The notes beneath the pieces are model-generated. The model was not told where the DNA came from, ran no database searches, and saw nothing but the letters and a program-made list of their open reading frames with translations. A stretch of DNA of 64,000 nt from assembly GCF_041821065.1 (NCBI RefSeq), contig NZ_JBGUAX010000004.1, positions 434,001 to 498,000 on the forward strand. The letters are read 5' to 3'. Origin of the DNA: Egicoccus sp. AB-alg2. Its GTDB lineage: Bacteria > Actinomycetota > Nitriliruptoria > Nitriliruptorales > Nitriliruptoraceae. Below, piece after piece: positions 1 through 64,000 of the stretch; the first letter of the stretch is position 1; each line of letters begins with the position of its first letter. The position numbers were made by a program, and so were the translations under genes.

Positions 1-1966
1 CGGACACCTCGTGACGCTGCTCGAGGGCGACCCCGACGCCCTGCTGGTCGTCGAGTTCTACGGCGACACCGCCGCGCAGGCCGCGGCGGCCGCCGACGCA
101 CTCGAGCGGGCGTGGCGCGCGAAGGGGCACGGCTACGCGGTCCTGCGGGCCGACACCGCGAGGCAACAGCAGCAGGTCCGTGCGCTGCGCAAGGCCGGCC
201 TCGGGCTGCTGATGGCCGCCGGCCAGGGCCGCGAGCGCTCGCTCGCGTTCGTGGAGGACACCGCCGTCGACCCGCGCCACCTCGCCGAGTACACGGAGCG
301 GTTCGCGGCCATCCTGCAGGCCCACGGCCTGCGCGCGGGGTTCTACGGCCACGCGTCGGCCGGCTGCCTGCACGTGCGGCCGTTCATGGACCTGACCCGC
401 CCGGGCGAGGTCGACAAGCTGCGCACCGTGGCCCGTGAGGTCGCCGAGCTGGTGTCCAGCTACGGCGGGGTCAACTCCAGCGAGCACGGCGACGGGTTGG
501 TGCGCAGCGAGTTCAACCGCGAGCTCTTCGGCGACGAGCTCTACGAGGCGATGCGGCAGGTGAAGGGCCTGTTCGACCCCGACAACCGCATGAATCCGGG
601 CAAGAAGGTCGACGCGCCGCCGATGACCGATTCGCTGCGGGAGCCGGCGCTGCCGGTACCCCGGCCGCTGCCGACGGCGTTCGACTTCGGCGGGGACACC
701 GGCCTGTTCGAGTCCGCCAACCGCTGCATGCGCATCGGCGCCTGCCGCAAGTCGGCGTCCTCGGGCGGCGTGATGTGTCCCTCGTACATGGCGACGAGGG
801 ACGAGGAGCACTCCACACGTGGGCGCGCCAATGCGCTGGTGAAGGCGCTGGCGTCGCCCGACCCGGCGGCCGAGCTCGCCGGCGACCGCCTCCACGAGGT
901 GCTCGACCTGTGCCTGGAGTGCAAGGCCTGCAAGGCCGAGTGCCCGATGTCGGTGGACATGGCGACCTACAAGAGCGAGGCGTTGCACGCCCGCCATCAG
1001 CGGCACGGGATCCCGCTGCGCTCCCGCCTGTTCGCCGGCATCCGGCGACTCAACCGGCTGGGCGCGGCAACGGCGCCGGTGTCGAACCTGCCCGGCCGGC
1101 TGGCGCCGCTGCGGCGGGGGATGGAACGCGCGCTGGGGATCGACGCCCGTCGTCCGCTGCCGCGCTTCGAGCGCCGGAGCCTGCCACGCTGGTTCGCCGG
1201 CCGCCCGCGGCCGGCCACGCCTCCGACGCGGGGGCGGGTGGTCCTGCTCGCCGACAGCTTCACGAGCTACACCGAGCCGGAGGTGGGCCGCGCCGCGGTG
1301 GAGCTGCTCGAGGCGGCGGGCCACCAGGTCCGCCTGGAGTCCCGCGGCTGCTGCGGTCGCGCCGCGATCTCCAAGGGTCTGCTCGACCGCGCCCGGGCCG
1401 ACGCGAGACACCTGCAGGCCCGGCTGGTGGACGACGCCCGCGCCGGCGTCCCGATCGCCGGCTGCGAACCATCGTGCCTGCTCACCCTCCGTGAGGAGCA
1501 TCCGCAACTGCTGGGCACCGACGACGCCGGCGTGCGAGCCGTGGCGGAGCAGGCCTGCCTGGTCGAGGACCTGCTGGTGGCCGCGATCGACGACGGGGCC
1601 CTCGTCCTCGACCCCGATGCCGAGGTCGCCGGCCGTCGCATCCTGTTCCACGGACACTGTCACCAGAAGGCGGGCGCGGGGACGGCTTCCACCGTCGCGC
1701 TGCTGTCCCGGATCCCCGGCGCCCGGGTCCAGGAGGTGGACGCCGGGTGTTGTGGCATGGCGGGCTCGTTCGGCTTCGAGACCGAGCACTACGACCTGTC
1801 GATGCGCATCGGCGCCATGCGGTTGTTCCCCGCCGTCGAGGCCGAACCGGCCGACACGCTGATCGCGGCGACCGGCGTGTCGTGCCGACAGCAGATCGGC
1901 CACGGCACCGGTCGGCGCGGCCAGCACCCGATCACGCTCGTGCGCGCCGCGCTGCGCCGTCCGTGA
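1..1966 (+). CDS. FAD-linked oxidase / Fe-S oxidoreductase, GlcD-GlcF-type fusion (5' partial)
   Basis: The reading frame is open from the left edge (first codon at position 2), so the GTG at 11 is probably internal and the FAD-binding N-terminus lies outside the window. About the first 205 visible residues match the C-terminal cap of FAD-linked oxidases (GHASAGCLHVRPF, SSEHGDGLVRSEF, FDPDNRMNPGKKV). Then come two cysteine clusters: a CMRIGAC...CPSYMATRDEEHSTRGRAN block and CLECKACKAECP, which look like 4Fe-4S ligands. Two CCG domains follow (RGCCGRAAISKG and DAGCCGMAGSFGFE, with GHCHQKA between). This is the order seen in YdiJ-like D-2-hydroxyacid dehydrogenases that oxidise D-lactate, glycolate or D-2-hydroxyglutarate. 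The substrate cannot be read from the sequence. TauE follows 34 bp downstream. Confidence 0.85.
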   Translation, partial: GHLVTLLEGDPDALLVVEFYGDTAAQAAAAADALERAWRAKGHGYAVLRADTARQQQQVRALRKAGLGLLMAAGQGRERSLAFVEDTAVDPRHLAEYTERFAAILQAHGLRAGFYGHASAGCLHVRPFMDLTRPGEVDKLRTVAREVAELVSSYGGVNSSEHGDGLVRSEFNRELFGDELYEAMRQVKGLFDPDNRMNPGKKVDAPPMTDSLREPALPVPRPLPTAFDFGGDTGLFESANRCMRIGACRKSASSGGVMCPSYMATRDEEHSTRGRANALVKALASPDPAAELAGDRLHEVLDLCLECKACKAECPMSVDMATYKSEALHARHQRHGIPLRSRLFAGIRRLNRLGAATAPVSNLPGRLAPLRRGMERALGIDARRPLPRFERRSLPRWFAGRPRPATPPTRGRVVLLADSFTSYTEPEVGRAAVELLEAAGHQVRLESRGCCGRAAISKGLLDRARADARHLQARLVDDARAGVPIAGCEPSCLLTLREEHPQLLGTDDAGVRAVAEQACLVEDLLVAAIDDGALVLDPDAEVAGRRILFHGHCHQKAGAGTASTVALLSRIPGARVQEVDAGCCGMAGSFGFETEHYDLSMRIGAMRLFPAVEAEPADTLIAATGVSCRQQIGHGTGRRGQHPITLVRAALRRP

Positions 1967-2000
1967 TGGCGGCCGGTCGGGGCGGTCCCGGAGCGCCACG

Positions 2001-2744
2001 GTGAGCGCCGGGGCCGTGGCCGTGGTCCTCGTCGCCGTCGTCATCGGCTCGATCACCAAGGGCGTCACCGGCTCTGGCCTGCCGACCGTGGCGATCCCGG
2101 TCATGGCCGGCTTCATCGGCGTCGAGGCCGCCGTCATCGTGATGGCGTTCCCGACCGTCGTCACGAACTCCTGGCTGCTGTGGGAGCACCGTCACGAAGC
2201 TCGCAACGCCCGGCACCTCAAGCGCATGCTGGCCACGGGCGCTGCCGGCTCGGTGGCCGGTGTCTTCATCCTGACGACCCTGCCCGCGGCCGTGCTGTCG
2301 CTCACGCTCGCCCTGGTGATCTTCACCTACGCCGGCTACTCGTTGGTGCGGCCCGACGTGGCGATCGGTGAACGCTCCGCCCGCGTGCTGTCGCCGGGGG
2401 TGGGGTTCGCCGGCGGGATCGCGCAGGGCGCGACGGGTATCGCGGGACCGCTCGTCGCGACCTACGTCCACGGCTTCCGGCTCGACCCGGGGGCCTACGT
2501 CTTCACGATCGCGGCCCAGTTCCAGGTCTTCGCCGCGGTGCAGGTGGCCACCTTCCTGGCCCTCGGCCGGTACACGGTCGACCTCGCGCTCAGCAGCCTG
2601 CTGGCGCTGGTCCCCGTGGTGCTGTTCCTGCCGGTCGGGATCCGGCTGGCCCGTCGCCTGGACGCGCGGCGCTTCCACCGGGTCGTGCTGATCGTGCTCG
2701 TCGTGATGGGCGGCAAGCTGTTCTACGACGGCATCACGGGTTGA
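2001..2744 (+). CDS. TauE/SafE (TSUP) family membrane permease
   Basis: A 247-residue, almost wholly hydrophobic protein with an N-terminal GSITKGVTGSGLPTVAIPVMAGF segment and a central GFAGGIAQGATGIAGPLVATYV segment. These are the two glycine/proline-rich half-repeats of the sulfite exporter TauE/SafE family; about eight membrane helices are expected. The family moves sulfite, sulfonates or other small organic anions across the inner membrane. It starts with GTG shortly after the oxidoreductase and may be co-transcribed with it, for example to move that enzyme's substrate, but that is inference. Its 3' end overlaps the convergent nitronate monooxygenase gene by 11 bp. Confidence 0.85.
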   Translation: MSAGAVAVVLVAVVIGSITKGVTGSGLPTVAIPVMAGFIGVEAAVIVMAFPTVVTNSWLLWEHRHEARNARHLKRMLATGAAGSVAGVFILTTLPAAVLSLTLALVIFTYAGYSLVRPDVAIGERSARVLSPGVGFAGGIAQGATGIAGPLVATYVHGFRLDPGAYVFTIAAQFQVFAAVQVATFLALGRYTVDLALSSLLALVPVVLFLPVGIRLARRLDARRFHRVVLIVLVVMGGKLFYDGITG

Positions 2745-3732
2745 CGCCGCGGTCGTCGCCATCGAGGTCACCGGCCAGTGTGGTGGCCCGTGCGAGCCAG
2801 CGTCGTGCCTCGTCGACGAGGTCGGCAACGACGGCGCCCGCGGACGGCAGGTCGTCCACGACCCCGCTGGCCTGCCCGGCGTACACGTGGGCGACGTCAC
2901 GGTCGTCGCGCTCCAACGCCGCGCGGAAGGTCGCCTGCACCTGGGGCAGCCGGGACGCCAGTTCGTCCTCACGGCCGTGCCAGCGCTCGGTCGTGCGGTT
3001 GCGCAGCGCCCGGCCCGGGAACGGATCCGGCCACGGTGCTTCCTGCACCAGGTCGAACACGTGGGTCAGCACCGTGTCGGTGGCGTCGGCCGCGACGATC
3101 CGTCGCTTGGCGCCGTCGCTGAGCGCGCCTTCGCGGGTGGCGGCGAAGCGGGTACCGACCCAGACGCCGTGGGCACCCATCGTCAGCACGCCCGCCAGCG
3201 CCCGCCCCGTCGCGATACCGCCGGCCGCCACGACCGGCACCGCCGCGCGCTCGCCCAGCGGCAGCACCTGCTGTAACAGCGGCAGGGTGGCGACGCCTCC
3301 GGTGTGACCGCCGGCCTCCGTGCCCTGGGCCACCAGGACGTCAGCACCGGCCTCCAGCGCCTGGACCGCGCCGGCGGCGTCCTGCACCTGGACCGCCAGC
3401 AGCGCGCCGGCCGCGTGGACACGCGACACGTAGGGCGTCGGGTCCCCGAACGACAGGGCCAGCAGGGTCGGGCGGGTCCGCAGGGCGGCGTCGAGCATCG
3501 CGTCGTCGTCGGCCAAGCGCCACAGCAGCAGGCCGATACCAAAGGGACCGGCGGCGCGGGCCTCGTCGGCCTGGGCCGCGAGCCAGGACGCGTCGGCACC
3601 GGCGTGGACACCGACCATGCCGAGCCCCCCGGCCGCGCTGACCGCCGCTGCGAGCCGGCCGTGCGCGGCGCCGGCCATCGGTGCCTGCAGGAGGGGATGG
3701 CTGATTCCCAACAGATCGCACAGCGGGTTCAT
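2734..3732 (-). CDS. nitronate monooxygenase family FMN enzyme
   Basis: A 332-residue TIM-barrel flavoenzyme starting MNPLCDLLGISHPLLQAPMA, the typical N-terminus of nitronate monooxygenases (formerly 2-nitropropane dioxygenases). AQGTEAGGHTG supplies the catalytic-His region and AAGGIATGRALAGVLTMGAHGVWVGTRFAAT is the FMN-phosphate site. The family oxidises alkyl nitronates, including propionate 3-nitronate; some members instead reduce enoyl-ACPs or quinones. The ATG at 3732 overlaps the MFS stop in an ATGA, so this is the last gene of a coupled four-gene operon (regulator, HAD hydrolase, MFS, this gene). A much longer open frame continues upstream across the MFS gene but is not coding there. 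Confidence 0.87.
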   Translation of the reverse strand: MNPLCDLLGISHPLLQAPMAGAAHGRLAAAVSAAGGLGMVGVHAGADASWLAAQADEARAAGPFGIGLLLWRLADDDAMLDAALRTRPTLLALSFGDPTPYVSRVHAAGALLAVQVQDAAGAVQALEAGADVLVAQGTEAGGHTGGVATLPLLQQVLPLGERAAVPVVAAGGIATGRALAGVLTMGAHGVWVGTRFAATREGALSDGAKRRIVAADATDTVLTHVFDLVQEAPWPDPFPGRALRNRTTERWHGREDELASRLPQVQATFRAALERDDRDVAHVYAGQASGVVDDLPSAGAVVADLVDEARRWLARATTLAGDLDGDDRGVNP

Positions 3733-4901
3733 GTCGGCTCCGGGAGGGCGCGTTCGGCCTTGGCACGCAGCAACAGTCGTCGGCCCGCGGCACACACGGC
3801 GGCCGCCACGAGCATCGTGACCCCGCCGACGCTCCAGGCCACGGAGAACCCCGCCCCGTCGGCCAACAGTCCGAACGCGAGCGGTCCGATCATCCCACCC
3901 AGCCACAGTCCGGTCTGGGTCAGGCCCGTGGCCGCGGCGGCCGCGCCGCGGTAGCTGCGCACCACGGCGAAGGTGAACAGCCCGTTCCAGCCCCAACCGG
4001 CGACGAAGGCGACCACCGTCCCCGCGAGGAAGACCGGCGGCGGCGTGGCGAGCGCGAGCAGACCGAAGCCGACCGAGCCGGCCAGCAGCATCGCGCTGAC
4101 CCGGACGATGTGCGCGCCCTCGCGACGATCGGCGAGGTGACCGACCAACAGGCGCGTGGCGATCCCCAGCACGCTCCCACCGGCCAGCAGGAGCCCGGCC
4201 GTGCTGTCGGCGAACCCGGCGTCCACGGCGGAGGCGACCAGGAACACGCCGATCGAGTTGGCCGCGGCGGCGCCGAGCATCGCCCCCGCGGCAAGGACGG
4301 CGAGTGGCAACCGATCCACGTGCGCCGACGGTTGGGCCGTTCCGGCGACGCCCGGCCGTGGCGCCCGGGGGGTCAGGAACGGCAGCGCCGCCGACCCGGC
4401 GGCGACGATCACGAAGGCCCAGCGCCACCCGATCGTGAGCCCGATCAGCGGCACGGACGCGCCGGCGAGCAGCGTGGTGATCGGCACCGCGGCCTGCTTC
4501 ACGCCGAAGAAGAAGCCCTGACGTCCCGGCGGCACCTCGCGAGCCAACAGCAGGTTGGCCGCGGGCTGCGCGAAGGCGTTGCCGACCCCGGCGACCACCA
4601 GCATGGCGACGAGCGTCGCCCAGGTCGTGGCCAGGCCGGCGATGCCGAGCAGCGCGGCGCCGCTGAGGGTCGCGGTCACGACGATGCCGGGGAAGGCGCC
4701 GGCCCGCTGGACGAAGCGTCCCGCCGGGGTGGAACCGACGGCGGAGACGGCGAAGTAGATCGTCGTGGCGAGGCCGAGTTCCCGCGCGCCGAAGCCCAGT
4801 TCGGCGCTCATCTGCACGGACAGTCCGCCCAGCATGTAGACCGGGAGCATCCCCTGGGCGGTGGAGACCAGGGCGGCGGAGACGGCCCGGCGTGTGGTCA
4901 C
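3729..4901 (-). CDS. MFS transporter
   Basis: A 390-residue major facilitator protein with about 12 hydrophobic segments. The loop after TM2 (STPAGRFVQRAG) and the matching GHLADRREG loop in the second half are the paired MFS A-motifs. It begins with a GTG that overlaps the HAD stop (GTGA) and ends in an ATGA overlap with the nitronate monooxygenase, so translation is coupled on both sides. The operon suggests import of the compound handled by the two enzymes or export of a product. The sequence does not reveal the substrate. Confidence 0.87.
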   Translation of the reverse strand: MTTRRAVSAALVSTAQGMLPVYMLGGLSVQMSAELGFGARELGLATTIYFAVSAVGSTPAGRFVQRAGAFPGIVVTATLSGAALLGIAGLATTWATLVAMLVVAGVGNAFAQPAANLLLAREVPPGRQGFFFGVKQAAVPITTLLAGASVPLIGLTIGWRWAFVIVAAGSAALPFLTPRAPRPGVAGTAQPSAHVDRLPLAVLAAGAMLGAAAANSIGVFLVASAVDAGFADSTAGLLLAGGSVLGIATRLLVGHLADRREGAHIVRVSAMLLAGSVGFGLLALATPPPVFLAGTVVAFVAGWGWNGLFTFAVVRSYRGAAAAATGLTQTGLWLGGMIGPLAFGLLADGAGFSVAWSVGGVTMLVAAAVCAAGRRLLLRAKAERALPEPT

Positions 4902-5584
4902 GCCGGCATCCCCGGCGCCGGCAACGACGCCAGCACGCCGGGTAGCTCGCGCAGGTCGTCGACCTCGTGGTCCGGGCGGGGCCCGTCGGGATCCACGTGG
5001 TGGCCCGGCCGTCGGACGCGTACCACACGCATGCCGGCCTCCAGCGCGCCGCGGGTGTCACGTGCGGAGGCGGGTACGTGCACGAGGTCGTCGCCCAGCC
5101 GCTGACGTGCCGCGCGGTAGATGCCGGCGTGCGGCTTGTAGACGCGGACCTGCGCCGAGGTGATCCGCTGCTCGACCCAGGGGCACACCTCGGTGGCCGC
5201 GAGCAGGTCGTCGTCGATGTTGCTGAGCAGGGCGACCCGATGCTGCCTGGCCACCGTGCGCAGGCCCTCGTCGACGTCCGGCCAAGCCGGCCAGTCGCGC
5301 ATCGAGGCGAGCAGGTCCTCGGTCGCGCGGGCCGGATCCCCGTCGAGACCGACCTCGTCGAAGACCTGCCGCATCGCGTCGTGGGCGAGCTGCCGGAAGC
5401 TGGCGAACGGCGAGGTCGTGCGGTGCAGGCGCTTGTTGCGCCGGTCCCAGCGGCCGAACAGCTCCTCCGGGTCGATCGCGAGTCCGTCGGCGCGCACCCG
5501 AGCTGCGAGCGCGCGGCTGCCTCCGGTGCGCGAGTCCAGCAGCGCGCTGTAGACGTCGAACGTGACGGCGGGCGGCGTGGTCAT
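4898..5584 (-). CDS. HAD-superfamily hydrolase, haloacid dehalogenase type II-like
   Basis: A 228-residue HAD protein. Motif I is VTFDVYSALLDS (nucleophile Asp in FDVY), motif II is ALLSNIDDD, motif III is the lysine in VYKPHAGIY, and the C-terminal acidic/Asp region is VPASARDTRGALEAGM. FDxYxxLxD at motif I and the helical cap between motifs I and II resemble L-2-haloacid dehalogenases (FDVYGTLLD) more than sugar phosphatases. Dehalogenation of a 2-haloacid is therefore possible, while a phosphatase role is the fallback. It is coupled by ATGA to the upstream regulator and by GTGA to the downstream MFS gene. Confidence 0.83.
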   Translation of the reverse strand: MTTPPAVTFDVYSALLDSRTGGSRALAARVRADGLAIDPEELFGRWDRRNKRLHRTTSPFASFRQLAHDAMRQVFDEVGLDGDPARATEDLLASMRDWPAWPDVDEGLRTVARQHRVALLSNIDDDLLAATEVCPWVEQRITSAQVRVYKPHAGIYRAARQRLGDDLVHVPASARDTRGALEAGMRVVRVRRPGHHVDPDGPRPDHEVDDLRELPGVLASLPAPGMPA

Positions 5585-6288
5585 CCGAGATTGCCCACCA
5601 GGTCGATGTGGGCCTGCATCGCCGCCCGGGCCTCGTGGGGGTCGCCGGCCTCGATCGCCGAGGCGATGGCACGGTGTTGCCGACTCGATCGCGGCGGTCG
5701 GCCCGGTTGGGACAGCGACGCGATCCGGCTCTCGTGGATCAACCCGGCGAGGTAGTTCATCAGTTCCGCCAGCAGCGGATTGCGCGCCGCGGCCGTCACC
5801 GCGGCGTGGAAGTGTCGGTCGCCCTCGGCGCCGATCCCACCGGCGGCGATGTCGGCGTCCATCAGGTCCAGCGCCAGCCAGATCCGCCGGATGTCGGCGT
5901 GGGTGCGACGCCGGGCCGCCATGCCCGCCAGCGTCACCTCGAGCACGCTGCGGGCCTCGATCACCTCGGACAGGCGGCGGCGCTTCACCAGCAGCGCCTC
6001 CAGCGCGAGGCGCTCCTCGGGCCGGTGTCGCAGGTAGATCCCGTCACCGTGGCGGATCTCCAGCACGCCCTGGGCCTGCAGCGCCGCCAGCGCCTCGCGC
6101 ACCGACGCGCGGCTGACGTCGAACCGCTCGGCGAGTGCCCGCTCGGTGGGCAGCCGGTCGCCGACGGCCAAGCCGCGTTCGGCGACGTAGGCGAGTAGCC
6201 AGTCGGCGACCCGCTCGTAGAGCGCGGTACGCGGGGCTGTGGACGGCGCGTGTCGCGCGCCGTCGGCCCCGCGTGGCGCCCGGACCAT
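5581..6288 (-). CDS. FadR/GntR-family transcriptional regulator (FCD domain)
   Basis: The N-terminal winged helix-turn-helix (RTALYERVADWLL... then LPTERALAERFDVSRASVREAL) is followed by an all-helical FCD ligand domain of about 140 residues, so this is a FadR-subfamily GntR regulator. These usually sense small carboxylates. I chose the ATG at 6288, giving 235 residues, because GAGAGGGG sits just upstream. The open frame extends to 6459, but the extension lacks a conserved sequence and crosses the divergent promoter. It heads the HAD-MFS-nitronate monooxygenase operon and probably also controls the divergent tripartite transporter. Confidence 0.88.
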   Translation of the reverse strand: MVRAPRGADGARHAPSTAPRTALYERVADWLLAYVAERGLAVGDRLPTERALAERFDVSRASVREALAALQAQGVLEIRHGDGIYLRHRPEERLALEALLVKRRRLSEVIEARSVLEVTLAGMAARRRTHADIRRIWLALDLMDADIAAGGIGAEGDRHFHAAVTAAARNPLLAELMNYLAGLIHESRIASLSQPGRPPRSSRQHRAIASAIEAGDPHEARAAMQAHIDLVGNLG

Positions 6289-6342
6289 CTGGCCCCTCTC
6301 CGGCGAGGGCGGGCCAGTCCTGCCGGCCCGCCCGCATAGTCC

Positions 6343-6380
6343 TTGACAGCTGGCACCGTAGCCGTTATCACTGGCCAGTG
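6343..6380 (+). promoter_or_regulatory. promoter and palindromic operator of the tripartite transporter operon
   Basis: TTGACA at 6343-6348 is a perfect -35 box and is followed after 17 bp by TATCAC at 6366-6371. A perfect 12-bp palindrome, CACTGGCCAGTG (6369-6380), overlaps the -10 box, and TGTCCAGACCA follows it. A palindrome over the -10 box and beside a divergently encoded FadR-type regulator fits a repressor site. The assignment to that regulator is inferred. Confidence 0.6.
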
Positions 6381-6499
6381 TCCAGACCAATCCGCTAGGC
6401 GGAACAAGGTTCGTCGTACAGCGGATCTTCAGCAACCGCGTGGGAGCGCGGTCGCGCACATCCGAGGGAGCCGGTCGGGACGCGACGAGGGAGAGGTCG

Positions 6500-7687
6500 A
6501 TGAGGATTCGCAGCAGGACACGGCAGTTCGCCGTCGTCGTCGCGAGCGTGTTCGCCCTGGTGGCGTGCGCGTCCGACGGTGGCGCGGGCGGGGACGCGGT
6601 GGCTGCAGGAGGCGACGAGACAGAGGAGGGCGAGGCCGGCGGCGATCAGACGGACGTGCTGGCCGCGATCGACGAGATCGCCGAGCGCGTGGAGTCGGGC
6701 GAGCTCGCCTACGACCCGGCGGCTGGCGAGGACGAGGCCATCGAGGCCCTGCGTGAGGCCATCCCACAGCCGGATGGCTACCCGGCCCGGCCGGTCGAGG
6801 TGCTGATCGGCTTCGGCGAGGGTGGTGGGTCCGACAACTACACCCGCAACGTCGGACGCGACGCCGAGCGCATCATGGGGCAGCGGCTGGTCTACAACAA
6901 CATGCCCGGTGCCTCGGGTGAGGTCGCGCTCGGTCACATGCTCACGCAGGCGGCCGACGGCTACACGATCGCCAGCGCGATCACCAACCAGGTCATCAAC
7001 AACGCGCTCGACTACCAGCCCTACAGCTTCGTCGACGACGTCGAGTTCATCATCCGCCAGCAGGGTCCGACCGAGATCTACTGGGTCGCGGCCGACAACG
7101 AGTGGGAGACGTTCGAGGAGATGCTGGACTACGCGGCCGACAACCCCGGCCAGGTCCGTGTGTCCGGTTCGGGCATCGGCGGCGACGACGAGTTCCGCCT
7201 GCTCGCCCTGGGCGCCGAGATCGACAGCGAGTTCGGCTTCGTGCCCTTCGACGGCGTCGGCGGGCGCATCTCCGCACTGCTCTCGGGCGACATCGACGTG
7301 CTGCACGAGACGGCCGGCACGGTGATGGACCTGTACGAGGACGGTCAGATCCGGCCGCTGGCCTACGGCGGCGACATCGTCTTCGAGGACATCGACCCGG
7401 ACGTCCCGTCGGTGGCCGAGCTCGGCTACCCGGTCCCGACCGGCCGGTGGCGCGGCATGGTCGCGCCCGGAGGCGTCGACCAGCAGATCGTCGACTACCT
7501 CCACAACGTCTTCTACGCGGCGGCGCAACTGCCCGCCTACAAGGAGTACGAGGTCGAGTTCCTCCAGCACGTCGCGGGTGGCTACCTCAGCGGCGAGGAG
7601 TTCGAGGAGGAGTCGCGACGGGAGCTCGAGGAGATCCGCCAGCTCGCGGAGCAGTTCGGCTACACGGCCGAGGACCTCGAGGAGTGA
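6500..7687 (+). CDS. tripartite tricarboxylate transporter substrate-binding lipoprotein (TctC family)
   Basis: A 395-residue periplasmic/extracytoplasmic binding protein. The ATG at 6500 has GGGAGAGG before it and gives a lipoprotein signal ending FALVAC, with Cys as the lipidated residue. The longer frame from 6440 lacks a signal at its start. After the lipobox there is an unusually long acidic, Gly-rich linker of about 70 residues. The Bug/TctC core then begins at YPARPVEVLIGFGEGGGSDNYTRNV. It delivers a carboxylate to the TctAB channel encoded next. It is the first gene of a three-gene operon that faces the HAD/nitronate monooxygenase operon. Confidence 0.88.
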   Translation: MRIRSRTRQFAVVVASVFALVACASDGGAGGDAVAAGGDETEEGEAGGDQTDVLAAIDEIAERVESGELAYDPAAGEDEAIEALREAIPQPDGYPARPVEVLIGFGEGGGSDNYTRNVGRDAERIMGQRLVYNNMPGASGEVALGHMLTQAADGYTIASAITNQVINNALDYQPYSFVDDVEFIIRQQGPTEIYWVAADNEWETFEEMLDYAADNPGQVRVSGSGIGGDDEFRLLALGAEIDSEFGFVPFDGVGGRISALLSGDIDVLHETAGTVMDLYEDGQIRPLAYGGDIVFEDIDPDVPSVAELGYPVPTGRWRGMVAPGGVDQQIVDYLHNVFYAAAQLPAYKEYEVEFLQHVAGGYLSGEEFEEESRRELEEIRQLAEQFGYTAEDLEE

Positions 7688-7774
7688 CCCTACGGACCGC
7701 CCGGCGTCGCTGAGCGGCATCCGGTCGTCGCGCCGCGGGCGCGGCGGCCGGATGCCCCGGCAGGGAGAGCACTG

Positions 7775-8443
7775 GTGAGCGAGCAGCGAACCACGTCGTC
7801 CAGGTCCACCGCGGGCCGCACCGGCCGCCGGCCGGTGCCGGGCCGGGCCGTGCAGGAGGTGGTCGTCGCCGCCGTGCTCCTGCTCGGCTTCGTCTACCTG
7901 CGCCTCACCCTCGACCAGCACGTGCAGGGCCGTCGCGGTGCCGCGTACCTGGACCCGGACTTCTGGCCGGCCTGGTTGCTGAACGCGGGGATCCTCTTCT
8001 GCCTGCTCTACCTGGTCACATCGCTACTGCGGCTGCGGGCGCGACGCGTCGGCGGGGCCAGCGGTGATCCGCACACGTCGTCGGGCGACGTCGCGGGGAC
8101 CGCTCGCGAGATGACCGCAGCAGGCGATGCCGCCACGAGTACGACGGCCACGTCGGAACCGCCGGAGGCCAGCGACGCGCAACGCAACCCCAAGGCGCTC
8201 GCCGGCGGTGTGGCGCTGATCTTCGGCTTCGTCTACCTCATGCCGGTACTGGGGTTCCTGCCGGTCGCCGTGCTGTTCTGCGTGGCGTTCCTGCTCTTCG
8301 TCGGTGAACGCCGCTGGTACGTCGTCACCGCCGTGCCGGTCGTGCTGATGGCGGCGATCCTCTACGTCTTCACCCGCTTGTTGGTGGTGCCACTGCCGCG
8401 AGGAAGGGGCGTCTTCCTCGAGATGAGCACCTTCCTCTACTGA
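7775..8443 (+). CDS. tripartite tricarboxylate transporter small membrane subunit (TctB family)
   Basis: A 222-residue protein with four hydrophobic segments in a 2+2 arrangement. They are separated by a charged, Ser/Thr-rich cytoplasmic loop of about 70 residues (roughly residues 85-140) that is longer than usual for TctB. The N-terminal segment VVVAAVLLLGFVYLRLTLDQH and the FGFVYLMPVLGFLPVAVLFCVAFLLF segment match the family pattern. It starts with GTG at 7775 after CAGGGAGAG. Its position between TctC and TctA supports the call more strongly than its own weakly conserved sequence. Confidence 0.82.
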   Translation: MSEQRTTSSRSTAGRTGRRPVPGRAVQEVVVAAVLLLGFVYLRLTLDQHVQGRRGAAYLDPDFWPAWLLNAGILFCLLYLVTSLLRLRARRVGGASGDPHTSSGDVAGTAREMTAAGDAATSTTATSEPPEASDAQRNPKALAGGVALIFGFVYLMPVLGFLPVAVLFCVAFLLFVGERRWYVVTAVPVVLMAAILYVFTRLLVVPLPRGRGVFLEMSTFLY

Positions 8444-8475
8444 GCGGCGACGCTCGCCGTCGAAAGCGCTGAGCC

Positions 8476-9996
8476 ATGGAGTTCTTCACCGGCCTCGCCT
8501 CGGTCCTGCAGCCCAATCACCTGATCCTGCTGGTCATCGGCGTCGTGATCGGCATGATGTTCGGCACGATCCCCGGCCTGTCCGGCATCACCGCCGTCGC
8601 GCTGCTGGTCCCGTTCAGCTACGTGCTGGGGGCCGAGGCCGCCATCATCATGATGATCGGCGTGTACCTCGCGGCCAGCTGTGCGGGCGCGCTCGCGGCC
8701 ATCCTGTTCAACATGCCCGGTGACGTCATGGGTGCCGCGACCGCCAGGGACGGCTATCCGCTGACGGTCAACGGCGAAGCGGGCCGCGCGATCTCCATGA
8801 GCATCATGGCGTCGGCCGTCGGCGGCTTCATCGGCACGGTGCTGCTGGTGCTGATCGCGCCGCAGTTCCTGCGCATCGCCCTGCAGTTCGGCCCGCCCGA
8901 GTTCTTCGCGCTCGCGCTGCTCGGCATGACCTCGGTCGCCAGCCTGGCCAGCGGCTCGGTCCTGAAGGCGCTGATCGCCGGCACGTTCGGTCTCCTGCTG
9001 GCCACCGTCGGCCTCGATCCCGTGTCGGGTGCGGTGCGCTTCACGTTCGGGGTGCAGCAACTGCAGGGGGGCGTCGACTTCATCCCCGCCATCATCGGCT
9101 TCTTCGCGGTCGCGGAGATCCTGCACTCGCTGTATCGAGGTACCGGCACGGGCGGCTACAGCAAGGAGGACGTACAGAAGGTCAACCGGTTCGCCTTCCC
9201 GCCGATGGCGGACATCAAGGCGACCAAGTACACGATGCTGCGCTCGGCGTTCCTGGGCAACTTCGTCGGCATGCTCCCCGGGGCGGGCTCGACCGTGGCC
9301 GCCTTCCTCGGCTACGGCACCGAGGTCCAGATGTCGAAGAAGGCGGAGAAGTTCGGCAAGGGCGAGATCAAGGGTGTGGTCGCGCCCGAGGCGGCCAACA
9401 ACGCGGCGGCGGCCGGCTCCATGGTGCCGCTGCTGACCCTCGGTATCCCGGGGGGCGCGGTCACCGCGATCATGCTGGGGGTGCTGATCCTCAATGGCCT
9501 GCGTCCCGGCCCGCTGCTGTTCCGTGACGCACCGGAGATCACCTACTCCGTCTTCGGGGCGATGATGGTCGCCAGCATCGTCGTCCTCATCGTCGGGTTG
9601 CTGCTCGTGCGGGTCCTGCTCCGCCTGCTCACGATCCCGTTCGAGATCTTCAGCACCATGGTCCTGGTCTTCGCCGTCGTCGGCACCTTCGCGATCTACA
9701 ACCGCCCCGTGGACCTGTGGGTGATGTTCGTCTGCGGCATCCTCGGGTTCTTCGCCAAGCAGTACGAGTTCCCGATCGCCGCGCTCATCCTCGGTCTCGT
9801 GCTGGGCACCATCGCGGAGACCGGGCTCGTGAACGGCGCCAACGTCACCCGCGGGAGCTGGAACCTGTTCTTCACCCGTCCCTTCACGATGGTGACGCTG
9901 GCGGTGGCGGTGCTGCTGCTCCTGCTGCCGATCGTGTTCGCCGTCCAGCGCAAGCGCAAGGAGGCCTCGGAGCCCGAGGTGGAGCCGGTCGGGTGA
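8476..9996 (+). CDS. tripartite tricarboxylate transporter large permease (TctA family)
   Basis: A 506-residue membrane protein of typical TctA length with about 11-12 helices. Family hallmarks are GTIPGLSGITAVALLVPFSY near the N-terminus, the APEAANNAAAAGSMVPLLTLGIPGGAVTAIMLG block in the middle (the most conserved TctA signature), and GILGFFAKQYEFPIAALILGLVLG near the end. It forms the secondary-transport channel with TctB and takes substrate from TctC. It ends the operon; a small hairpin follows 26 bp after the stop. Confidence 0.92.
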   Translation: MEFFTGLASVLQPNHLILLVIGVVIGMMFGTIPGLSGITAVALLVPFSYVLGAEAAIIMMIGVYLAASCAGALAAILFNMPGDVMGAATARDGYPLTVNGEAGRAISMSIMASAVGGFIGTVLLVLIAPQFLRIALQFGPPEFFALALLGMTSVASLASGSVLKALIAGTFGLLLATVGLDPVSGAVRFTFGVQQLQGGVDFIPAIIGFFAVAEILHSLYRGTGTGGYSKEDVQKVNRFAFPPMADIKATKYTMLRSAFLGNFVGMLPGAGSTVAAFLGYGTEVQMSKKAEKFGKGEIKGVVAPEAANNAAAAGSMVPLLTLGIPGGAVTAIMLGVLILNGLRPGPLLFRDAPEITYSVFGAMMVASIVVLIVGLLLVRVLLRLLTIPFEIFSTMVLVFAVVGTFAIYNRPVDLWVMFVCGILGFFAKQYEFPIAALILGLVLGTIAETGLVNGANVTRGSWNLFFTRPFTMVTLAVAVLLLLLPIVFAVQRKRKEASEPEVEPVG

Positions 9997-10022
9997 GCGA
10001 CGGCGCGGGTGGTAGTCGCAGG

Positions 10023-10040
10023 TCGCACGTCCGCGTGCGA
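10023..10040 (+). terminator. hairpin after the tripartite transporter operon
   Basis: TCGCACG and CGTGCGA form a perfect 7-bp stem around the tetraloop TCCG, 26 bp after the tctA-like stop. No T-run follows, so it could be a weak terminator or a 3' stabiliser. Confidence 0.35.
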
Positions 10041-10123
10041 GTTGCGTCTGCCGCGCCGATGCGGGACCATCTGCGACGTGCGTCCGCCACGGGCGCACGT
10101 CGACCTCCCAGGAGCGGTAGGTA

Positions 10124-10195
10124 GTGCGGGAGACCATCACCCGGGTCGGGCGCCTCGGCGTCCTGTTCGTGGTGGTCGTCGTTCTCGTTACGTAG
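10124..10195 (+). CDS. valine-rich leader peptide upstream of ilvBN
   Basis: A 23-codon frame starts with GTG at 10124, with AGGAG nine bases upstream, and ends with TAG at 10193-10195. Its C-terminal half reads LGVLFVVVVVLVT, with five consecutive valine codons (GTG GTG GTC GTC GTT) followed by Leu and Val. It lies about 110 bp before ilvB and is followed at once by two stable hairpins. This is the layout of ribosome-mediated attenuation of branched-chain amino acid operons, in which shortage of charged tRNA-Val or tRNA-Leu stalls the leader ribosome. The peptide is too short to have appeared in routine gene calls. Confidence 0.8.
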   Translation: MRETITRVGRLGVLFVVVVVLVT

Positions 10196-10242
10196 CGCGT
10201 ACTCGGCTCCGAGTACGCGCGAACCTCCCGGCCCGGGAGGTT
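10195..10242 (+). promoter_or_regulatory. ilvBN attenuator hairpins
   Basis: Hairpin 1 pairs GCGCGTACTCGG (10195-10206) with CCGAGTACGCGC (10209-10220), and its first base is the last base of the leader stop codon. Hairpin 2 is AACCTCCCGG (10222-10231) and CCGGGAGGTT (10233-10242), followed by CTTGCG. Hairpin 2 is the likely terminator, although its T-tract is poor. The bases CGGGAG at 10127-10132, inside the leader frame, could pair with CTCCCG at 10225-10230 as a competing structure. The exact switching order cannot be settled by eye. Confidence 0.7.
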
Positions 10243-10306
10243 CTTGCGTAGGAGGGGCCGCGACGCCGGGCGACCCGGCGGCTGGGCCAACGCAGGAGAC
10301 AAACGC

Positions 10307-12085
10307 ATGTCGGGTGGGAAGCACGAGGGCACGGCGTCCGCCGAACGGGTCACGGGCGCACAGGCCGTCATCAAGAGCCTCGAGGCGCTCGGCGTCGACG
10401 TCGTCTTCGGCTATCCCGGTGGCGCCATCATGCCGGCCTACGACCCGCTGATCGAGGCCGACCTCACGCACGTGCTGGTGCGGCACGAGCAGGGCGCCGT
10501 GCACATGGCCGAGGGGTATGCGCAGGCGACCGGTGAGGTCGGCGTCTGCATCGTCACCTCGGGGCCGGCGGCGACCAACCTCGTCACGGGCCTCGCGGAC
10601 GCGCACATGGACTCGATCCCGGTGCTGGCCATCACCGGCCAGGTGGCGCGCAGCGCGATCGGCTCCGACGCCTTCCAGGAGGCGGACGTGACCGGCATCA
10701 CGATGCCGATCACGAAGCACAACGAGCTGGTGCAGAGCCCCGAGCGGATCGCGTCGGCGATCAAGGAGGCGTACCACGTCGCGCGCTCCGGGCGTCCCGG
10801 GCCGGTGCTGGTCGACATCCCCAAGGACGTGCTCAACGCGACGTTCACCTGGTCGTGGCCGGAGCGGGTGGACCTGCCCGGTTACCGGCCCACGGTCCGG
10901 GGCCACGGCAAGATGGTGCGCGAGGCGCTGCAGCTGATCGCCGCGGCCGAGCGTCCCGTGATCTATGCCGGCGGCGGGCTCGTGCGCGCCGGCGCGGGTG
11001 ACGAGCTCTACGAGTTCGCGACCCGGCTCGGCCTGCCGGTCGTGACCACGCTGATGGCGCGCGGCGTCTTCCCGGACACGCACGAGCTGGCCGTCGGGAT
11101 GCCGGGCATGCACGGGCACTACGCCGCCGTGAAGGCGTTCCAGGAGGCCGACCTGCTCGTCACCCTCGGTGCCCGCTTCGACGACCGCGTCACCGGCGAC
11201 CTCGACGCCTTCGCGCCGCACGCCAAGGTCATCCACGTCGACGTGGACCCGGCCGAGATCGGCAAGAACCGGGTGGTCGACGTCCCGATCGTCGGCGACG
11301 TCAAGGTGGTGCTCGGGCAGCTGCTCAAGGTGCTGGACGACCGGGACGGCGACGCCGCCTTCACGCCGGACTGCGCCGGCTGGCGCACCCACCTCACCGC
11401 CCTCAAGGACGACCACCCGCTGCGCTTCGAGCAGCCGGCCACCGGCGTGCTCAAGCCCCAGACCGCCGTGCGCGCCATCTACGACACGTGGGGAGACGAC
11501 GCGGTGTACGTGGCCGGCGTCGGTCAGCACCAGATGTGGGCCGCGCAGCACATCCCCTACACGCGCGGGCGGCAGTGGATCAACTCCGGCGGGCTCGGGA
11601 CGATGGGGTTCGCGGTCCCGGCCGCCATCGGCGCCAAGGTCGGGGTCGGGCCCGACACGCCGGTCGTGGCGGTCGACGGTGACGGCTGTTTCCAGATGAC
11701 GTTCCAGGAGCTGGCCACCGCCGTGCAGCACGACATCCCCGTCGTCTTCTGCGTGATCAACAACGGCTACCTCGGCATGGTCCGCCAGTGGCAGCACCTG
11801 TTCTACGACGACCGGCTCTCCCAGGTGGCGCTCCCGCAGGACTGCCCGGACCTGATGAAGATCGCCGACGCGTACGGCATCCCCGGCTTCCGGGTCCAGT
11901 CGGTCGACGACCTCGACACGGTGCTGGCCAAGGCGCGCGAGATCACCGACCAGCCCGTGTTGGTCGAGTTCCGGGTCGACCCCGACGAGATGGTCTTCCC
12001 GATGGTCCCCAGCGGGGCCAGCAACGACGACATCCTGGAGTCCGCCGAGGAGTGGCGGGCCCGCCTCGCCGAGACCGGCCAGTAG
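10307..12085 (+). CDS. ilvB: acetolactate synthase large (catalytic) subunit
   Basis: A 592-residue ThDP enzyme that condenses pyruvate with pyruvate or 2-ketobutyrate, the first common step of valine/leucine and isoleucine synthesis. The N-terminal PYR domain has GYPGGAIMPAYD and the catalytic Glu in VRHEQGAVHMAEGYA. The C-terminal ThDP motif is GDGCFQMTFQELATAV...VINN. SGPAATNLVTGLADAHMDSIPVLAITGQV is typical of anabolic, FAD-containing AHAS. The ATG at 10307 has AGGAG eight bases upstream; the frame is open to 10244, but that extension covers the attenuator region. The regulatory subunit gene follows 14 bp later. Confidence 0.96.
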   Translation: MSGGKHEGTASAERVTGAQAVIKSLEALGVDVVFGYPGGAIMPAYDPLIEADLTHVLVRHEQGAVHMAEGYAQATGEVGVCIVTSGPAATNLVTGLADAHMDSIPVLAITGQVARSAIGSDAFQEADVTGITMPITKHNELVQSPERIASAIKEAYHVARSGRPGPVLVDIPKDVLNATFTWSWPERVDLPGYRPTVRGHGKMVREALQLIAAAERPVIYAGGGLVRAGAGDELYEFATRLGLPVVTTLMARGVFPDTHELAVGMPGMHGHYAAVKAFQEADLLVTLGARFDDRVTGDLDAFAPHAKVIHVDVDPAEIGKNRVVDVPIVGDVKVVLGQLLKVLDDRDGDAAFTPDCAGWRTHLTALKDDHPLRFEQPATGVLKPQTAVRAIYDTWGDDAVYVAGVGQHQMWAAQHIPYTRGRQWINSGGLGTMGFAVPAAIGAKVGVGPDTPVVAVDGDGCFQMTFQELATAVQHDIPVVFCVINNGYLGMVRQWQHLFYDDRLSQVALPQDCPDLMKIADAYGIPGFRVQSVDDLDTVLAKAREITDQPVLVEFRVDPDEMVFPMVPSGASNDDILESAEEWRARLAETGQ

Positions 12086-12099
12086 AGGGAGCCGCACCG

Positions 12100-12624
12100 A
12101 TGCACCGCCACACCCTGTCCGTTCTGGTCGAGAACAAGCCCGGCGTGCTCACCCGCATCGCCGGCATGTTCGCCCGGCGCAACTACAACATCCACTCGCT
12201 GGCGGTCGGCCCGACCGACGACCCGCGGGTGTCGCGCCTGACGCTGGTCGTCGGCACCGAGGCGGTCCAGCTCGAGCAGATCGTCAAGCAGCTCAACAAG
12301 CTCGTCCACGTCCTCAAGATCGTCGAACTGGCCGAGGACGAGTCCGTCCAGCGCGAGCTGCAGCTGGTCAAGGTGGCCGCCGACGGCGCCACGCGCAGCC
12401 AGATCATCGAGCTCGCCGACGTGTTCCGCGCCAAGATCGTCGACGTCGACCACGACTCGATCACGATCGAGGCGGCCGGCAACCCCGGCAAGCTCGAGGC
12501 CATGGTCGAGCTGCTCGAGCCCTACGGCATCCGGGAGATGGTCCGCTCGGGAACCATCGCGCTGGCCCGTGGCGCCAAGTCCATCACGGACGGGTCCAAG
12601 GTCCGCATGCAGCGGGTGGTGTGA
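12100..12624 (+). CDS. ilvN: acetolactate synthase small (regulatory) subunit
   Basis: A 174-residue protein with an N-terminal ACT domain (HTLSVLVENKPGVLTRIAGMF, RRNYNIHSLAVGPTDD) and the C-terminal ALS_ss_C domain (RELQLVKVAADGATRSQIIELADVFRAKIVDV, EPYGIREMVRSGTIALARG). It binds IlvB, raises its activity and confers valine feedback inhibition. The ATG at 12100 follows GAGGGAG. An open frame extending upstream overlaps ilvB and is not coding. No ilvC follows, although ilvBNC is a common order; the next gene is on the other strand. Confidence 0.96.
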   Translation: MHRHTLSVLVENKPGVLTRIAGMFARRNYNIHSLAVGPTDDPRVSRLTLVVGTEAVQLEQIVKQLNKLVHVLKIVELAEDESVQRELQLVKVAADGATRSQIIELADVFRAKIVDVDHDSITIEAAGNPGKLEAMVELLEPYGIREMVRSGTIALARGAKSITDGSKVRMQRVV

Positions 12625-12633
12625 CCCGCACGC

Positions 12634-13722
12634 TCAGGCGAGCGGCAGTTCGACGCGGAAGCAGGCACCGCCGTCGGGGTGGTCGAAGGCCGACAGCTGA
12701 CCACCCACCCGCCGCATGAGGTCGGCGGCGGTGGCCAGCCCCAGGCCCGTGCCGGAGACGTCCCGGCGTCCTCGCACGAACGGCGAGAACAGGGCGTCGG
12801 CGTTTCGCCCCAGCCCGTGTCCGTGGTCGCGCACGTCCAGCACGGCGCGCCCGGCGCGGGTCCGGCCGGTGATCTCCACCGGGCCGGCGCCGTAGCGCAG
12901 CGCGTTGTCGACGATGTTGGTCAGCACCCGCGCGACGGCGCCGCGGTCGACGAACGCCTCCAGCTCGTAGGGCACCAGCACGCGCACCCGCCGGTCGGGG
13001 TCCTCGACCACATCGGCGACCTCCTTCGCGAGCGGCTGCAGCGCGACCACCCGAGGGTCCAGCGGTGCCTGGCCCGTGCGCGCGTGCTCGACCGCCGCCG
13101 TCAGCGTGTCGGACACGCGCTCCAGGGAGGTGGTGGCACGCGCCAGCAGTTCGCGCAGTTCGTGAGGGACGTCGTCGCTCAGTGTGCGCCGCAGCAGGTG
13201 CATGGCCCCGACCGCCGAGGCCAACGGGGTCCGCACGTCGTGCGCGAGCCGTGCCACCACCTCGGCGCTGCTGGGCGCGGCCGGCTCCGGGCGCGCGATG
13301 CGGCGCTCGTCGGTGGCCCCGTCGGGCACGACGCCGGTGGCGGCATCCTCGAGGGCGGCCAACAGCGCGCGCGGCGCCAGCCCCTTCTCCAGGTAGGCGT
13401 CGGCGCCCGCCGCACGGGCGCTGCTCGCCGCACCACCGGCGGCGAACCCGGACAGCACCACCAGGCGCGCCTCGGGCAGCGAGCGGCGCAGGTGCGGCAG
13501 GGTCTCCAGCCCGTCCATGACCGGCATGGACAGGTCCAGCAGCACGAGATCCGGATGGTGCTCCGCCGCCAGTTCGACCGCGGCGCGGCCGTCGGCGGCC
13601 TCGGCGACGATCTCGTAGCGTCCGCTGCGCTCCAGCACGGCGCGCAGCAGCGAGCGCAGCGGTGCCTCGTCGTCGACCAGCAGGGTGCGGGTCCGCGCGA
13701 GCGGTTCGGGCAGGCTCGTCAT
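12634..13722 (-). CDS. receiver-histidine kinase fusion (REC-HisKA-HATPase)
   Basis: A 362-residue protein with the receiver first and the kinase last. In the receiver the acid pair is D17-D18, the phosphoacceptor is D63 in LVLLDLSMPVMDG and the conserved Lys is K113. The HisKA helix has H161 in VVARLAHDVRTPLASA. The ATPase domain has N-box NIVDNALRYG, G1 DVRDHGHGLG and G2 GTGLGLATAADLMRRVGGQL. No membrane segment or DNA-binding domain is visible. It overlaps the upstream membrane protein gene in an ATGA. The two probably act as one signalling unit, with phosphate passing between the two His-bearing helices and the receiver. Confidence 0.85.
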   Translation of the reverse strand: MTSLPEPLARTRTLLVDDEAPLRSLLRAVLERSGRYEIVAEAADGRAAVELAAEHHPDLVLLDLSMPVMDGLETLPHLRRSLPEARLVVLSGFAAGGAASSARAAGADAYLEKGLAPRALLAALEDAATGVVPDGATDERRIARPEPAAPSSAEVVARLAHDVRTPLASAVGAMHLLRRTLSDDVPHELRELLARATTSLERVSDTLTAAVEHARTGQAPLDPRVVALQPLAKEVADVVEDPDRRVRVLVPYELEAFVDRGAVARVLTNIVDNALRYGAGPVEITGRTRAGRAVLDVRDHGHGLGRNADALFSPFVRGRRDVSGTGLGLATAADLMRRVGGQLSAFDHPDGGACFRVELPLA

Positions 13723-14279
13723 GTCGGGCTCCGCCGGAGGCCGCCGCGGGTCATGGTCGCGGTCGACGCGGTCTCGTCGCCGACGAGTGACGTCACGATG
13801 TTGCGGGACGCGTCGAGGCCCCGTTCGAGCGCGCGCATGCCCGCTTCCTGCTCACCCAGCTCGAACGCCAGCTTCGCCGTCGCCAGCTGCTGCACCACCT
13901 CGTCGTGGATCATCAACGCCTCGGTGCGACGCGTGGCGAGGTCCTCGAAGACGGCAGCGCCGCGGACCAGGGCCGGGAACCGGCCACGCAGCAGCCAGTA
14001 CCGGATGGCGATGACGGCGGTGGCCCCGTCCGCGAGCAGCAGCGGCACCGGGTAGACGTGGCCGCCGGCCGACATGTGTCCGGGCGAGGAGACCAGTTGC
14101 ACGAGATGGCCGAGGTGACCGGCCGAGCAGGTCAGGAAGATCAGCCCCGTGGCCACCGCCAGCGGGTTGGACCGCCAGCTGCGGGTGCGGTGGACGCCCA
14201 GCAGGATGTGCGCCGCGATCGACAGATAGGCGACGGAGACGATGCCGTTGGCCAGGACGGCCAGATGCCAGCGTTCCAC
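13719..14279 (-). CDS. membrane sensor-like protein with a DHp-type helix but no ATPase domain
   Basis: A 186-residue protein starting at GTG 14279 with GGAGG six bases upstream. Three or four hydrophobic segments (residues about 5-30, 40-65 and 80-100) are followed by a cytoplasmic helix containing IHDEVVQQLATAKLAFELGE. This resembles the HisKA_3 dimerisation box (HDxxxQ), with the His as a possible phosphosite. The protein stops about 45 residues later, with no N, G1 or G2 box. It is coupled by ATGA to the receiver-kinase fusion, which does carry an ATPase domain. It may be a sensor phosphorylated in trans; a plain membrane anchor is the alternative. Confidence 0.65.
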   Translation of the reverse strand: MERWHLAVLANGIVSVAYLSIAAHILLGVHRTRSWRSNPLAVATGLIFLTCSAGHLGHLVQLVSSPGHMSAGGHVYPVPLLLADGATAVIAIRYWLLRGRFPALVRGAAVFEDLATRRTEALMIHDEVVQQLATAKLAFELGEQEAGMRALERGLDASRNIVTSLVGDETASTATMTRGGLRRSPT

Positions 14280-14378
14280 GACAGCCTCCGAACGGTGGAT
14301 CGGCGCGGTGCTCAGTAGGGTGTTCGGTCGCCGGGCCGCCGGGGACTCCCGTCGGCGACCCGAGGAGGAGCGATAGCC

Positions 14379-15497
14379 ATGCAGCCGGTCCCTGCCGCCA
14401 TGCCACCCGAGCGGCTGCTGCTCGGTCCCGGCCCGAGCCCCGTGCATCCACGGGTGCTCGAGGCGCAGGGGCGGGGCACCGTCGGGCACCTCGATCCCTT
14501 CGCCTTCGAGGTAGCCGAGCAGATCGCGGGCATGCTGCGCACGGTCTTCCGCACCCGAAATCCGTTGACCCATGCCGTCTCGGGGACCGGATCGGCCGCG
14601 ATGGAGACCGCGGTGCTCAACCTGGTCGAGCCGGGTGACACCGTCGTCGTCGGGGTCAACGGGGTGTTCGGGGGACGGATCGCCGACATGGCCGGCCGCG
14701 CGGGCGCCGACGTGGTCGTGCTGGAGGAACGCTGGGGGCGGGCCATCCCGCCCGAGCGCGTGGAGTCCGCGGTGCGCGCGCACCCGGAGGCCAAGCTCGT
14801 GGCGCTGGTGCACGGGGAGAGCTCGACCGGGGTGCAACAGCCGCTCGAGGAGGTGGGCGCGCTGCTGCGCGACACCGACACGTTGTTCGCGGTGGACGTC
14901 GTCGCCAGCCTCGGCGGGGTGCCGGTGGAGGTCGACGCCTGGGGGATCGACGCCGCGTACGGCTGCACCCAGGCGTGCCTGTCGGTCCCGCCCGGACTGG
15001 GGCCGATCACGTTCTCGCCCAAGGCCGAGGCGGCGATGGCGGCACGGCGGACCACCGTCCGGTCCTGGTACCTCGATCTGGCCGGGGTGCGCCGCTGGTG
15101 GGGATCCGAGCGCGCCCACCACCACGCGGTCCCGGTCAACGCGCTGCTGGGTCTGCACGAGGGCCTGCGCCTGGTCCTGGAGGAGGGTCTGGAGACCCGC
15201 TGGGCCCGGCACGCCGAGGTGGGACGACTGTTCCAGGAGCACGTGCAGGACCGTGACGCCGTGCTGCTCGCCGACGCAGCCCACCGGCTGCCGCACCTGA
15301 CGGCGCTGGCGTGGCCGGAGACGATCGACGCGACCAAGCTGCGCCACCGCCTGCTGGAGGCCCACGGCATCGAGGTCGGCGACGGGCTCGGCGAGCACGC
15401 GGGCCGCGCCTGGCGTGTGGGGTTCATGGGCGAAGGGGCCCGCCACGACCTGGTGGACCGGCTGCTCGACGCCGTCGACGAACTGCTCGAAGGATGA
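14379..15497 (+). CDS. class V aminotransferase fold protein (alanine-glyoxylate aminotransferase-like) lacking the PLP lysine
   Basis: A 372-residue homologue of bacterial alanine/serine-glyoxylate aminotransferases: LLLGPGPSPVHPRVL at the start, SGTGSAAMETAVLNLVEPGDTVVVG, HGESSTGVQQPLEEVG, and the ring-binding Asp D173 in FAVDVVASLGG. In the family the next block reads like YSGTQKCLSxPPGL, with Lys forming the Schiff base. Here it is YGCTQACLSVPPGLG, so residue 199 is Ala (codon GCG, 14973-14975). GCG and AAG differ at two bases, so a single read error is unlikely. The rest of the fold is intact and the gene overlaps plsC in an ATGA. It may have lost transamination or uses PLP differently. 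Confidence 0.85.
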   Translation: MQPVPAAMPPERLLLGPGPSPVHPRVLEAQGRGTVGHLDPFAFEVAEQIAGMLRTVFRTRNPLTHAVSGTGSAAMETAVLNLVEPGDTVVVGVNGVFGGRIADMAGRAGADVVVLEERWGRAIPPERVESAVRAHPEAKLVALVHGESSTGVQQPLEEVGALLRDTDTLFAVDVVASLGGVPVEVDAWGIDAAYGCTQACLSVPPGLGPITFSPKAEAAMAARRTTVRSWYLDLAGVRRWWGSERAHHHAVPVNALLGLHEGLRLVLEEGLETRWARHAEVGRLFQEHVQDRDAVLLADAAHRLPHLTALAWPETIDATKLRHRLLEAHGIEVGDGLGEHAGRAWRVGFMGEGARHDLVDRLLDAVDELLEG

Positions 15498-16291
15498 GCC
15501 AGCCCGCACCGCCCCAGCACCTGACCTGGAAGTGGCGGCTGATCGCCGCCGTCATCATCGGCGTCGTGAACGCCTGCCGGTGGCGGGTCCGGGTGCAGGA
15601 CCTGCACCACGTGCCTCGCGCGGGCGGTGCGGTCCTGGCCTTCAACCACCACAGCTACCTCGATTTCATCATGGTCGCGTGGGGGCCGGTGCGGCGCCTG
15701 CGCCGGCCGATCCGGTTCCTCGCCAAACGTGAGATCTGGGCCAGTCGCTGGCTGGGCTGGCTCGTGCGCGCCGCCGAGGCCGTCCCGGTCGACCGCGGTT
15801 CGACGTCGGCCCGTGCCGGTGCCTTCGACGCCGCCGCCGCCGCACTGCGCAACGGCGACCTGGTCGCGGTCGCCCCGGAGCAGACCATCTCCCCGTCGTT
15901 CGACCTGCTGCCGTTCCGGACCGGCGCGGTCCGGATGGCGCAGGGCTCCGGTGCGCCGATCGTCCCGGCGATCGGCTGGGGTTCGCAGCGGATCGCGACG
16001 AAGGGCCGCAGGCCGCGGCTCGCCCCCGGCACGCCCGTCGTGGTGCGCTTCGGTGAGCCGCTCCACGTGGCCCCGGACGAGGATCCCGTCGCCGCGACCG
16101 AGCGGCTGCGGGTGGCGATGGCCGACCTGCTCGACCGCGTGCAGCGCGAGTACGAGCACGGTACGCCCGCGAGCGCGTGGTGGGTGCCCGCCCGGCTCGG
16201 CGGCTCGGCACCACCGCACGACGAGGTGCTGCGCGTGCACGAGCAGCGGACGCGACGCTGGAACGGCGACCAGCCACCGTCGCCCACCTGA
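15494..16291 (+). CDS. 1-acyl-sn-glycerol-3-phosphate acyltransferase-like (PlsC family)
   Basis: A 265-residue acyltransferase with one N-terminal hydrophobic stretch (WRLIAAVIIGVVNACRW). Motif I is NHHSYLD (HX4D), then AEAVPVDRGS (motif II) and VAPEQTISPS (motif III, EGTxS position slightly altered). The family acylates lysophosphatidate at the inner membrane. The motif III change and the neighbouring aminotransferase-like gene leave room for another acyl acceptor. The ATG at 15494 overlaps the preceding stop. A second PlsC-type gene lies in the fab operon at 38524-39243. Confidence 0.82.
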   Translation: MSQPAPPQHLTWKWRLIAAVIIGVVNACRWRVRVQDLHHVPRAGGAVLAFNHHSYLDFIMVAWGPVRRLRRPIRFLAKREIWASRWLGWLVRAAEAVPVDRGSTSARAGAFDAAAAALRNGDLVAVAPEQTISPSFDLLPFRTGAVRMAQGSGAPIVPAIGWGSQRIATKGRRPRLAPGTPVVVRFGEPLHVAPDEDPVAATERLRVAMADLLDRVQREYEHGTPASAWWVPARLGGSAPPHDEVLRVHEQRTRRWNGDQPPSPT

Positions 16292-16300
16292 GCGCCGGGC

Positions 16301-17176
16301 TCAGCCCAGGGCGGCGATGGCGTCGGCCTGGGTGACCGTGCGCCGGGCCTCCTCGACGTGCAGGTGCTCGATCATGCGGCCGCGCACCGTGACGACACCG
16401 CCGCGGCCGGCCGCCTGGGCGGCCTCCCACGCCTCGATCACCTCGCGGGCGTCGGCGACCTCCGACGCCGAAGGCGCGAAGACGCGATTGCACGTCTCCA
16501 GCTGCTTCGGGTGGATCAGCGTCTTGCCGTCGAAGCCGAGCTCGCGGCCCTGCCGGCACTCCGCCTCGAAGCCCTCGGCGTCGTCCAGGTCGTTGAACAC
16601 CCCGTCGACGATCACCTTGCCGGCGTCACGGACGGCCAACAGCGCCCACGCGAGCGCCGGCAGCAGCGGTCCGCGACCGGCGACACGCCCCGCCCGCAGT
16701 TCCTGCACGAGGTCGTTGGTGCCCATCACGAAGCCGGTCAGCCGCTCCGAGGCCGACACGATCTCCGTGGCGCGCACGATCGCGGACGGCGTCTCCAGCA
16801 TCGCCCACAGGCGGGTGTGGTCGGGTGCCCCGGCCGCGTCCAGGGCGGCCTCGATACCGCGCACGTCCTGCGCCGAGCCGACCTTGGGGACCAGGACCGC
16901 GTCCGGACCCGCCGGCGCGACGGCCTGCAGGTCGGACGCGAACCAGGCGGTGTCCAGGCCGTTCACCCGTGCGACCAGCTCGCGGTGGCCGTAGTCCCCG
17001 CTGGCGAGCGCCGCGGCGACCCGGTCGCGGGCGGCGGGTTTGTCGTCGGGGGCGACGGCGTCCTCGAGGTCGAGGATCAGCGCGTCCGCCGCCAGTCCCT
17101 TGGCCTTCTCCAGGGCGCGTTCGTTCGCGCCCGGCATGTACAGCACGCTACGGCGGGGGCGGTAGACGTCGCTCAC
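16301..17176 (-). CDS. HpcH/HpaI (CitE-like) family protein, possible malyl-CoA thioesterase or CoA-ester lyase
   Basis: A 291-residue TIM-barrel protein beginning [40 protein letters not shown]. This N-terminus resembles CitE-like proteins and the Mcl2-type (3S)-malyl-CoA thioesterases. Glu in AMLETPSAI and Asp in the GTNDL segment are the expected Mg ligands, and [17 protein letters not shown] closes the barrel. The GTG at 17176 overlaps the stop of the upstream lyase gene in a GTGA, so the pair is translated together. The pairing recalls Mcl1/Mcl2 of acetate-assimilating pathways; citramalyl-CoA lyase is the other main possibility. Confidence 0.8.
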
Positions 17177-18222
17177 AGCCCGTACACCTCCGCGAGCTCC
17201 GGGTCCCGTTCGGCGAGGCCGCGGGCCAGGTCGAGCACGACCTGGCACTGCTTGTAGGTCGCGTCGTCCTGCATCTTGCCGTCGAGCATCACCGCACCCG
17301 TGCCGTCACCCATGGCCTCGACGACCCGCTTCGCCCAGGCGACCTCGTCCGGCTCGGGGGAGAAGACCTTCTTCGCGATGTCGATCTGCACCGGGTGCAG
17401 GCTCCACGCCCCCACGCAGCCGAGCAGGTAGGCGTTGCGGAACTGGTCCTCGCAGGCGACCGTGTCCTTGATGTCCCCGAAGGGACCGTAGTAGGGCAGG
17501 ATCCCGGCGAGGCCGCAGGCATCCACCATCCGTGCCACCGTGTAGTGCCACAGGTCCTGCTGGTAGGTCGCACGGGGTGCCTCGACGTCGTCGCCGGCCG
17601 GGTCCTCGCGCACCAGGTAGCCGGGGTGGCCGCCGCCGACCCGGGTGGTCTTCATCCGTCGGTCGGCCGCGAGGTCGGCCGGTCCCAGCGACAGGCCCTG
17701 CATGCGCGGCGAGGCGAGGCAGATCTCCTCGACGTTGGCGACCCCGCGGGCGGTCTCGAGGATGGCGTGGAGCAGGATCGGGCGCTGGAGGCCGACGCGC
17801 GCCTCGAGCTGGGCGAGCAGCCGGTCGGCGTAGTGGACGTCCTCGGCGCCCTCGACCTTCGGCAGCATGATCACGTCGAGCACGTCGCCGATCTCCGTGA
17901 CCAGCGTGGTGAGGTCGTCGAGGACCCACGGCGAGTCCAGCGCGTTGACGCGCGTCCACAGCTGCGTGCCGGACGCGGCCCAGGCCCGGCCGACCTCGAC
18001 GAGCCCCGCGCGGGCGGCCTCCTTGCGGTCCGCGGCCACGGCGTCCTCGAGGTTGCCGAGCAGCACGTCCACCCGCGGTGCCAGGTCGGGGACCTTGGCG
18101 ACCATCTTCTCGTTCGACGGATCGAAGAAGTGGATCATCCGTGAGGGCCGGAACGGGATCTCCCGCAGCGGCTCGGGCGCCCCGATCGCGAGCGGTTGGA
18201 AGAAGTCCTTCGGACTGCGCAT
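17173..18222 (-). CDS. malyl-CoA / beta-methylmalyl-CoA (or citramalyl-CoA) lyase family protein
   Basis: A 349-residue HpcH/HpaI-fold protein, longer than CitE and of the length of L-malyl-CoA/beta-methylmalyl-CoA lyases. It shows the Arg in [23 protein letters not shown], the Mg-ligand Glu in [16 protein letters not shown], and [23 protein letters not shown], a block characteristic of Mcl enzymes. The expected reaction is reversible cleavage of a malyl-type CoA ester to glyoxylate plus acetyl- or propionyl-CoA. The ATG at 18222 has GAGGAGG upstream. It faces a MaoC hydratase gene across 206 bp, which fits a hydratase-lyase pair. Confidence 0.83.
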
Positions 18223-18428
18223 GGCGCCTCCTCGAGTCAGCCGCGACGAACCGACGCCGGCCGTGCCGCCGGACGTGACGCCGTGTCGTGCACGGACGCT
18301 AGGTCTGCCGCTGGGCCGCACCGAAATCGCCGGGGCGTCCGTTCGGGCGGCCGACGGTTTGGAGGCGGAGCCGTCGTCGGACCACGATGCCACCCCGTCG
18401 CGCCGTCAACGGACCAGGAGAGGGCCGC

Positions 18429-18935
18429 ATGCCGACCGAGGACTTCGGACGTTTCTTCGACGACTTCGAGGTCGGTGACGTCTACAAGCACTGGCCGGGC
18501 AAGACGATCACGCAGGCCGAGGACATCCTCTTCTGCTCGATCACGATGAACCAGCATCCGCTGCACAGCGACGACAACTACGCCGCGGCCGCGACCACCC
18601 ACGGCAAGGCGATGGTGGTCGGCAACCTCGTGTACTCGATCGTGCTCGGCCAGTCGGTGCCGGACGTGTCCGGGCGTGCGATCGCCAACCTGGAGATCGA
18701 GTCGCTCAAGCACGCCAATCCGACCTTCCACGGCGACACGATCTACTCGGAGACGGAGGTCCTGGAGAAGCGTGCGTCGCAGTCGAAGCCCGACCGCGGC
18801 ATCGTGAAGGTCCGGACGATCGGCTACAAGCAGGACGGCACGGTGGTGTGCGAGTTCACCCGCAAGGTGCTGATACCCAAGCGCGGTCACGGCTTCGACG
18901 GCCAGCCCGGCCGCCCCGAGCCGCGCGAGGGCTGA
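18429..18935 (+). CDS. MaoC-family hotdog hydratase
   Basis: A 168-residue single hotdog domain with the MaoC catalytic signature: NQHPLHSDDNYAAAATTHGKAMVVGNLVYSI carries the active-site Asp/His (usually N-x-x-H-x-D). Because the neighbours are malyl/citramalyl-CoA lyase homologues, hydration of mesaconyl-CoA or itaconyl-CoA is the leading guess. Known mesaconyl-CoA hydratases are usually two-domain proteins about twice this long. A similar short MaoC gene sits beside a CitE homologue in mycobacteria. It starts with ATG after AGGAG. Confidence 0.8.
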   Translation: MPTEDFGRFFDDFEVGDVYKHWPGKTITQAEDILFCSITMNQHPLHSDDNYAAAATTHGKAMVVGNLVYSIVLGQSVPDVSGRAIANLEIESLKHANPTFHGDTIYSETEVLEKRASQSKPDRGIVKVRTIGYKQDGTVVCEFTRKVLIPKRGHGFDGQPGRPEPREG

Positions 18936-18975
18936 TCGAGCGGGTCGGCCTCACCGGCCCCGGGACGGCGAGCAC

Positions 18976-20202
18976 ATGGGACACGGGCCGGCCGGACGTC
19001 ACGTCGGGATCGTCGGTGCGGGGATTCTCGGGCTCGCGTTCGCCCGTGAGCTGCAACGACGCCACCCCGGCGTCCGGGTCACGGTGCTGGAGAAGGAAGC
19101 CGACGTCGGCCGTCACCAGACCGGCCACAACAGCGGCGTGGTGCACGCCGGCATCTACTACGAGCCCGGTTCGCTGAAGGCACGCCTGTGCCGGCGCGGC
19201 ATGATGCTGCTGAAGGCGTACTGCGAACGGCACGGCCTGGCGTACGACGAGTGCGGGAAGCTGATCGTGGCCGCCAGCGCCGACGAACGCCCGGCGTTGG
19301 AGCAACTGCTCGCTCGCGGCCGGGCCAACGGCGTCCCCGGTCTCGTGCTGGTTCCGGGCGAACGCATCCCGGAGTTCGAGCCGCACGCCGTCGGCGTGGC
19401 CGCCATCCATTCACCACGGACGGCCGTCGTCGACTTCGCCGAGGTGGCCCGCTCGCTCGTGCGCGGCGTCGTGGAGCGGGGCGGGGCGCTGTGCACCAGC
19501 TGCGAGGTGCGTGCGATCGACCAGCGCGCCGACCAGGTCCGGGTCGGCACCAGCCTCGGCGGGTTCGCCTTCGACCACCTCGTCGTGTGCGCGGGACTGG
19601 CCGCCGACCGCATTGCCCGTCTCGCCGGTGACGGCGAGGATCCCCGGATCGTGCCCTTCCGCGGCGAGTACTACCGCCTGCGCCCGCCGGCGAGACCGCT
19701 CGTCCGCGGCCTGGTGTACCCCGTGCCCGACCCGGCCTTCCCCTTCCTGGGCGTGCACCTGACCAGGCGGGTGGACGGCGAGGTCCTCGTCGGCCCGAAC
19801 GCCGTCCTCGCGTTCGCCCGTGAGGGCTACCGCTGGCGCGACGCCCGGCCCGCCGACCTCCTGGACACGTTGCGGTGGCCCGGCTTCCAGCGGCTGGCCG
19901 CCCGCTACTGGCAGCCGGGCGCCCAGGAGATCCGCCGCAGCCTCAGTCGCCGGCGGTTCGTCGCCGACGCCCGCCGCTACGTCCCCGCACTGACGGAGGA
20001 AGACGTGGTGCGCGCCGAGGCCGGGGTGCGGGCCCAGGCGGTCGCCCGCGACGGCCGGCTGGTCGACGACTTCCGCTTCTCCTCGGTCGGGCGGGTCCAC
20101 AGCGTGCGCAACGCCCCGTCGCCCGCGGCCACGTCGTCGCTGGCGATCGCGGAACTGATCGCCGGCGCGGTCGAAGAGCGGCTCGGCTGGTCCGCGGTCT
20201 GA
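18976..20202 (+). CDS. lhgO: L-2-hydroxyglutarate oxidase-like FAD enzyme
   Basis: A 408-residue DAO-family flavoprotein. HVGIVGAGILGLAFARELQRRHPGVRVTVLEKE is the Rossmann FAD motif, and RHQTGHNSGVVHAGIYYEPGSLKARLCRRG is the conserved LhgO/L2HGDH block. FRGEYYRLRP and YPVPDPAFPFLGVHLTRRVDGEVLVGPNA match the substrate domain. LhgO oxidises L-2-hydroxyglutarate to 2-oxoglutarate and passes electrons to oxygen or the membrane quinone pool. It lies 40 bp after the MaoC gene and is probably co-transcribed; other 2-hydroxydicarboxylates are possible given the context. Confidence 0.85.
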   Translation: MGHGPAGRHVGIVGAGILGLAFARELQRRHPGVRVTVLEKEADVGRHQTGHNSGVVHAGIYYEPGSLKARLCRRGMMLLKAYCERHGLAYDECGKLIVAASADERPALEQLLARGRANGVPGLVLVPGERIPEFEPHAVGVAAIHSPRTAVVDFAEVARSLVRGVVERGGALCTSCEVRAIDQRADQVRVGTSLGGFAFDHLVVCAGLAADRIARLAGDGEDPRIVPFRGEYYRLRPPARPLVRGLVYPVPDPAFPFLGVHLTRRVDGEVLVGPNAVLAFAREGYRWRDARPADLLDTLRWPGFQRLAARYWQPGAQEIRRSLSRRRFVADARRYVPALTEEDVVRAEAGVRAQAVARDGRLVDDFRFSSVGRVHSVRNAPSPAATSSLAIAELIAGAVEERLGWSAV

Positions 20203-20339
20203 CCGCTCGCGCGTCCTCACGCCTCGGCGCGGCCGACCCCTGCGCGGCCCGACCCGGGCACGGCCCGCCCCTCGGCGCGAGCGACCGCGGGCCGACGCCG
20301 TCGTGGCCGCCGGGACCCGCCTACGAGTACCGTGCCGCC

Positions 20340-21305
20340 ATGACGATGCCTGCTCCCGCCACCGCTGCCGACCCGACCGGCACCGGGCCGATGGTCCTGG
20401 CCCGCGGCCTGGTCAAGCGGTTCGGCGACTTCACCGCCGTCGCCGGTATCGACGTCGAGGTGGCCCCGGGGGAGGCGTTCGGGTTCCTCGGCCCCAACGG
20501 CGCCGGCAAGTCCTCGACGATGCGCATGATCGGCGCGGTCTCGCCGGTCACGGAGGGCACCTTGCGCGTCCTCGGACGCGATCCGGCCACCGACGGTCCG
20601 GAGATCCGCGCCCGCCTCGGCGTCGTGCCCCAGGAGGACGCGCTGGACCTCGAGCTCACCCTCGAGGAGAACCTGCTGATCTACGGGCGGTACTTCGACC
20701 TGCCCCGGCGGGTGCTGCGCGAGCGCATCGGCGAACTGCTGGACTTCGTCCAGCTCACCGACCGCCGCGCGGCCAAGGTCGACTCGCTCTCCGGCGGCAT
20801 GAAGCGCCGGCTGGTGATCGCCCGCTCGCTCATCAACGACCCGGAACTGGTCCTGCTCGACGAGCCGACGACCGGCCTGGACCCGCAGGCGCGCCACGTG
20901 CTGTGGGACCGGCTGTACCGGCTCAAGCAGCGCGGCGTCACGCTCATCCTCACCACGCACTACATGGACGAGGCCGAGCAGCTCTGCGACCGGCTGGTGG
21001 TCATGGACGGCGGCCGCATCGTGGCCGAGGGCTCGCCGCGCGAGCTGATCCAGACGCACACCTCACGGGAGGTCGTGGAGCTGCGCTTCCCGGTCGGGGC
21101 ACAGGAGGCCGCGCTGGAACGACTCGACGGGCTCGGCGACCGGCTCGAGGCGCTGCCCGACCGCGTGCTGCTGTCCACCGACGACGCCGACGCCACGCTC
21201 GCCGAGGTGTTCGGGCGTGGCCTGACGCCGGCGGCCACCGTCACCCGGCGCAGCACGCTCGAGGACGTGTTCCTGCACCTCACCGGCCGCCGGCTGGTCG
21301 ACTGA
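20340..21305 (+). CDS. ABC transporter ATP-binding protein (DrrA/NodI type)
   Basis: A 321-residue ABC ATPase: Walker A GPNGAGKSS, Q-loop VVPQEDALD, signature LSGGMKRR, Walker B LVLLDEPT and H-loop TTHYMDEAEQ. A C-terminal extension of about 80 residues ends TRRSTLEDVFLHLTGRRL, a typical tail of exporter ATPases of the DrrA/NodI group. The ATG at 20340 follows a 137-bp gap with no other visible feature. It overlaps the first permease gene by one base. It energises export through the two permeases encoded next; the cargo (lipid, polyketide, polysaccharide or other) is not evident. Confidence 0.92.
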   Translation: MTMPAPATAADPTGTGPMVLARGLVKRFGDFTAVAGIDVEVAPGEAFGFLGPNGAGKSSTMRMIGAVSPVTEGTLRVLGRDPATDGPEIRARLGVVPQEDALDLELTLEENLLIYGRYFDLPRRVLRERIGELLDFVQLTDRRAAKVDSLSGGMKRRLVIARSLINDPELVLLDEPTTGLDPQARHVLWDRLYRLKQRGVTLILTTHYMDEAEQLCDRLVVMDGGRIVAEGSPRELIQTHTSREVVELRFPVGAQEAALERLDGLGDRLEALPDRVLLSTDDADATLAEVFGRGLTPAATVTRRSTLEDVFLHLTGRRLVD

Positions 21306-22081
21306 TGGCGCGGCCGGTCACCCTGCGGGTCGTCGAGGGACACGCCCGCCACTACAAGCACACCTGGCGCGGCACGTCGTTCTCGACGCTCGTCACGCCG
21401 GTGCTGTTCCTCAGTGCCATGGGGCTGGGGCTCGGCAGCCTCGTCGACGCCGGCCGGTCGGACGCGCTGGGCGGGCTGGACTACCTGACCTGGTTGGCGC
21501 CGGGGCTGTTGGCCGGTGCGGCCATGCAGAACGGTGCCGGCGACGGGTCCTTCCCGGTCATCGCCGGCATCAAGTGGCTGAAGACCTACGACGCGGCGCT
21601 GAACACGCCGGTCCGTCCGGCCGACCTCGCGCTCGGCAACCTGGTGTGGGCGACGCTGCGGGCCACGGCGGCGGCGGTCGTCTACGTGCTGGTCGCCACC
21701 GCGTTCGGCGCGATGCACCTCGGGCGCGGGCTGCTGGCCGTCGTCCCGGCCGTGCTCACCGCCGCCGGGTTCTGCGCCGTCATCAGCGCCGTCACGGCGC
21801 AGCTCCGGACCGAGCAGGGGCTGTCGGCCATCCAGCGCTTCCTCGTGGTGCCGCTGTTCCTGTTCGCCGGCACGTTCTTCCCCGTGTCGCAGCTGCCCGA
21901 TCACATCGAATGGGTCGCGTGGCTGGTGCCGCTGTGGCACGGCGTGGAGCTCGCCCGGGCGCTCGCGCTGGGCACCACCCCCGCCGCGCCCTGGCTCCTC
22001 CACGCCGGCGTCGTCGTCGGGTTCCTCGCGGTCGGGGTCGTCGCCAGCGTCGTCAGCTTCGGTCGCCGGCTGCACCGATGA
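21305..22081 (+). CDS. ABC-2 type transporter permease (first subunit)
   Basis: A 258-residue protein with six hydrophobic segments and the ABC2_membrane pattern, including SAIQRFLVVPLFLFAGTFFPVSQLPDHIEWVAWLVPLWHGVELAR near the C-terminus. The ATG at 21305 shares a base with the ATPase stop (TGATG). The gene ends in an ATGA with the second permease. Two similar but non-identical permeases next to one ATPase suggest a heterodimeric channel. Confidence 0.88.
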   Translation: MARPVTLRVVEGHARHYKHTWRGTSFSTLVTPVLFLSAMGLGLGSLVDAGRSDALGGLDYLTWLAPGLLAGAAMQNGAGDGSFPVIAGIKWLKTYDAALNTPVRPADLALGNLVWATLRATAAAVVYVLVATAFGAMHLGRGLLAVVPAVLTAAGFCAVISAVTAQLRTEQGLSAIQRFLVVPLFLFAGTFFPVSQLPDHIEWVAWLVPLWHGVELARALALGTTPAAPWLLHAGVVVGFLAVGVVASVVSFGRRLHR

Positions 22082-22932
22082 GCACGCCGACCGCCCCCAT
22101 GCGCGAGCCGGCACCGGCGACCCCGGGCCGGTCGCGGACGCTGCCGCTGCGCACGACGCCGCCGATCCTGCTCGGCCGCGGGGCCCGCCTGGTCGAACGC
22201 AACGTGCTGGCCTACCGCCAGGCGTGGCTCGTGTTCGTCAGTGGCCTGGTCGAACCGGTCTTCTACCTGTTCGCGGTCGGCGTCGGCATCGGCGGCCTCG
22301 TCGGTGACGTGCCCGGCCCCGACGGGCAGCCGGTGCCCTACGGGGTGTTCGTCGCCCCCGCGCTGCTGGCGTCGTCGGCGATGAACGGCGCCGTGCTCGA
22401 GTCCACGTTCAACGTCTTCGGCAAACTGAAGTGGGGCAAGCTCTACGACGCCGTGCTGGTCACCCCCATGGAGCCGCGCGACATCGCGGTGGGCGAACTG
22501 ACCTGGGCGCTGCTGCGCGGCGGCGTCTACGCCTGCGGCTTCCTGGTCGTGGCCTGGCTCAGCGGGCTGGTCGTCTCGCCGTGGGCGGTCCTGGCGCTGC
22601 CCGCCGCCGTGCTGATCGGCTTCGGGTTCGGCGGCATCGGCCTGCTCGTGACCACGTATCTGAAGTCGTGGCAGGACTTCGACCTGATCACGATGGCGCT
22701 GCTGCCGCTGTTCCTGTTCTCCGCCACCTTCTACCCGATCGACGTCTACCCACCGGCGCTGCAGCCGATCGTGCTGCTCTCGCCGCTCACCCACGGCGTC
22801 GAACTGGTGCGCAGCCTTATGCTGGGTGACCTCCGGCTCGCGCTGCTGGGCCATGCCGCCGTCTTCGTCGTCCTCGGACTGGTCGGCCTGAGGATCGCGA
22901 CCCGCCGCTTCGCCGCACTCCTGCTCAAATGA
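22078..22932 (+). CDS. ABC-2 type transporter permease (second subunit)
   Basis: A 284-residue six-helix permease with an N-terminal Pro/Arg-rich cytoplasmic tail of about 35 residues. It shows SAMNGAVLESTFNVFGKLKWGKLYDAVLVTPM, a NodJ/DrrB-like block, and FSATFYPIDVYPPALQPIVLLSPLTHGVELVRSLML. It is paralogous to the first permease and is translated from the overlapping ATGA at 22078. It closes the exporter operon, 28 bp before dgt on the same strand. Confidence 0.88.
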   Translation: MSTPTAPMREPAPATPGRSRTLPLRTTPPILLGRGARLVERNVLAYRQAWLVFVSGLVEPVFYLFAVGVGIGGLVGDVPGPDGQPVPYGVFVAPALLASSAMNGAVLESTFNVFGKLKWGKLYDAVLVTPMEPRDIAVGELTWALLRGGVYACGFLVVAWLSGLVVSPWAVLALPAAVLIGFGFGGIGLLVTTYLKSWQDFDLITMALLPLFLFSATFYPIDVYPPALQPIVLLSPLTHGVELVRSLMLGDLRLALLGHAAVFVVLGLVGLRIATRRFAALLLK

Positions 22933-22960
22933 CGCCCGGCCCCGATGCTGGAGCAGCACC

Positions 22961-23986
22961 ATGAGCGACGTCGAGGTGACCGCCGCCGTCGGCGTGCGGC
23001 ACCGCACCCGCGAGGTACGCGAGCGCGAGGAACGCGAGTGGCTCTCGGCGATCGCGACCCGCTCCGCCGACACGCGCGGCCGCGACCACCACGAGCCCGA
23101 GGACGCCCACCGCACCGCCTTCGAACGCGACCGTGACCGCATCCTGCACAGCAAGGCGTTCCGGCGGCTCAAGCACAAGACCCAGGTGTTCCTCAACCCC
23201 GACGGCGACCACTACGTCACCCGGCTCACGCACACGCTGGCCGTCGCCCAGGTCGGACGCTCCATCGCGTCCGCCCTCGCGCTCAACGAGGCCCTGACCG
23301 AAGCCATCTGCCTCGGACACGACATCGGGCACGCGCCCTTCGGCCACACGGGCGAGACGGCGCTGACCCCCTACGTGGATGGGGAGTGGCAGCACGCCAT
23401 CCACGGCGTGCGGGTGGTGGAGAAGCTCGAACCGCTCAACCTCACCCTCGAGGTCCGCGACGGCATCAGCCAGTCGTCGTGGAAGAACGACCCGCCACCG
23501 TTCACCCCCGAAGGCTGGATCTGCCGCTACGCCGACCGCATCGCCTACCTCGCGCACGACGCCGAGGACGCCATCCGGGCCGGCGTCATGCACGCCGACG
23601 ACGTGCCCTCCCGCTTCCGTGCGGTGTTCGGTGCGCCCGGCCGGGACTGGATCGACACCATGATCGGCATGGTCGTCGCCGCCTCCGTCGACGCCGGCCG
23701 CGTCACCATGGAGCCCGACCACCTGCGGACCATGAACGACCTGCGCAGCTGGATGTTCGACCACGTCTACCTGCGCCCGGAGGCGCGTCGACACTCCGAA
23801 CGTGCCGTCCGGGTCATCCGCGACCTCGTCGAATGGTTCGCCGCACGACCCGGCGAGATCCCCGCCGCCTACCGCCTGCCCGGCTCCACGGACCTGCAGG
23901 CGGCCGTCGACTACGTCGCGGGCATGAGCGACAAGTACGCCATGCGCCTGCACGACCACCACTTCCGCCCCGCCGGGCTCTATTGA
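22961..23986 (+). CDS. dgt: deoxyguanosinetriphosphate triphosphohydrolase-like HD protein
   Basis: A 341-residue HD-domain dNTPase. FERDRDRILHSKAFRRLKHKTQVF is the family signature; metal ligands come from RLTHTLAV (His), CLGHDIGHAPFGHTGE (HD) and the later Asp in RYADRIAYLAHDAED. The protein would hydrolyse dGTP or other dNTPs to the nucleoside and triphosphate and so tune dNTP pools. In many actinobacteria dgt lies before dnaG; here it follows an ABC exporter and converges on a YcnI-like gene. The ATG at 22961 follows GGAGCAG. Confidence 0.92.
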   Translation: MSDVEVTAAVGVRHRTREVREREEREWLSAIATRSADTRGRDHHEPEDAHRTAFERDRDRILHSKAFRRLKHKTQVFLNPDGDHYVTRLTHTLAVAQVGRSIASALALNEALTEAICLGHDIGHAPFGHTGETALTPYVDGEWQHAIHGVRVVEKLEPLNLTLEVRDGISQSSWKNDPPPFTPEGWICRYADRIAYLAHDAEDAIRAGVMHADDVPSRFRAVFGAPGRDWIDTMIGMVVAASVDAGRVTMEPDHLRTMNDLRSWMFDHVYLRPEARRHSERAVRVIRDLVEWFAARPGEIPAAYRLPGSTDLQAAVDYVAGMSDKYAMRLHDHHFRPAGLY

Positions 23987-23992
23987 GATTGC

Positions 23993-24140
23993 CGCCGGTT
24001 CCTCTGATCTGCCGTCGCCGGTTCCTCGATGACCTTGGCGCGGGCCGACCGCCCGGTGCGGTCGAACCGTCACCGGCGACCTTCGCCTCGCCGGTCCCGG
24101 TCAGCGGCAGCTCGCGCCCCGCCTGGCCGAACCGTCACCG
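23993..24140. repeat. short direct repeats in the dgt-YcnI convergent gap
   Basis: CGCCGGTTCCTC occurs at 23993-24004 and 24016-24027 (23-bp period, with related flanks). CGAACCGTCACCG occurs at 24063-24075 and 24128-24140, the second copy crossing the 3' end of the YcnI-like gene. No strong hairpin plus T-tract terminator is visible, so the role of the repeats is unknown. Confidence 0.5.
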
Positions 24141-24764
24141 ACGGCGGGCGGTGATCATCGCGGCGCCACCGCCGGCCAGCACGGCCATCGCCACCGCCAG
24201 CGTGACGATCACGCTCGTCGGCGGACCGGCGGCCGCTGCGGGCGTGGTCCCGGCCGACGCGTCCACGTTGACCAGGACCGCCGGCAGCACGCCGTCCACT
24301 TCGTGCGGGATCTCGCCGACCCAGGCCAACTGCTCGCCGGCCGCGCAGTCCTGGACGACGGGCAGGTAGCGCTGCTGACCGTCCAGGTCGGCGTCCGCCG
24401 TCACCTCGAGGTCGAGGAAGATGGTCTCCAGCGTTCCCTCGGGGTCGTCCGACACCCAGGTCGCGCTGCCGACGGTGCCGTCGGTGTCGAGGTCCGTGGT
24501 CAGCGTCCAGCCCGCCGCCGGAGAGGGCACGATCGTGAGGCCGTCGGGACGGGAGACCGTGACGGCCGTGGTGGGCAGCGTCTCCTCGTCGTTCGCCGGG
24601 ATCGTTCCGTCCGGGCCGCAACCGTGCACCACCACGAGCTGGCTGTCGCTGGCCACGCCAGGCGCCAGGTCGCCGGGCATCAGGCCGGCGTGGGCGACGG
24701 CCGGACCGGCGGTGCTCAGCAGCAGGGCGGCGGCGAGCACGGGGAGCAGCAACAGGCGACGCAC
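24135..24764 (-). CDS. YcnI-like (DUF1775) secreted membrane-anchored protein
   Basis: A 209-residue protein. The GTG at 24764 has GAAGGA eight bases upstream and gives a clean signal peptide (RRLLLLPVLAAALLLSTAGPAVAHAG). The mature protein begins with His, as in YcnI, whose N-terminal His helps bind copper. VVVHGCGPDGT and the TVSRPDGLTIVPSPAAGW block match DUF1775. A C-terminal helix (TSVIVTLAVAMAVLAGGGAAMI) plus RRR would anchor it. YcnI proteins act in copper handling on the outer face of the membrane; no CopC/CopD partner is visible here. Confidence 0.8.
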   Translation of the reverse strand: MRRLLLLPVLAAALLLSTAGPAVAHAGLMPGDLAPGVASDSQLVVVHGCGPDGTIPANDEETLPTTAVTVSRPDGLTIVPSPAAGWTLTTDLDTDGTVGSATWVSDDPEGTLETIFLDLEVTADADLDGQQRYLPVVQDCAAGEQLAWVGEIPHEVDGVLPAVLVNVDASAGTTPAAAAGPPTSVIVTLAVAMAVLAGGGAAMITARRR

Positions 24765-24912
24765 AGCAGCATCCTTCGGCGAACAGCGTGAGGTCGAAGA
24801 CGATGCCGTGGCGAGCTCCCGCGGACGCGGGTCGCGCGTCCCCACTTCGCCGGGTCCTCCGGCCCGTATCTCAGATCCGGAAGCACGCGGCCGCGCGGGT
24901 ACCGTGCGCGCC

Positions 24913-25413
24913 GTGAACGAGCCCCGCGTCCGTGATGCGACCGCCGCCGACCTGCCGGCGGTCGCGGCGATCTACACCCATTACGTGCTGAACACCACCA
25001 TCACGTTCAACACGCAGGTGCGGACGCCGAGGCAGTGGATCGAGCGCTTCGAACACGACATCCAGGCCGGGCCCTACCACCTGCTGGTGGCCGAGGTCGC
25101 CGGCGTGGTGTCCGGCTATGTGGAGACGCAGCGGTTCCGGCCGAAACCCGCCTACGACCGCTCGCTGGAGCTCTCGATCTACGTCGCGCCCGACACCCAG
25201 AGCCGGGGGACCGGGGGCGCACTGCTGGCGGCGCTGTTCGACCGGCTCGCCGACAGCGAGTTCCACCGCCTGTACTCCATCATCGCGCTGCCCAACGAGG
25301 CGTCCGTCCGGTTCCACGAGAAGTGGGGCTTCGAGCACCGTGGCACCCTGACGGAAGCCGGACACAAGTTCGGGCGTTACCTCGACGTCGCCTTCTACGA
25401 AAGAGCCCTGTGA
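24913..25413 (+). CDS. GNAT N-acetyltransferase (phosphinothricin/methionine sulfoximine acetyltransferase-like)
   Basis: A 166-residue GNAT domain: RDATAADLPAVAAIYTHYVLNTTITFNTQ is the N-terminal block of the Pat/Bar/MddA group. LELSIYVAPDTQSRGTGGALLAALFD carries the acetyl-CoA loop (QxxGxG), and LYSIIALPNEASVRFHEKWGFEHRGTLTEAGHKFGRYLDVAFYE follows. Native substrates of this group are often methionine derivatives, and self-protection against phosphinothricin is one option. The GTG at 24913 was chosen because the conserved domain starts at once. The stop overlaps the haemoglobin start in a GTGA. Confidence 0.85.
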   Translation: MNEPRVRDATAADLPAVAAIYTHYVLNTTITFNTQVRTPRQWIERFEHDIQAGPYHLLVAEVAGVVSGYVETQRFRPKPAYDRSLELSIYVAPDTQSRGTGGALLAALFDRLADSEFHRLYSIIALPNEASVRFHEKWGFEHRGTLTEAGHKFGRYLDVAFYERAL

Positions 25414-25853
25414 GCCCGGCCGACGACGCCACGCACGACCACCCGCCGCTCGACCCGACCGAGGTGTTCGAGCGGGCCGGCGGCATGGACGCGTTCGAGC
25501 AGCTCGTCGACGCGTTCTACGCCCGCGTGGAGCACGACGAGCTGTTGCGGCCCATGTACCCGGAGGACCTCGAACCCGGCAAGCGCCACCTCGCGCAGTT
25601 CCTTGCCCAGTACTGGGGCGCTGGCGACGTGTACTCCTCACATCGCGGCCACCCGCGCCTGCGCATGCGTCACGCGCCGTTCGACGTCACCCCCGAGGCG
25701 GCGCTGCGCTGGGCCGACCACATGAGCGCCGCCATCCGTGACCAGCAGTTCCACAGCGACGTCGAGGCACTCCTGCTGGCCTACGTGCAGCGCGCCACGC
25801 CGACGCTGATCAACCGGCTCCCCGACGACGTGGTACGCCTGCCGTCCGATTGA
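25410..25853 (+). CDS. group II truncated haemoglobin (TrHbO-like)
   Basis: A 147-residue 2-on-2 globin. GGMDAFEQLVDAFYARVEHDELLRPMYP is the A-B-C region with the early Tyr at B10. GHPRLRMRHAPFDVTPEAALRWADHM contains the proximal His (RMRH) and the Trp at G8 typical of group II. These proteins bind oxygen or NO at the heme and are linked to respiration and redox protection. It is translated from a GTG overlapping the upstream GNAT stop, so the two are coupled. Confidence 0.93.
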   Translation: MSPADDATHDHPPLDPTEVFERAGGMDAFEQLVDAFYARVEHDELLRPMYPEDLEPGKRHLAQFLAQYWGAGDVYSSHRGHPRLRMRHAPFDVTPEAALRWADHMSAAIRDQQFHSDVEALLLAYVQRATPTLINRLPDDVVRLPSD

Positions 25854-25889
25854 CGGGCCCGCGCACCACGTGCCTCGGCCAGGCGCGAC

Positions 25890-26729
25890 TCAGGCGCCGG
25901 TCGACGGGGCCGGCGCCGTCATGCGTCGCAGCGTCACGTCGCCGGTGGTCGACCGGACGCGCAGGACCAGGTCGGGGGCACCCGGAACACCCTCCGGGGC
26001 GGCGTCGAGTTCCGAACGGACCTTCCCGATCGTGCTGCTGAGGTCGAGGTGCAGCCCACGGCCCGGCGGCACGCCGATGTCGACGTTGCCGGTGGTGGCG
26101 GTGACCGCCAGCTGACCGTGGTCGGCACAGGCGATCCGCACGTCGCCGGCGGCGGCGGTGATCTTGACGTGCCCACCGACCCTGCCCAGGTCGATCGCGC
26201 CCGAGGCGGTGCGGATCTTCACGCCTCCCTCGACGGACACGACGTCCAGCGCGCCGGCCCCCGTGTCGACGTCCAGCGCGCCTCCCACCCGGCCCAGCCG
26301 GACGCGTCCGCTGGCGACCCGGACGGCGACGGAGCCGGTCACGTCGCCCAGCGTGACGTCCCCGGAGCCCGTCACCACGTCCACGTTGGCGAGGTCGAGT
26401 TGGGCCTGCACCCCAGCGGCGCCCGTGCGGGCCTGCAGTTCGCTGTCCGGCGGGCAGTGGATGGTGACGGCGACGCTGCCGCGGCCGGTCAGCGACCAGA
26501 CGCCGCTCAGCAGGTTGCGTCCGGGCAGGTGGACGACCAGACGTCGTCGGCCCCGCCCGGACTCCTCCAGACGCACCTCGGCGCGTCGCAGCAGTTCGTC
26601 CCCGGCCTCCCCGTGCGGGGTGAGCTCAACGCGCGCGTGGCCGGGTTCGGCAGGCAGGATGCGGACCTGCCCGGCGGTCAGTCGGCAGTCCACCCGCAGC
26701 TGACCGGTGATCTCGAAGTTCTGTTCCAT
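25890..26729 (-). CDS. DUF4097-family beta-helix repeat protein
   Basis: A 279-residue protein whose C-terminal two-thirds consists of about 20-residue beta repeats with GDVTLGDVTGSVAVRVASGRVRLGRVGGALDV-like alternation. This is the DUF4097/adhesin-like parallel beta-helix fold. No signal peptide or membrane helix is visible, so it is probably cytoplasmic. DUF4097 genes commonly follow a small HicB-like RHH gene in actinobacteria, as here (17-bp gap). The ATG at 26729 follows AGGAGCGAGCACC. Its function is not established. Confidence 0.8.
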   Translation of the reverse strand: MEQNFEITGQLRVDCRLTAGQVRILPAEPGHARVELTPHGEAGDELLRRAEVRLEESGRGRRRLVVHLPGRNLLSGVWSLTGRGSVAVTIHCPPDSELQARTGAAGVQAQLDLANVDVVTGSGDVTLGDVTGSVAVRVASGRVRLGRVGGALDVDTGAGALDVVSVEGGVKIRTASGAIDLGRVGGHVKITAAAGDVRIACADHGQLAVTATTGNVDIGVPPGRGLHLDLSSTIGKVRSELDAAPEGVPGAPDLVLRVRSTTGDVTLRRMTAPAPSTGA

Positions 26730-26746
26730 GGTGCTCGCTCCTGCTC

Positions 26747-27196
26747 CTAGCTGCGGGCCCACCCCGTGAGGCGGCTGCCGACGACCGGCGTCGTCGGTGG
26801 GCGGTGGACCATGGCGGACAGCCCGCGCACGATCCAGGTGTTGACGGACACGCCGTCACGGTCGGCCGCCTGGGTGACGGCGTCCTTCAGCGACTCCGGC
26901 AGACGCAGGGTCAGCCGTGCGTCGCCACCGCTCGGCGGCGGCGGTGGCGCGGCCACCGGTTCGTCGGGAACGGCGACCAGCGTCGCGTCGCGGCCGTCGA
27001 CGCGGACCTCGATGCGCATGCCGTCGAGTTGCCCGGTGAGCTCCGCGGCCAGGCTGCCGAGCAGGTCGAGCAGAGCGACGCGCATCCCGTCGTCCAGGGC
27101 GTCGGCCATCGCGTCCGCGGCCCGTCCGGCCTCGGGAGACAGTCCGGCGAGGGCGCGCAGGCGCTCGCGGACGGTCTCGATCGTGGTGGTGAGCAC
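26747..27196 (-). CDS. HicB-like ribbon-helix-helix regulator
   Basis: A 149-residue protein. The GTG at 27196 has GGAGGAGG just upstream and is preferred over the frame opening at 27280. An N-terminal helical region (TTTIETVRERLRALAGLSPEAG) and a Pro-rich hinge (APPPPPSGG) precede a C-terminal RHH domain, ARLTLRLPESLKDAVTQAADRDGVSVNTWIVRGLSAMV. This matches HicB/Arc-type proteins that bind tandem DNA sites as dimers of dimers. No HicA toxin gene is adjacent; the partner gene is DUF4097. A tandem 11-bp repeat upstream is its likely operator. Confidence 0.82.
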   Translation of the reverse strand: MLTTTIETVRERLRALAGLSPEAGRAADAMADALDDGMRVALLDLLGSLAAELTGQLDGMRIEVRVDGRDATLVAVPDEPVAAPPPPPSGGDARLTLRLPESLKDAVTQAADRDGVSVNTWIVRGLSAMVHRPPTTPVVGSRLTGWARS

Positions 27197-27559
27197 CGGC
27201 TCCTCCTCCGTTCCGGTGGCGGTCGGTGGCGGCACGGCCGGCGCGCTGGCGCGCGGAACGAGGTTCGCCGTCAGCAGCACCTCGTCCCTCCCGGCGCGTG
27301 TCCGTCACCGTGCTGTCGAGTTCGACAGCGTTATGACATCACTATGACATCACGCGACTTCACGGTCAAGGGATCACGTCGAGGCTCGGTCAAGGCGTCG
27401 ACGTCGATCGAGCCGCCGCCACGGGGGAGGTCGGTGTGCGCCGCGGACGGGCGGCACGGTTTCCCTCGTTGCGTGCATGGGCGGGTGCGGCGGGCCGTAC
27501 GCTGGCGACCTTCCGCTGCACGTCCCGTCCCTCCCGCTCGAATTCCGGAGTTGTCCCTC
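27197..27559. other. divergent intergenic region between the RHH regulator and serA
   Basis: These 363 bp hold the untranslated leader of the RHH gene, the operator/promoter described at 27312-27369, and about 190 bp before the serA start with no clear promoter or hairpin. It is much more AT-rich than its surroundings around 27330-27360. Confidence 0.6.
27312..27369 (-). promoter_or_regulatory. promoter with tandem operator repeats for the RHH-DUF4097 operon
   Basis: Read on the minus strand, TTGACC (27369-27364) and CATAGT (27346-27341) are separated by 17 bp and look like -35/-10 boxes. The direct repeat TATGACATCAC (plus strand, 27332-27342 and 27343-27353) covers the -10 region with exactly one 11-bp period. 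Each copy contains the near-palindrome ATGACAT. Next to it is an inverted repeat, GCTGTCGA-GT-TCGACAGC (27312-27329). RHH proteins bind such one-turn tandem sites, so autorepression is likely. Confidence 0.6.
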
Positions 27560-29140
27560 GTGAGGATCCTCGTTGCCGACCCGCTGGCCGAGGCCGGCGT
27601 CGCCGCGCTCGCCGAGCAGCACGACGTCGACGTCAAGACCGGGCTGTCCAAGGACGAACTGCTCGAGATCGTCGGCGCCTACGACGCCGTCGTCGTTCGT
27701 TCCCAGACCACCATCGACGCCGACGTCTTCGCCGCGGCGACGAACCTGAAGGTCGTCGCGCGCGCCGGGGTCGGACTGGACAACGTCGACGTCGAGGCCG
27801 CCACCAGGCACGGCGTGATCGTCTGCAACGCGCCGCAGTCCAACATCGTGTCGGCCGCCGAGCACACCGTCGCGCTGCTGCTGTCGCTGGCCCGCAACAT
27901 CCCCCAGGCCCACGCCGCGCTGGTGGAGGGCAAGTGGGAACGCTCGAAGTGGTCGGGCACGGAACTGCACGACAAGACCCTGGGGGTCCTCGGGCTGGGC
28001 CGGATCGGCACGCTCGTGGCCCAGCGTTGCCACGCCTTCGGCATGCGCCTGGTCGCCTACGACCCCTTCGTCGCGCCCGAGCGCGCCGCCCGCCTGGGCG
28101 TCGAGTTGGTCGAGACGGTCGACGAGGTGCTGCGACGGGCCGACTTCATCACCGTCCACCTGCCCAAGACCCCGGAGACGGTCGGTCTGCTGGACGCCGA
28201 ACGGCTGAAGCTGATGAAGCCGACCGCCCGGCTGCTCAACGTCGCCCGGGGCGGGATCGTGGACGAGCAGGCGCTAGCCGACGCGCTGCGCGACGGCGTC
28301 ATCGCCGGCGCCGCGATCGACGTTTTCGCGTCCGAGCCGACCACGGCTTCGCCGCTGTTCGGGCTGGCGAACGCGGTCGTGACCCCGCACCTCGGCGCGT
28401 CCACCGAGGAGGCGCAGGACAAGGCCGGCACCCAGGTGGCCGACTACGTCAACCTGGCGCTGGCCGGTGAGTTCGTGCCCTCGGCCGTCAACGTCCAGGG
28501 CGGTCCGGTCGACGAGGACGTCAAGCCGTTCCTGCCACTGGGCGAGAAGCTGGGTCGCCTGCTGACCGCGCTCACGGACAACGGCCTGGCCGGTGACGTC
28601 ACGGTGGAGTATTGCGGCCAGCTCGCCGACCACGATGCCCGCGTCGTCGGACTCAGCGTGCTGAAGGGCATGCTCTCGGCCGTCGCCAGCGAGCCCGTCA
28701 CCTACGTCAACGCGCCGCTGCTGGCGGACGAGCGGGGCCTGCGCGTGCGTGAGATCTCCGATCCGCACTCCGAGGACTACGTCTCGCTGCTGCGGGTGTC
28801 CGGGGCGACCCGCGACGGCTCCGCCATCCGGGTGGCGGGCACACTGCTGCATCCCGGCGCGCGCGAACGTCTCGTCGAGGTCTGGAACACGCCGGTCGAC
28901 GTCGAGCCGGCCGCGCACATGGCGTTCTTCCGCTACGAGGACCGGCCCGGCGTCGTCGGCACCGTGGGGACCGGCTTCGGCGAGGCCGGCGTCAACATCG
29001 CCGCCGCCCAGGTGGGTCGCGCGGAGGCCGGTGGCGAGGCCATCATGGCCCTGTCGCTCGACGACGCCGTGCCGCGCGACGTGCTCGAACACATCACGAC
29101 ACAGATCGGCGCCAGCGAGGGTCGGGGGATCTCCCTCTAG
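27560..29140 (+). CDS. serA: D-3-phosphoglycerate dehydrogenase
   Basis: A 526-residue long-form SerA. The substrate/NAD domains include VVVRSQTTIDADVF, ARAGVGLDNVD, the NAD motif VLGLGRIGTLVAQR, NVARGGIVDEQALADAL and the catalytic His in TPHLGASTEEAQ. An intervening ASB domain follows, then a C-terminal ACT domain (MAFFRYEDRPGVVGTVGTGFGEAGVNIAAAQVGR) for serine feedback. It catalyses the first step of serine synthesis. The GTG at 27560 was chosen because family members start with RILVADPLAEAG at this point; a longer open frame upstream crosses the RHH promoter. Confidence 0.96.
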   Translation: MRILVADPLAEAGVAALAEQHDVDVKTGLSKDELLEIVGAYDAVVVRSQTTIDADVFAAATNLKVVARAGVGLDNVDVEAATRHGVIVCNAPQSNIVSAAEHTVALLLSLARNIPQAHAALVEGKWERSKWSGTELHDKTLGVLGLGRIGTLVAQRCHAFGMRLVAYDPFVAPERAARLGVELVETVDEVLRRADFITVHLPKTPETVGLLDAERLKLMKPTARLLNVARGGIVDEQALADALRDGVIAGAAIDVFASEPTTASPLFGLANAVVTPHLGASTEEAQDKAGTQVADYVNLALAGEFVPSAVNVQGGPVDEDVKPFLPLGEKLGRLLTALTDNGLAGDVTVEYCGQLADHDARVVGLSVLKGMLSAVASEPVTYVNAPLLADERGLRVREISDPHSEDYVSLLRVSGATRDGSAIRVAGTLLHPGARERLVEVWNTPVDVEPAAHMAFFRYEDRPGVVGTVGTGFGEAGVNIAAAQVGRAEAGGEAIMALSLDDAVPRDVLEHITTQIGASEGRGISL

Positions 29141-29173
29141 CCCGAGGTGCCGGCGGGACGCCACGAGGTGACC

Positions 29174-30847
29174 ATGCCGCCCGACCGCCGCCGATGGATC
29201 CACCGGCTCCTGCCCTGGCCACGGCGGCGGTTCGTGCTCGCGCTCGACCTCTCGCGGCCCGTCACCGACGGCGCGCCCGGCAGCCCCGTCGCCCGCATGG
29301 CCGGCGCCCGCGGGCCGTCGTTGCGGGAGGTCGTCGCCGCGCTCGAGGAGGCCGCCCGCGACCGGCGCGTCGGCGCGCTGGTCGCCCGGGTCGACGCCCC
29401 CGCCGACAGCTGGGCACACGCACAGGAACTGGCCGGCGCCGTCCGGGCGTTCCGCGCCAGCGGCAAGCCGACGTTCGCGCACGCCCAGACCTTCAGCGAG
29501 GCCGGGGACGCCGTGCTGGCGTACCTCGTCGCCTCCGCCTTCGAGGAGGTCCACCTCCAGCCGACCGGCGAGGTCGGCGTCGTGGGGGTCGGCGTCGTGC
29601 AGCCCTTCGTCGCCGATCTGCTCGACAAGCTCGGCGTCGTCCCCCAGCTCGACCATCGCCACGAGTTCAAGACCGCCAAGAACCTGCTCACCGAACGGGC
29701 CTTCACCGAGGCCCACCGGGAAGCCGCCGACCGCATCGTGGCGAACCTGCAGGAGCAACTGCTCGACGCGGTGGTGGGTGGACGGGGCCTCGCCCGCGAC
29801 CGGGCGGCCGAGCTTGTCGACCGTGCACCATTGCTGGCCGAGGAGGCGCGCGACCACCACCTCGTCGACCGCCTCGCCTATCGCGACCAGACCATGGCGG
29901 CCGCCTTCGCGCGGGTCGGGCCGCAGGCACGGCTGCTGACGCTGCGCCAGTACGTCGCCCTGCTGCGGCGACGTCAGCGCCCCGACCAGCCGACGGTCGC
30001 GCTGATCCATGGTCGCGGCGCCATCCAGGTCGGTCGCGGCCGGCCGTCGCCGCTCGGACCGGTCATGGGCGCCGACACGGTCGTGACGGCCTTCCAGCAG
30101 GCCGTCCGCGACCAGCGGGTCCGTGCGATCGTCTTCCGCGTGGACAGCGGCGGCGGCTCCGCGGTCGCCAGCGACGCCATCCGGCGGGCCGTCGCCTACG
30201 CCCGCGAGGCCGGGACCCCGGTCGTGGTGTCGATGGGCAGCCTCGCCGGGTCCGGTGGCTACTGGATCGCGATGGACGCCGACCGCATCCTGGCCTCGCC
30301 CGCGACGCTGACCGGCTCCATCGGCGTGGTGTACGGCAAGCTCGTGGCCCGCGAGCTGCGGCACAAGGTCGGGATCACCACCGACGAGGTGCACCGGGGC
30401 GCGAACGCGCTGATGTTCTCCAGCGACCAGCCGTTCACCGACGCGCAGTGGGATCAGGTCGGGCAACTGCTCGACCGGGTCTACGACGACTTCGTCGAGC
30501 GGGTGGCGGCCGGGCGCGGGCTGCCACGCGAGCAGGTGCAGCAGATCGCGCGCGGCCGGGTGTGGACCGGTGCCGACGCCCGCCAGCGAGGCCTGGTCGA
30601 CGAGCTCGGCGGCTACCGCGAGGCCTTCGCCGCCGCACGCCGGTTGGCGGGGCTGCCCGCGGACGCGCGGCTACGGGTCCGCGTGCTGCCGCGACTGCCC
30701 GCGTCCCACCGTCTGGGGCTGCGCCCGGGCGCCGCCGCCGGGCTACGGGCCGTGCTCGGCCGCCTCGAGGCGACCGTCGACGACCCCGCGGGGGCGCACG
30801 CCCGCATGCCCGATTGGGCCGGGCCCGCGGCACGACCGGGCCGGTGA
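29174..30847 (+). CDS. sppA: signal peptide peptidase SppA, 67K type
   Basis: A 557-residue double-domain protease. The general-base Lys lies in the N-terminal half (HEFKTAKN, probably K166) and the nucleophile Ser in the C-terminal half (S360 in SMGSLAGSGGYWIAMDADRI), as in E. coli SppA. SPATLTGSIGVVYGKLV and HRGANALMFSSDQPFT are further family blocks. SppA cleaves remnant signal peptides. Unlike E. coli SppA, no N-terminal membrane helix is visible; the start is Arg/Trp-rich (RRRWIHRLLPWPRRR). The start at 29174 is chosen by position; GTG codons at 29147 and 29168 are alternatives. Confidence 0.87.
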   Translation: MPPDRRRWIHRLLPWPRRRFVLALDLSRPVTDGAPGSPVARMAGARGPSLREVVAALEEAARDRRVGALVARVDAPADSWAHAQELAGAVRAFRASGKPTFAHAQTFSEAGDAVLAYLVASAFEEVHLQPTGEVGVVGVGVVQPFVADLLDKLGVVPQLDHRHEFKTAKNLLTERAFTEAHREAADRIVANLQEQLLDAVVGGRGLARDRAAELVDRAPLLAEEARDHHLVDRLAYRDQTMAAAFARVGPQARLLTLRQYVALLRRRQRPDQPTVALIHGRGAIQVGRGRPSPLGPVMGADTVVTAFQQAVRDQRVRAIVFRVDSGGGSAVASDAIRRAVAYAREAGTPVVVSMGSLAGSGGYWIAMDADRILASPATLTGSIGVVYGKLVARELRHKVGITTDEVHRGANALMFSSDQPFTDAQWDQVGQLLDRVYDDFVERVAAGRGLPREQVQQIARGRVWTGADARQRGLVDELGGYREAFAAARRLAGLPADARLRVRVLPRLPASHRLGLRPGAAAGLRAVLGRLEATVDDPAGAHARMPDWAGPAARPGR

Positions 30848-30874
30848 CCGCCGAGCGACGACGGGCGTCGGCGG

Positions 30875-32101
30875 TCAGACGACCGTGCGGCGACGATGGT
30901 GTTCCGGCCGGTCCCAGTCGCCGCTGCGCAGCAGTTGCGCGAGCACCTGCACGGCGTCGTGGACGTCGACGTGGCGCACGTACAGCGGCGCGAAGCCGAA
31001 GCGCACGAGGTCGGGCGGCCGGTGGTCCGGGATCACGCCCCGGCCGATCAGGGCCTGCGTCAGCGCGTACGCCTCGCGGTGGCGCAGCGAGACCTGCGCG
31101 CCGCGGGCGGCCGGGTCGCGCGGCGAGACCACCTCGACCTCGTCACCGCAGTGGGCATCGACCAGCGCGACGAACGTCTCCGTGAGGCTGCGCGCCTTGG
31201 CGTCGAGGTCGGCCGGCGAGACGCCCTCGAAGGCCGCCAGCGCCGTGTCCAACGCCGCGGTCGACAGCACGTGCGGGGTGCCGACCTGGAACCGGCGGGC
31301 GTCGGCGGCCGGCTCGTAGTCGAGGGCGAACGCGAACGGACGGGCGTGCCCGAACCAGCCACGCACCGGGGTGTCCGCCGCCTCGTGCCAGCGCCGCGCG
31401 ACGAAGAGGTAGGCCGGCGCCCCGGGCCCGCCGTTGAGGTACTTGTAGGAGCAGCCGACCGCGAAGTCGGCGTCCCAGGCGTGCAGGTCGACCTCGATGG
31501 CGCCCGTCGAGTGCGCCAGGTCCCACACCGTGACCGCGCCGACCTCGTGTGCCGCGGCGGTGAGCGCGGCCGCGTCGCGCCGTGCGCCCGTGCGGTAGTC
31601 GACCTGCGTCAACGCCAGCACCGCCACGTCGTGGTCGAGCGCCGCCGGGACCTCGTCGGGGGCGACCACGCGCACCTCGAGGTCGCCGCGGACGTGCGCG
31701 AGCCCGCCGGCCACGTACACGTCGGTCGGGAAGTTGCCGTCGTCGGTCAGCAGCACCCGCCGCTCCGGCCGCAGGGCGCGGGCCGCGGCCAGGGCCTTGA
31801 ACAGGTTCACCGAGGTCGAGTCGCCCACCGCCAGTTCGTCCGTGGCGGCGCCGAGCAGCGGTGCCAGCCGGCTGGCGACCCGGGCCGGCAGGTCGACCCA
31901 GGCGGCCTCGTTCCAGGACCGGATCAGCCCGACGCCCCATTCCTGCTCGACGACCGTGCGCAGCCGGTCCGCGACCCCGTGTGGCAGGGCTCCGAGCGAG
32001 TTGCCGTCGAGGTAGACGACCCCGTCGGGCAGCGCGAACCGGCCTCGCCGGTCCGCGAGCGGGTCCCGATCGTCGCGCATGGCGCAGGCCGCGCGGTCCA
32101 T
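30875..32101 (-). CDS. kynU: kynureninase
   Basis: A 408-residue PLP enzyme. RFALPDGVVYLDGNSLGALP is the N-terminal kynureninase block, DDGNFPTDVYVAGGL and TVWDLAHSTGAIEVDLHAWDADFAVGCSYKYLNGGPGAPAYLFV surround the PLP Lys (in SYKYLNGGPG), and RFQVGTPHVLS follows. It hydrolyses kynurenine or 3-hydroxykynurenine to (hydroxy)anthranilate plus alanine. The ATG at 32101 has AAGGGAG upstream; the internal ATG at codon 8 is the alternative. No tryptophan dioxygenase or formamidase is nearby. It is divergent from the fab operon and shares its control region. Confidence 0.94.
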   Translation of the reverse strand: MDRAACAMRDDRDPLADRRGRFALPDGVVYLDGNSLGALPHGVADRLRTVVEQEWGVGLIRSWNEAAWVDLPARVASRLAPLLGAATDELAVGDSTSVNLFKALAAARALRPERRVLLTDDGNFPTDVYVAGGLAHVRGDLEVRVVAPDEVPAALDHDVAVLALTQVDYRTGARRDAAALTAAAHEVGAVTVWDLAHSTGAIEVDLHAWDADFAVGCSYKYLNGGPGAPAYLFVARRWHEAADTPVRGWFGHARPFAFALDYEPAADARRFQVGTPHVLSTAALDTALAAFEGVSPADLDAKARSLTETFVALVDAHCGDEVEVVSPRDPAARGAQVSLRHREAYALTQALIGRGVIPDHRPPDLVRFGFAPLYVRHVDVHDAVQVLAQLLRSGDWDRPEHHRRRTVV

Positions 32102-32215
32102 GCATCTCCCTTCTCGCGCATCGCAACCCCGGCAACGTAGTGCGAAGCCGCAGGTGAGCGCGGGTCCGGCGCCGGTCCGCGCGGTGGGCACGGGCCGGGT
32201 GCCGGCGGGGGGTCC

Positions 32216-32279
32216 TTGACAAGACACTGACGTCGGTGTCAACTCGTGCCGATCTGAAATTGACGTCGGTGTCAACTCG
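32216..32279. promoter_or_regulatory. fabD promoter with duplicated operator
   Basis: A perfect -35 TTGACA sits at 32216-32221. The 19-bp sequence TGACGTCGGTGTCAACTCG occurs exactly twice, at 32228-32246 and 32261-32279 (33-bp period, about three helical turns). Each copy contains the inverted repeat TGAC-N6-GTCA, extended to TTGAC-N6-GTCAA in the second. The first copy covers the expected -10 region. A palindromic dimer site repeated on one DNA face fits a TetR- or FadR-type lipid regulator acting on fabD and perhaps kynU. Confidence 0.65.
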
Positions 32280-32355
32280 CATCCACGTCCAGGTCCCCCT
32301 CCCTCCCGTCCACCCGTCCCCTCCACCCTCCCGTTCGCCTCGTGAAGGAGCCTGC

Positions 32356-33273
32356 GTGCGTCTCGCGTTCGTGTTCCCCGGTCAGGGTTCCTACCGGACC
32401 GGCTGCCTCGACCCCTGGGACGGCCACCCCGCCCTCGCCATGGTCGACCAGGTGACCGACGCGATCGGCCGCAGTGTGCGTGACCTCGCGACCGACGAGG
32501 GGACCGGCGCCCGCACCGCCGATGCCCAGCCCACCATCATGACCGCGTCGCTCGTCGCCTGGAAGGCGCTCACCGACGCCGGTGTGACGCCCGACGTGGT
32601 CGCGGGCCACAGCCTGGGAGAGGCCACCGCCGCCATCGCCGCCGGGGCGTTGCCGGTCGCCGACGGGGCCCGTGTCGTCGCCGCTCGCGGCGAGGCGATG
32701 GGCCGCGCCTGCGCCGCCAACCCCGGCGGCATGGCCGCGCTGGTCAAGCTCCAGCCGGATGCCGTGCAGGTCCTGGTCGACGAGGACCCGGATCTGGTGA
32801 TCGCCAACGACAACGCGCCCGGCCAGGTCGTGCTCGCCGGCACGCCGGAGGCCATCGGCCGCATCCGCGATCGCGCCCGTGAGGCCGGTGGCCGGGCCCT
32901 GCCCCTGGACGTCGAGGGGGCGTTCCACTCGCCGGCGATGGCGCCGGCCGTGGACGCCCTGGCCGCGGCGCTCGCCGACGCCGAGGTGCGCACGCCGGCC
33001 CTGCCGCTCGTGACCGGGACCACCACGGAGGTCCTGCGCGACGGCACCGCCATCCGCGACGCGCTGGTCGCGGGTGTGCTGGCCCCGGTCCGGTGGCGCG
33101 AACTGCAGGGTCGCCTGGCCGAGCTGGGCGTCACCGACCTCGTCGAGGTCGGGCCCGGCGGCGTGCTGGCCGGGCTCGCCAAGCGCACGGTCCCCGACGT
33201 GCGCGTGCACACCGTGGCCACCCCCGAGGACGTCGACGCCGTCGCCGCGCAGTTCGCCGGCGCCCGCGCCTGA
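32356..33273 (+). CDS. fabD: malonyl-CoA:ACP transacylase
   Basis: A 305-residue transacylase: [12 protein letters not shown] at the start, the nucleophile S86 in [11 protein letters not shown], the conserved Arg in [10 protein letters not shown] and the active His in EGAFHSPAM. It loads malonyl groups from CoA to ACP. The GTG at 32356 has GAAGGAG five bases upstream and heads the FAS II operon. The frame is open further upstream, but that part covers the duplicated operator. The protein is a stand-alone FabD, not part of a type I synthase. Confidence 0.95.
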
Positions 33274-33316
33274 CCGCCCCCTCGAACCACCGCCTCGTAC
33301 GACCGGAGCCAACGCG

Positions 33317-33547
33317 ATGATCCCCATCCCTGCCATGTCCGTTCTCACCTCGCCGGTGGACGGCCGGGTGCGCACCCTCGTCGCCGCCGACACGGTCGTG
33401 CACCGCGGCGACGTCGTCGCCACGGTCGAGGGCGCCTACGGCCCCGCCGAGGTCCGCGCGTCCTGCAACGGTCGCATCGGTGGCGCCCTGGCCGGGACCC
33501 GTCAGGCCGTGTCGGCCGGCGAGGGCGTGCTGTGGGTGCGCCGGTGA
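33317..33547 (+). CDS. small barrel-sandwich (biotinyl/lipoyl-fold) protein without the attachment lysine
   Basis: A 76-residue protein between fabD and fab[40 protein letters not shown] followed by [28 protein letters not shown] follows the strand pattern of biotin carboxyl carrier or lipoyl domains ([22 protein letters not shown]). Where BCCP has EAMKM, this protein has EGAYG, and it contains no lysine at all. It cannot be biotinylated or lipoylated in the normal way. Its stop overlaps the fabH start in a GTGA, so it is translated with the operon. It may be a structural or regulatory partner of AccD or FabH. Its function is unknown. Confidence 0.75.
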
Positions 33548-34584
33548 GCTGGGTCCCCCGGTCCCAGGTGGCGGGCGCCTCGCCCGTCACGATCGCCGGC
33601 TTGGGCGCCTACCTGCCGGAGCGGGTCGTCACCAACGACGACCTGGCCGCCAGCGGGCTGGACACGTCCGACGAGTGGATCCGCTCGCGCACCGGCATCG
33701 CCCAGCGGCGCTACGCCGCGGCCGACCAGGCCACCTCCGACCTCGCACTGGAGGCCGGCAAGGCGGCCCTGGCCGACGCGGGTATGGGCACCGACGACGT
33801 CGCCGCCGTCATCGTCGCGACCACCACGCCCGACCACGCCGTGCCTGGCACGGCGCCGCTGGTGGCGGCGGCCCTGGGCACCGAGGTCGGTGCCTTCGAC
33901 GTCAACGCCGCCTGCAGCGGGTTCCTGTACGGGCTGCGGGTCGGTTCGGCGATGGCGCTCGTCGAGGACGCCCCGGTGCTGGTGATCGGCGCGGAGACGC
34001 TCAGCCGGATCGTCGACCCCACCGACCGGGGCGTGGCGATCCTCTTCGGCGACGGTGCCGGCGCCGCGGTCCTCGTGCCGGACGCCGCCGGCAGCCTCGG
34101 CCCCTTCTCCCTCGGCGCCGACGGCCGCGACCCCTCGATGCTGTGGACCGCGACCGGCGGCACCCGTACCCCCGTCAGCGCCGCCGTCCTGGAGGCCCGC
34201 AGCCACTACCTGACCATGCGCGGCGGCGACGTCTACCGCAACGCCGTGGCGCGGATGACCGCCGCCGCCAACGACGTGCTGCAGCGCGCCGGCCGGACCA
34301 TCGACGACGTCGACCTGTTCGTCGGCCACCAGGCCAACATCCGCATCCTCGACGCGGTCGCCCAGCGTGTGGGCGTCGACCGCGACCGCGTGCACCTCAC
34401 CGTCGACCAGCACGGGAACACCTCCGCCGCGTCCGTGCCGCTCGCTCTGGCCGACGCCCGCCACCGCGGGCGGCTGCACCCCGGCGACACGGTGCTGCTG
34501 ACCGCCTTCGGGGCCGGTCTGACCTGGGGTGCCTGCCTGCTGACCTGGAACCCGGACCCGACCAGCGACGAGGGCACCGCATGA
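33544..34584 (+). CDS. fabH: beta-ketoacyl-ACP synthase III
   Basis: A 346-residue KAS III. The Cys-His-Asn triad is C124 in [12 protein letters not shown], His in [12 protein letters not shown] and Asn in [22 protein letters not shown] and [11 protein letters not shown] are the typical N-terminal blocks. It starts fatty acid synthesis by condensing acetyl- or branched acyl-CoA with malonyl-ACP; the operon for branched-chain 2-oxoacid-type dehydrogenase nearby would supply branched primers. The GTG at 33544 overlaps the small protein's stop, and its own stop overlaps fabG in an ATGA. Confidence 0.95.
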
Positions 34585-35303
34585 CCCGTATCGCACTCGT
34601 GACCGGCGGCAGCGGCGGCATCGGCGCCGCGATCTGCCGCGCGCTGTCGGCCGACGGCCACCACGTGCTCGTCGGCTACGGCGGCAACGCCGAGGCCGCC
34701 GAGAAGGTCGCCGCCGACTGCCAGGGGGACGCCGAGGCCGTCCGGATCGACGTGACCGACGAGGCTTCCGTCGCCGCGGCCGTCCAGCGGGCCACGGAAC
34801 TCGGCACGCTGGCGGTCGTCGTGAACAACGCCGGCGTGGCCGACGACGACCTGCTGCTGCGCCTCGACCCGGCCCGCTTCGACCGGACCGTCGAGGTCAA
34901 CCTCCGCGGTGCCTACCTCGTCTCGCGTGCCGCCATGCGCCCGATGCTGCGCGCCCGCTTCGGCCGGATCGTCAGCGTCGCGTCCGTGGTCGCCCTGCGC
35001 GGCAACGTCGGCCAGACCGCCTACGCGGCCTCCAAGGCCGGGCTGATCGGCTTCAGCAAGTCGCTCGCCCGCGAGGTCGGCCGCAAGGGCGTGACCGTCA
35101 ACGTCGTCGCCCCGGGCTTCGTGGCCACCGCGATGACCGACGCGCTCGGCGACGAGGCGCGCGAGGCGCTGCTCGCCCAGGCGCCGACCGGGCGCCCCGT
35201 GGAAGCCGACGAGGTGGCCGCCACCGTCGCCTTCCTCGCCTCCGAGGCCGCCGGCTCCATCACCGGCGCCGTCGTCCCCGTCGACGGTGGCGCCGGCATC
35301 TGA
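34581..35303 (+). CDS. fabG: 3-oxoacyl-ACP reductase
   Basis: A 240-residue SDR enzyme: cofactor motif TGGSGGIG (residues 8-15), NNAG at 82-85, and the S135-Y148-K152 catalytic set in SVASVVALRGNVGQTAYAASKAG. It reduces 3-oxoacyl-ACP with NADPH. AREVGRKGVTVNVVAPGFVATAMTDAL is characteristic of FabG. It is translated from an ATGA overlap with fabH and is separated from acpP by a 94-bp region containing two hairpins. Confidence 0.94.
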   Translation: MTRIALVTGGSGGIGAAICRALSADGHHVLVGYGGNAEAAEKVAADCQGDAEAVRIDVTDEASVAAAVQRATELGTLAVVVNNAGVADDDLLLRLDPARFDRTVEVNLRGAYLVSRAAMRPMLRARFGRIVSVASVVALRGNVGQTAYAASKAGLIGFSKSLAREVGRKGVTVNVVAPGFVATAMTDALGDEAREALLAQAPTGRPVEADEVAATVAFLASEAAGSITGAVVPVDGGAGI

Positions 35304-35324
35304 CCGCCGCCCCGTCCCAGACCT

Positions 35325-35371
35325 CCGGCCCGCCGATCGGGCCGGTGCCCTTCCCGACGTCCGGTCGGGAA
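35325..35371 (+). promoter_or_regulatory. two tandem mRNA hairpins ahead of acpP
   Basis: CCGGCCCG (35325-35332) pairs with CGGGCCGG (35338-35345) around a 5-nt loop. TTCCCGAC (35351-35358) pairs with GTCGGGAA (35364-35371), also around a 5-nt loop. Both are perfect 8-bp stems, only five bases apart, 27 nt before the acpP start. They could protect a processed acpP transcript or cause partial termination. Confidence 0.6.
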
Positions 35372-35397
35372 CCCCGACCCTCCAGGAGGGACCACCC

Positions 35398-35643
35398 ATG
35401 AGCCAGGACCTGTTCGCCACCTTCCAGACCGTCCTCGTCGACACCTTCGGTGTCCCGGCCGAGGACGTGACCCCCGACGCGACCTTCGAGGCGCTCGGCC
35501 TCGACTCGCTCGACGTCGTCGAACTCACCCTCGTGCTCGAGGAGGAGACCGGCGTGAAGCTCGAGGACGAGGAGCTCGAGGACGTCCGCACCGTGCAGGA
35601 CGCCATCGACAAGATCACGGAGAAGCAGCAGGCCGCGGCCTGA
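35398..35643 (+). CDS. acpP: acyl carrier protein
   Basis: An 81-residue acidic four-helix carrier with the phosphopantetheine site S37 in ALGLDSLDVVELTLVLEEETG. It holds growing acyl chains during FAS II. CAGGAGGG precedes the ATG at 35398 and is the strongest Shine-Dalgarno in this operon, in line with the high ACP amounts cells need. AcpS, which activates it, is encoded five genes downstream in the same operon. Confidence 0.96.
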   Translation: MSQDLFATFQTVLVDTFGVPAEDVTPDATFEALGLDSLDVVELTLVLEEETGVKLEDEELEDVRTVQDAIDKITEKQQAAA

Positions 35644-35714
35644 CCTCCGCTCGGGGGCGCGCCGCGACCTGCGCCTCCTCGACGGGGGATCGACCACAGG
35701 AGAAGGAGTCCGCG

Positions 35715-36977
35715 ATGAACGCACGACGCAACGTCGTGGTCACCGGCATGGGTCTGGTGACCCCGGCCGGCCGTGGGCTGGCGGACGCCTGGAACGGGGT
35801 CCTCGCCGGCAAGGCCGCCGCGGTGGTCGACGAGGAGCTGGCCGCGGCCGGCACCCCGGTGACGATCTGCTGCCGCGTCCCGGCCTACGACGCCGACGCC
35901 GAGCTCGGCCGGGGCGCCAAGCGTCGCCTCGACCGCTTCACCCACCTCGGCGTCCTGGCGGCGCGCGAGGCCGTCCAGCACGCCGGCCTGGTGGACGTCG
36001 ACGACGACCCGGAACGGATCGTCGCGACCGATCCGGACCGGGTCGGCATCCTGCTCGGCTCCGGCATCGGTGGTGCCGAGACCTGGGCCGACGAGTACCC
36101 GCGCTTCCTCGAGAAGGGCCCCAACCGGGCCAGCCCGATGTTCATCCCGAAGATGCTGTCGAACACGGCGGCCGGGACGATCGCGATCCGCACGGGCGCA
36201 CGCGGGCCGAACATGACCGTGAACACCGCCTGCGCGGCAGGCGCCTCGGCGATCCACGTCGCCCGCGACCTGATCCGCTCGGGTGTCGCCGACGTCGTGC
36301 TCGCCGGCGGCGTCGAGGCCGGCATCACCGCCCTGTCCATCAGCGCGTTCGCGCAGATGGGCGCGCTGTCGCGCAACGGCGACCCGGCGGCCGCGTCGCG
36401 TCCGTTCGACGTCGACCGTGACGGCTTCGTGATGGGGGAGGGCGCCGGCGTCCTCGTCCTGGAGTCGGAGGAGCACGCCCGGGGCCGCGGCGCCGCACCG
36501 CTGGCGGTCGTGGCCGGTGCCGGGGCGTCCGCGGACGCGTTCCACGCGACCGCGCCACCGGAGGACGGTGGCGGCGCCGTCCTGGCCATCCAGCGCGCCG
36601 TCGAGGACGCCGGGATCGACCCCACCTCGATCGCGCACCTCAACGCACACGGCACCTCGACCCCGCTCAACGACGTCGCCGAGGCCCGCGCGCTGCGCAA
36701 GGTGTTCGGCGACCACACCGATGACCTGGTGGTGACCTCGACCAAGGGCGTGACGGGCCACCTGCTCGGCGCGGCCGGCGCCGTGGAGGCCATCTTCGCG
36801 ATCCAGGCCATGCGCGAGGGGCTCGTGCCCCCGACCGCCAACCTGACCACGCAGGACCCCGACATCGCACTCGACGTCGTCGCGGGCGAACCCCGCGCCG
36901 TGACGTTCGAGGCGGCGCTGTCCACCTCCATGGGCTTCGGCGGCCAGAACGCCGCCCTGGTCCTCACCCGCGCCTGA
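35715..36977 (+). CDS. fabF: beta-ketoacyl-ACP synthase II
   Basis: A 420-residue KAS II. The catalytic set is C173 in VNTACAAGASAI, His in LNAHGTSTPLND and His in TKGVTGHLLGAAGAVE, with GFGGQNAALVL at the end. It elongates acyl-ACP with malonyl-ACP. N-terminal VVVTGMGLVTPAG and LLGSGIGGAETW are typical. The ATG at 35715 follows AGGAGAAGGAG. It is the only elongating KAS in this operon. Confidence 0.95.
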   Translation: MNARRNVVVTGMGLVTPAGRGLADAWNGVLAGKAAAVVDEELAAAGTPVTICCRVPAYDADAELGRGAKRRLDRFTHLGVLAAREAVQHAGLVDVDDDPERIVATDPDRVGILLGSGIGGAETWADEYPRFLEKGPNRASPMFIPKMLSNTAAGTIAIRTGARGPNMTVNTACAAGASAIHVARDLIRSGVADVVLAGGVEAGITALSISAFAQMGALSRNGDPAAASRPFDVDRDGFVMGEGAGVLVLESEEHARGRGAAPLAVVAGAGASADAFHATAPPEDGGGAVLAIQRAVEDAGIDPTSIAHLNAHGTSTPLNDVAEARALRKVFGDHTDDLVVTSTKGVTGHLLGAAGAVEAIFAIQAMREGLVPPTANLTTQDPDIALDVVAGEPRAVTFEAALSTSMGFGGQNAALVLTRA

Positions 36978-37045
36978 CCGGCCGTGGCCGGCGGCCGACC
37001 TCGGCCCCGGCCCGGCCCCCGAACACCGCGACTGCGAGGTTCTCC

Positions 37046-38527
37046 GTGACCGACACCCTCCACATCGAGACCCCGGCGCTCGACCCGACCGCCCTGCAGC
37101 CGGGCGACGGCGCCCGGGTGCGGCTGTCCCGCCTGCTCGACCGCGACAGCTTCGTCGAGCTGGGATCGCAGCGGCAGCACCGCGCGAACCAGTTCGGGCT
37201 GGACAAGCGCCGTCCCGACACCGACGGGGTGGTGGCCGGCACGGGCGCGATCGGCGGCCGGCCCGTCAACGTCTACGCCCAGGACCGGCGGGTGCTCGGC
37301 GGCTCGCTCGGTGAGGCCCACGCCGACAAGATCGCGCGGACGATCCAGCAGGCCGGGCGCGGTGGCGTGCCGGTGGTCGGCATCAACGACTCCGGTGGCG
37401 CCCGCATCCAGGAGGGCGTGGCCGCCCTCGACGGCTACGGACAGGTCTTCCGCGCCAACGTCGCGGCCTCCGGCCGGGTGCCGCAGATCGCGCTCATCCT
37501 CGGCCCCTGCGCCGGCGGCGCGGTGTATTCGCCCGCGCTGATGGACTTCACGGTCATGACCGACGAGGCCTACATGTTCCTCACCGGTCCCCGGGTCGTG
37601 AAGGCCGTCACCGGCGAGGACGTCGACGCCCGCTCGCTGGGCGGCCCCGAGGTGCACGGCGAGCGCTCGGGCTGTGCCCACTTCGTCGTCGACGACGACC
37701 GGGCAGCGTTCGAACTGACGCGCGATCTGCTGGGCTACCTGCCCGCGTCGTCGTCCGCGCCACTGCCCGAGGTCGCGCCCGAGCCGCCCGCGTCGGTCGA
37801 CCTGCGGGACATCGTCCCGGTCGACGGTCGCGAGCCCTATGACGTCCGCGACGTCATCAGCGGCGTCGTCGACGGTGGCCGCTTCCTCGAGGTGCAGGAG
37901 CACTGGGCCCGCAACCTCGTCGTGGGCTTCGCCCGGATCGACGGCCGCACCGTCGGGATCGTCGCCAACCAGGCCAAGTGGCTGGCCGGCGTCCTCGACC
38001 TGACGGCCAGCGAGAAGGGCGCCCGGTTCGTGCGCTTCTGCGACGCGTTCGGGATCCCGCTGGTCGTCATGGTCGACGTGCCGGGCTTCCTCCCCGGCAC
38101 CGCCCAGGAGAACGGCGGGGTGATCCGCAAGGGCGCGAAGCTGCTGCACGCCTTCGCGTCGGCGACCGTGCCGCGCGTGTCGGTCGTCCTGCGCAAGGCC
38201 TTCGGCGGCGCCTACATCGTGATGAACTCGCGCAGCCTCGGTGCCGACGCGGTGCTCGCCTGGCCCGACGCCGAGCTGGCCGTCATGGGCGCCGAAGGCG
38301 CGGCGGACATCATCTTCCGCCGGCAGCTCGACGCCGAGCCCGACCGGCGTGACGATCTCGTCGAGCAATACCGCTCGGACGCCATGCACGTCGACCTGGC
38401 CGCCCGCCGCGGCAGCGTCGACGAGATCGTCGCCCCCCACGAGACCCGTGACGCGCTGGTCGGGATCCTGCGGTCGCTGAAGGGCGCCCGCCAACCGATG
38501 TTCGTCCACGACAACCTGCCGCAATGA
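37046..38527 (+). CDS. accD: acyl-CoA carboxylase carboxyltransferase beta subunit (AccD5/PccB type)
   Basis: A 493-residue carboxyltransferase with two crotonase-like halves: GINDSGGARIQEGVAALDGYGQVF and LGPCAGGAVYSPALMDFTVM in the first; DVPGFLPGTAQENGGVIRKGAKLLHAFA and LRKAFGGAYIVMNSRSLGADAVLAWP in the second. This is the actinobacterial AccD/PccB form that unites the alpha and beta activities. In this operon it should make malonyl-CoA; propionyl-CoA is a possible second substrate. No biotin carboxylase gene is in the window. It starts with GTG and overlaps plsC in an ATGA. Confidence 0.92.
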   Translation: MTDTLHIETPALDPTALQPGDGARVRLSRLLDRDSFVELGSQRQHRANQFGLDKRRPDTDGVVAGTGAIGGRPVNVYAQDRRVLGGSLGEAHADKIARTIQQAGRGGVPVVGINDSGGARIQEGVAALDGYGQVFRANVAASGRVPQIALILGPCAGGAVYSPALMDFTVMTDEAYMFLTGPRVVKAVTGEDVDARSLGGPEVHGERSGCAHFVVDDDRAAFELTRDLLGYLPASSSAPLPEVAPEPPASVDLRDIVPVDGREPYDVRDVISGVVDGGRFLEVQEHWARNLVVGFARIDGRTVGIVANQAKWLAGVLDLTASEKGARFVRFCDAFGIPLVVMVDVPGFLPGTAQENGGVIRKGAKLLHAFASATVPRVSVVLRKAFGGAYIVMNSRSLGADAVLAWPDAELAVMGAEGAADIIFRRQLDAEPDRRDDLVEQYRSDAMHVDLAARRGSVDEIVAPHETRDALVGILRSLKGARQPMFVHDNLPQ

Positions 38528-39243
38528 CCGCACCGCTGCCCGTACCGCAGCCGCCGGAGGCGGCCATGAGCGACGCGCCCCGCACCGTGGCTCCCATGGT
38601 TCCCGGGGCGCGCTCGTTGGTGCGGTTGAGCCTGAGACCGGTCCTCAAGCTGTGGCTGCGCCTGCAGGTCGAGGGCGTCGAGCACGTCCCCGACGACGGG
38701 CCGGTCCTGGTCGCCTCGACGCACCAGTCGCACGCCGACTCGGTGGCGCTCGGGGTGGCGATCGAGCGGCCCATCCACTTCCTCGGGGACGTGCGCCTGA
38801 CCCACTGGCCGTTGCTCGGCCCGCTGCTGCCGAAGCTGGGCATGGTGCCGCTGCGCCGCGGCGAGGCCGACGCCGCCGCGATGGACGTCCTGCGGGACCT
38901 GCTCGCCGACGGCCGCGCCGTCGCCGTCTACCCGGAGGGCTCGCGCAGCCGCGACGGCAAGGTCCATCGGCTGCGTAGCGGGCTGGCGCGGCTGGCAGCC
39001 GAGGCCCAGGCGCCCGTGGTGCCGGCCGCGGTGGCGGGCATCTACGACGTGTGGCCGATCAACGCCCGCCCGCGGCCGCTCGGCGGCAAGGTGACCGTGC
39101 GGTTCGGTCCGGCGTTGGCGCCGCCCGAGGACACGCCTCGCTCGCGGCGCCAGTTCAACGACCGGCTCCAACGGATCCTGGCCGAGCTCGGCCGGACCGA
39201 GTGCGCCGACGACTTCTCCCCGTTCGGGGGCGGTGACGTGTGA
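38524..39243 (+). CDS. plsC: 1-acyl-sn-glycerol-3-phosphate acyltransferase-like (PlsC family)
   Basis: A 239-residue acyltransferase with motif I STHQSHADS (HX4D), motif II GMVPLRRGEADAAAM and motif III VAVYPEGSRSRDGKVHRLRSGLARLAAEAQAPVVPAAV. It has canonical PEGSRS, unlike the paralogue at 15494-16291. It most likely uses acyl-ACP or acyl-CoA made by this operon to build phosphatidic acid at the membrane. Overlaps (ATGA before, GTGA after) tie it to accD and acpS. The internal ATG at codon 15 is a possible alternative start. Confidence 0.88.
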   Translation: MTAPLPVPQPPEAAMSDAPRTVAPMVPGARSLVRLSLRPVLKLWLRLQVEGVEHVPDDGPVLVASTHQSHADSVALGVAIERPIHFLGDVRLTHWPLLGPLLPKLGMVPLRRGEADAAAMDVLRDLLADGRAVAVYPEGSRSRDGKVHRLRSGLARLAAEAQAPVVPAAVAGIYDVWPINARPRPLGGKVTVRFGPALAPPEDTPRSRRQFNDRLQRILAELGRTECADDFSPFGGGDV

Positions 39244-39623
39244 GTGCCACGGACGCGCCGTTCACCCTCGCCGCCGGCTGCGACGTGGTCGACGTGAGCC
39301 GCCTCTCCGCCGTCATCGATCGCCGCGACGGCTTCGTCGCCCGCGTGTTCACCGCCCGCGAGGTCGCCGACGCGCGCCGCGGCGGCGCCGTGGCGGGCTC
39401 CGACGTCGAGCGCGCGCGGCTCGCGGCGCGCTTCGCGGCCAAGGAGGCCACCCGCAAGGCCCTCGGGAACCTGCGCCTGCCCTTCCACGCCGTCGAGGTC
39501 CGCACCGCGCCGTCGGGGGCCCCCGAGCTGTTCGTCCACGGCGAGCGCAGCGGGCTGACCTGCTCGCTGTCGCACGACGGCGGCGTGGCCATGGCCGTCG
39601 TCGTCGGCCCCCGCGCGGGCTGA
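39240..39623 (+). CDS. acpS: holo-ACP synthase
   Basis: A 127-residue phosphopantetheinyl transferase. The metal-binding Asp is in GCDVVDVSRL, VFTAREVADARR follows, and the Glu/Lys pair is in ARFAAKEATRKALG; SLSHDGGVAMAVVV closes the fold. It transfers 4'-phosphopantetheine from CoA to S37 of the ACP encoded upstream. It starts with GTG overlapping the plsC stop. The Asp-aligned position and WAAKEA-like RFAAKEA block make the call firm. Confidence 0.93.
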   Translation: MSATDAPFTLAAGCDVVDVSRLSAVIDRRDGFVARVFTAREVADARRGGAVAGSDVERARLAARFAAKEATRKALGNLRLPFHAVEVRTAPSGAPELFVHGERSGLTCSLSHDGGVAMAVVVGPRAG

Positions 39624-39696
39624 GCCCCATCGGCGCCCGCGGCGGCGCCGCACCGACCACCACCCGTCACGACCCACGACCGCGAGGAAGACACCC

Positions 39697-40482
39697 ATGC
39701 TGCTCGACGGCAAGAAGCTGCTCATCACCGGGGTCCTGGACCCACGCTCGATCGCGTTCGCCGTGGCCGACACCGCGCTGTCCCAGGGCGCCGAGGTCGT
39801 GCTCACCGGCTTCGGCCGCACCCGCCGGCTCACCGAGCGCTCCGCCGGCAGGCTGTCGGGCGACGTCGAGGTGCTCGAGCTCGACGCCACCAGCGACGAG
39901 GACGTCGCCGCCGTCGCGCAGGACCTCCAGAGCCGTTGGGGCCGGCTCGACGGCCTCCTGCACGCGATCGGGTTCGCGCCCGCCAGCTGTCTCGGTGGCG
40001 GCTTCCTCGACGCGCCGTGGGAGGACGTCGCGACCGCGCTACGGGTCTCCACCTACTCGTACGCGGCGCTGGGTCGCGGCTTCGCCGACCTGCTGGCGGC
40101 CGCGGACGGCGCGTCCGTCGTCGGCCTCGACTTCGACGCACAGGTCGCGTGGCCCGGCTACGACTGGATGGGGGTCGCCAAGGCCGGCCTGGAGTCCGCC
40201 AACCGCTACCTCGCCCGCGAGCTCGGCCCACGCGGCGTGCGGGTCAACCTCGTCGCCGCAGGTCCGCTGAACACCATGGCGGCCCGCTCGATCGACGGTT
40301 TCGGCGAGTTCGAGACCGTGTGGAAGGAGCGCGCGCCGCTGGGCTGGGACCTGGGCGACCCGAAGCCCGTGGCCCGCACCGTGTGCGCCTTGCTGTCGGA
40401 CTGGACCCCCGGGATCACGGGCGAGATCGTCCACGTCGACGGCGGAGTCCACGCCATGGGCGCGGGCGTGCCCTCGGCCTGA
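39697..40482 (+). CDS. fabI: enoyl-ACP reductase (NADH), FabI/InhA type
   Basis: A 261-residue SDR with KLLITGVLDPRSIAFAVADTALSQGAEVVLTG and the catalytic Y155-x6-K162 pair in WPGYDWMGVAKAGLESANRYLARELGPRGVRVNLVAAGPLNT. This matches InhA/FabI (Y158/K165 in InhA) and not FabK, FabL or FabV. It performs the last reduction of each FAS II cycle. It is the last gene of the operon, 73 bp after acpS, with GCGAGGAAG before its ATG. Confidence 0.94.
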   Translation: MLLDGKKLLITGVLDPRSIAFAVADTALSQGAEVVLTGFGRTRRLTERSAGRLSGDVEVLELDATSDEDVAAVAQDLQSRWGRLDGLLHAIGFAPASCLGGGFLDAPWEDVATALRVSTYSYAALGRGFADLLAAADGASVVGLDFDAQVAWPGYDWMGVAKAGLESANRYLARELGPRGVRVNLVAAGPLNTMAARSIDGFGEFETVWKERAPLGWDLGDPKPVARTVCALLSDWTPGITGEIVHVDGGVHAMGAGVPSA

Positions 40483-40543
40483 ACGCGTCATTCCTTGGCG
40501 GTAGCTGAAGGGCAAGCGCCTTTCGGGCCGAGCGGTCCCCGGT

Positions 40544-40574
40544 CGCCCGACCAGGGCGTACCGCCGGTCGGGCG
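40544..40574 (+). terminator. hairpin after the fab operon
   Basis: CGCCCGACC (40544-40552) pairs with GGTCGGGCG (40566-40574) around a 13-nt loop, about 60 bp after fabI. No T-run follows on the plus strand, so its strength as a terminator is uncertain. Confidence 0.4.
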
Positions 40575-40679
40575 GAAAAGGGGTGGATCGTCCCTGACGG
40601 CCAGGCCGTCGGGGCCGCTGTGCGTGCCGCGACGTCCGAAACTGCTGCCACCGACCGGACACCAGTGGAGGACGGACTC

Positions 40680-40832
40680 ATGGGCGGACTCGCCATCCTG
40701 TTGCTCATCCTGGCGCTGATCGTCGGCGGCATCGGCCTCTTCGTCGAGGCGCTGTGGTGGCTGCTGATCATCGCCGTCGTGCTCGCCGTCGTCGGCTTCA
40801 TCTCGGGCCGCGGCCGCGGTTCACGCGTCTAG
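40680..40832 (+). CDS. small hydrophobic membrane protein
   Basis: A 50-residue protein of two closely spaced hydrophobic segments (GLAILLLILALIVGGIGLFVEALWWLLIIAVVLAVVGFI) ending in a basic tail (SGRGRGSRV). AGGACGG precedes the ATG at 40680. The frame is open to 40620, but the extension looks non-coding. Short proteins of this design are widespread in actinobacteria without an assigned function. A strong shared terminator follows, which supports an independent transcript. Confidence 0.65.
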   Translation: MGGLAILLLILALIVGGIGLFVEALWWLLIIAVVLAVVGFISGRGRGSRV

Positions 40833-40852
40833 CGCCCCCGACGACACGTCGA

Positions 40853-40883
40853 CGACGCCGCGGCCTCCGGCCGCGGCGTCGTG
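40853..40883. terminator. strong bidirectional hairpin terminator
   Basis: A perfect 14-bp stem, ACGACGCCGCGGCC / GGCCGCGGCGTCGT, with a 3-nt loop lies between the convergent small membrane protein and universal stress protein genes (21 bp after one stop, 17 bp after the other). It can serve both strands. There is no T-run, as is common in GC-rich actinobacteria. Confidence 0.75.
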
Positions 40884-40899
40884 TCGTGCTGGCTGCCGG

Positions 40900-41313
40900 T
40901 CAGGCCTCCGCGGGCTCGCTCGCCTTGACCGCGAGGACCGGGCAGTCGGCCTGCAGCAGGATGTCCTGGGCGTTGCTGCCGAGCACCAGCTTGCCGACGG
41001 GGGAGCGGCGGCGGAGGCCGATGACGATCAGGTCGGCGTCCTCGTCCTTGGCGACCTGCAGCAGGTCCTCGTCGGGGGCGTTGCCGCGGACGTACTCGCG
41101 CAGGCGGTAGCGCACCCCCTCGCTGGCCAGCTGCTGTTCGAGGCGCTCGAACTCCTCGCGGTAGGCGACGATCTCCGCCTCGTTCTCCCGGGGGCCGCCG
41201 CGGAACGAGTGCACCACCAGCAGTTCGGCGTCCCGCAGCCGGGCCTCCTCGACGGCCCGCTGCAACGCGGCGCGGCCCTCGGGCGACCGTAGGAATCCGA
41301 CGACGATGCGCAT
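40900..41313 (-). CDS. universal stress protein (UspA family)
   Basis: A 137-residue single Usp domain: MRIVVGFLRSPEGRAALQRAVEEA with AELLVVHS, and the nucleotide-loop region ADLIVIGLRRRSPVGKLVLGSNAQDILLQADCPVLAVK. The G-x(2)-R/S...GS pattern suggests ATP binding. Such proteins are induced by stress or growth arrest, but the exact role is not known. The ATG at 41313 has GGAGGAG eight bases upstream. Confidence 0.9.
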   Translation of the reverse strand: MRIVVGFLRSPEGRAALQRAVEEARLRDAELLVVHSFRGGPRENEAEIVAYREEFERLEQQLASEGVRYRLREYVRGNAPDEDLLQVAKDEDADLIVIGLRRRSPVGKLVLGSNAQDILLQADCPVLAVKASEPAEA

Positions 41314-41674
41314 TGCGTGTCTCCTCCCATGACCCGCCGATCGGGCCGGCGGCATGCTAGTGCCGCGCCAGCCCCTCGACCCCGCTTCGGCCCACCCACA
41401 CGGTCGTGCGCCGCACGCCCCGTCGGCGAAGGTGCCGCCTCGCGCACCGCGGACTAGGGTTGCCGCCCACACGGCTCGGCCCGAGGCGTGTGACCGGGAC
41501 GAGGGTGCGGCGACCCCGCGCGCGTCCCGGTGGAGCGGTCACTGCGAGCGCTGCCCCGTTGGGGCAGGATTTGCGGTGAGGCGGGCGTGCCAGGGAGGAC
41601 GCGGCACCCCGTTGTAGGCCAGGGCGTCGCCGGGCACCCCGTGCGCCGCCCCGACGAGAGCGAGGAGTGGGCAC
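41314..41674. other. divergent intergenic region before the 2-oxoacid dehydrogenase operon
   Basis: These 361 bp contain the 5' regions of the stress protein and the E1-alpha genes. A perfect 7-bp hairpin, CTGCCCC-GTT-GGGGCAG (41561-41577), is followed by GATTTG and may act as a weak terminator or leader structure in the E1-alpha transcript. GAGGAG lies just before the GTG start. I saw no convincing -35/-10 pair and no leader peptide. Confidence 0.5.
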
Positions 41675-42778
41675 GTGGCCGACGCTGCCATCGATCCCCG
41701 GGAGCTGCTACCTCCCGACGAACCGGTGCACCTGCTGGACCCGGACGGGACCTACCACGAGGATCCGGACCACCCGATCGACCTCGACGACGCCGGGCTG
41801 CGCGAGCTGTACCGGCTGATGGTCGTCACCCGGAAGGTCGACCGCGAGGCGATCAACCTGCAACGCCAGGGCCAGCTGGGCGTCTACGCGTCCTGCATGG
41901 GCCAGGAAGCGGCCCAGGTCGGCTCCGCGTACGCGCTGGCCGACGAGGACTGGATCTTCCCGTCGTACCGCGAGCTCGGTGCGGCGCTGGTGCGCCAGGT
42001 CGACGCGGCCGGGCTGCTGCACCTCTACCGCGGCACGTGGCTCAGCGACCACGACCCGTACAAGCACCACTTCGGCCTGATGTCGATCCCGATCGGCACG
42101 CAGGCCCTGCACGCCACCGGGTTCGCCATGGGCGCCCGGCTCGACAACAACCCGATCGTCACGATGACGTACTTCGGTGACGGCGGCACGTCCGAGGGCG
42201 ACCCGCACGAGGCGATGACGTTCGCCGGGGTGACCAAGGCGCCGGTGATCTTCTTCGTGCAGAACAACCAGTACGCCATCTCGGTGCCGCTGGAGAAGCA
42301 GACCGCGGCCCCGACGCTGGCCCACAAGGGCGTCGGCTACGGCATCCCGGGCCGGCGCTGCGACGGCAACGACGTGCTGGCGACCTACGCGGTCACCAAG
42401 AAGGCGGTCGAGCGTGCCCGCCGCGGCGAGGGCCCGACCTTCATCGAGGCGCTCACCTACCGGATGGAGGCCCACACGACCTCCGACGACCCGTCGCGCT
42501 ACCGCACGCAGGCGGAGCTCGACGAGGCCGCCAAGACCGACCCCATCGCGCGGATGCGCAACTACCTGCAGCAGCGCGACCTGTACGACGCGGAGCTCGA
42601 GCAGGCCATCGAGGACCAGGCCAAGGAGGTCGCCTCCTACGTGCGCGGCGGCATCTACGACGCGCCGCATGGCGACCCGATGGAGCTGTTCGAGCACGTG
42701 TACGTGGACCCCACCGGGCACTTCGACGGCCAGCGCGAGCAGCTGCGGGCCGAGCTCGACGCTCGCGGGGAGGGCTGA
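41675..42778 (+). CDS. 2-oxoacid dehydrogenase E1 component, alpha subunit
   Basis: A 367-residue ThDP-dependent subunit. Its ThDP motif is GDGGTSEGDPHEAMTFAGVTKAPVIFFVQNN; LMVVTRKVDREAINLQRQGQLGVYASCMGQEAAQ and the phosphorylation-loop-like YRMEAHTTSDDPSRYRT block follow the PdhA/BkdA family. It decarboxylates pyruvate or branched 2-oxoacids and hands the acyl group to E2. The split alpha/beta form and RMEAHTTSDDPSRYR favour the branched-chain (Bkd) type, which would supply FabH primers, but pyruvate cannot be excluded. It starts with GTG after GAGGAG. Confidence 0.9.
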   Translation: MADAAIDPRELLPPDEPVHLLDPDGTYHEDPDHPIDLDDAGLRELYRLMVVTRKVDREAINLQRQGQLGVYASCMGQEAAQVGSAYALADEDWIFPSYRELGAALVRQVDAAGLLHLYRGTWLSDHDPYKHHFGLMSIPIGTQALHATGFAMGARLDNNPIVTMTYFGDGGTSEGDPHEAMTFAGVTKAPVIFFVQNNQYAISVPLEKQTAAPTLAHKGVGYGIPGRRCDGNDVLATYAVTKKAVERARRGEGPTFIEALTYRMEAHTTSDDPSRYRTQAELDEAAKTDPIARMRNYLQQRDLYDAELEQAIEDQAKEVASYVRGGIYDAPHGDPMELFEHVYVDPTGHFDGQREQLRAELDARGEG

Positions 42779-42780
42779 CG

Positions 42781-43752
42781 ATGGCGGTCACACTGGCACA
42801 GGCGATCAACCAGGCGCTGCACGACGCGATGGCCGAGGACGAGCGCGTGCTCGTCTTCGGCGAGGACGTCGGCAAGCTCGGCGGCGTCTTCCGCGTCACG
42901 GACAAGCTGCAGGAGACGTTCAGCGAGGACCGCTGCTTCGACACCCCGCTGGCCGAGTCCGGCATCATCGGCACCGCCATCGGGCTGGCCATGTACGGCT
43001 TCCGGCCGGTACCGGAGATGCAGTTCGACGGCTTCACCTATCCGGCCTTCGAGCAGATCGTCAGCCACCTGGCGAAGATGCCCAACCGCTCGCGCGGGAG
43101 GGTCAAGCTGCCCGTCACGATCCGGATCCCCTACGGCGGTGGTATCGGCGCGGTCGAGCACCACTCGGAGTCGCCCGAGGCGTACTGGGCCCACACGGCC
43201 GGCCTGAAGGTCTTCACGCCGGGCACGCCCGAGGACGCGTACTCGATGATGCGGGCCGCCATCGCGATGGACGACCCGGTCGTCTTCCTGGAACCCAAGC
43301 GGCGCTACTGGATGAAGTCCGACACGGCGCTGCCGGTGCAGACCGAGGCGCCGCACCAGGCGGTGGTCCGGCGCGAGGGCACCGACGTGACGGTGTTCTG
43401 TTACGGGCCCATGGTGCGCACCGCGCTGGAGGCGGCCGAGGCCGCCGCCGACGAGGGATGGTCGCTGGAGGTCGTCGACCTGCGCTCGCTCAACCCCCTC
43501 GACGCCCCCACGATCGTGGCGTCGGTGCAGCGCACCGGCCGGGCCATCGTGGTCCACGAGGCGGCGCAGACGCTGGGCATGGGCGCGGAGATCGCGGCCC
43601 GGGTGCAGGAGCACGCGTTCTACCACCTCGAGGCACCGGTGCTGCGGGCGACGGGCTACGACACGCCCTACCCGCCGGCCAAGCTCGAGGAGTACTGGCT
43701 GCCCGACGTCGACCGCATCCTCGACCTCGTCGAGCGGTCCCTCGCGTACTGA
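42781..43752 (+). CDS. 2-oxoacid dehydrogenase E1 component, beta subunit
   Basis: A 323-residue transketolase-like subunit: LAQAINQALHDAMAEDERVLVFGEDVGKLGGVFRVTDKL, FDTPLAESGIIGTAIGLAMYGFRPVPEMQF (catalytic Glu region), and the C-terminal ATGYDTPYPPAKLEEYWLPDVDRIL. It forms the alpha2beta2 E1 with the upstream product. Only two bases separate the stop of the alpha gene from its ATG, so translation is coupled. Confidence 0.93.
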   Translation: MAVTLAQAINQALHDAMAEDERVLVFGEDVGKLGGVFRVTDKLQETFSEDRCFDTPLAESGIIGTAIGLAMYGFRPVPEMQFDGFTYPAFEQIVSHLAKMPNRSRGRVKLPVTIRIPYGGGIGAVEHHSESPEAYWAHTAGLKVFTPGTPEDAYSMMRAAIAMDDPVVFLEPKRRYWMKSDTALPVQTEAPHQAVVRREGTDVTVFCYGPMVRTALEAAEAAADEGWSLEVVDLRSLNPLDAPTIVASVQRTGRAIVVHEAAQTLGMGAEIAARVQEHAFYHLEAPVLRATGYDTPYPPAKLEEYWLPDVDRILDLVERSLAY

Positions 43753-43778
43753 GAACGATCGTTGACGACGTGCCGGCT

Positions 43779-43801
43779 GCTCCTCCCGTCCCGGGGGGAG
43801 C
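43779..43801 (+). promoter_or_regulatory. intercistronic hairpin between E1-beta and E2 genes
   Basis: GCTCCTCCC (43779-43787) pairs with GGGGGGAGC (43793-43801) with one T-G pair and a 5-nt loop, 27 nt after the E1-beta stop and 85 nt before the E2 start. It may set the E1:E2 ratio by partial termination or mRNA protection. Confidence 0.4.
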
Positions 43802-43885
43802 GCCGCGGCCGCCTTCTCGGTGGTGGCGGGGCGGCACGCTCGGCTGTGGCGCCCGGGAGCGGCGCCGATGGAGGCTGACAGACAC

Positions 43886-45430
43886 ATGGCGGACGTGAAG
43901 GACTTCAAGCTGCCCGACCTCGGCGAGGGGCTCGAGGAGGGCGAGATCGTCGAGTGGCACGTCCAGGTCGGCGACGTGATCGAGCTCAACCAGACGGTCG
44001 CGTCGGTGGAGACCGCGAAGGCGGTCGTGGACGTGCCCTCGCCCTTCGCCGGCCGGGTCGTGGAGAAGGTGGGCGACGTCGGCGAGGCCCTGCAGGTGGG
44101 CACGGTGTTCCTGCGCATCGATGTGCAGGTCGAAGGTGGCGCCGTCGTCGAGGACGGCGCCGAGCCGTTGCCGGCCACCGAGGCCTCGCCCGCGCAGGGC
44201 GGGTTCGAGGCCGGGGCCGCCGCGGCCGCCAAGTCGGTCGAGGAGACCGCCGGACTCTACGGCGAGGTGCACGAGGGCGAGGCCGGGCGCAAGTCGACCG
44301 GCCTGGACGCCGACGAGGAGCCCCAGCCGCTGGTCGGCTACGGGCAGGGCAAGTCCGGCGCGCGCCGGCGGCGTCGCGGCGGGGCCGGGAACGGCGGCGG
44401 CAACGGTCAGGTCACGGCCGCGCCGGTCAAGCCGCTGGCCAAGCCGCCGGTGCGCAAGCTGGCCAAGGACCTCGGCATCGACCTCGCGGACCTCGCGCCC
44501 GGCTCGGGACCCGGCGGCGTGATCACCCGCGACGACGTCCTCAACTCCAGGTCGGACGATCTCGCTTCGCTCGGTCGTCCTCCCGCGGCTGCCGGCGCTG
44601 GGGCGCCGGACACCGCCGCAGTTCGAACTGCCGCCGTCGGCACGCAGCAGGTGCCGGCCACCGACCCGTTCGCCGGGTTCGCGGCAGGTGGCGAGAAGGT
44701 CGTCCCGGGGTTCCGTGGGCGCACGCCGGGCGAGGTCGAGCCGATCCGCGGCATCCGCAAGCGGATCGTGGAGAAGATGGAGGTCTCCCGCAGCGAGATC
44801 CCCGAGGCGACCTGCACGAAGTGGGCCGACCTCACCGAGCTGTGGGAGCTGCGCAAGGACCTCACCGAACAGGCCCGCGCCGACGGCTTCGACGTGAAGA
44901 TCACGCCGTTCGCGCTGATCCTGCGGGCCGTCGTGCTCGGCCTGCGGCGCTTCCCGACGCTGAACGGGATGATCGACCGCGACGCCGGCGAGATCCGGCT
45001 CCACGAGCACGTCAACCTCGGCTTCGCGGCCGACACGGACCGCGGCCTGATCGTGCCCAACATCAAGGACGCGCACACGAAGTCGACGCTGCAGATCGCG
45101 GCCGAGCTCAACCGCCTGGCCACCGCGGCCCGGGACGGCAGCATCGGCGCCGGCGAGCTGACGGGCGGCACCTTCACCGTGTCCAACTACGGCGCCTTCG
45201 GCAACGACGACGGCAACCCGATCATCAACCACCCCGAGGGCGCGATCCTGGGCATCGGTGCCATCGAGGAACGCCCGTGGGCAGTCGACGGCGCGCTGGC
45301 CGTCCGACGCACCGGCAAGTTCTCGCTGGTGTTCGACCACCGGATCAGCGACGGCGGCGAGGCGGGCCGGTTCGTGACCTACGTCGCGAGCCTGTGCGAG
45401 AACCCCGCCCGCATCCTGCTGCACAGCTGA
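43886..45430 (+). CDS. 2-oxoacid dehydrogenase E2 (dihydrolipoamide acyltransferase)
   Basis: A 514-residue E2. The single N-terminal lipoyl domain has its Lys in VETAKAVVDVPSP. A long hydrophilic linker (with RRRRRGGAGNGGGNG) leads to the subunit-binding domain VRKLAKDLGIDLADLAPGSGPGGVITRDDVL. A second linker contains several DNA palindromes, and the catalytic domain ends FDHRISDGGEAGRFV with the active His. The ATG at 43886 has GGAGG eleven bases upstream; an in-frame ATG at 43868 is the alternative. It takes acyl groups from E1 to CoA and forms the complex core. Confidence 0.92.
   Translation: MADVKDFKLPDLGEGLEEGEIVEWHVQVGDVIELNQTVASVETAKAVVDVPSPFAGRVVEKVGDVGEALQVGTVFLRIDVQVEGGAVVEDGAEPLPATEASPAQGGFEAGAAAAAKSVEETAGLYGEVHEGEAGRKSTGLDADEEPQPLVGYGQGKSGARRRRRGGAGNGGGNGQVTAAPVKPLAKPPVRKLAKDLGIDLADLAPGSGPGGVITRDDVLNSRSDDLASLGRPPAAAGAGAPDTAAVRTAAVGTQQVPATDPFAGFAAGGEKVVPGFRGRTPGEVEPIRGIRKRIVEKMEVSRSEIPEATCTKWADLTELWELRKDLTEQARADGFDVKITPFALILRAVVLGLRRFPTLNGMIDRDAGEIRLHEHVNLGFAADTDRGLIVPNIKDAHTKSTLQIAAELNRLATAARDGSIGAGELTGGTFTVSNYGAFGNDDGNPIINHPEGAILGIGAIEERPWAVDGALAVRRTGKFSLVFDHRISDGGEAGRFVTYVASLCENPARILLHS
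44554..44631. repeat. cluster of palindromes inside the E2 linker coding sequence
   Basis: Within 78 bp there are GGACGA...TCGTCC (44554-44580), CCGGCG...CGCCGG (44592-44609) and the perfect 14-bp GCAGTTCGAACTGC (44618-44631). They encode a low-complexity Ala/Ser/Asp linker between the peripheral-subunit and catalytic domains. The cluster resembles an in-frame palindromic insertion, but no second copy was seen in the window. Confidence 0.45.
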
Positions 45431-45442
45431 GGAGGCCGGATC

Positions 45443-46870
45443 GTGCATGACATCGTCGTCGTCGGTGGCGGCCCCGGGGGCTATGCCACCGCCTTCCGCG
45501 CCGCCGCCCGCGGGCTGGACGTCGCCCTCGTCGAGGCCGACAAGGTCGGCGGGACCTGCCTGCACCGCGGCTGCATTCCTTCCAAGGCCGTCCTGCACGT
45601 CGCCGAGGTCCTCGAGGAGGTCCACCGCGCCGACGTGCTGGGGCTGAGGGTCACGTTCGACGGCCTGGACGGCGACGCCCTCGCCGCGTTCCGCGAGAAC
45701 GTGATCACCCGCATGTTCAAGGGCCTGGACTTCCTGGTGTCCAAGCGGACCACCCGGCACGAGGGCCGCGGCCGGCTCGTCCGCGGCGACGACGGCCGCG
45801 TCGAGGTCGAGGTCACCGCGCACGACGGGAGCACCACGCGCGTGCAGGGCCGCCACGTCGTGATCGCCACCGGCTCGTACGCCCGCGCCCTGCCCGGCGT
45901 GGAGGTCGACGGCGAGGTGGTGCAGACCTCCGATCAGGCGCTGTGGTTCACCGAGCCCCCACGGCGCGCCGTCGTGATCGGCGCCGGGGCCATCGGCATG
46001 GAGTTCGCCTCCATGTGGCAGCCGATGGGCACCGAGGTCACCGTGGTCGAGGCGCTCGACCGGGTCCTGCCGCTCGAGGACGCCGACTGCTCGGCGGCCG
46101 TCGCCAAGGCCTACCGGCAGCGCGGCATCGAGGTGCTGACCGCCGCGCGGGTGCAGTCGGTGGCGCGTGACGGCGACGCCGGCCACGTCGTCGTCGAGGT
46201 GGACGGCGAGCGTCGCACGCTGGCCGCCGACCGGATCCTGATCGCCACGGGTCGCGGACCCAACACGGCCGACATCGGCGCCGAGGAACTCGACCTCCTC
46301 GACGAGCGCGGCTACGTGGTCACCGACGAGTGGGGCGCCACGGCCGTCGACGGGCTCTGGGCCGTCGGTGACGTGCGGCCGACCCTGGCCCTGGCCCATG
46401 CCGCCTTTGCCGAGGGCTTCGCGGTCGCGGACCGCATCGCCGGCGTCGACCGCGCCCAGCCGGTCGACCACACCCAGACGCCGCGCGTGACCTACTGCCA
46501 CCCCGAGGTGGCCTCGGTCGGGCTGACCGAGGCGCAGGCACGCGAACGTCACGGCGATGCCGTCGCCACGGAGACCTCGTCGCTGCGCCACAACGCCAAG
46601 GGCATCCTCGCGGGCTCCGAGGGCTTCGTGAAGATCGTCTACCGCACGGACGGGCCGCCGTCGGGCGCACCCGGGCCGGAGGGCGCCGTCGTCGGCGTCC
46701 ACGTCGTCGGCCCCCACGCGACCGACCTCATCGCGGAGGCGACCCTGGTGACCGCCTGGGAGGCGCTGCCGTCCGAGCTCGCGGCGATCACGCACGCACA
46801 CCCGTCGCTGTACGAGGCGATGGGCGAGGCCTTCCAGTCCGCCGCGGGGTTGCCGTTCCACGGTGCCTGA
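45443..46870 (+). CDS. lpdA: dihydrolipoamide dehydrogenase (E3)
   Basis: A 475-residue flavoprotein: FAD motif VVVGGGPGGYATAFRAA, redox disulfide GGTCLHRGCIPSKAVL (C-x4-C), NAD motif VVIGAGAIGMEFASMW, second FAD motif DGLWAVGDV, and the C-terminal His-Glu pair in AITHAHPSLYEAMGEA. It reoxidises dihydrolipoamide on E2 with NAD. The GTG at 45443 has GGAGG upstream and lies 12 bp after E2, completing a full E1a-E1b-E2-E3 operon. Confidence 0.95.
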   Translation: MHDIVVVGGGPGGYATAFRAAARGLDVALVEADKVGGTCLHRGCIPSKAVLHVAEVLEEVHRADVLGLRVTFDGLDGDALAAFRENVITRMFKGLDFLVSKRTTRHEGRGRLVRGDDGRVEVEVTAHDGSTTRVQGRHVVIATGSYARALPGVEVDGEVVQTSDQALWFTEPPRRAVVIGAGAIGMEFASMWQPMGTEVTVVEALDRVLPLEDADCSAAVAKAYRQRGIEVLTAARVQSVARDGDAGHVVVEVDGERRTLAADRILIATGRGPNTADIGAEELDLLDERGYVVTDEWGATAVDGLWAVGDVRPTLALAHAAFAEGFAVADRIAGVDRAQPVDHTQTPRVTYCHPEVASVGLTEAQARERHGDAVATETSSLRHNAKGILAGSEGFVKIVYRTDGPPSGAPGPEGAVVGVHVVGPHATDLIAEATLVTAWEALPSELAAITHAHPSLYEAMGEAFQSAAGLPFHGA

Positions 46871-47741
46871 CACGGACCCACGGGCCGCGAGACCAGGCGA
46901 GTGGGCGTCGCTGGCCGAAGTCCCGTCGCGGCTCGCGTCGGTCCGGGCGGTCGAGTCGCAGCAGGTACCGCCGTTCCTGGCGGCGCTGACCGCCCGGCAC
47001 CGGGACCACCTCGACCGGGTCGCGACCGCCACGCAGCTCGTCCGGCTCGACCAGCGCAGCGAGGTCCTGGCGGTGGTGCGGGCGGTCCCGGTCACCTGGG
47101 ACGGCACGGCCGCCGGCGCCCCGGCCGGCGGCGCGGGGGATGGGGTGGATCGGGCGACGACCGCCGCCGAGCAGGGCGACGCGGACACCCTCGCGGTGCT
47201 CGACGTGACGGTGGCGGCCGCCGCGCGCGGACGTGGGATCGGTCGCGGGGTGCTGGCGGAGTTGCCGCGACTCGCTGCGCGGCTGGAGCTGTCGCGCCTG
47301 CTGGTGCTGGTCCGCCCACACGGCAAGCGGCACCATCCGTTGGTGCCGTTCGCACGTTACGTCGCTGCGACCGACGCGTCGGGACGCCCGCGCGACGGGT
47401 GGCTGGCGGCCTGCTGGGAGCAGGGCCTGCACCCCGTCCGCCCGGTGGACCGCTCGCTGCGGGCCCGGGCGCCGGTGCGCGACTGGGAAGGCTGGTATGG
47501 CCGCTCGTTCCCGACCTCGGGCCCCTACCTGGTGCCCGGCGCGATCAAACCGGCCGTGATCGAGTTGGAGCGCGACGAGGGCCGCTACCGCGAACCGCAC
47601 CTGTGGATGGCGCCGGTGGCCGCGCTGGCGCAGCGTCACGTCGAGCCGGCGACGCTGCGCCGCCCGCAGGACGCCTGGCGACGCTCACTCGCCGCCGCCG
47701 GGCTGGTGGTCCACGGCCGCCGTCACCGCGAACGCGACTGA
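46863..47741 (+). CDS. GNAT-like acetyltransferase at the end of the 2-oxoacid dehydrogenase operon
   Basis: A 292-residue protein whose start overlaps lpdA by eight bases. The central segment LAVLDVTVAAAARGRGIGRGVLAELPRLAARL carries the acetyl-CoA loop (RGRGIG), and LHPVRPVDRSLRARAPVRDWEGWYGRSFPTSGPYLVPGAIKPAVIELERDEGRYREPHLWM follows. It resembles large single-domain GNAT proteins of unknown substrate. Tight coupling to E3 raises the possibility that it modifies the complex or uses its acyl-CoA product; that is inference. Confidence 0.7.
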   Translation: MPDTDPRAARPGEWASLAEVPSRLASVRAVESQQVPPFLAALTARHRDHLDRVATATQLVRLDQRSEVLAVVRAVPVTWDGTAAGAPAGGAGDGVDRATTAAEQGDADTLAVLDVTVAAAARGRGIGRGVLAELPRLAARLELSRLLVLVRPHGKRHHPLVPFARYVAATDASGRPRDGWLAACWEQGLHPVRPVDRSLRARAPVRDWEGWYGRSFPTSGPYLVPGAIKPAVIELERDEGRYREPHLWMAPVAALAQRHVEPATLRRPQDAWRRSLAAAGLVVHGRRHRERD

Positions 47742-47763
47742 GCTCGCACGGCGCCGGCCCGCG

Positions 47764-48393
47764 TCAGCCCTCGTCGCCCGCCGTGGCCCGTCGCACCAGC
47801 GCGTCGGTGACGTCGGCGAGCACCTGGCCGGCGCCGTGGCGTGCCTCGGGGTCCGCCAGCGACGCGCGGGTCAGCCCATCGGAGAGCGCGAGCAGGATCC
47901 GGGTGTAGTCGGCCGCTGGCAGTCGCGACTCCGGGACACCGAGCTCGTCGAAGTGGCGGCGCATCATCTCGGTCACCCGCTCGTGGATGATCCGGCGGCG
48001 CGCGGCGACGCGGTCGCGGACCTGCTCGTTGCGGGCCGCGTAGAGCAGGAACTCGGTCTCGAGCAGGAACCAGTCCACGTCCACGACGTCCACTTCGGGA
48101 TCGTCGCCGGTGAACATGGCCGCCCGTTCCTCGGCGGGCCGCTGGAACAGCAGCTCCTCCATGGCGTCGATGGAGGCGTCGATGCGACGGTCGAGCAACT
48201 CGAGGAACAGCTCCTCCTTCGAGTCGAAGTTGGAGTACACCGCCCCCTTGGTGTAGCCGGCCGCCTCGGCCACCAGGTCGACCGACGCGGCGTGGTAGCC
48301 GCGCTCGGCGAACACACGCGCCGCCGCGTCGAGCAGCTCCTGCCGGGTCCGCGCCCGCTGTTCGTCGCGTCGGCCGGGACGGGTGGTGGTCAC
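47764..48393 (-). CDS. TetR-family transcriptional regulator
   Basis: A 209-residue regulator with the N-terminal TetR helix-turn-helix TRQELLDAAARVFAERGYHAASVDLVAEAAGYTKGAVYSNFDSKEELFLELLDRRID. The ligand domain is mainly helical and acidic. It starts with GTG at 48393 and sits 32 bp after lgt on the same strand, perhaps in one transcript. Its ligand and targets are unknown; GAVYSNFDSKEELF is common among regulators of efflux or fatty acid genes. Confidence 0.9.
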   Translation of the reverse strand: MTTTRPGRRDEQRARTRQELLDAAARVFAERGYHAASVDLVAEAAGYTKGAVYSNFDSKEELFLELLDRRIDASIDAMEELLFQRPAEERAAMFTGDDPEVDVVDVDWFLLETEFLLYAARNEQVRDRVAARRRIIHERVTEMMRRHFDELGVPESRLPAADYTRILLALSDGLTRASLADPEARHGAGQVLADVTDALVRRATAGDEG

Positions 48394-48425
48394 CGCGACA
48401 CCTCCGTTGGTCGCCTGGTGGTCGG

Positions 48426-49433
48426 TCAGCGGGCGTCGTCCGCGTCGCCCGGCCGGGGTGCGTCCTCGTCCGTCAGCACCTGCTGGTCGGCCGGGTGCTC
48501 GTCGGGGTTCGCCGCGTGACTGCCCGAACCCTGCTCGTGGTCCTCGTCGGACGGTTGCTCGTCGACTTCACCGGACGTCTGCTCGTGGTCGTCCCCGGAG
48601 GTCAGCTCGTGCTCGGCGTCCGCGGTCTCGGTCGGTTCGGCCACCGGGCGGCGCTGCCACCAGGCGAGCCCCACGACGCCGATGACGATCACCAGCAGCG
48701 CGACCCAGTTGTTGCGCGACCAGCCGAGGTAGCGCTCGGCGGTGTCGATCCGCAGCGCCTCGATCCAGGCGCGGCCGATCCCGTAGCCGATGAGGTAGAC
48801 GAAGATCAGCCCGCCACGCCGGATCCGGCCGGTGCGGTCGATCGCGAGCAGCACGAGGACCAGCGTGACGTTCCACAGCGACTCGTACAGGAAGGTCGGG
48901 TGGAAGGTGGCGAACTGCTCGAAACCCGGCCGGCGGAACGGCGCCTCGACCTGCAGGGCCCACGGCAGGTCGGTCGGGCGGCCGTAGAGCTCCTGGTTGA
49001 AGTAGTTGCCCCACCGCCCGATCGCCTGGGCCAGCGGGAGGGCCGGCGCGATGGCGTGCGCGAAGGCCGGCACGTCCATCGCCTTGCGCCGTAGGTACCA
49101 CACACCCGCGAGGCTGCCCCCGGCCAGGCCGCCGAACAGCGTCAGCCCGCCCTGCCAGATGGCGAGGACGTCCTGCGGATTCGCGACGAAGTAGTCCAGC
49201 CGCGGGATCACGTAGCCGATGCGCGCCCCGATGAAGCCGCCGGCCAGCGCGACCAGCGCCGCCTTCTCCGCGGCCTCGGCGTCGCCGCCGAGCCGTTCGT
49301 AGCGCCGGACGGTCAGGCGCAGCGCGAGGTAGGCGCCCAGCGCGATGAGGATCCCGTAGAGACGCACGTCGAGCGGGCCGAGCTGCAGCCCGTTGAACGG
49401 CGGCGGCGGGATGGTGGCGAGCGGCGGCAGCAC
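48426..49433 (-). CDS. lgt: prolipoprotein diacylglyceryl transferase with an acidic C-terminal tail
   Basis: A 335-residue membrane enzyme. The signature GRWGNYFNQELYGRPTDLPWAL and the HPTFLYESLWN block are those of Lgt, which attaches diacylglycerol to the lipobox Cys of lipoproteins (TctC here would be a client). About seven helices end near residue 265. A tail of about 70 residues follows, rich in Asp/Glu/His with loose repeats (TSGDDHEQTSGEVDEQPSDE). Similar long tails occur in some actinobacteria. The GTG at 49433 (VLPPLATIPPPPFNG) is chosen because homologues begin near IPPPPFNGLQLG; the open frame extends to 49727. Confidence 0.92.
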   Translation of the reverse strand: MLPPLATIPPPPFNGLQLGPLDVRLYGILIALGAYLALRLTVRRYERLGGDAEAAEKAALVALAGGFIGARIGYVIPRLDYFVANPQDVLAIWQGGLTLFGGLAGGSLAGVWYLRRKAMDVPAFAHAIAPALPLAQAIGRWGNYFNQELYGRPTDLPWALQVEAPFRRPGFEQFATFHPTFLYESLWNVTLVLVLLAIDRTGRIRRGGLIFVYLIGYGIGRAWIEALRIDTAERYLGWSRNNWVALLVIVIGVVGLAWWQRRPVAEPTETADAEHELTSGDDHEQTSGEVDEQPSDEDHEQGSGSHAANPDEHPADQQVLTDEDAPRPGDADDAR

Positions 49434-49522
49434 GGCAGGGGGCCTCGGGGCGGGCGACGGACGATGGCGGGGACGGTAGCGGCCCGCTCGTGGCCGGCGA
49501 GCCACCGTCGCCCGCGCCGTGC

Positions 49523-50581
49523 TCAGACGGCGAAGAGGTGAGCCAGCTCGGCCGGCGGTGGCGTCTCCAGCTGGTCGTAGCGGCAGGAGTCGGGGTCCCG
49601 ATCCGGCCGCCAGCGCAGGAACCGGGCGCCGTGGCGGAGCCGGTCGCCCTGGAGCTGCTCGTAGGCGACCTCGGCGACCAGCTCGGGGCGCAGCGGCTCC
49701 CAGCTCGTGTCCTTGGCCTGGTTCCATCGCGACGGGCCGCGCGGGGTACCGGTCATCCCGTCGCCGTCGGCCCAGGGGTGGTCGGACAGCGTCTCGCCCT
49801 CGGCGGGCCGGTACGGCGCGAGCTCGTCGATCAGCTCGCGGCGTCGCTTGGCCGCGAACGCGGCGGCCACGCCGATGTGGCGCAGCGTGCCCGTCTCGTC
49901 GTAGAGCCCGAGCAGCAGCGAGCCGACCCCCTGTCCGTCCTTGTGCCAGCGGAACCCGCCGACGACCACGTCGGCGGTGCGCTGGTGCTTGACCTTGACG
50001 AGGGTGCGCTTGCCCGGCGCGTACGGCCCGGCGGCGGGCTTGGCGACCACGCCGTCGAGGCCGGCGCCCTCGAAGCGGGCGAACCAGTCGTCGGCCGTCG
50101 CCGGGTCGTCGGTGACCGGCGTGAGGTGGACCGGCGGGCTGGTCGCCCGCATCGCCCGTTCGAGGGCTTCGCGCCGTTCGGCGAAGGACGCCGCCATGAG
50201 GTCGTCGTCGCCGAGGGCGAGCAGGTCGAACGCCACGAAGCGCGCCGGCGTGCGCTCCGCCAGCATCCGTACGCGCGAGTCCGCGGGATGGATCCGTTCC
50301 GACAGCGCGTCGAAGTCGAGGATGCCGTCCCGTGGCACGACGAGCTCACCGTCGACGACGCAGCGGTCGGGCAGCAGCCGCAGCAGCGGCTCGCGCAGCT
50401 CGGGGAAGTAGCGGTCGAGCGGCTTGAGGTTGCGGCTCTGCAGCAGCAGCTCGTCGCCGCTACGGAACACGATGCACCGGAAGCCGTCCCACTTGGGTTC
50501 GTAGCGCAGTGGCCCGGTCGGCAGCTCGCGGGCGAGGGTCGCGAGCATGGGCTCGATGGGCGGGGTGACGGGCAGATCCAC
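49523..50581 (-). CDS. ATP-dependent DNA ligase (LigC/LigD ligase-domain type)
   Basis: A 352-residue ligase. Motif I has the nucleotidylated Lys K30 in RYEPKWDGFRC; later motifs are VDGELVV, FVAFDLLAL, GLDGVVAKPAAGPYAPGKRTLVKVKHQRTADVVVGGF and the OB-fold part GRLRHIGV-like TLRHIGVAAAF. It matches stand-alone LigC-type ligases used in repair and end joining, with no LigD polymerase or nuclease domain and no ku gene nearby. The GTG at 50581 follows GAGGCGA; the open frame continues upstream into the enolase gene. Confidence 0.9.
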   Translation of the reverse strand: MDLPVTPPIEPMLATLARELPTGPLRYEPKWDGFRCIVFRSGDELLLQSRNLKPLDRYFPELREPLLRLLPDRCVVDGELVVPRDGILDFDALSERIHPADSRVRMLAERTPARFVAFDLLALGDDDLMAASFAERREALERAMRATSPPVHLTPVTDDPATADDWFARFEGAGLDGVVAKPAAGPYAPGKRTLVKVKHQRTADVVVGGFRWHKDGQGVGSLLLGLYDETGTLRHIGVAAAFAAKRRRELIDELAPYRPAEGETLSDHPWADGDGMTGTPRGPSRWNQAKDTSWEPLRPELVAEVAYEQLQGDRLRHGARFLRWRPDRDPDSCRYDQLETPPPAELAHLFAV

Positions 50582-50595
50582 GGTCGCCTCGTTCC

Positions 50596-51741
50596 TCAGG
50601 ACCCGAGCGGGTCGACGCGGTGACGCTCGGCGGCCTTCAGCGGCTCGTCGCGGGGCGTGCGGCCGATGCCGGGACCCTGCGGGACGGCCACGTGGCCGTC
50701 TTGCAGGACGAAGGGTTCGGTGACGTCCTCGGCGAAGTAGCGATCCGAGGCCGACGTGTCGCCCGGCAGCTCGAACCCGGGCATGGCGGCGATCGCGACG
50801 TTCAGTGCCCGCCCGACCCCGGTCTCCAGCATGCCGCCGCACCAGACCGGTACCCCGCGGTCACGACACGCGTCGTGGACGCGCACCGACTCCAGCGGGC
50901 CGCCCACGCGGCCGGGCTTGACGTTGACGATCCGGCAGGCGCGCAGTTCGAGCGCCTCGACGGCCCGTGCGGCGTCGGTGACGGACTCGTCGAGGCACAC
51001 GGGCGTGCGCCAGCGGGCCGCGTGCCGGGCGTGCGCCAGCAGCCGGTCCGGGCCGAACGGCTGCTCGATCTGGACCAGTCCGAGCTCGTCGAGGCCGTCG
51101 AGTGCGGCCACGTCGGCGCGCGCATCCGGGTCGTAGCCCGCGTTGGCGTCGACCTGGAGCCGCAACGACGCGCCGAAGCGGCTGCGTAGCGCCTGCATCG
51201 GCTGGACGTCGGCACCCCGCGCCACCTTGGCCTTGATGCGCACGTAGCCGGCCTGCAGGTAGCCGGCGACCAGCTCGAGGAGCTCGGGCACCCCGCCGTC
51301 GGGGATCCCGACCGACACGCCGGCGGGCACGCGGTCGCGGGTGGCGCCGAGGTACGCCGCGAGGGGCCGGTCGGCGGCCCGCAACTGGGCGTCCAGTACG
51401 GCCGACTCCAACGCCGCCTTGGCCATCCGATGGCCCTTGATGCCGGCCAGGCGCAACCCGACGTCCTCGGCCCGCACCGACCGGCCAGGCGCGAGCAGGC
51501 GAGGCACCAGTTCGTCGGCCAGCACGTGCATCGCCCCGTCGGTGTACTCCTCGGAGTACACGGGCGACGCGGGGGTGACGCATTCGCCCCAGCCCTCGGC
51601 CTCGCGGCCGCGCACATGGACGAGCAGCGCGTCGCGGACGGTCTGCACGCCGAAGGAGGTGCGGAACGGCGTGACCAGCGGCAGACCGACCCGGACCAGG
51701 TCGATCCGCTCGACCGTCAACGGAGCCAGACGAGCGCTCAT
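50596..51741 (-). CDS. enolase-superfamily enzyme: N-succinylamino acid racemase / o-succinylbenzoate synthase-like
   Basis: A 381-residue MLE-subgroup protein. The catalytic Lys pair is KAK in YVRIKAKVARG; metal ligands are Asp in LQVDANAGY, Glu in LVQIEQPF and Asp in VCLDESV; the second Lys is in IVNVKPGRVGG. Length and ECVTPASPVYSEEYTDGAMHVL fit the NSAR/OSBS family. No other men genes are here. The upstream GNAT gene overlaps in an ATGA, and GNAT plus NSAR pairs are known for conversion of D-amino acids through N-succinyl derivatives, so NSAR is favoured. Confidence 0.83.
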   Translation of the reverse strand: MSARLAPLTVERIDLVRVGLPLVTPFRTSFGVQTVRDALLVHVRGREAEGWGECVTPASPVYSEEYTDGAMHVLADELVPRLLAPGRSVRAEDVGLRLAGIKGHRMAKAALESAVLDAQLRAADRPLAAYLGATRDRVPAGVSVGIPDGGVPELLELVAGYLQAGYVRIKAKVARGADVQPMQALRSRFGASLRLQVDANAGYDPDARADVAALDGLDELGLVQIEQPFGPDRLLAHARHAARWRTPVCLDESVTDAARAVEALELRACRIVNVKPGRVGGPLESVRVHDACRDRGVPVWCGGMLETGVGRALNVAIAAMPGFELPGDTSASDRYFAEDVTEPFVLQDGHVAVPQGPGIGRTPRDEPLKAAERHRVDPLGS

Positions 51742-52634
51742 CGGCGTTCCGCCAGTTCGCTGACGGCCCGGTCCATGGCCAGGACGTACCAGCCGTCGCG
51801 GGTGCAGCCGCCGACCCGCATGCCGTGCTGCAGCGCGTGGCCCAGGGTCGTACGCACGGCGGCGGCCCATGCGGTGGCGAGATCCGGGTCCTGCCGCCGG
51901 ATGGCCTCGATGTCGGCCGGCACCTGCACGAGTCGGCGCGGCGCGTCGGTGGGGGTGAGGTGCGGGGTGCCGTCGTCGTCGACGCGCAGCACGGCGGCCG
52001 CGCCGGCGCGTCGCATGGCGGTCACGTCCGGCTCCGCCGCGCGACCCGCGGCGGCGGCCAGGACCCGCGGCGCGAACAGGTCCCAGTCGACGACCAGTCG
52101 GTCGGTGGGCGTGCCGGCGTTGCGCGCGTCCTGCATGCGCCCGTACAGGTCCTCGCGGTACCCGACCACGCGGGCGCCGAGATGGACGAGGTTGAACACG
52201 GCGTTGCGGCGGACCAACGGATCGAACGTCCAACGCACCCGTACGAGGTCGCGTTGCAGGCACCAGGCCCGCTGGTGCCACTTGAGCGCCCGTCCCACCC
52301 CGCGTCCGGCCGCGCCGCCGAGGACGCCCGTGACGTGCGAGTGCAGGTAGGTGTCGCCGTCGTCGTCCCGGCCGAGGAAGGCCGCCGTCGCACCGACGAG
52401 CGTGTCGTCCCGCAGGGCGCCGGAGACCTGGGCGCCGGCGTGGGCGAGGGCGGTCAGCGCCTCGGGGGCGAGGATGGCGTCGGCCGGGCCCGTACGGCCC
52501 CAGACGTCGTCGAACAGGCGCGAGACGGCCGCCATGTCCCGGTGATCGTGCAGCGCGACGACCTGCACGCCGGCGAGATCGGCGGCGCCGGCGGCCGTCG
52601 CCAGGGCCTGCTCGATGCTGGACGGGTCGACCAA
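51738..52634 (-). CDS. GNAT-family acyltransferase paired with the NSAR-like enzyme
   Basis: A 298-residue protein resembling COG3375-type GNAT proteins: VSRLFDDVWGR, LVGATAAFLGRDDDGDTYLHSHVTGVLGGAAGRGVGRALKWHQRAWCLQRDLVRVRWTFDPLVRRNAVFNLVHLGARVVGYREDLYG. The R-G-V-G-R block is the acyl-CoA loop. It starts at TTG 52634, chosen because GAGGAGG lies six bases upstream. The ATGA overlap with the enolase gene suggests that it makes N-succinyl (or N-acyl) amino acids for that enzyme. Confidence 0.78.
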   Translation of the reverse strand: MVDPSSIEQALATAAGAADLAGVQVVALHDHRDMAAVSRLFDDVWGRTGPADAILAPEALTALAHAGAQVSGALRDDTLVGATAAFLGRDDDGDTYLHSHVTGVLGGAAGRGVGRALKWHQRAWCLQRDLVRVRWTFDPLVRRNAVFNLVHLGARVVGYREDLYGRMQDARNAGTPTDRLVVDWDLFAPRVLAAAAGRAAEPDVTAMRRAGAAAVLRVDDDGTPHLTPTDAPRRLVQVPADIEAIRRQDPDLATAWAAAVRTTLGHALQHGMRVGGCTRDGWYVLAMDRAVSELAERR

Positions 52635-52954
52635 CGTCGCCTCCTCGGGTGTGCGTCACCGTACTCCGCGTCGCCGCCGAGCTGCCGCGGCGGCCGAGGG
52701 CGCGGCCCCGCGCCGATCGCGGCCCGACCGCGCTCCGACGACGCACGGACCTGAAGATCCACGGAGCCAGTGCGTATTTTGACTAGTACTTCTTGACGGT
52801 GGCCGAATGGGCTACTTGGGTCATGGTCCGCGGCAGGTCCGGGTGTGGTTCGGGGCGCCGGCCGACATGGCCGGCCGGGGCACGGCCCGACCCCGGGCGT
52901 CTTCGGGAGGGAGGCCCGGTCCCGGACCAGACGGTCGCGCACACAGGAGAGAAC
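52635..52954. other. divergent promoter region before the secreted metalloprotease
   Basis: These 320 bp hold an AT-rich islet at 52775-52798 (TATTTTGACTAGTACTTCTT), very unlike the rest. Candidate -35 boxes TTGACT (52779-52784) and TTGACG (52793-52798) lie in it, with no clear -10. AGTACT in the islet is palindromic. The remaining bases before the protease start are GC-rich and show no gene. Confidence 0.45.
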
Positions 52955-55762
52955 ATGCGCACCAGATGGTTCAGCGGGGCCACGGCCCTCGCACTGGTGG
53001 CGACGGGCGTCTGGGTGGCGCCCGTCAGCGCCAGTCCCGATACCGGCGGCTCACCCGCCCACCAGTTCCTGACCGGACCGAACGAGGGCGCGCCCGAGGA
53101 CGTCGCGCTCGATTACCTGCGCCAGGAGGCCGGCACGCTCGGCCTGCAGGCCGCGGACGTGGCAGAACTGGACATCCGCTCCAGCTACGTCAGCCGGCAC
53201 ACCGGCGTCACGCACGTCAACGTCAACCAGCGCTATGCCGGGCTGGAGGTCTTCGGCGCGGACACGACCGTGAACGTGGCGGCCGACGGCAGCGTCGTCC
53301 ACGTCGGCGGCGCGTCCGTCAGCGGACTGCCGGCGGTGGGCGTCCGCGGCGTGTCCGCTCCGGACCTCGACCCCGTGGAGGCGGTCGAGGCCGCCGCCGA
53401 CGCCCTCGACCTGGCCGAGCCGGTCGGCCTCGAGCAACTGCCGGTCGCCCGGTCCGCGGACGCGGACGCGCTGGTGTCCGACGGCGGCATCTCCGAGCAG
53501 CCGATCCCGGCCACGCTCGGTTGGCAGCCCGTGGACGACGGGCTGCGCCTGGCCTGGCAGCTGGTGATCGACGACGCGTCGGACGTCCACCTGTGGAACG
53601 CCACCGTCGACGCGGAGACCGGTGAGCTCCTCGAGGTCGAGGACTGGACCTCGGACGGCAACGTCGACGACATCGCCGCCCGCATCGGCCGATCCGGGAC
53701 CGCGACCACCGCGACCGCCGCCTCCCCGGCCTCGGGGCCGATCCTCACGCCGAACCCGGTGATGGACGGGTCGAGCTACCGGGTGTACCCGCTGCCGCTG
53801 GAGAGCCCCAACGACGGGCCACGCGCACTCGTGGAGAACCCCGCCGACGCGGACGCCTCCCCGTTCGGCTGGCACGACGTCTCCGGGACCCCGGAGCCCG
53901 ACTTCACCATCACGCGGGGGAACAACACCAACACCTACGCCGACTGGAACAACAGCAACAGCCCGGACAACGCCGTGCTGACCGTGACCGTCGACGAACC
54001 ATCGTCCGCGGCCGGCTCGTACGGTGCCGTTGCGGCTTCGTTCGGGCCCGCGGTCCCCGGAGCCGGCATCACGGGCGACTTCGCGCTGGCCGACGACGGG
54101 TCCGGCATCCCGACGGAGGGGTGCGCGCCGCTGATCGACTTCCCCGCGGGCGCAATCGCCGTGATGGATCGCGGCAACTGCCCGTTCGTGGAGAAGGTCG
54201 CATTCGCCCAGGCCGCCGGCGCGGTCGGGGTCGTCGTGGCCAACAACGTGGCGGGCAATCCGATCGCCATGGGCGGCAGCGACCCGAGCATCAGCATCCC
54301 CTCGGTGATGGTCTCGCTCGCGGACGGCGACGCCATCAAGGCGGGGCTGCCCGCCACCGGCGGCATGGCCCTGCAGTCGATGCCCTCACAGCCGGACGGC
54401 GGACCGGACCTGAGCTTCGACTTCGAGCTCGACCTCACGGAGCACCCGCACGAGTACTGGGAGGCCGCGGTCACGAACCTGTTCTACTGGTGCAACGTCG
54501 CCCACGACGTGTTCTGGCACTACGGGTTCGACGAGCCGTCGGGCAACTTCCAGCACAACAACTACGGGCGCGGAGGCGTCGGGGGCGACGCCGTCAACTG
54601 CGAGGCGCAGGACGGCGGCGGCATGAACAACGCCAACTTCTCCACGCCGGCTGCCGACGGCGGCACACCGCGCATGCAGATGTATCTCTGGAACGCCCAG
54701 GAGCCGTTCCGTGATGGCGACCTCGAGGCGGGCATCGTCCTGCACGAGTACAGCCACGGCATCTCCAACCGGCTCACCGGCGGCCCGGGGATCAACTGCC
54801 TCGGCGGCGACCAGCGGATGGGCGAGGGCTGGAGCGACTACCACGGGATCGTGACGCTGATCGACCCCGCGCTCGACGACCCGGACGGACCGCGTGGCAT
54901 GGGCACCTATGCCCGTTGGCACGACGAGCCACCGCGCCAGGGGCCGGGCATCCGCCCCGCGCCCTACTCGCGTGACATGTTCATCCAGCCGTTCACGTAC
55001 GCCAGCGTCGGTGCCGGCGCCTGGCTCAACGGTGGCACGCTGGCGGCACCGCACGGCGTCGGTCACGGCTGGAACGCCATCCTGTGGGACATGACCTGGG
55101 ACCTGATCGACGTCCACGGGTTCAACCCGGACGTCTACGGGGACTGGTCGACCGGTGGGAACAACCTGTCGCAGCAGTTGGTCATGGACGGGCTGAAGTT
55201 CCAGGGCTGCAACCCGAACTTCGTGACCGGCCGTGACGCCATCCTCGCGGCGGAGACCGTGCTGACCGGGGGTGAGAACTACTGCACGCTGTGGGCATCG
55301 TTCGCGCGTCGTGGCCTCGGCTACAGCGCGTCGTCGGTGGACAACAGCCGCGCCGCGGCCGTCGAGGGCTTCGACACCCACCCCGACTGCATGCGGCCGT
55401 TCCTCGCGCCGGGCGGCGCGGTTGGCGAGCTGACCACGCGGACCGCGGGTGACGTCGTGCCGCTGCGCTTCGACCTCGGCAGCAACCAGGGGCTCGACGT
55501 GTTCGCCAGCAACTCGCCGTTCTCGCGTCAGGTCGACTGCGACACGCTCGCGGTCGTCAGCGAGGGCGAACACGTGACGCCGCGCGCGCGCCCGATCGCG
55601 ACGGAAGCACCGGGCGGCAGCGGCCTGACGGTCAACAACCGGGGTGTCTACACCTACCGGTGGCTGACCGACGCCGACTGGGCCGGCACCTGCCGGGAGC
55701 TGGTGCTGACGCTGGACGACGGCGTCCAGCACCGCGCGTTCTTCTCGTTCGTGTCGGACTGA
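52955..55762 (+). CDS. secreted M36 (fungalysin-type) zinc metalloprotease
   Basis: A 935-residue preproprotein. The ATG at 52955 (GGAGAGAAC upstream) gives a Sec signal (MRTRWFSGATALALVATGVW... PVSA|SPD). A pro-region with the FTP-type domain (SSYVSRHTGVTHVNVNQRYAGLEVFGADTTVNV) follows. A PA domain (APLIDFPAGAIAVMDRGNCPFVEKVAFAQAAGAVGVVVANN) is inserted in the catalytic region. The zinc site is H597-E598-x2-H601 in VLHEYSHGISNRLTGG, with E624 in GEGWSDY as third ligand. It would digest external protein; no C-terminal cell-wall anchor is visible. Confidence 0.92.
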   Translation: MRTRWFSGATALALVATGVWVAPVSASPDTGGSPAHQFLTGPNEGAPEDVALDYLRQEAGTLGLQAADVAELDIRSSYVSRHTGVTHVNVNQRYAGLEVFGADTTVNVAADGSVVHVGGASVSGLPAVGVRGVSAPDLDPVEAVEAAADALDLAEPVGLEQLPVARSADADALVSDGGISEQPIPATLGWQPVDDGLRLAWQLVIDDASDVHLWNATVDAETGELLEVEDWTSDGNVDDIAARIGRSGTATTATAASPASGPILTPNPVMDGSSYRVYPLPLESPNDGPRALVENPADADASPFGWHDVSGTPEPDFTITRGNNTNTYADWNNSNSPDNAVLTVTVDEPSSAAGSYGAVAASFGPAVPGAGITGDFALADDGSGIPTEGCAPLIDFPAGAIAVMDRGNCPFVEKVAFAQAAGAVGVVVANNVAGNPIAMGGSDPSISIPSVMVSLADGDAIKAGLPATGGMALQSMPSQPDGGPDLSFDFELDLTEHPHEYWEAAVTNLFYWCNVAHDVFWHYGFDEPSGNFQHNNYGRGGVGGDAVNCEAQDGGGMNNANFSTPAADGGTPRMQMYLWNAQEPFRDGDLEAGIVLHEYSHGISNRLTGGPGINCLGGDQRMGEGWSDYHGIVTLIDPALDDPDGPRGMGTYARWHDEPPRQGPGIRPAPYSRDMFIQPFTYASVGAGAWLNGGTLAAPHGVGHGWNAILWDMTWDLIDVHGFNPDVYGDWSTGGNNLSQQLVMDGLKFQGCNPNFVTGRDAILAAETVLTGGENYCTLWASFARRGLGYSASSVDNSRAAAVEGFDTHPDCMRPFLAPGGAVGELTTRTAGDVVPLRFDLGSNQGLDVFASNSPFSRQVDCDTLAVVSEGEHVTPRARPIATEAPGGSGLTVNNRGVYTYRWLTDADWAGTCRELVLTLDDGVQHRAFFSFVSD

Positions 55763-55778
55763 CCCGGGGGTGGTTCGG

Positions 55779-55808
55779 AGGGGGCGTCCCGTGATCGGGG
55801 CGCCCCCT
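55779..55808 (+). terminator. hairpin terminator of the metalloprotease gene
   Basis: AGGGGGCG-T-CCCG, TGAT loop, CGGG-G-CGCCCCCT forms a 13-pair stem with one T-G pair, 17 bp after the stop. No T-run follows. Confidence 0.7.
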
Positions 55809-55923
55809 GCCCGTGCCGGCGGCACGGGCCACGGCGAGCTCGCCGCGGCCCGCGACGCGAGCACGGACGTGGGCGACCGGCGAGCGCACCGCACGCGCAG
55901 CGCGCGGGAGTATTTGCGTTCCC

Positions 55924-55951
55924 GGTCGAGGGGCCGACACACTCCTCGACC
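55924..55951 (+). promoter_or_regulatory. inverted repeat touching the leu leader start codon
   Basis: GGTCGAGG (55924-55931) and CCTCGACC (55944-55951) are perfect complements separated by 12 nt. The right arm ends at the base before the leader ATG. As DNA it could be an operator; as RNA it would bury the initiation region. TATTTG at 55911-55916 is a possible -10 box. Confidence 0.5.
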
Positions 55952-56059
55952 ATGCGTGACGTGAGCAGCCCCGTTCTGGACCGGCTCGATGCCGGCCGTG
56001 GGCTGCAGCACGCGCTCGAGCTCCTGCTCGGGCTCATTGTCGTTCTGCTCATCCTTTGA
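55952..56059 (+). CDS. leucine-rich leader peptide upstream of leuA
   Basis: A 35-codon frame from ATG 55952 to TGA 56057-56059, 110 bp before leuA. It contains 11 leucines, and the last 12 residues read LLLGLIVVLLIL, of which 11 are branched-chain. It is in the right place for a leader that senses charged tRNA-Leu. A paired region follows at 56062-56100. No clear Shine-Dalgarno precedes the ATG; the inverted repeat occupies that position, so initiation may be leaderless or itself regulated. A tiny hydrophobic membrane peptide is the alternative. Confidence 0.68.
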   Translation: MRDVSSPVLDRLDAGRGLQHALELLLGLIVVLLIL

Positions 56060-56061
56060 TG

Positions 56062-56100
56062 CCGCGGCGCCGTTCCACCCCCTGACACACGGCGACGCGG
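56062..56100 (+). promoter_or_regulatory. hairpin after the leu leader peptide
   Basis: CCGCGGCGCCG (56062-56072) pairs with CGGCGACGCGG (56090-56100), 11 positions with one mismatch, around a 17-nt loop. It starts three bases after the leader stop. No T-run follows, so control might be by ribosome access or Rho instead of an intrinsic terminator. Confidence 0.5.
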
Positions 56101-56169
56101 AGGCACATCGAAGGGGATCCCGCACGAGGATCAGCCGCGAGACGCGGCGAGCAGAACAGGACAACTCCG

Positions 56170-57852
56170 ATGGGTCGCCCCACCGACATCCGTGAAGCAG
56201 GCGCCGTCGTCCCCGACGGCGTGACCATCTTCGACACGACCCTGCGCGACGGCGAGCAGTCGCCCGGCATCTCCCTCGACGCCCGCGAGAAGGTCGAGAT
56301 CGCCGAGCAACTCGCCCGGCTGCAGGTCGACGTCATCGAGGCCGGCTTCTCCGCCGCCTCACCCGGTGACTTCGACGCGGTCAAGGCCGTCGCCGAGATC
56401 GTCGGCAACGCCCCGCGCGCCGCGCAGGGGCCCGGCGGCTCCGAGGGCGAGACCGACCGGCGTGAACCGCCGGTGATCGCCGCGCTGGCCCGCGCCATAC
56501 CCGGTGACATCGAAGCCGCCGCCAAGTCGCTGGCGCCCGCCAAGCGCCACCGGATCCACACCTTCCTGTCGACCTCCGACATCCACCGCAAGTACATGCT
56601 GCAGGCGTCCGAGGACGAGATCCTGCAGCAGACCATCAAGGCGGTGGAGCTCGCGCGCACGTTCACCGACGACGTGGAGTTCAGCCCCCAGGACGCGACG
56701 CGCACCGACTTCGCGTTCCTGGTCGACATCGTCGCCGCGGCCGTCGAGGCCGGCGCGACGACGGTCAACATCCCGGACACGGTCGGCTACGCGCTGCCGC
56801 ACGACTTCGGTGGCTGGATCGCCGAGCTGCACCGCCGCATCCCCGACATCGGGGCCAAGGGCGTCGTCATCTCCGTGCACTGCCACAACGACCTCGGCCT
56901 GGCCGTGGCCAACTCCCTGGAGGCCGTGCGCAACGGTGCCCGCCAGATCGAGGTGGCCGTCAACGGGATCGGGGAGCGCGCGGGCAACTGCTCGCTCGAA
57001 GAGGTCGTGATGGCCATCCGCACGCGGGCGGACCTGCTGGGCGTCGACCACGGCCTCTACACGCCGGAGTTGACGCGCACCTCGAAGCTGGTGTCCAGCC
57101 TGACCGGCTACGGCGTGCAGAAGAACAAGGCGGTCGTCGGGGCGAACGCCTTCGCCCACGAGTCGGGCATCCACCAGCACGGTGTGCTGGCCGACCGGCT
57201 GACCTACGAGATCATGAAGAGCGAAGACGTCGGCGCGGACGGCTCGCAGATCGTGCTCGGCAAGCACTCCGGCCGGCACGCCTTCTTCAAGGCCGTCGAG
57301 GACCTCGGTTTCGAGCTCGACGACGCCGACGCACAGAACGCCTTCCGGCGCTTCAAGGACCTGGCGGATCGCAAGGGAATCGTCAGCTCCGAGGACGTCG
57401 CCGCGATCATCATCGACGAGACACACGTCCGGGCCGATGATGACTACGAACTCGTCTCCCTCGCCGTCACCGGCGGGACCGACGTCCAGCCCACGGCCGA
57501 GGTCTCGGTCCGGCTGGTCGGCGCCGACGTCGCGGCCGAGACCGGCCACGACGCCGGCGCGACGGTCACCGCGAAGGCGGGCGGGGACGGCATGGTCGAC
57601 GCAGCCTGCGGCGCGATCCGCCGCGCGGTCGGCCGGGACGGGGTCGCCCTGGTCTCGTTCCAGGTGGCGGCCGTCACCGGGGGCATCGACGCCCTCGGTG
57701 AGGTCACCGTCACGGTGGAAGTGGAGGACGGGCAGCGCTTCACCGGGCGCGGCGTCTCCACCGACATCGTCGAGGCGAGCGCGCGTGCCTACGTGGACGC
57801 GCTCAACCGCTCGCGTCGACTCGTCCACCGCAGCTCGGAGTTCCGGCCGTGA
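56170..57852 (+). CDS. leuA: 2-isopropylmalate synthase
   Basis: A 560-residue enzyme: TIFDTTLRDGEQSPGISLDAREKVEIAEQLARL (catalytic and metal region), EFSPQDATRTDFAFLVDIV, VHCHNDLGLAVANSLEAVRNGARQIEVAVNGIGERAGN (metal His pair) and a C-terminal LeuA dimer/allosteric domain (about residues 420-550) for leucine feedback. It condenses acetyl-CoA with 2-ketoisovalerate. The length and the GLYTPELTRTSKLVSSLTGYGVQKNKAVVGANAFAHESGIHQHG block are those of form-1 LeuA, not citramalate synthase. The ATG at 56170 follows CAGGA. Confidence 0.96.
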   Translation: MGRPTDIREAGAVVPDGVTIFDTTLRDGEQSPGISLDAREKVEIAEQLARLQVDVIEAGFSAASPGDFDAVKAVAEIVGNAPRAAQGPGGSEGETDRREPPVIAALARAIPGDIEAAAKSLAPAKRHRIHTFLSTSDIHRKYMLQASEDEILQQTIKAVELARTFTDDVEFSPQDATRTDFAFLVDIVAAAVEAGATTVNIPDTVGYALPHDFGGWIAELHRRIPDIGAKGVVISVHCHNDLGLAVANSLEAVRNGARQIEVAVNGIGERAGNCSLEEVVMAIRTRADLLGVDHGLYTPELTRTSKLVSSLTGYGVQKNKAVVGANAFAHESGIHQHGVLADRLTYEIMKSEDVGADGSQIVLGKHSGRHAFFKAVEDLGFELDDADAQNAFRRFKDLADRKGIVSSEDVAAIIIDETHVRADDDYELVSLAVTGGTDVQPTAEVSVRLVGADVAAETGHDAGATVTAKAGGDGMVDAACGAIRRAVGRDGVALVSFQVAAVTGGIDALGEVTVTVEVEDGQRFTGRGVSTDIVEASARAYVDALNRSRRLVHRSSEFRP

Positions 57853-57930
57853 TCCGGCCGCAGGAGCAGCCCGCGAACAACCAGGCAAGCCATCGGCCGT
57901 GAACGGCCCCGAATCTCGAAGGACCGCACC

Positions 57931-58122
57931 ATGAAGAACGTGATCCGCCTGAACGTCCCGCCGGACCACACGCCCGAGGACGAGGCGGCGCTGGTCGCCT
58001 CGGTGGCCGCGTCGTACACCGAGTCGACCGGCTCCGACGACGTCACCGTCGAGGTGAACCGCTCGGAAGAGGTCGACTACCGCGCCGTCGCCGCGGCGCA
58101 GTCGTCGCGCTGGGCCGGCTGA
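57931..58122 (+). CDS. uncharacterised 63-residue protein between leuA and leuC
   Basis: GAAGGA lies before the ATG. The sequence MKNVIRLNVPPDHTPEDEAA continues into LVASVAASYTESTGSDDVTVEVNRSEEVDYRAVAAAQ; it is soluble, slightly acidic, with a predicted beta-alpha-beta feel and no recognised motif. It has only two leucines, so it is not a leucine-sensing leader. It is bracketed by leuA and leuC on the same strand and may be a small accessory protein. I do not recognise it. Confidence 0.6.
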   Translation: MKNVIRLNVPPDHTPEDEAALVASVAASYTESTGSDDVTVEVNRSEEVDYRAVAAAQSSRWAG

Positions 58123-58133
58123 CACGGCCGCCA

Positions 58134-58172
58134 CGGCCGGGGCACGCATTCTGGCCCCGGCCGGCGCCGGCC
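58134..58172 (+). promoter_or_regulatory. overlapping alternative hairpins before leuC
   Basis: CGGCCGGGGC (58134-58143) pairs perfectly with GCCCCGGCCG (58154-58163) around a 10-nt loop. The overlapping segment GGCCGGCGCCGGCC (58159-58172) is itself a perfect 14-bp palindrome. The two structures share bases and cannot both form. Position: 12 nt after the 63-residue gene, 40 nt before leuC. Confidence 0.55.
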
Positions 58173-58212
58173 GTCACCCGGCGCGAATGCCGGCGTGGAG
58201 AAGAGGACACGG

Positions 58213-59670
58213 ATGAGCCAGCCGAGGACCATCATCGAGAAGATCTGGGACCAGCACGTGGTGCGGTCCCGGGAGGGGCAGCCCGACCTGCTGTACGTGG
58301 ACCTGCACCTCGTGCACGAGGTCACCTCGCCGCAGGCGTTCGACGGTCTGCGGGTCGCCGGCCGCACCGTCCGCCGGCCGGACCTCACGCTGGCGACCGC
58401 CGACCACAACGTGCCGACCGACCCCCGCCAGGTCCGCGGTGAGTTGCCGCTGGAGGACGAACTGTCGGCCGCACAACTCGATGCGTTGCGGCGCAACTGC
58501 GAGGAGTTCGGCATCCGGCTGTTCCCGATGGGCAGCCGCAACCAGGGCATCGTGCACATCATCGGCCCGGAGCTCGGACTCACCCAGCCGGGTGCGGTCA
58601 TCGTCTGCGGTGACTCGCACACGGCCACCCATGGCGCCTTCGGGGCACTGGCGTTCGGCATCGGCACCAGCGAGGTCGAGCACGTCCTGGCCACCCAGAC
58701 CCTGCCGCAGCGCATGCCGAAGACCCTGGCGATCGAGGTCGCCGGTTCGCTGCCGCCCGGCACCACGGCCAAGGACCTGATCCTGCACATCCTCGGCGTC
58801 ATCGGCGTGGACGGCGGGACCGGCCACGTCATCGAGTACCGCGGCCAGGCCTTCGAGGACCTGTCGATGGAAGGCCGCATGACGGTTTGCAACATGTCCA
58901 TCGAAGGCGGTGCACGGGCCGGTCTGGTCGCACCCGACGAGACCACCTTCGCGTACCTGAAGGACAAGCCGTACGCACCGACGGGCGCCGCCTGGGACGC
59001 CGCCGTGGAGGCGTGGCGCGAGCTGCGCACCGACGACGGCGCGAGCTTCGACCGCGTGGTGCACATCGACGCCGCCGACGTCGTCCCGACCGTCACCTGG
59101 GGCACGACGCCGGCACAGTCGGTCCCCGTCACCGGCAACGTGCCGCGTGTCCAGGACGCCCCCGACGAGGCCACCGCGCGCCAGTGGCAGCGCGCCCTGG
59201 ACTACATGGGCCTGCAGGGCGGCGAGGCGGTCCGCGACATCGAACTGGACACCGTCTTCATCGGCTCGTGCACCAACGGTCGGCTCGAGGACCTGCGTGC
59301 CGTGGCGGAGATCGTGCAGGGCCGCAAGGTCAAGGCGGGGCTGCGGGCGATGGTCGTGCCCGGCTCCGGCCTGGTGAAGGCGGCCGCCGAGGCCGAGGGC
59401 GTCGCCGACGTGCTGATCGAGGCCGGCTTCGACTGGCGGGCCCCCGGCTGCTCGATGTGCCTCGGCATGAACCCCGACCAGCTCGCGCCCGGCGAACGCG
59501 CCGCCTCCACGTCCAACCGCAACTTCGAGGGGCGCCAGGGCTTCAAGGGGCGCACCCACCTCGTCTCACCCGCGATGGCGGCCGCCGCGGCACTCACCGG
59601 CCGACTCGTCGACGTGCGCGAGTTCGCCGACCGCGACCGGCAGCCCGCCGCGCAGGAGGTCGACGCCTGA
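58213..59670 (+). CDS. leuC: 3-isopropylmalate dehydratase large subunit
   Basis: A 485-residue aconitase-family protein. 4Fe-4S ligands are Cys in [13 protein letters not shown] and the pair in [53 protein letters not shown] and [10 protein letters not shown] are typical. With LeuD it isomerises 2- to 3-isopropylmalate. The ATG at 58213 follows AGAGGACACGG; an in-frame ATG at 58195 is less likely. Its stop shares a base with the leuD ATG. Confidence 0.96.
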
Positions 59671-60299
59671 TGGAACCCGTCACCGTGGTCCGGGGCACCG
59701 CCTGCCCCATCGACGCCAACGACGTCGACACCGACCAGATCATCCCGAAGCAGTTCCTGAAGCGGATCGAGCGCACCGGCTTCGGGCCGTTCGCCTTCTC
59801 CGAGTGGCGCTACCGGGACGACGGGTCACCGCACCCGGACTTCGCGATGAACAAGCCCGAGCACCAGGGCGCCAGCGTCCTGGTGGCCGGCCGCAACTTC
59901 GGGTGCGGGTCGTCGCGCGAACACGCGCCCTGGGCACTGGAGGACGCCGGCTTCCGCGCCATCATCGCGCCCAGCTTCGCGGACATCTTCCGCACGAACT
60001 GCGGCAAGATCGGCGTCCTCGCCGTCCAGTTGGGCGAGCCCGTCGTCCGCCAGATCTTCGACCTCGTGGCCGCCGACCCGTCGGTCGAACTGACCGTCGA
60101 CCTCCGACGGCAGCAGGTCAGCGTGCCCGCCGTCGGCCAGCTCGCCGGCGTCGACGCGCACTTCGACATCGATCCCCACACCCGGCACTGCCTGCTGGAG
60201 GGCCTCGACGACATCGGCCTGACCCTGCAGGACGACGACGCCATCACCGCGTACGAGCGCACCCGCCCCGGCTGGAAGCCGCTGGTGCCGACGCCCTGA
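59670..60299 (+). CDS. leuD: 3-isopropylmalate dehydratase small subunit
   Basis: A 209-residue swivel-domain subunit: NDVDTDQIIPKQFLKRIERTGFG, the substrate-binding block GRNFGCGSSREHAPWALEDAGFRAIIAPSFADIFRTNCGKIGVL and ERTRPGWKP at the end. It is translated from TGATG overlapping the leuC stop. leuB (3-isopropylmalate dehydrogenase) is not in the window, so the last step is encoded elsewhere. Confidence 0.96.
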   Translation: MEPVTVVRGTACPIDANDVDTDQIIPKQFLKRIERTGFGPFAFSEWRYRDDGSPHPDFAMNKPEHQGASVLVAGRNFGCGSSREHAPWALEDAGFRAIIAPSFADIFRTNCGKIGVLAVQLGEPVVRQIFDLVAADPSVELTVDLRRQQVSVPAVGQLAGVDAHFDIDPHTRHCLLEGLDDIGLTLQDDDAITAYERTRPGWKPLVPTP

Positions 60300-60342
60300 C
60301 CAAGCCGCGGGCGTGGCTCGACCGCGCCCCGCCGTAGCCCAC

Positions 60343-60382
60343 GGCCCGCCGCACGCGCCCCTGGAGGTCGCGGCGGCGGGCC
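60343..60382 (+). terminator. possible terminator after leuD
   Basis: GGCCCGCCGC (60343-60352) pairs perfectly with GCGGCGGGCC (60373-60382) around a 20-nt loop, 44 bp after the leuD stop. It has no T-run. The rest of 60300-60559 shows no gene I can support. Confidence 0.35.
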
Positions 60383-60559
60383 GATGCGTGTGTCACGGGC
60401 CGGCTCGGGTGAGCCCCCGTCGCGCGGCCCGATGGCCAACGCGGGACGTCCGTCCCTACGCCGATGGCCGAGGTCAGGTGAGGGTCTTCGGATACGAGGG
60501 GCGCGTCGCCGGGGACAACCGCCGACGGACCCTCGCCGACCGGACGCGGGGGGCGTGCC

Positions 60560-63500
60560 ATGGGGCGGGATCGGAGCGGTAGCACGGCGGCGGTGTGGCA
60601 CCTGCGGCGAGCTGGTGCCGGGGCACTCGCACTGGCAGTCGTGGCCTCGATGTTGGTGGTGCACGCGGGCGTCGCCGTCGCCCAGGAACCGCTCGTGGCA
60701 CGGGAGGTCCGCACCGTGCACACCGGGCCGTTCGGGGTCGCGCGACCCGGCGGTGTGGCCTGGGCGCCCGACGCCGGTCTCGTGGTGGCGGAGGCGGACG
60801 CCGGCGTCACCTCGTTGGTGCGGCTCGGCACGGGCGAGCGGCTGCTGGGCACGCTCGACGTGGCCGGCACGGCCGGGATCGAGGTCGCCACCCTCACCAC
60901 CGGGGCCGAGGGTGACCTCGTCGCCCTCGCCGGCGGTGGCCTGGTCGAGGTGGCGGCCGACGACCTCGACCGGCGGCGGTCGACGGCCGCGCGCAGCCGC
61001 CTGGCGACCGACGTGGCGACGCCGGCCGGGGCGACCCTCGACGACGACGGCAGGCTCGTGGTGCTCGACGCGGCCACGGCCGAGCTCGTGCCGGTGGACG
61101 CCGACCGCGGGCGCGTGCCGCTCGACGTCGACGGCGACCTACGCGGCCTGGCCCACCACCCCGGCCACGACCTGCTGTACGTCCTCGACGCGGCGTCACA
61201 GACCCTGCACGGTGTCGACGGCGCCGGGCGCACGCAGCGCTCCTACGACCTCGGCGACGTCGGCCTCCGCGACCCGCAGGCGATGGTGTTCGCCCCGAGC
61301 TCCGACACCACCGACGCCCCCGACACGCTGAACCTGTTCGTCGCCGACGCGGGAGACGCGGACCTGTTCGGCGGCGTCGTCGAGGTGACACTCGAACAGG
61401 TGGCCGCCGCCGACGTCCCGCTGGTGACGGCCCGCCTGGTGCAGACCATCGACACCTCGCAGTGGGTACCGGCGAGCCCCGACCCCTCGGGCGTCACCTA
61501 CCTGCCCGCGCGCGACCTCCTCACGGTCGTGGACTCCGAGGTCAACGAGGTCACCGGCGCCGGTTACCACGGTGTGAACGTGTGGGAGGTCACCCGCCGC
61601 GGCCAGGTCGTGCGCGGCTGGAACACGCTGGCGTTCACCAACGAGCCCACCGGCGTCAGCCACGACCCGGCGACCAACACGCTGTTCATCTCGACCGATG
61701 CCGGCACCAACGGGGTCCACGTCGTCCGGGCCGGCCCGGACGGGCAGTTCGGGACCGCCGACGACACACGCGGCTTCCTCAACACGGCCGTGCTCGGGCT
61801 GACCGACACCGAGGACCCGGAGTTCGACCCCGCCACCGGCCACCTGTTCTTCCTCGACGGCATCAGCACGCAGGTCTACCGCGTCGATCCGGTCAACGGC
61901 GTCTTCGGCGACGCCGACGACGTGGTCACGTCCTTCGACGTCGGGCGCTACGGCGCGACCGACGTCGAGGGGCTGGCGGCCGACCAGGAGCGAGGGACGC
62001 TGCTCGTCGGTGACCGACGTACGCGGCGCATCTACGAGGTCGAGAAGACCGGCGAACTGGTCCGCATCATCGACGCGCGGGTCGACGGGATGACCTTCCT
62101 GTCGGGCATGTCGATGGCGCCGGCGAGCAACGACGCGGGTCACGACAACATCTGGATCGTCGACCGGGCCGTCGACAACGGGGCCGACCCGAACGAGAAC
62201 GACGGCAAGCTGTTCGAACTGACGCTGCAGGCGTCCGGGAACAGCCCGCCGGTGATCACGGCGATCACCATCGCCCCCGCGAATCCCCGCACCGACGACA
62301 CGCTCACCGTCACGGCACAGGCCAGCGACCCCGACGGCGATCAGGTCCAACTGCGCTACCAGTGGCGCAAGAACGGCGTCGACCTGCCGGGCCGCACCGG
62401 TAGGACCCTGGACCTGTCGGGTCCCGGCAACGGCGACCGCGGAGACGAGATCACCGTTCGGGTCACGGCTTCCGACGGCCAACTCGAGGACGTGCGGACC
62501 TCGACCCCGGTGCGGGTTCGCAACTCCGCGCCCGCCTTCGACCGGGCGCTCCCGGACCGGACCGATCCCGAGGGCGCCACGGTCGAGTTCGTCGCCGCGG
62601 CCAGCGACGCCGACGACGACGTCCTCCGCTTCGAGGCCACGGGCCTGCCGCCAGGCATCTCGATCGACGCCGAGACCGGCCGGATCGCCGGCACCATCAC
62701 CGCCGGTGCCGCCGCCGGGGGTCCCTACGCGGTCACGGTGACCGTCTCCGACGACGCGCCGACGCCGACCGATCCGCCGCCGCCCATCACCCGGGTCCAG
62801 CAGACGGCGACCGATGCCAGCGGCGTCGACGAGGTGACGTTGACCCTCGACCAGCCGCCGACGCCGGGCAACCTGCTGGTCGCGGTCGGCCATTATGCGG
62901 CGAATCGGGTTCCCACGCTCCCGGCCGGCTGGAGCCTGGCGCTCGAGACCAACACCAGCGGTGGCGAGGCGGTGGTCTTCTACCGCGTCGCGGACGAGGG
63001 CGATCCGTCCACGGTGACGCTGCAGAAGAGCGGCGAGCCCGTCTTCATGAGCCTGGCCGTGCTCGAGTACGCGGGCATGCACGACGTGCAGACCGACGTG
63101 CTCGACCGCACGGTCTTCGCGACCGGATCGGGCGTGGAACAGCTCTCGACCGGCACGACGCCGCCGACGGGCCACCCCGACGACCTGCTGGTGGCCGCCG
63201 TCGGACTCAACGGCACCCGCGACTTCGCCGGTGCCTGGACCAACGGGTTCGCGCAGCGGGTCGACGGGCGACGTCTCACCGTGGCCGACCGCATCGTCAG
63301 TGCACGCGGCGAGTACGAGACCACCGAGTCGTGGACGAACGCCGTCAACAGCGCGGTCGCCTCGCTGGTCGCCTTCAAGGGTGCCGCCGGCATCGACGCG
63401 CCCGGGCCCGCGCCGGACCCGGGTACCGCGACGACGAGCTTCACGTGGACCGTGACGCCCTCGACGCCGGCCGCACCGGTGGTTGACGCGGTCACGGTGT

Positions 63501-64000
63501 CGCCCTCGCAGCCCCGGACCGACGAGGTGCTGGAGGCGTCGGCGACCGTGACCGGTGACGGTCCGGTCACGGTCACCTACCAGTGGCTCCGCAACGACAC
63601 GCCCATCCCCGGAGCGACGTCGCGCACGCTCGACCTCGCCGAACCCGGCCACGGCGACAAGGGCGACCGGGTGGCCGTGCAGGTGGTGGCCCACGGCACC
63701 GGCGGCGCCAGCCAGCCCGTCGTCTCCGCGGCGGTGACGGTGGTGAACTCACCGCCGGCCTTCGCGGCGGAGGTGCCCGACCGCACCGACGCCGAGGGTG
63801 CGAGCGTCACGTTCGCGGCCACGGCGACCGACGCCGACGGTGACACCCTGACGTACACGGCGACGGGGCTGCCACCCGGCACGTCGATCGAGCCGGCGAC
63901 CGGCACGATCAGCGGGACGATCGCAGCCGCGACTGCCGGCCCCTACGCCGTCACCATCGCGGTGACCGACGGCGAGGCAGCGCCGGTCGAGACGTCCTTC
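60560..64000 (+). CDS. very large secreted beta-propeller / Ig-like repeat protein (3' partial)
   Basis: The frame from ATG 60560 is open without a stop to the last base (1147 codons visible), so the gene continues outside. Residues 1-41 form a signal peptide ending AGVAVAQ. About residues 45-555 form an NHL/YncE/esterase-like beta-propeller (repeated LVVLDAA, LLYVLDAASQTL, NTLFISTDAGTNGVH). Then come an Ig-like unit (PANPRTDDTLTVTAQASDPDGD...YQWRKNGVDLPG), a cadherin/He_PIG-like unit (PDRTDPEGATVEF... GLPPGISIDAETGRIAGTI), a jelly-roll-like domain (TPGNLLVAVGHYAANRVP) and a second Ig plus He_PIG pair (YQWLRNDTPIPG; GLPPGTSIEPATGTISGTI). It is probably a surface or exoproteome protein. Confidence 0.85.
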   Translation, partial: MGRDRSGSTAAVWHLRRAGAGALALAVVASMLVVHAGVAVAQEPLVAREVRTVHTGPFGVARPGGVAWAPDAGLVVAEADAGVTSLVRLGTGERLLGTLDVAGTAGIEVATLTTGAEGDLVALAGGGLVEVAADDLDRRRSTAARSRLATDVATPAGATLDDDGRLVVLDAATAELVPVDADRGRVPLDVDGDLRGLAHHPGHDLLYVLDAASQTLHGVDGAGRTQRSYDLGDVGLRDPQAMVFAPSSDTTDAPDTLNLFVADAGDADLFGGVVEVTLEQVAAADVPLVTARLVQTIDTSQWVPASPDPSGVTYLPARDLLTVVDSEVNEVTGAGYHGVNVWEVTRRGQVVRGWNTLAFTNEPTGVSHDPATNTLFISTDAGTNGVHVVRAGPDGQFGTADDTRGFLNTAVLGLTDTEDPEFDPATGHLFFLDGISTQVYRVDPVNGVFGDADDVVTSFDVGRYGATDVEGLAADQERGTLLVGDRRTRRIYEVEKTGELVRIIDARVDGMTFLSGMSMAPASNDAGHDNIWIVDRAVDNGADPNENDGKLFELTLQASGNSPPVITAITIAPANPRTDDTLTVTAQASDPDGDQVQLRYQWRKNGVDLPGRTGRTLDLSGPGNGDRGDEITVRVTASDGQLEDVRTSTPVRVRNSAPAFDRALPDRTDPEGATVEFVAAASDADDDVLRFEATGLPPGISIDAETGRIAGTITAGAAAGGPYAVTVTVSDDAPTPTDPPPPITRVQQTATDASGVDEVTLTLDQPPTPGNLLVAVGHYAANRVPTLPAGWSLALETNTSGGEAVVFYRVADEGDPSTVTLQKSGEPVFMSLAVLEYAGMHDVQTDVLDRTVFATGSGVEQLSTGTTPPTGHPDDLLVAAVGLNGTRDFAGAWTNGFAQRVDGRRLTVADRIVSARGEYETTESWTNAVNSAVASLVAFKGAAGIDAPGPAPDPGTATTSFTWTVTPSTPAAPVVDAVTVSPSQPRTDEVLEASATVTGDGPVTVTYQWLRNDTPIPGATSRTLDLAEPGHGDKGDRVAVQVVAHGTGGASQPVVSAAVTVVNSPPAFAAEVPDRTDAEGASVTFAATATDADGDTLTYTATGLPPGTSIEPATGTISGTIAAATAGPYAVTIAVTDGEAAPVETSF

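Follow-up and report, generated by a model that had tools for sequence, protein, structure and literature searches.

Attenuators of the E. coli trp and ilv type couple a translated leader to a choice among RNA segments that can pair as 1:2, 2:3 or 3:4. The locus described here, which lies before the acetolactate synthase genes ilvBN of Egicoccus sp. AB-alg2, is predicted to share both the translated leader and the three-way segment logic. However, its equivalent of the 3:4 pairing is a helix between segments 3 and 5 (3:5) that encloses the second of two hairpins, P1 and P2, and no U-run follows.

Leader attenuators rich in branched-chain amino acid (BCAA) codons are already known before ilvB. 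A 2005 report placed predicted leader peptides and terminators ahead of ilvB in Corynebacterium, Mycobacterium and Streptomyces, and its available text also tells of leader codon changes in Streptomyces coelicolor that reportedly had no effect on regulation, which counts against the reading presented here (PMC1262725). The leaders in that text resemble the present one in that a short frame with an Ile, Val or Leu run precedes ilvB beside a terminator-like hairpin; they differ in the poly-U after their terminators, whereas here P2 lacks a U-run and is accompanied by a family-specific 3:5 pairing. According to the accessible portion of a study on M. tuberculosis, the ilvB1 leader gives rise to a terminated RNA of about 120 nt, changing LVVI to AAAA abolishes induction, and the logic of the ilvB1NC attenuator is backed by reporters (PMC13236596). 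That attenuator likewise has a BCAA upstream open reading frame (uORF), a hairpin that becomes masked once a ribosome reaches the stop codon, and then a terminator. Unlike it, with its U-tract and LVVI control codons, the present leader has mostly Val codons and sets P1 against an extended P2. The Corynebacterium ilvB-II motif, for which the excerpted source gives reporter evidence, also combines a BCAA-rich uORF with two stems, P1 and P2, before ilvB, but its antiterminator forms between the P1 loop and an arm of P2, whereas here the partner of the P1 loop lies after P2 (PMC10272879). The U-less P2 and the 3:5 extension are what differs in the family of the window (f1), and our literature search found no report of this f1 element.

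The window, that is, the whole stretch of 64,000 nucleotides that was analyzed, contains the following features of the locus:

10042 to 10070, plus strand: predicted promoter, TTGCGT (10042-10047), a 17-nt spacer and GACCAT (10065-10070), a layout shared with relatives
10110 to 10114, plus strand: Shine-Dalgarno (SD) sequence AGGAG of the leader frame, seen in the sequence, with an SD-like purine run before the leader start in relatives
10114 to 10141, plus strand: segment 1, the leader start region, which can pair with segment 2 as judged from matched versus swapped duplexes
10124 to 10195, plus strand: leader peptide frame of 23 codons with a GTG start and a TAG stop, from sequence and family conservation
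10175 to 10206, plus strand: segment 2, comprising the last codons, the TAG (29 of 29 f1 regions) and the 5' arm of P1, on the same evidence as segment 1
10195 to 10220, plus strand: hairpin P1, its first base being the final base of the TAG; 29 of 29 regions, 4 of 11 pairs changed on both sides
about 10204 to 10220, plus strand: segment 3, the loop and 3' arm of P1, and so part of P1
10221 to 10243, plus strand: hairpin P2, terminator-like, 10 bp, without a U-run; 29 of 29 regions, 2 of 10 pairs changed on both sides
10244 to 10263, plus strand: segment 5, TTGCGTAGGAGGGGCCGCGA, which pairs with segment 3 and extends P2 (matched versus swapped z −4.09)
10307 to 12085, plus strand: ilvB, acetolactate synthase large subunit (NCBIfam NF005860, above cutoff)
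12100 to 12624, plus strand: ilvN, acetolactate synthase small subunit, read from the sequence by position and length only

A same-strand gene upstream of the leader has its end at 9996. Three same-strand frames at 6440-9996 presumably encode a tripartite tricarboxylate transporter, which their binding protein and their small and large membrane proteins resemble; the large membrane-protein frame of this cluster had no match in NCBIfam. A scan for E. coli-type promoters upstream of the leader found none. The −35/−10 layout listed above is present in all four members of the genus and in 22 of 28 f1 leaders, against 0.06 expected in mononucleotide shuffles, a somewhat flattering contrast because the pattern was drawn up after viewing the same sequences. 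In several f1 leaders the promoter takes the form TTGACC-17-CACTAT. Given this layout upstream, the leader is probably transcribed, with a predicted start near 10077. The initial annotation had named transcripts starting downstream of 10195 as evidence that would speak against attenuation; as far as the DNA can tell, this objection fails, the predicted promoter lying upstream. With a promoter-like pair upstream and ilvB downstream, the element would form part of the leader transcribed ahead of the regulated operon.

A search located ilvB in 174 of 199 genomes, including 30 of the 35 from f1. The f1 upstream set comprises 29 regions, namely the window and 28 fetched stretches; the five f1 genomes without an ilvB match were left out, as was G017, in which the match starts at the contig end. 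The window's frame translates as (V/M)RETITRVGRLGVLFVVVVVLVT (10124-10195), and its codons 16-20, GTG GTG GTC GTC GTT, form a Val run that is followed by Leu-Val-Thr-stop. The 23-codon frame, the AGGAG and the five consecutive Val codons followed by Leu-Val that were described initially are thus confirmed in the sequence. Conservation of the frame in relatives, which had been named as a check, also holds: a leader frame whose start codon follows an SD-like purine run is present in 28 of 29 f1 regions, and in the 29th (G025) the frame is cut by the contig end, yet the leader tail is visible. The f1 leaders often open with GTG CTG CGG, their tails are runs of Val, Leu and Ile (for example VLVVVP, VLVVVT and VVVLVT), and the stop is TAG in every one of the 29 regions.

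Across 27 f1 leaders, the last nine codons hold a mean of 6.1 Ile, Leu or Val codons in the leader frame versus 0.8 and 1.1 in the other two frames, a richness that is partly there by construction because leaders were initially chosen by a filter of at least five such residues in seven. As a check on this filter, all 27 leaders chosen by it end in frame at a TAG fused to P1; the frame of G007 was added by hand. Clustered codons for the pathway products in a translatable leader, as expected of an attenuator, are therefore found in 28 of 29 f1 regions. A codon-run pattern search of the genome returned no match, the pattern not fitting the leader frame. In 14 of 29 f1 regions the leader ends on a Pro codon; the window has Thr there (10190-10195). 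A C-terminal Pro could slow release, but these bases might also take part in pairing to the leader start.

P1 is a perfect 12-bp inverted repeat (10195-10206 and 10209-10220) that folds as 11 bp with a 4-nt loop. Its first base is the last base of the TAG, in agreement with the earlier description of a leader that ends exactly at the base of a 12-bp hairpin. The second hairpin, described as perfect and of 10 bp, does have a 10-bp stem, but its longest-repeat version (10222-10231 and 10233-10242) leaves a loop of 1 nt. Because that version cannot form, the true P2 stem is the register with a 3-nt loop seen in the fold, 10221-10230 and 10234-10243. The region 10090-10260 has a folding z of −3.88, with 1 of 200 shuffles as good. 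P1 and P2 are both present, abutting with zero gap, in 29 of 29 f1 regions. In the alignment of these sequences 97.4% of the P1 and P2 cells are paired, and changes on both sides of a pair occur in 27 cells versus 8.0 in shuffles, which indicates covariation. Furthermore, the leader frame, its stop and the two hairpins keep a fixed arrangement throughout 14 genera, and the element remains associated with ilvB.

No terminator was found by a scan at the window leader. A run of at least four T follows P2 in 2 of 28 f1 hairpins, although the tail in f1 is still T-enriched, with a mean of 4.9 of 10 bases. By the usual pattern of a hairpin and then a U-run, P2 would not qualify as an intrinsic terminator in f1. 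At the place of P2, a T-run of at least four follows 9 of 13 hairpins in the sister family f5, 9 of 13 among other families and 0 of 5 in members of f2 and f3; the hairpin finder behind these counts missed 1 of 29 in f1, 2 of 15 in f5, all three in f4 and 16 of 29 elsewhere.

A covariance model was built from the 29 f1 sequences. It matches 33 of 35 f1 genomes at E 1.8e-10 or better, four of them outside the model, and the two f1 genomes that lack a match (G030 and G034) also lack an ilvB match. In the phylum, 61 of 296 genomes match at E 0.01, 11 of these 61 being in f1, and nine of the non-f1 matches fall within 50 nt of an ilvB match by coordinates. A separate comparison drew on 80 ilvB loci from named genomes, with at most 61% identity and none from the class of the window. 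Seven were left out for short upstream DNA. Among the 73 examined, which include non-actinobacterial loci whose hairpins are perhaps unrelated, ilvB is preceded by a T-run terminator in 41, of which 32 also show a hairpin of at least 7 pairs that abuts the terminator. By these counts and the model matches, the arrangement of P1 and P2 is widespread in Actinomycetota. All 29 f1 regions have the arrangement expected of an actinobacterial ilvB leader element of this kind, with a predicted P1 over the leader end and an abutting P2 before ilvB. An Rfam search gave no match at gathering score, its best matches being far below cutoff and chance-like. The best model match outside f1 (G144:C2:334329-334400, E 1.7e-11) lies about 7 kb from the ilvB match of that genome, and the hairpin pair may also stand away from ilvB.

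The pairing that sets f1 apart is 3:5. Its duplex energy is −17.0 kcal/mol within genomes versus −14.9 kcal/mol when partners are swapped, with 0 of 20,000 permutations as good in f1. With one genome per genus the z of 3:5 is −4.09, near those of P1 (−4.22) and P2 (−4.58), while the control pairings 1:5 and 1:3 showed no coevolution signal in the same matched versus swapped comparison in f1. Sliding windows restrict this signal to the ~20 nt that follow P2: it is strongest immediately downstream of P2 and absent at offsets of +15 and more. Support is milder for the outer three pairs, which are only 67% paired when followed pair by pair in a MAFFT alignment, perhaps because loops of differing length misalign. 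Small sets from f5 (11 loci, p 0.31) and from f2 and f3 together (5 loci, p 0.89) gave no sign of a similar pairing. Judged by this coevolution, 3:5 is a family-specific helix that would exclude P1, seen in f1 only among the families tested.

Duplexes between segments 1 and 2 also favor matched over swapped partners (−27.6 versus −25.8 kcal/mol; z −2.93 and p 0.005 with one genome per genus). The 1:2 duplex is weaker in the window itself, at −20.5 kcal/mol, and segment 1 with either half of segment 2 alone is not significant (p 0.25 and 0.20). The comparisons thus point to mutually exclusive conserved RNA structures, P1 and 3:5, which both covary, with weaker support for 1:2.

The initial annotation had suggested a different antiterminator, in which CGGGAG at 10127-10132 pairs with P2. 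In the window these bases are indeed complementary to CTCCCG at 10225-10230, but at least six complementary bases were found in 1 of 28 leaders, the window's own. Over all 28 leaders, the leader start and the 5' arm of P2 share a mean of 3.9 complementary bases versus 3.6 in shuffles, and the candidate was rejected. Other leader segments showed no excess of complementarity to either P2 arm, except for the 5' UTR with the 3' arm of P2, where 9 of 28 leaders pass p<0.1 and about 3 are expected; we treat this as a lead only. Where the RNA is predicted to begin (10074-10139), an imitation of P1 and P2 was also observed, consisting of a hairpin (10074-10086 and 10090-10102) and then ACCTCCCAGG, which is complementary to the 3' arm of P2. 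The covariance model scores this imitation at E 9e-4.

We favor, with a probability of roughly 60%, a ribosome-sensing attenuator that makes ilvBN expression dependent on charged Val-tRNA (with Leu and Ile) through a choice between P1 and a P2 extended by 3:5. The leader frame, P1, P2 and 3:5 are backed by sequence and covariation, and 1:2 less firmly. We infer from their layout that a ribosome on the leader would set the pairing partner of segment 3. When Val is short, the ribosome would stall in the Val run and leave segment 2 free, so that P1 forms and holds segment 3, presumably the permissive state. When Val is ample, the ribosome at the TAG would cover the 5' arm of P1, and the freed segment 3 could pair with segment 5 and extend P2 downward, presumably the repressive state. 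If the leader is not translated, 1:2 could pair, and in some relatives segment 3 would thereby also be freed. Repression would then mean that transcription ends early, at the U-poor P2 or shortly beyond it.

These states were modeled by folding only the RNA left free by the ribosome. With the ribosome stalled at Val, 21 of 28 genomes favor P1 over the extension (in the window, 10.9 versus 0.1 pairs), while in the other 7 of 28 the extension already wins, which counts against the model. A ribosome placed on the stop codon blocks P1, and segments 3 and 5 then pair with each other (10.9 pairs in the window), although this is weak evidence because a free G+C-rich strand pairs with almost anything. 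P2 is paired in nearly all folded states, and therefore nothing in P1 prevents P2; together with the missing T-run, this speaks against the favored reading. Since the two hairpins also do not overlap, the alternatives are P1 and an extended P2. Folding with a ribosome at the Val run, which had been proposed as a check, thus favors P1 in most genomes including the window, but leaves P2 largely unaffected by the state of the ribosome. The original proposal of ribosome-mediated attenuation survives in part: a translatable and conserved BCAA leader with hairpins precedes ilvBN and has a predicted promoter upstream, but neither the named antiterminator nor a simple choice of P1 or P2 is supported, and P2 lacks a U-run.

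RNA polymerase makes segment 5 only once P2 is complete, and any decision that depends on this segment therefore has to fall later than P2. Stopping strictly at P2 would leave segment 5 unused, which counts against the favored reading; either a U-less stop takes place beyond P2 or 3:5 has another role. We advance a more specific proposal tentatively and at less than even odds. Namely, an ordinary leader attenuator may have been rewired in f1, with a terminator that lost its U-run, a decision taken after the polymerase passes P2, a 3:5-extended P2 that excludes P1, and a U-less stop signal or its equivalent.

The locus could instead be an ordinary actinobacterial ilvB attenuator, in which P2, even with a poor U-tract, still works as the intrinsic terminator, and 3:5 would be a relic or add minor stability. 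The position of P2 directly after P1, where other families have T-run terminators, and the T-enrichment of its tail (mean 4.9 of 10 bases) are in line with this. We nevertheless consider it unlikely, since 3:5 covaries as strongly as P1 and P2 and is confined, among the families tested, to the one in which the U-run was lost, and since no conserved antiterminator overlaps P2. The missing U-run would also suit control of ilvB translation, with a switch that blocks or exposes either the ribosome-binding site of ilvB or a standby site within segment 5. That segment is made later than P2 and is rich in purines (AGGAGGGG in the window). However, the distance from P2 to the start codon varies from 35 to 118 nt and AGGAGG is not kept across f1. 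Furthermore, predicted access to the ribosome-binding site in the Val-stalled state is lower in 15 of 28 and higher in 1. This change is in the wrong direction for translational repression, which ruled against control by site access and makes translation control improbable.

A U-poor P2 would also fit Rho-dependent attenuation, in which the end of leader translation would expose RNA to Rho and the states of P1 and P2 would modulate Rho loading. Rho-linked termination has been proposed for other actinobacterial leaders, namely those of cys operons, in the available text of PMC1262725. We give this explanation slightly less credence still, as stable hairpins take up nearly all of the RNA just past the stop and no conserved C-rich unpaired stretch is visible by eye. 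The end of a same-strand gene at 9996 might finally suggest that the frame and hairpins are unrelated leftovers, such as a terminator of that gene plus a chance Val run, but their linkage with the stop across 14 genera and their association with ilvB contradict this, and we regard it as barely plausible.

A Val-sensing attenuator that alternates between P1 and an extended P2 would extend the ilvB leader attenuators to one more actinobacterial lineage. It would also represent a natural experiment, as one class holds families with and without a U-run terminator at homologous elements. Such homologous elements allow asking whether U-less hairpins stop actinobacterial RNA polymerase.
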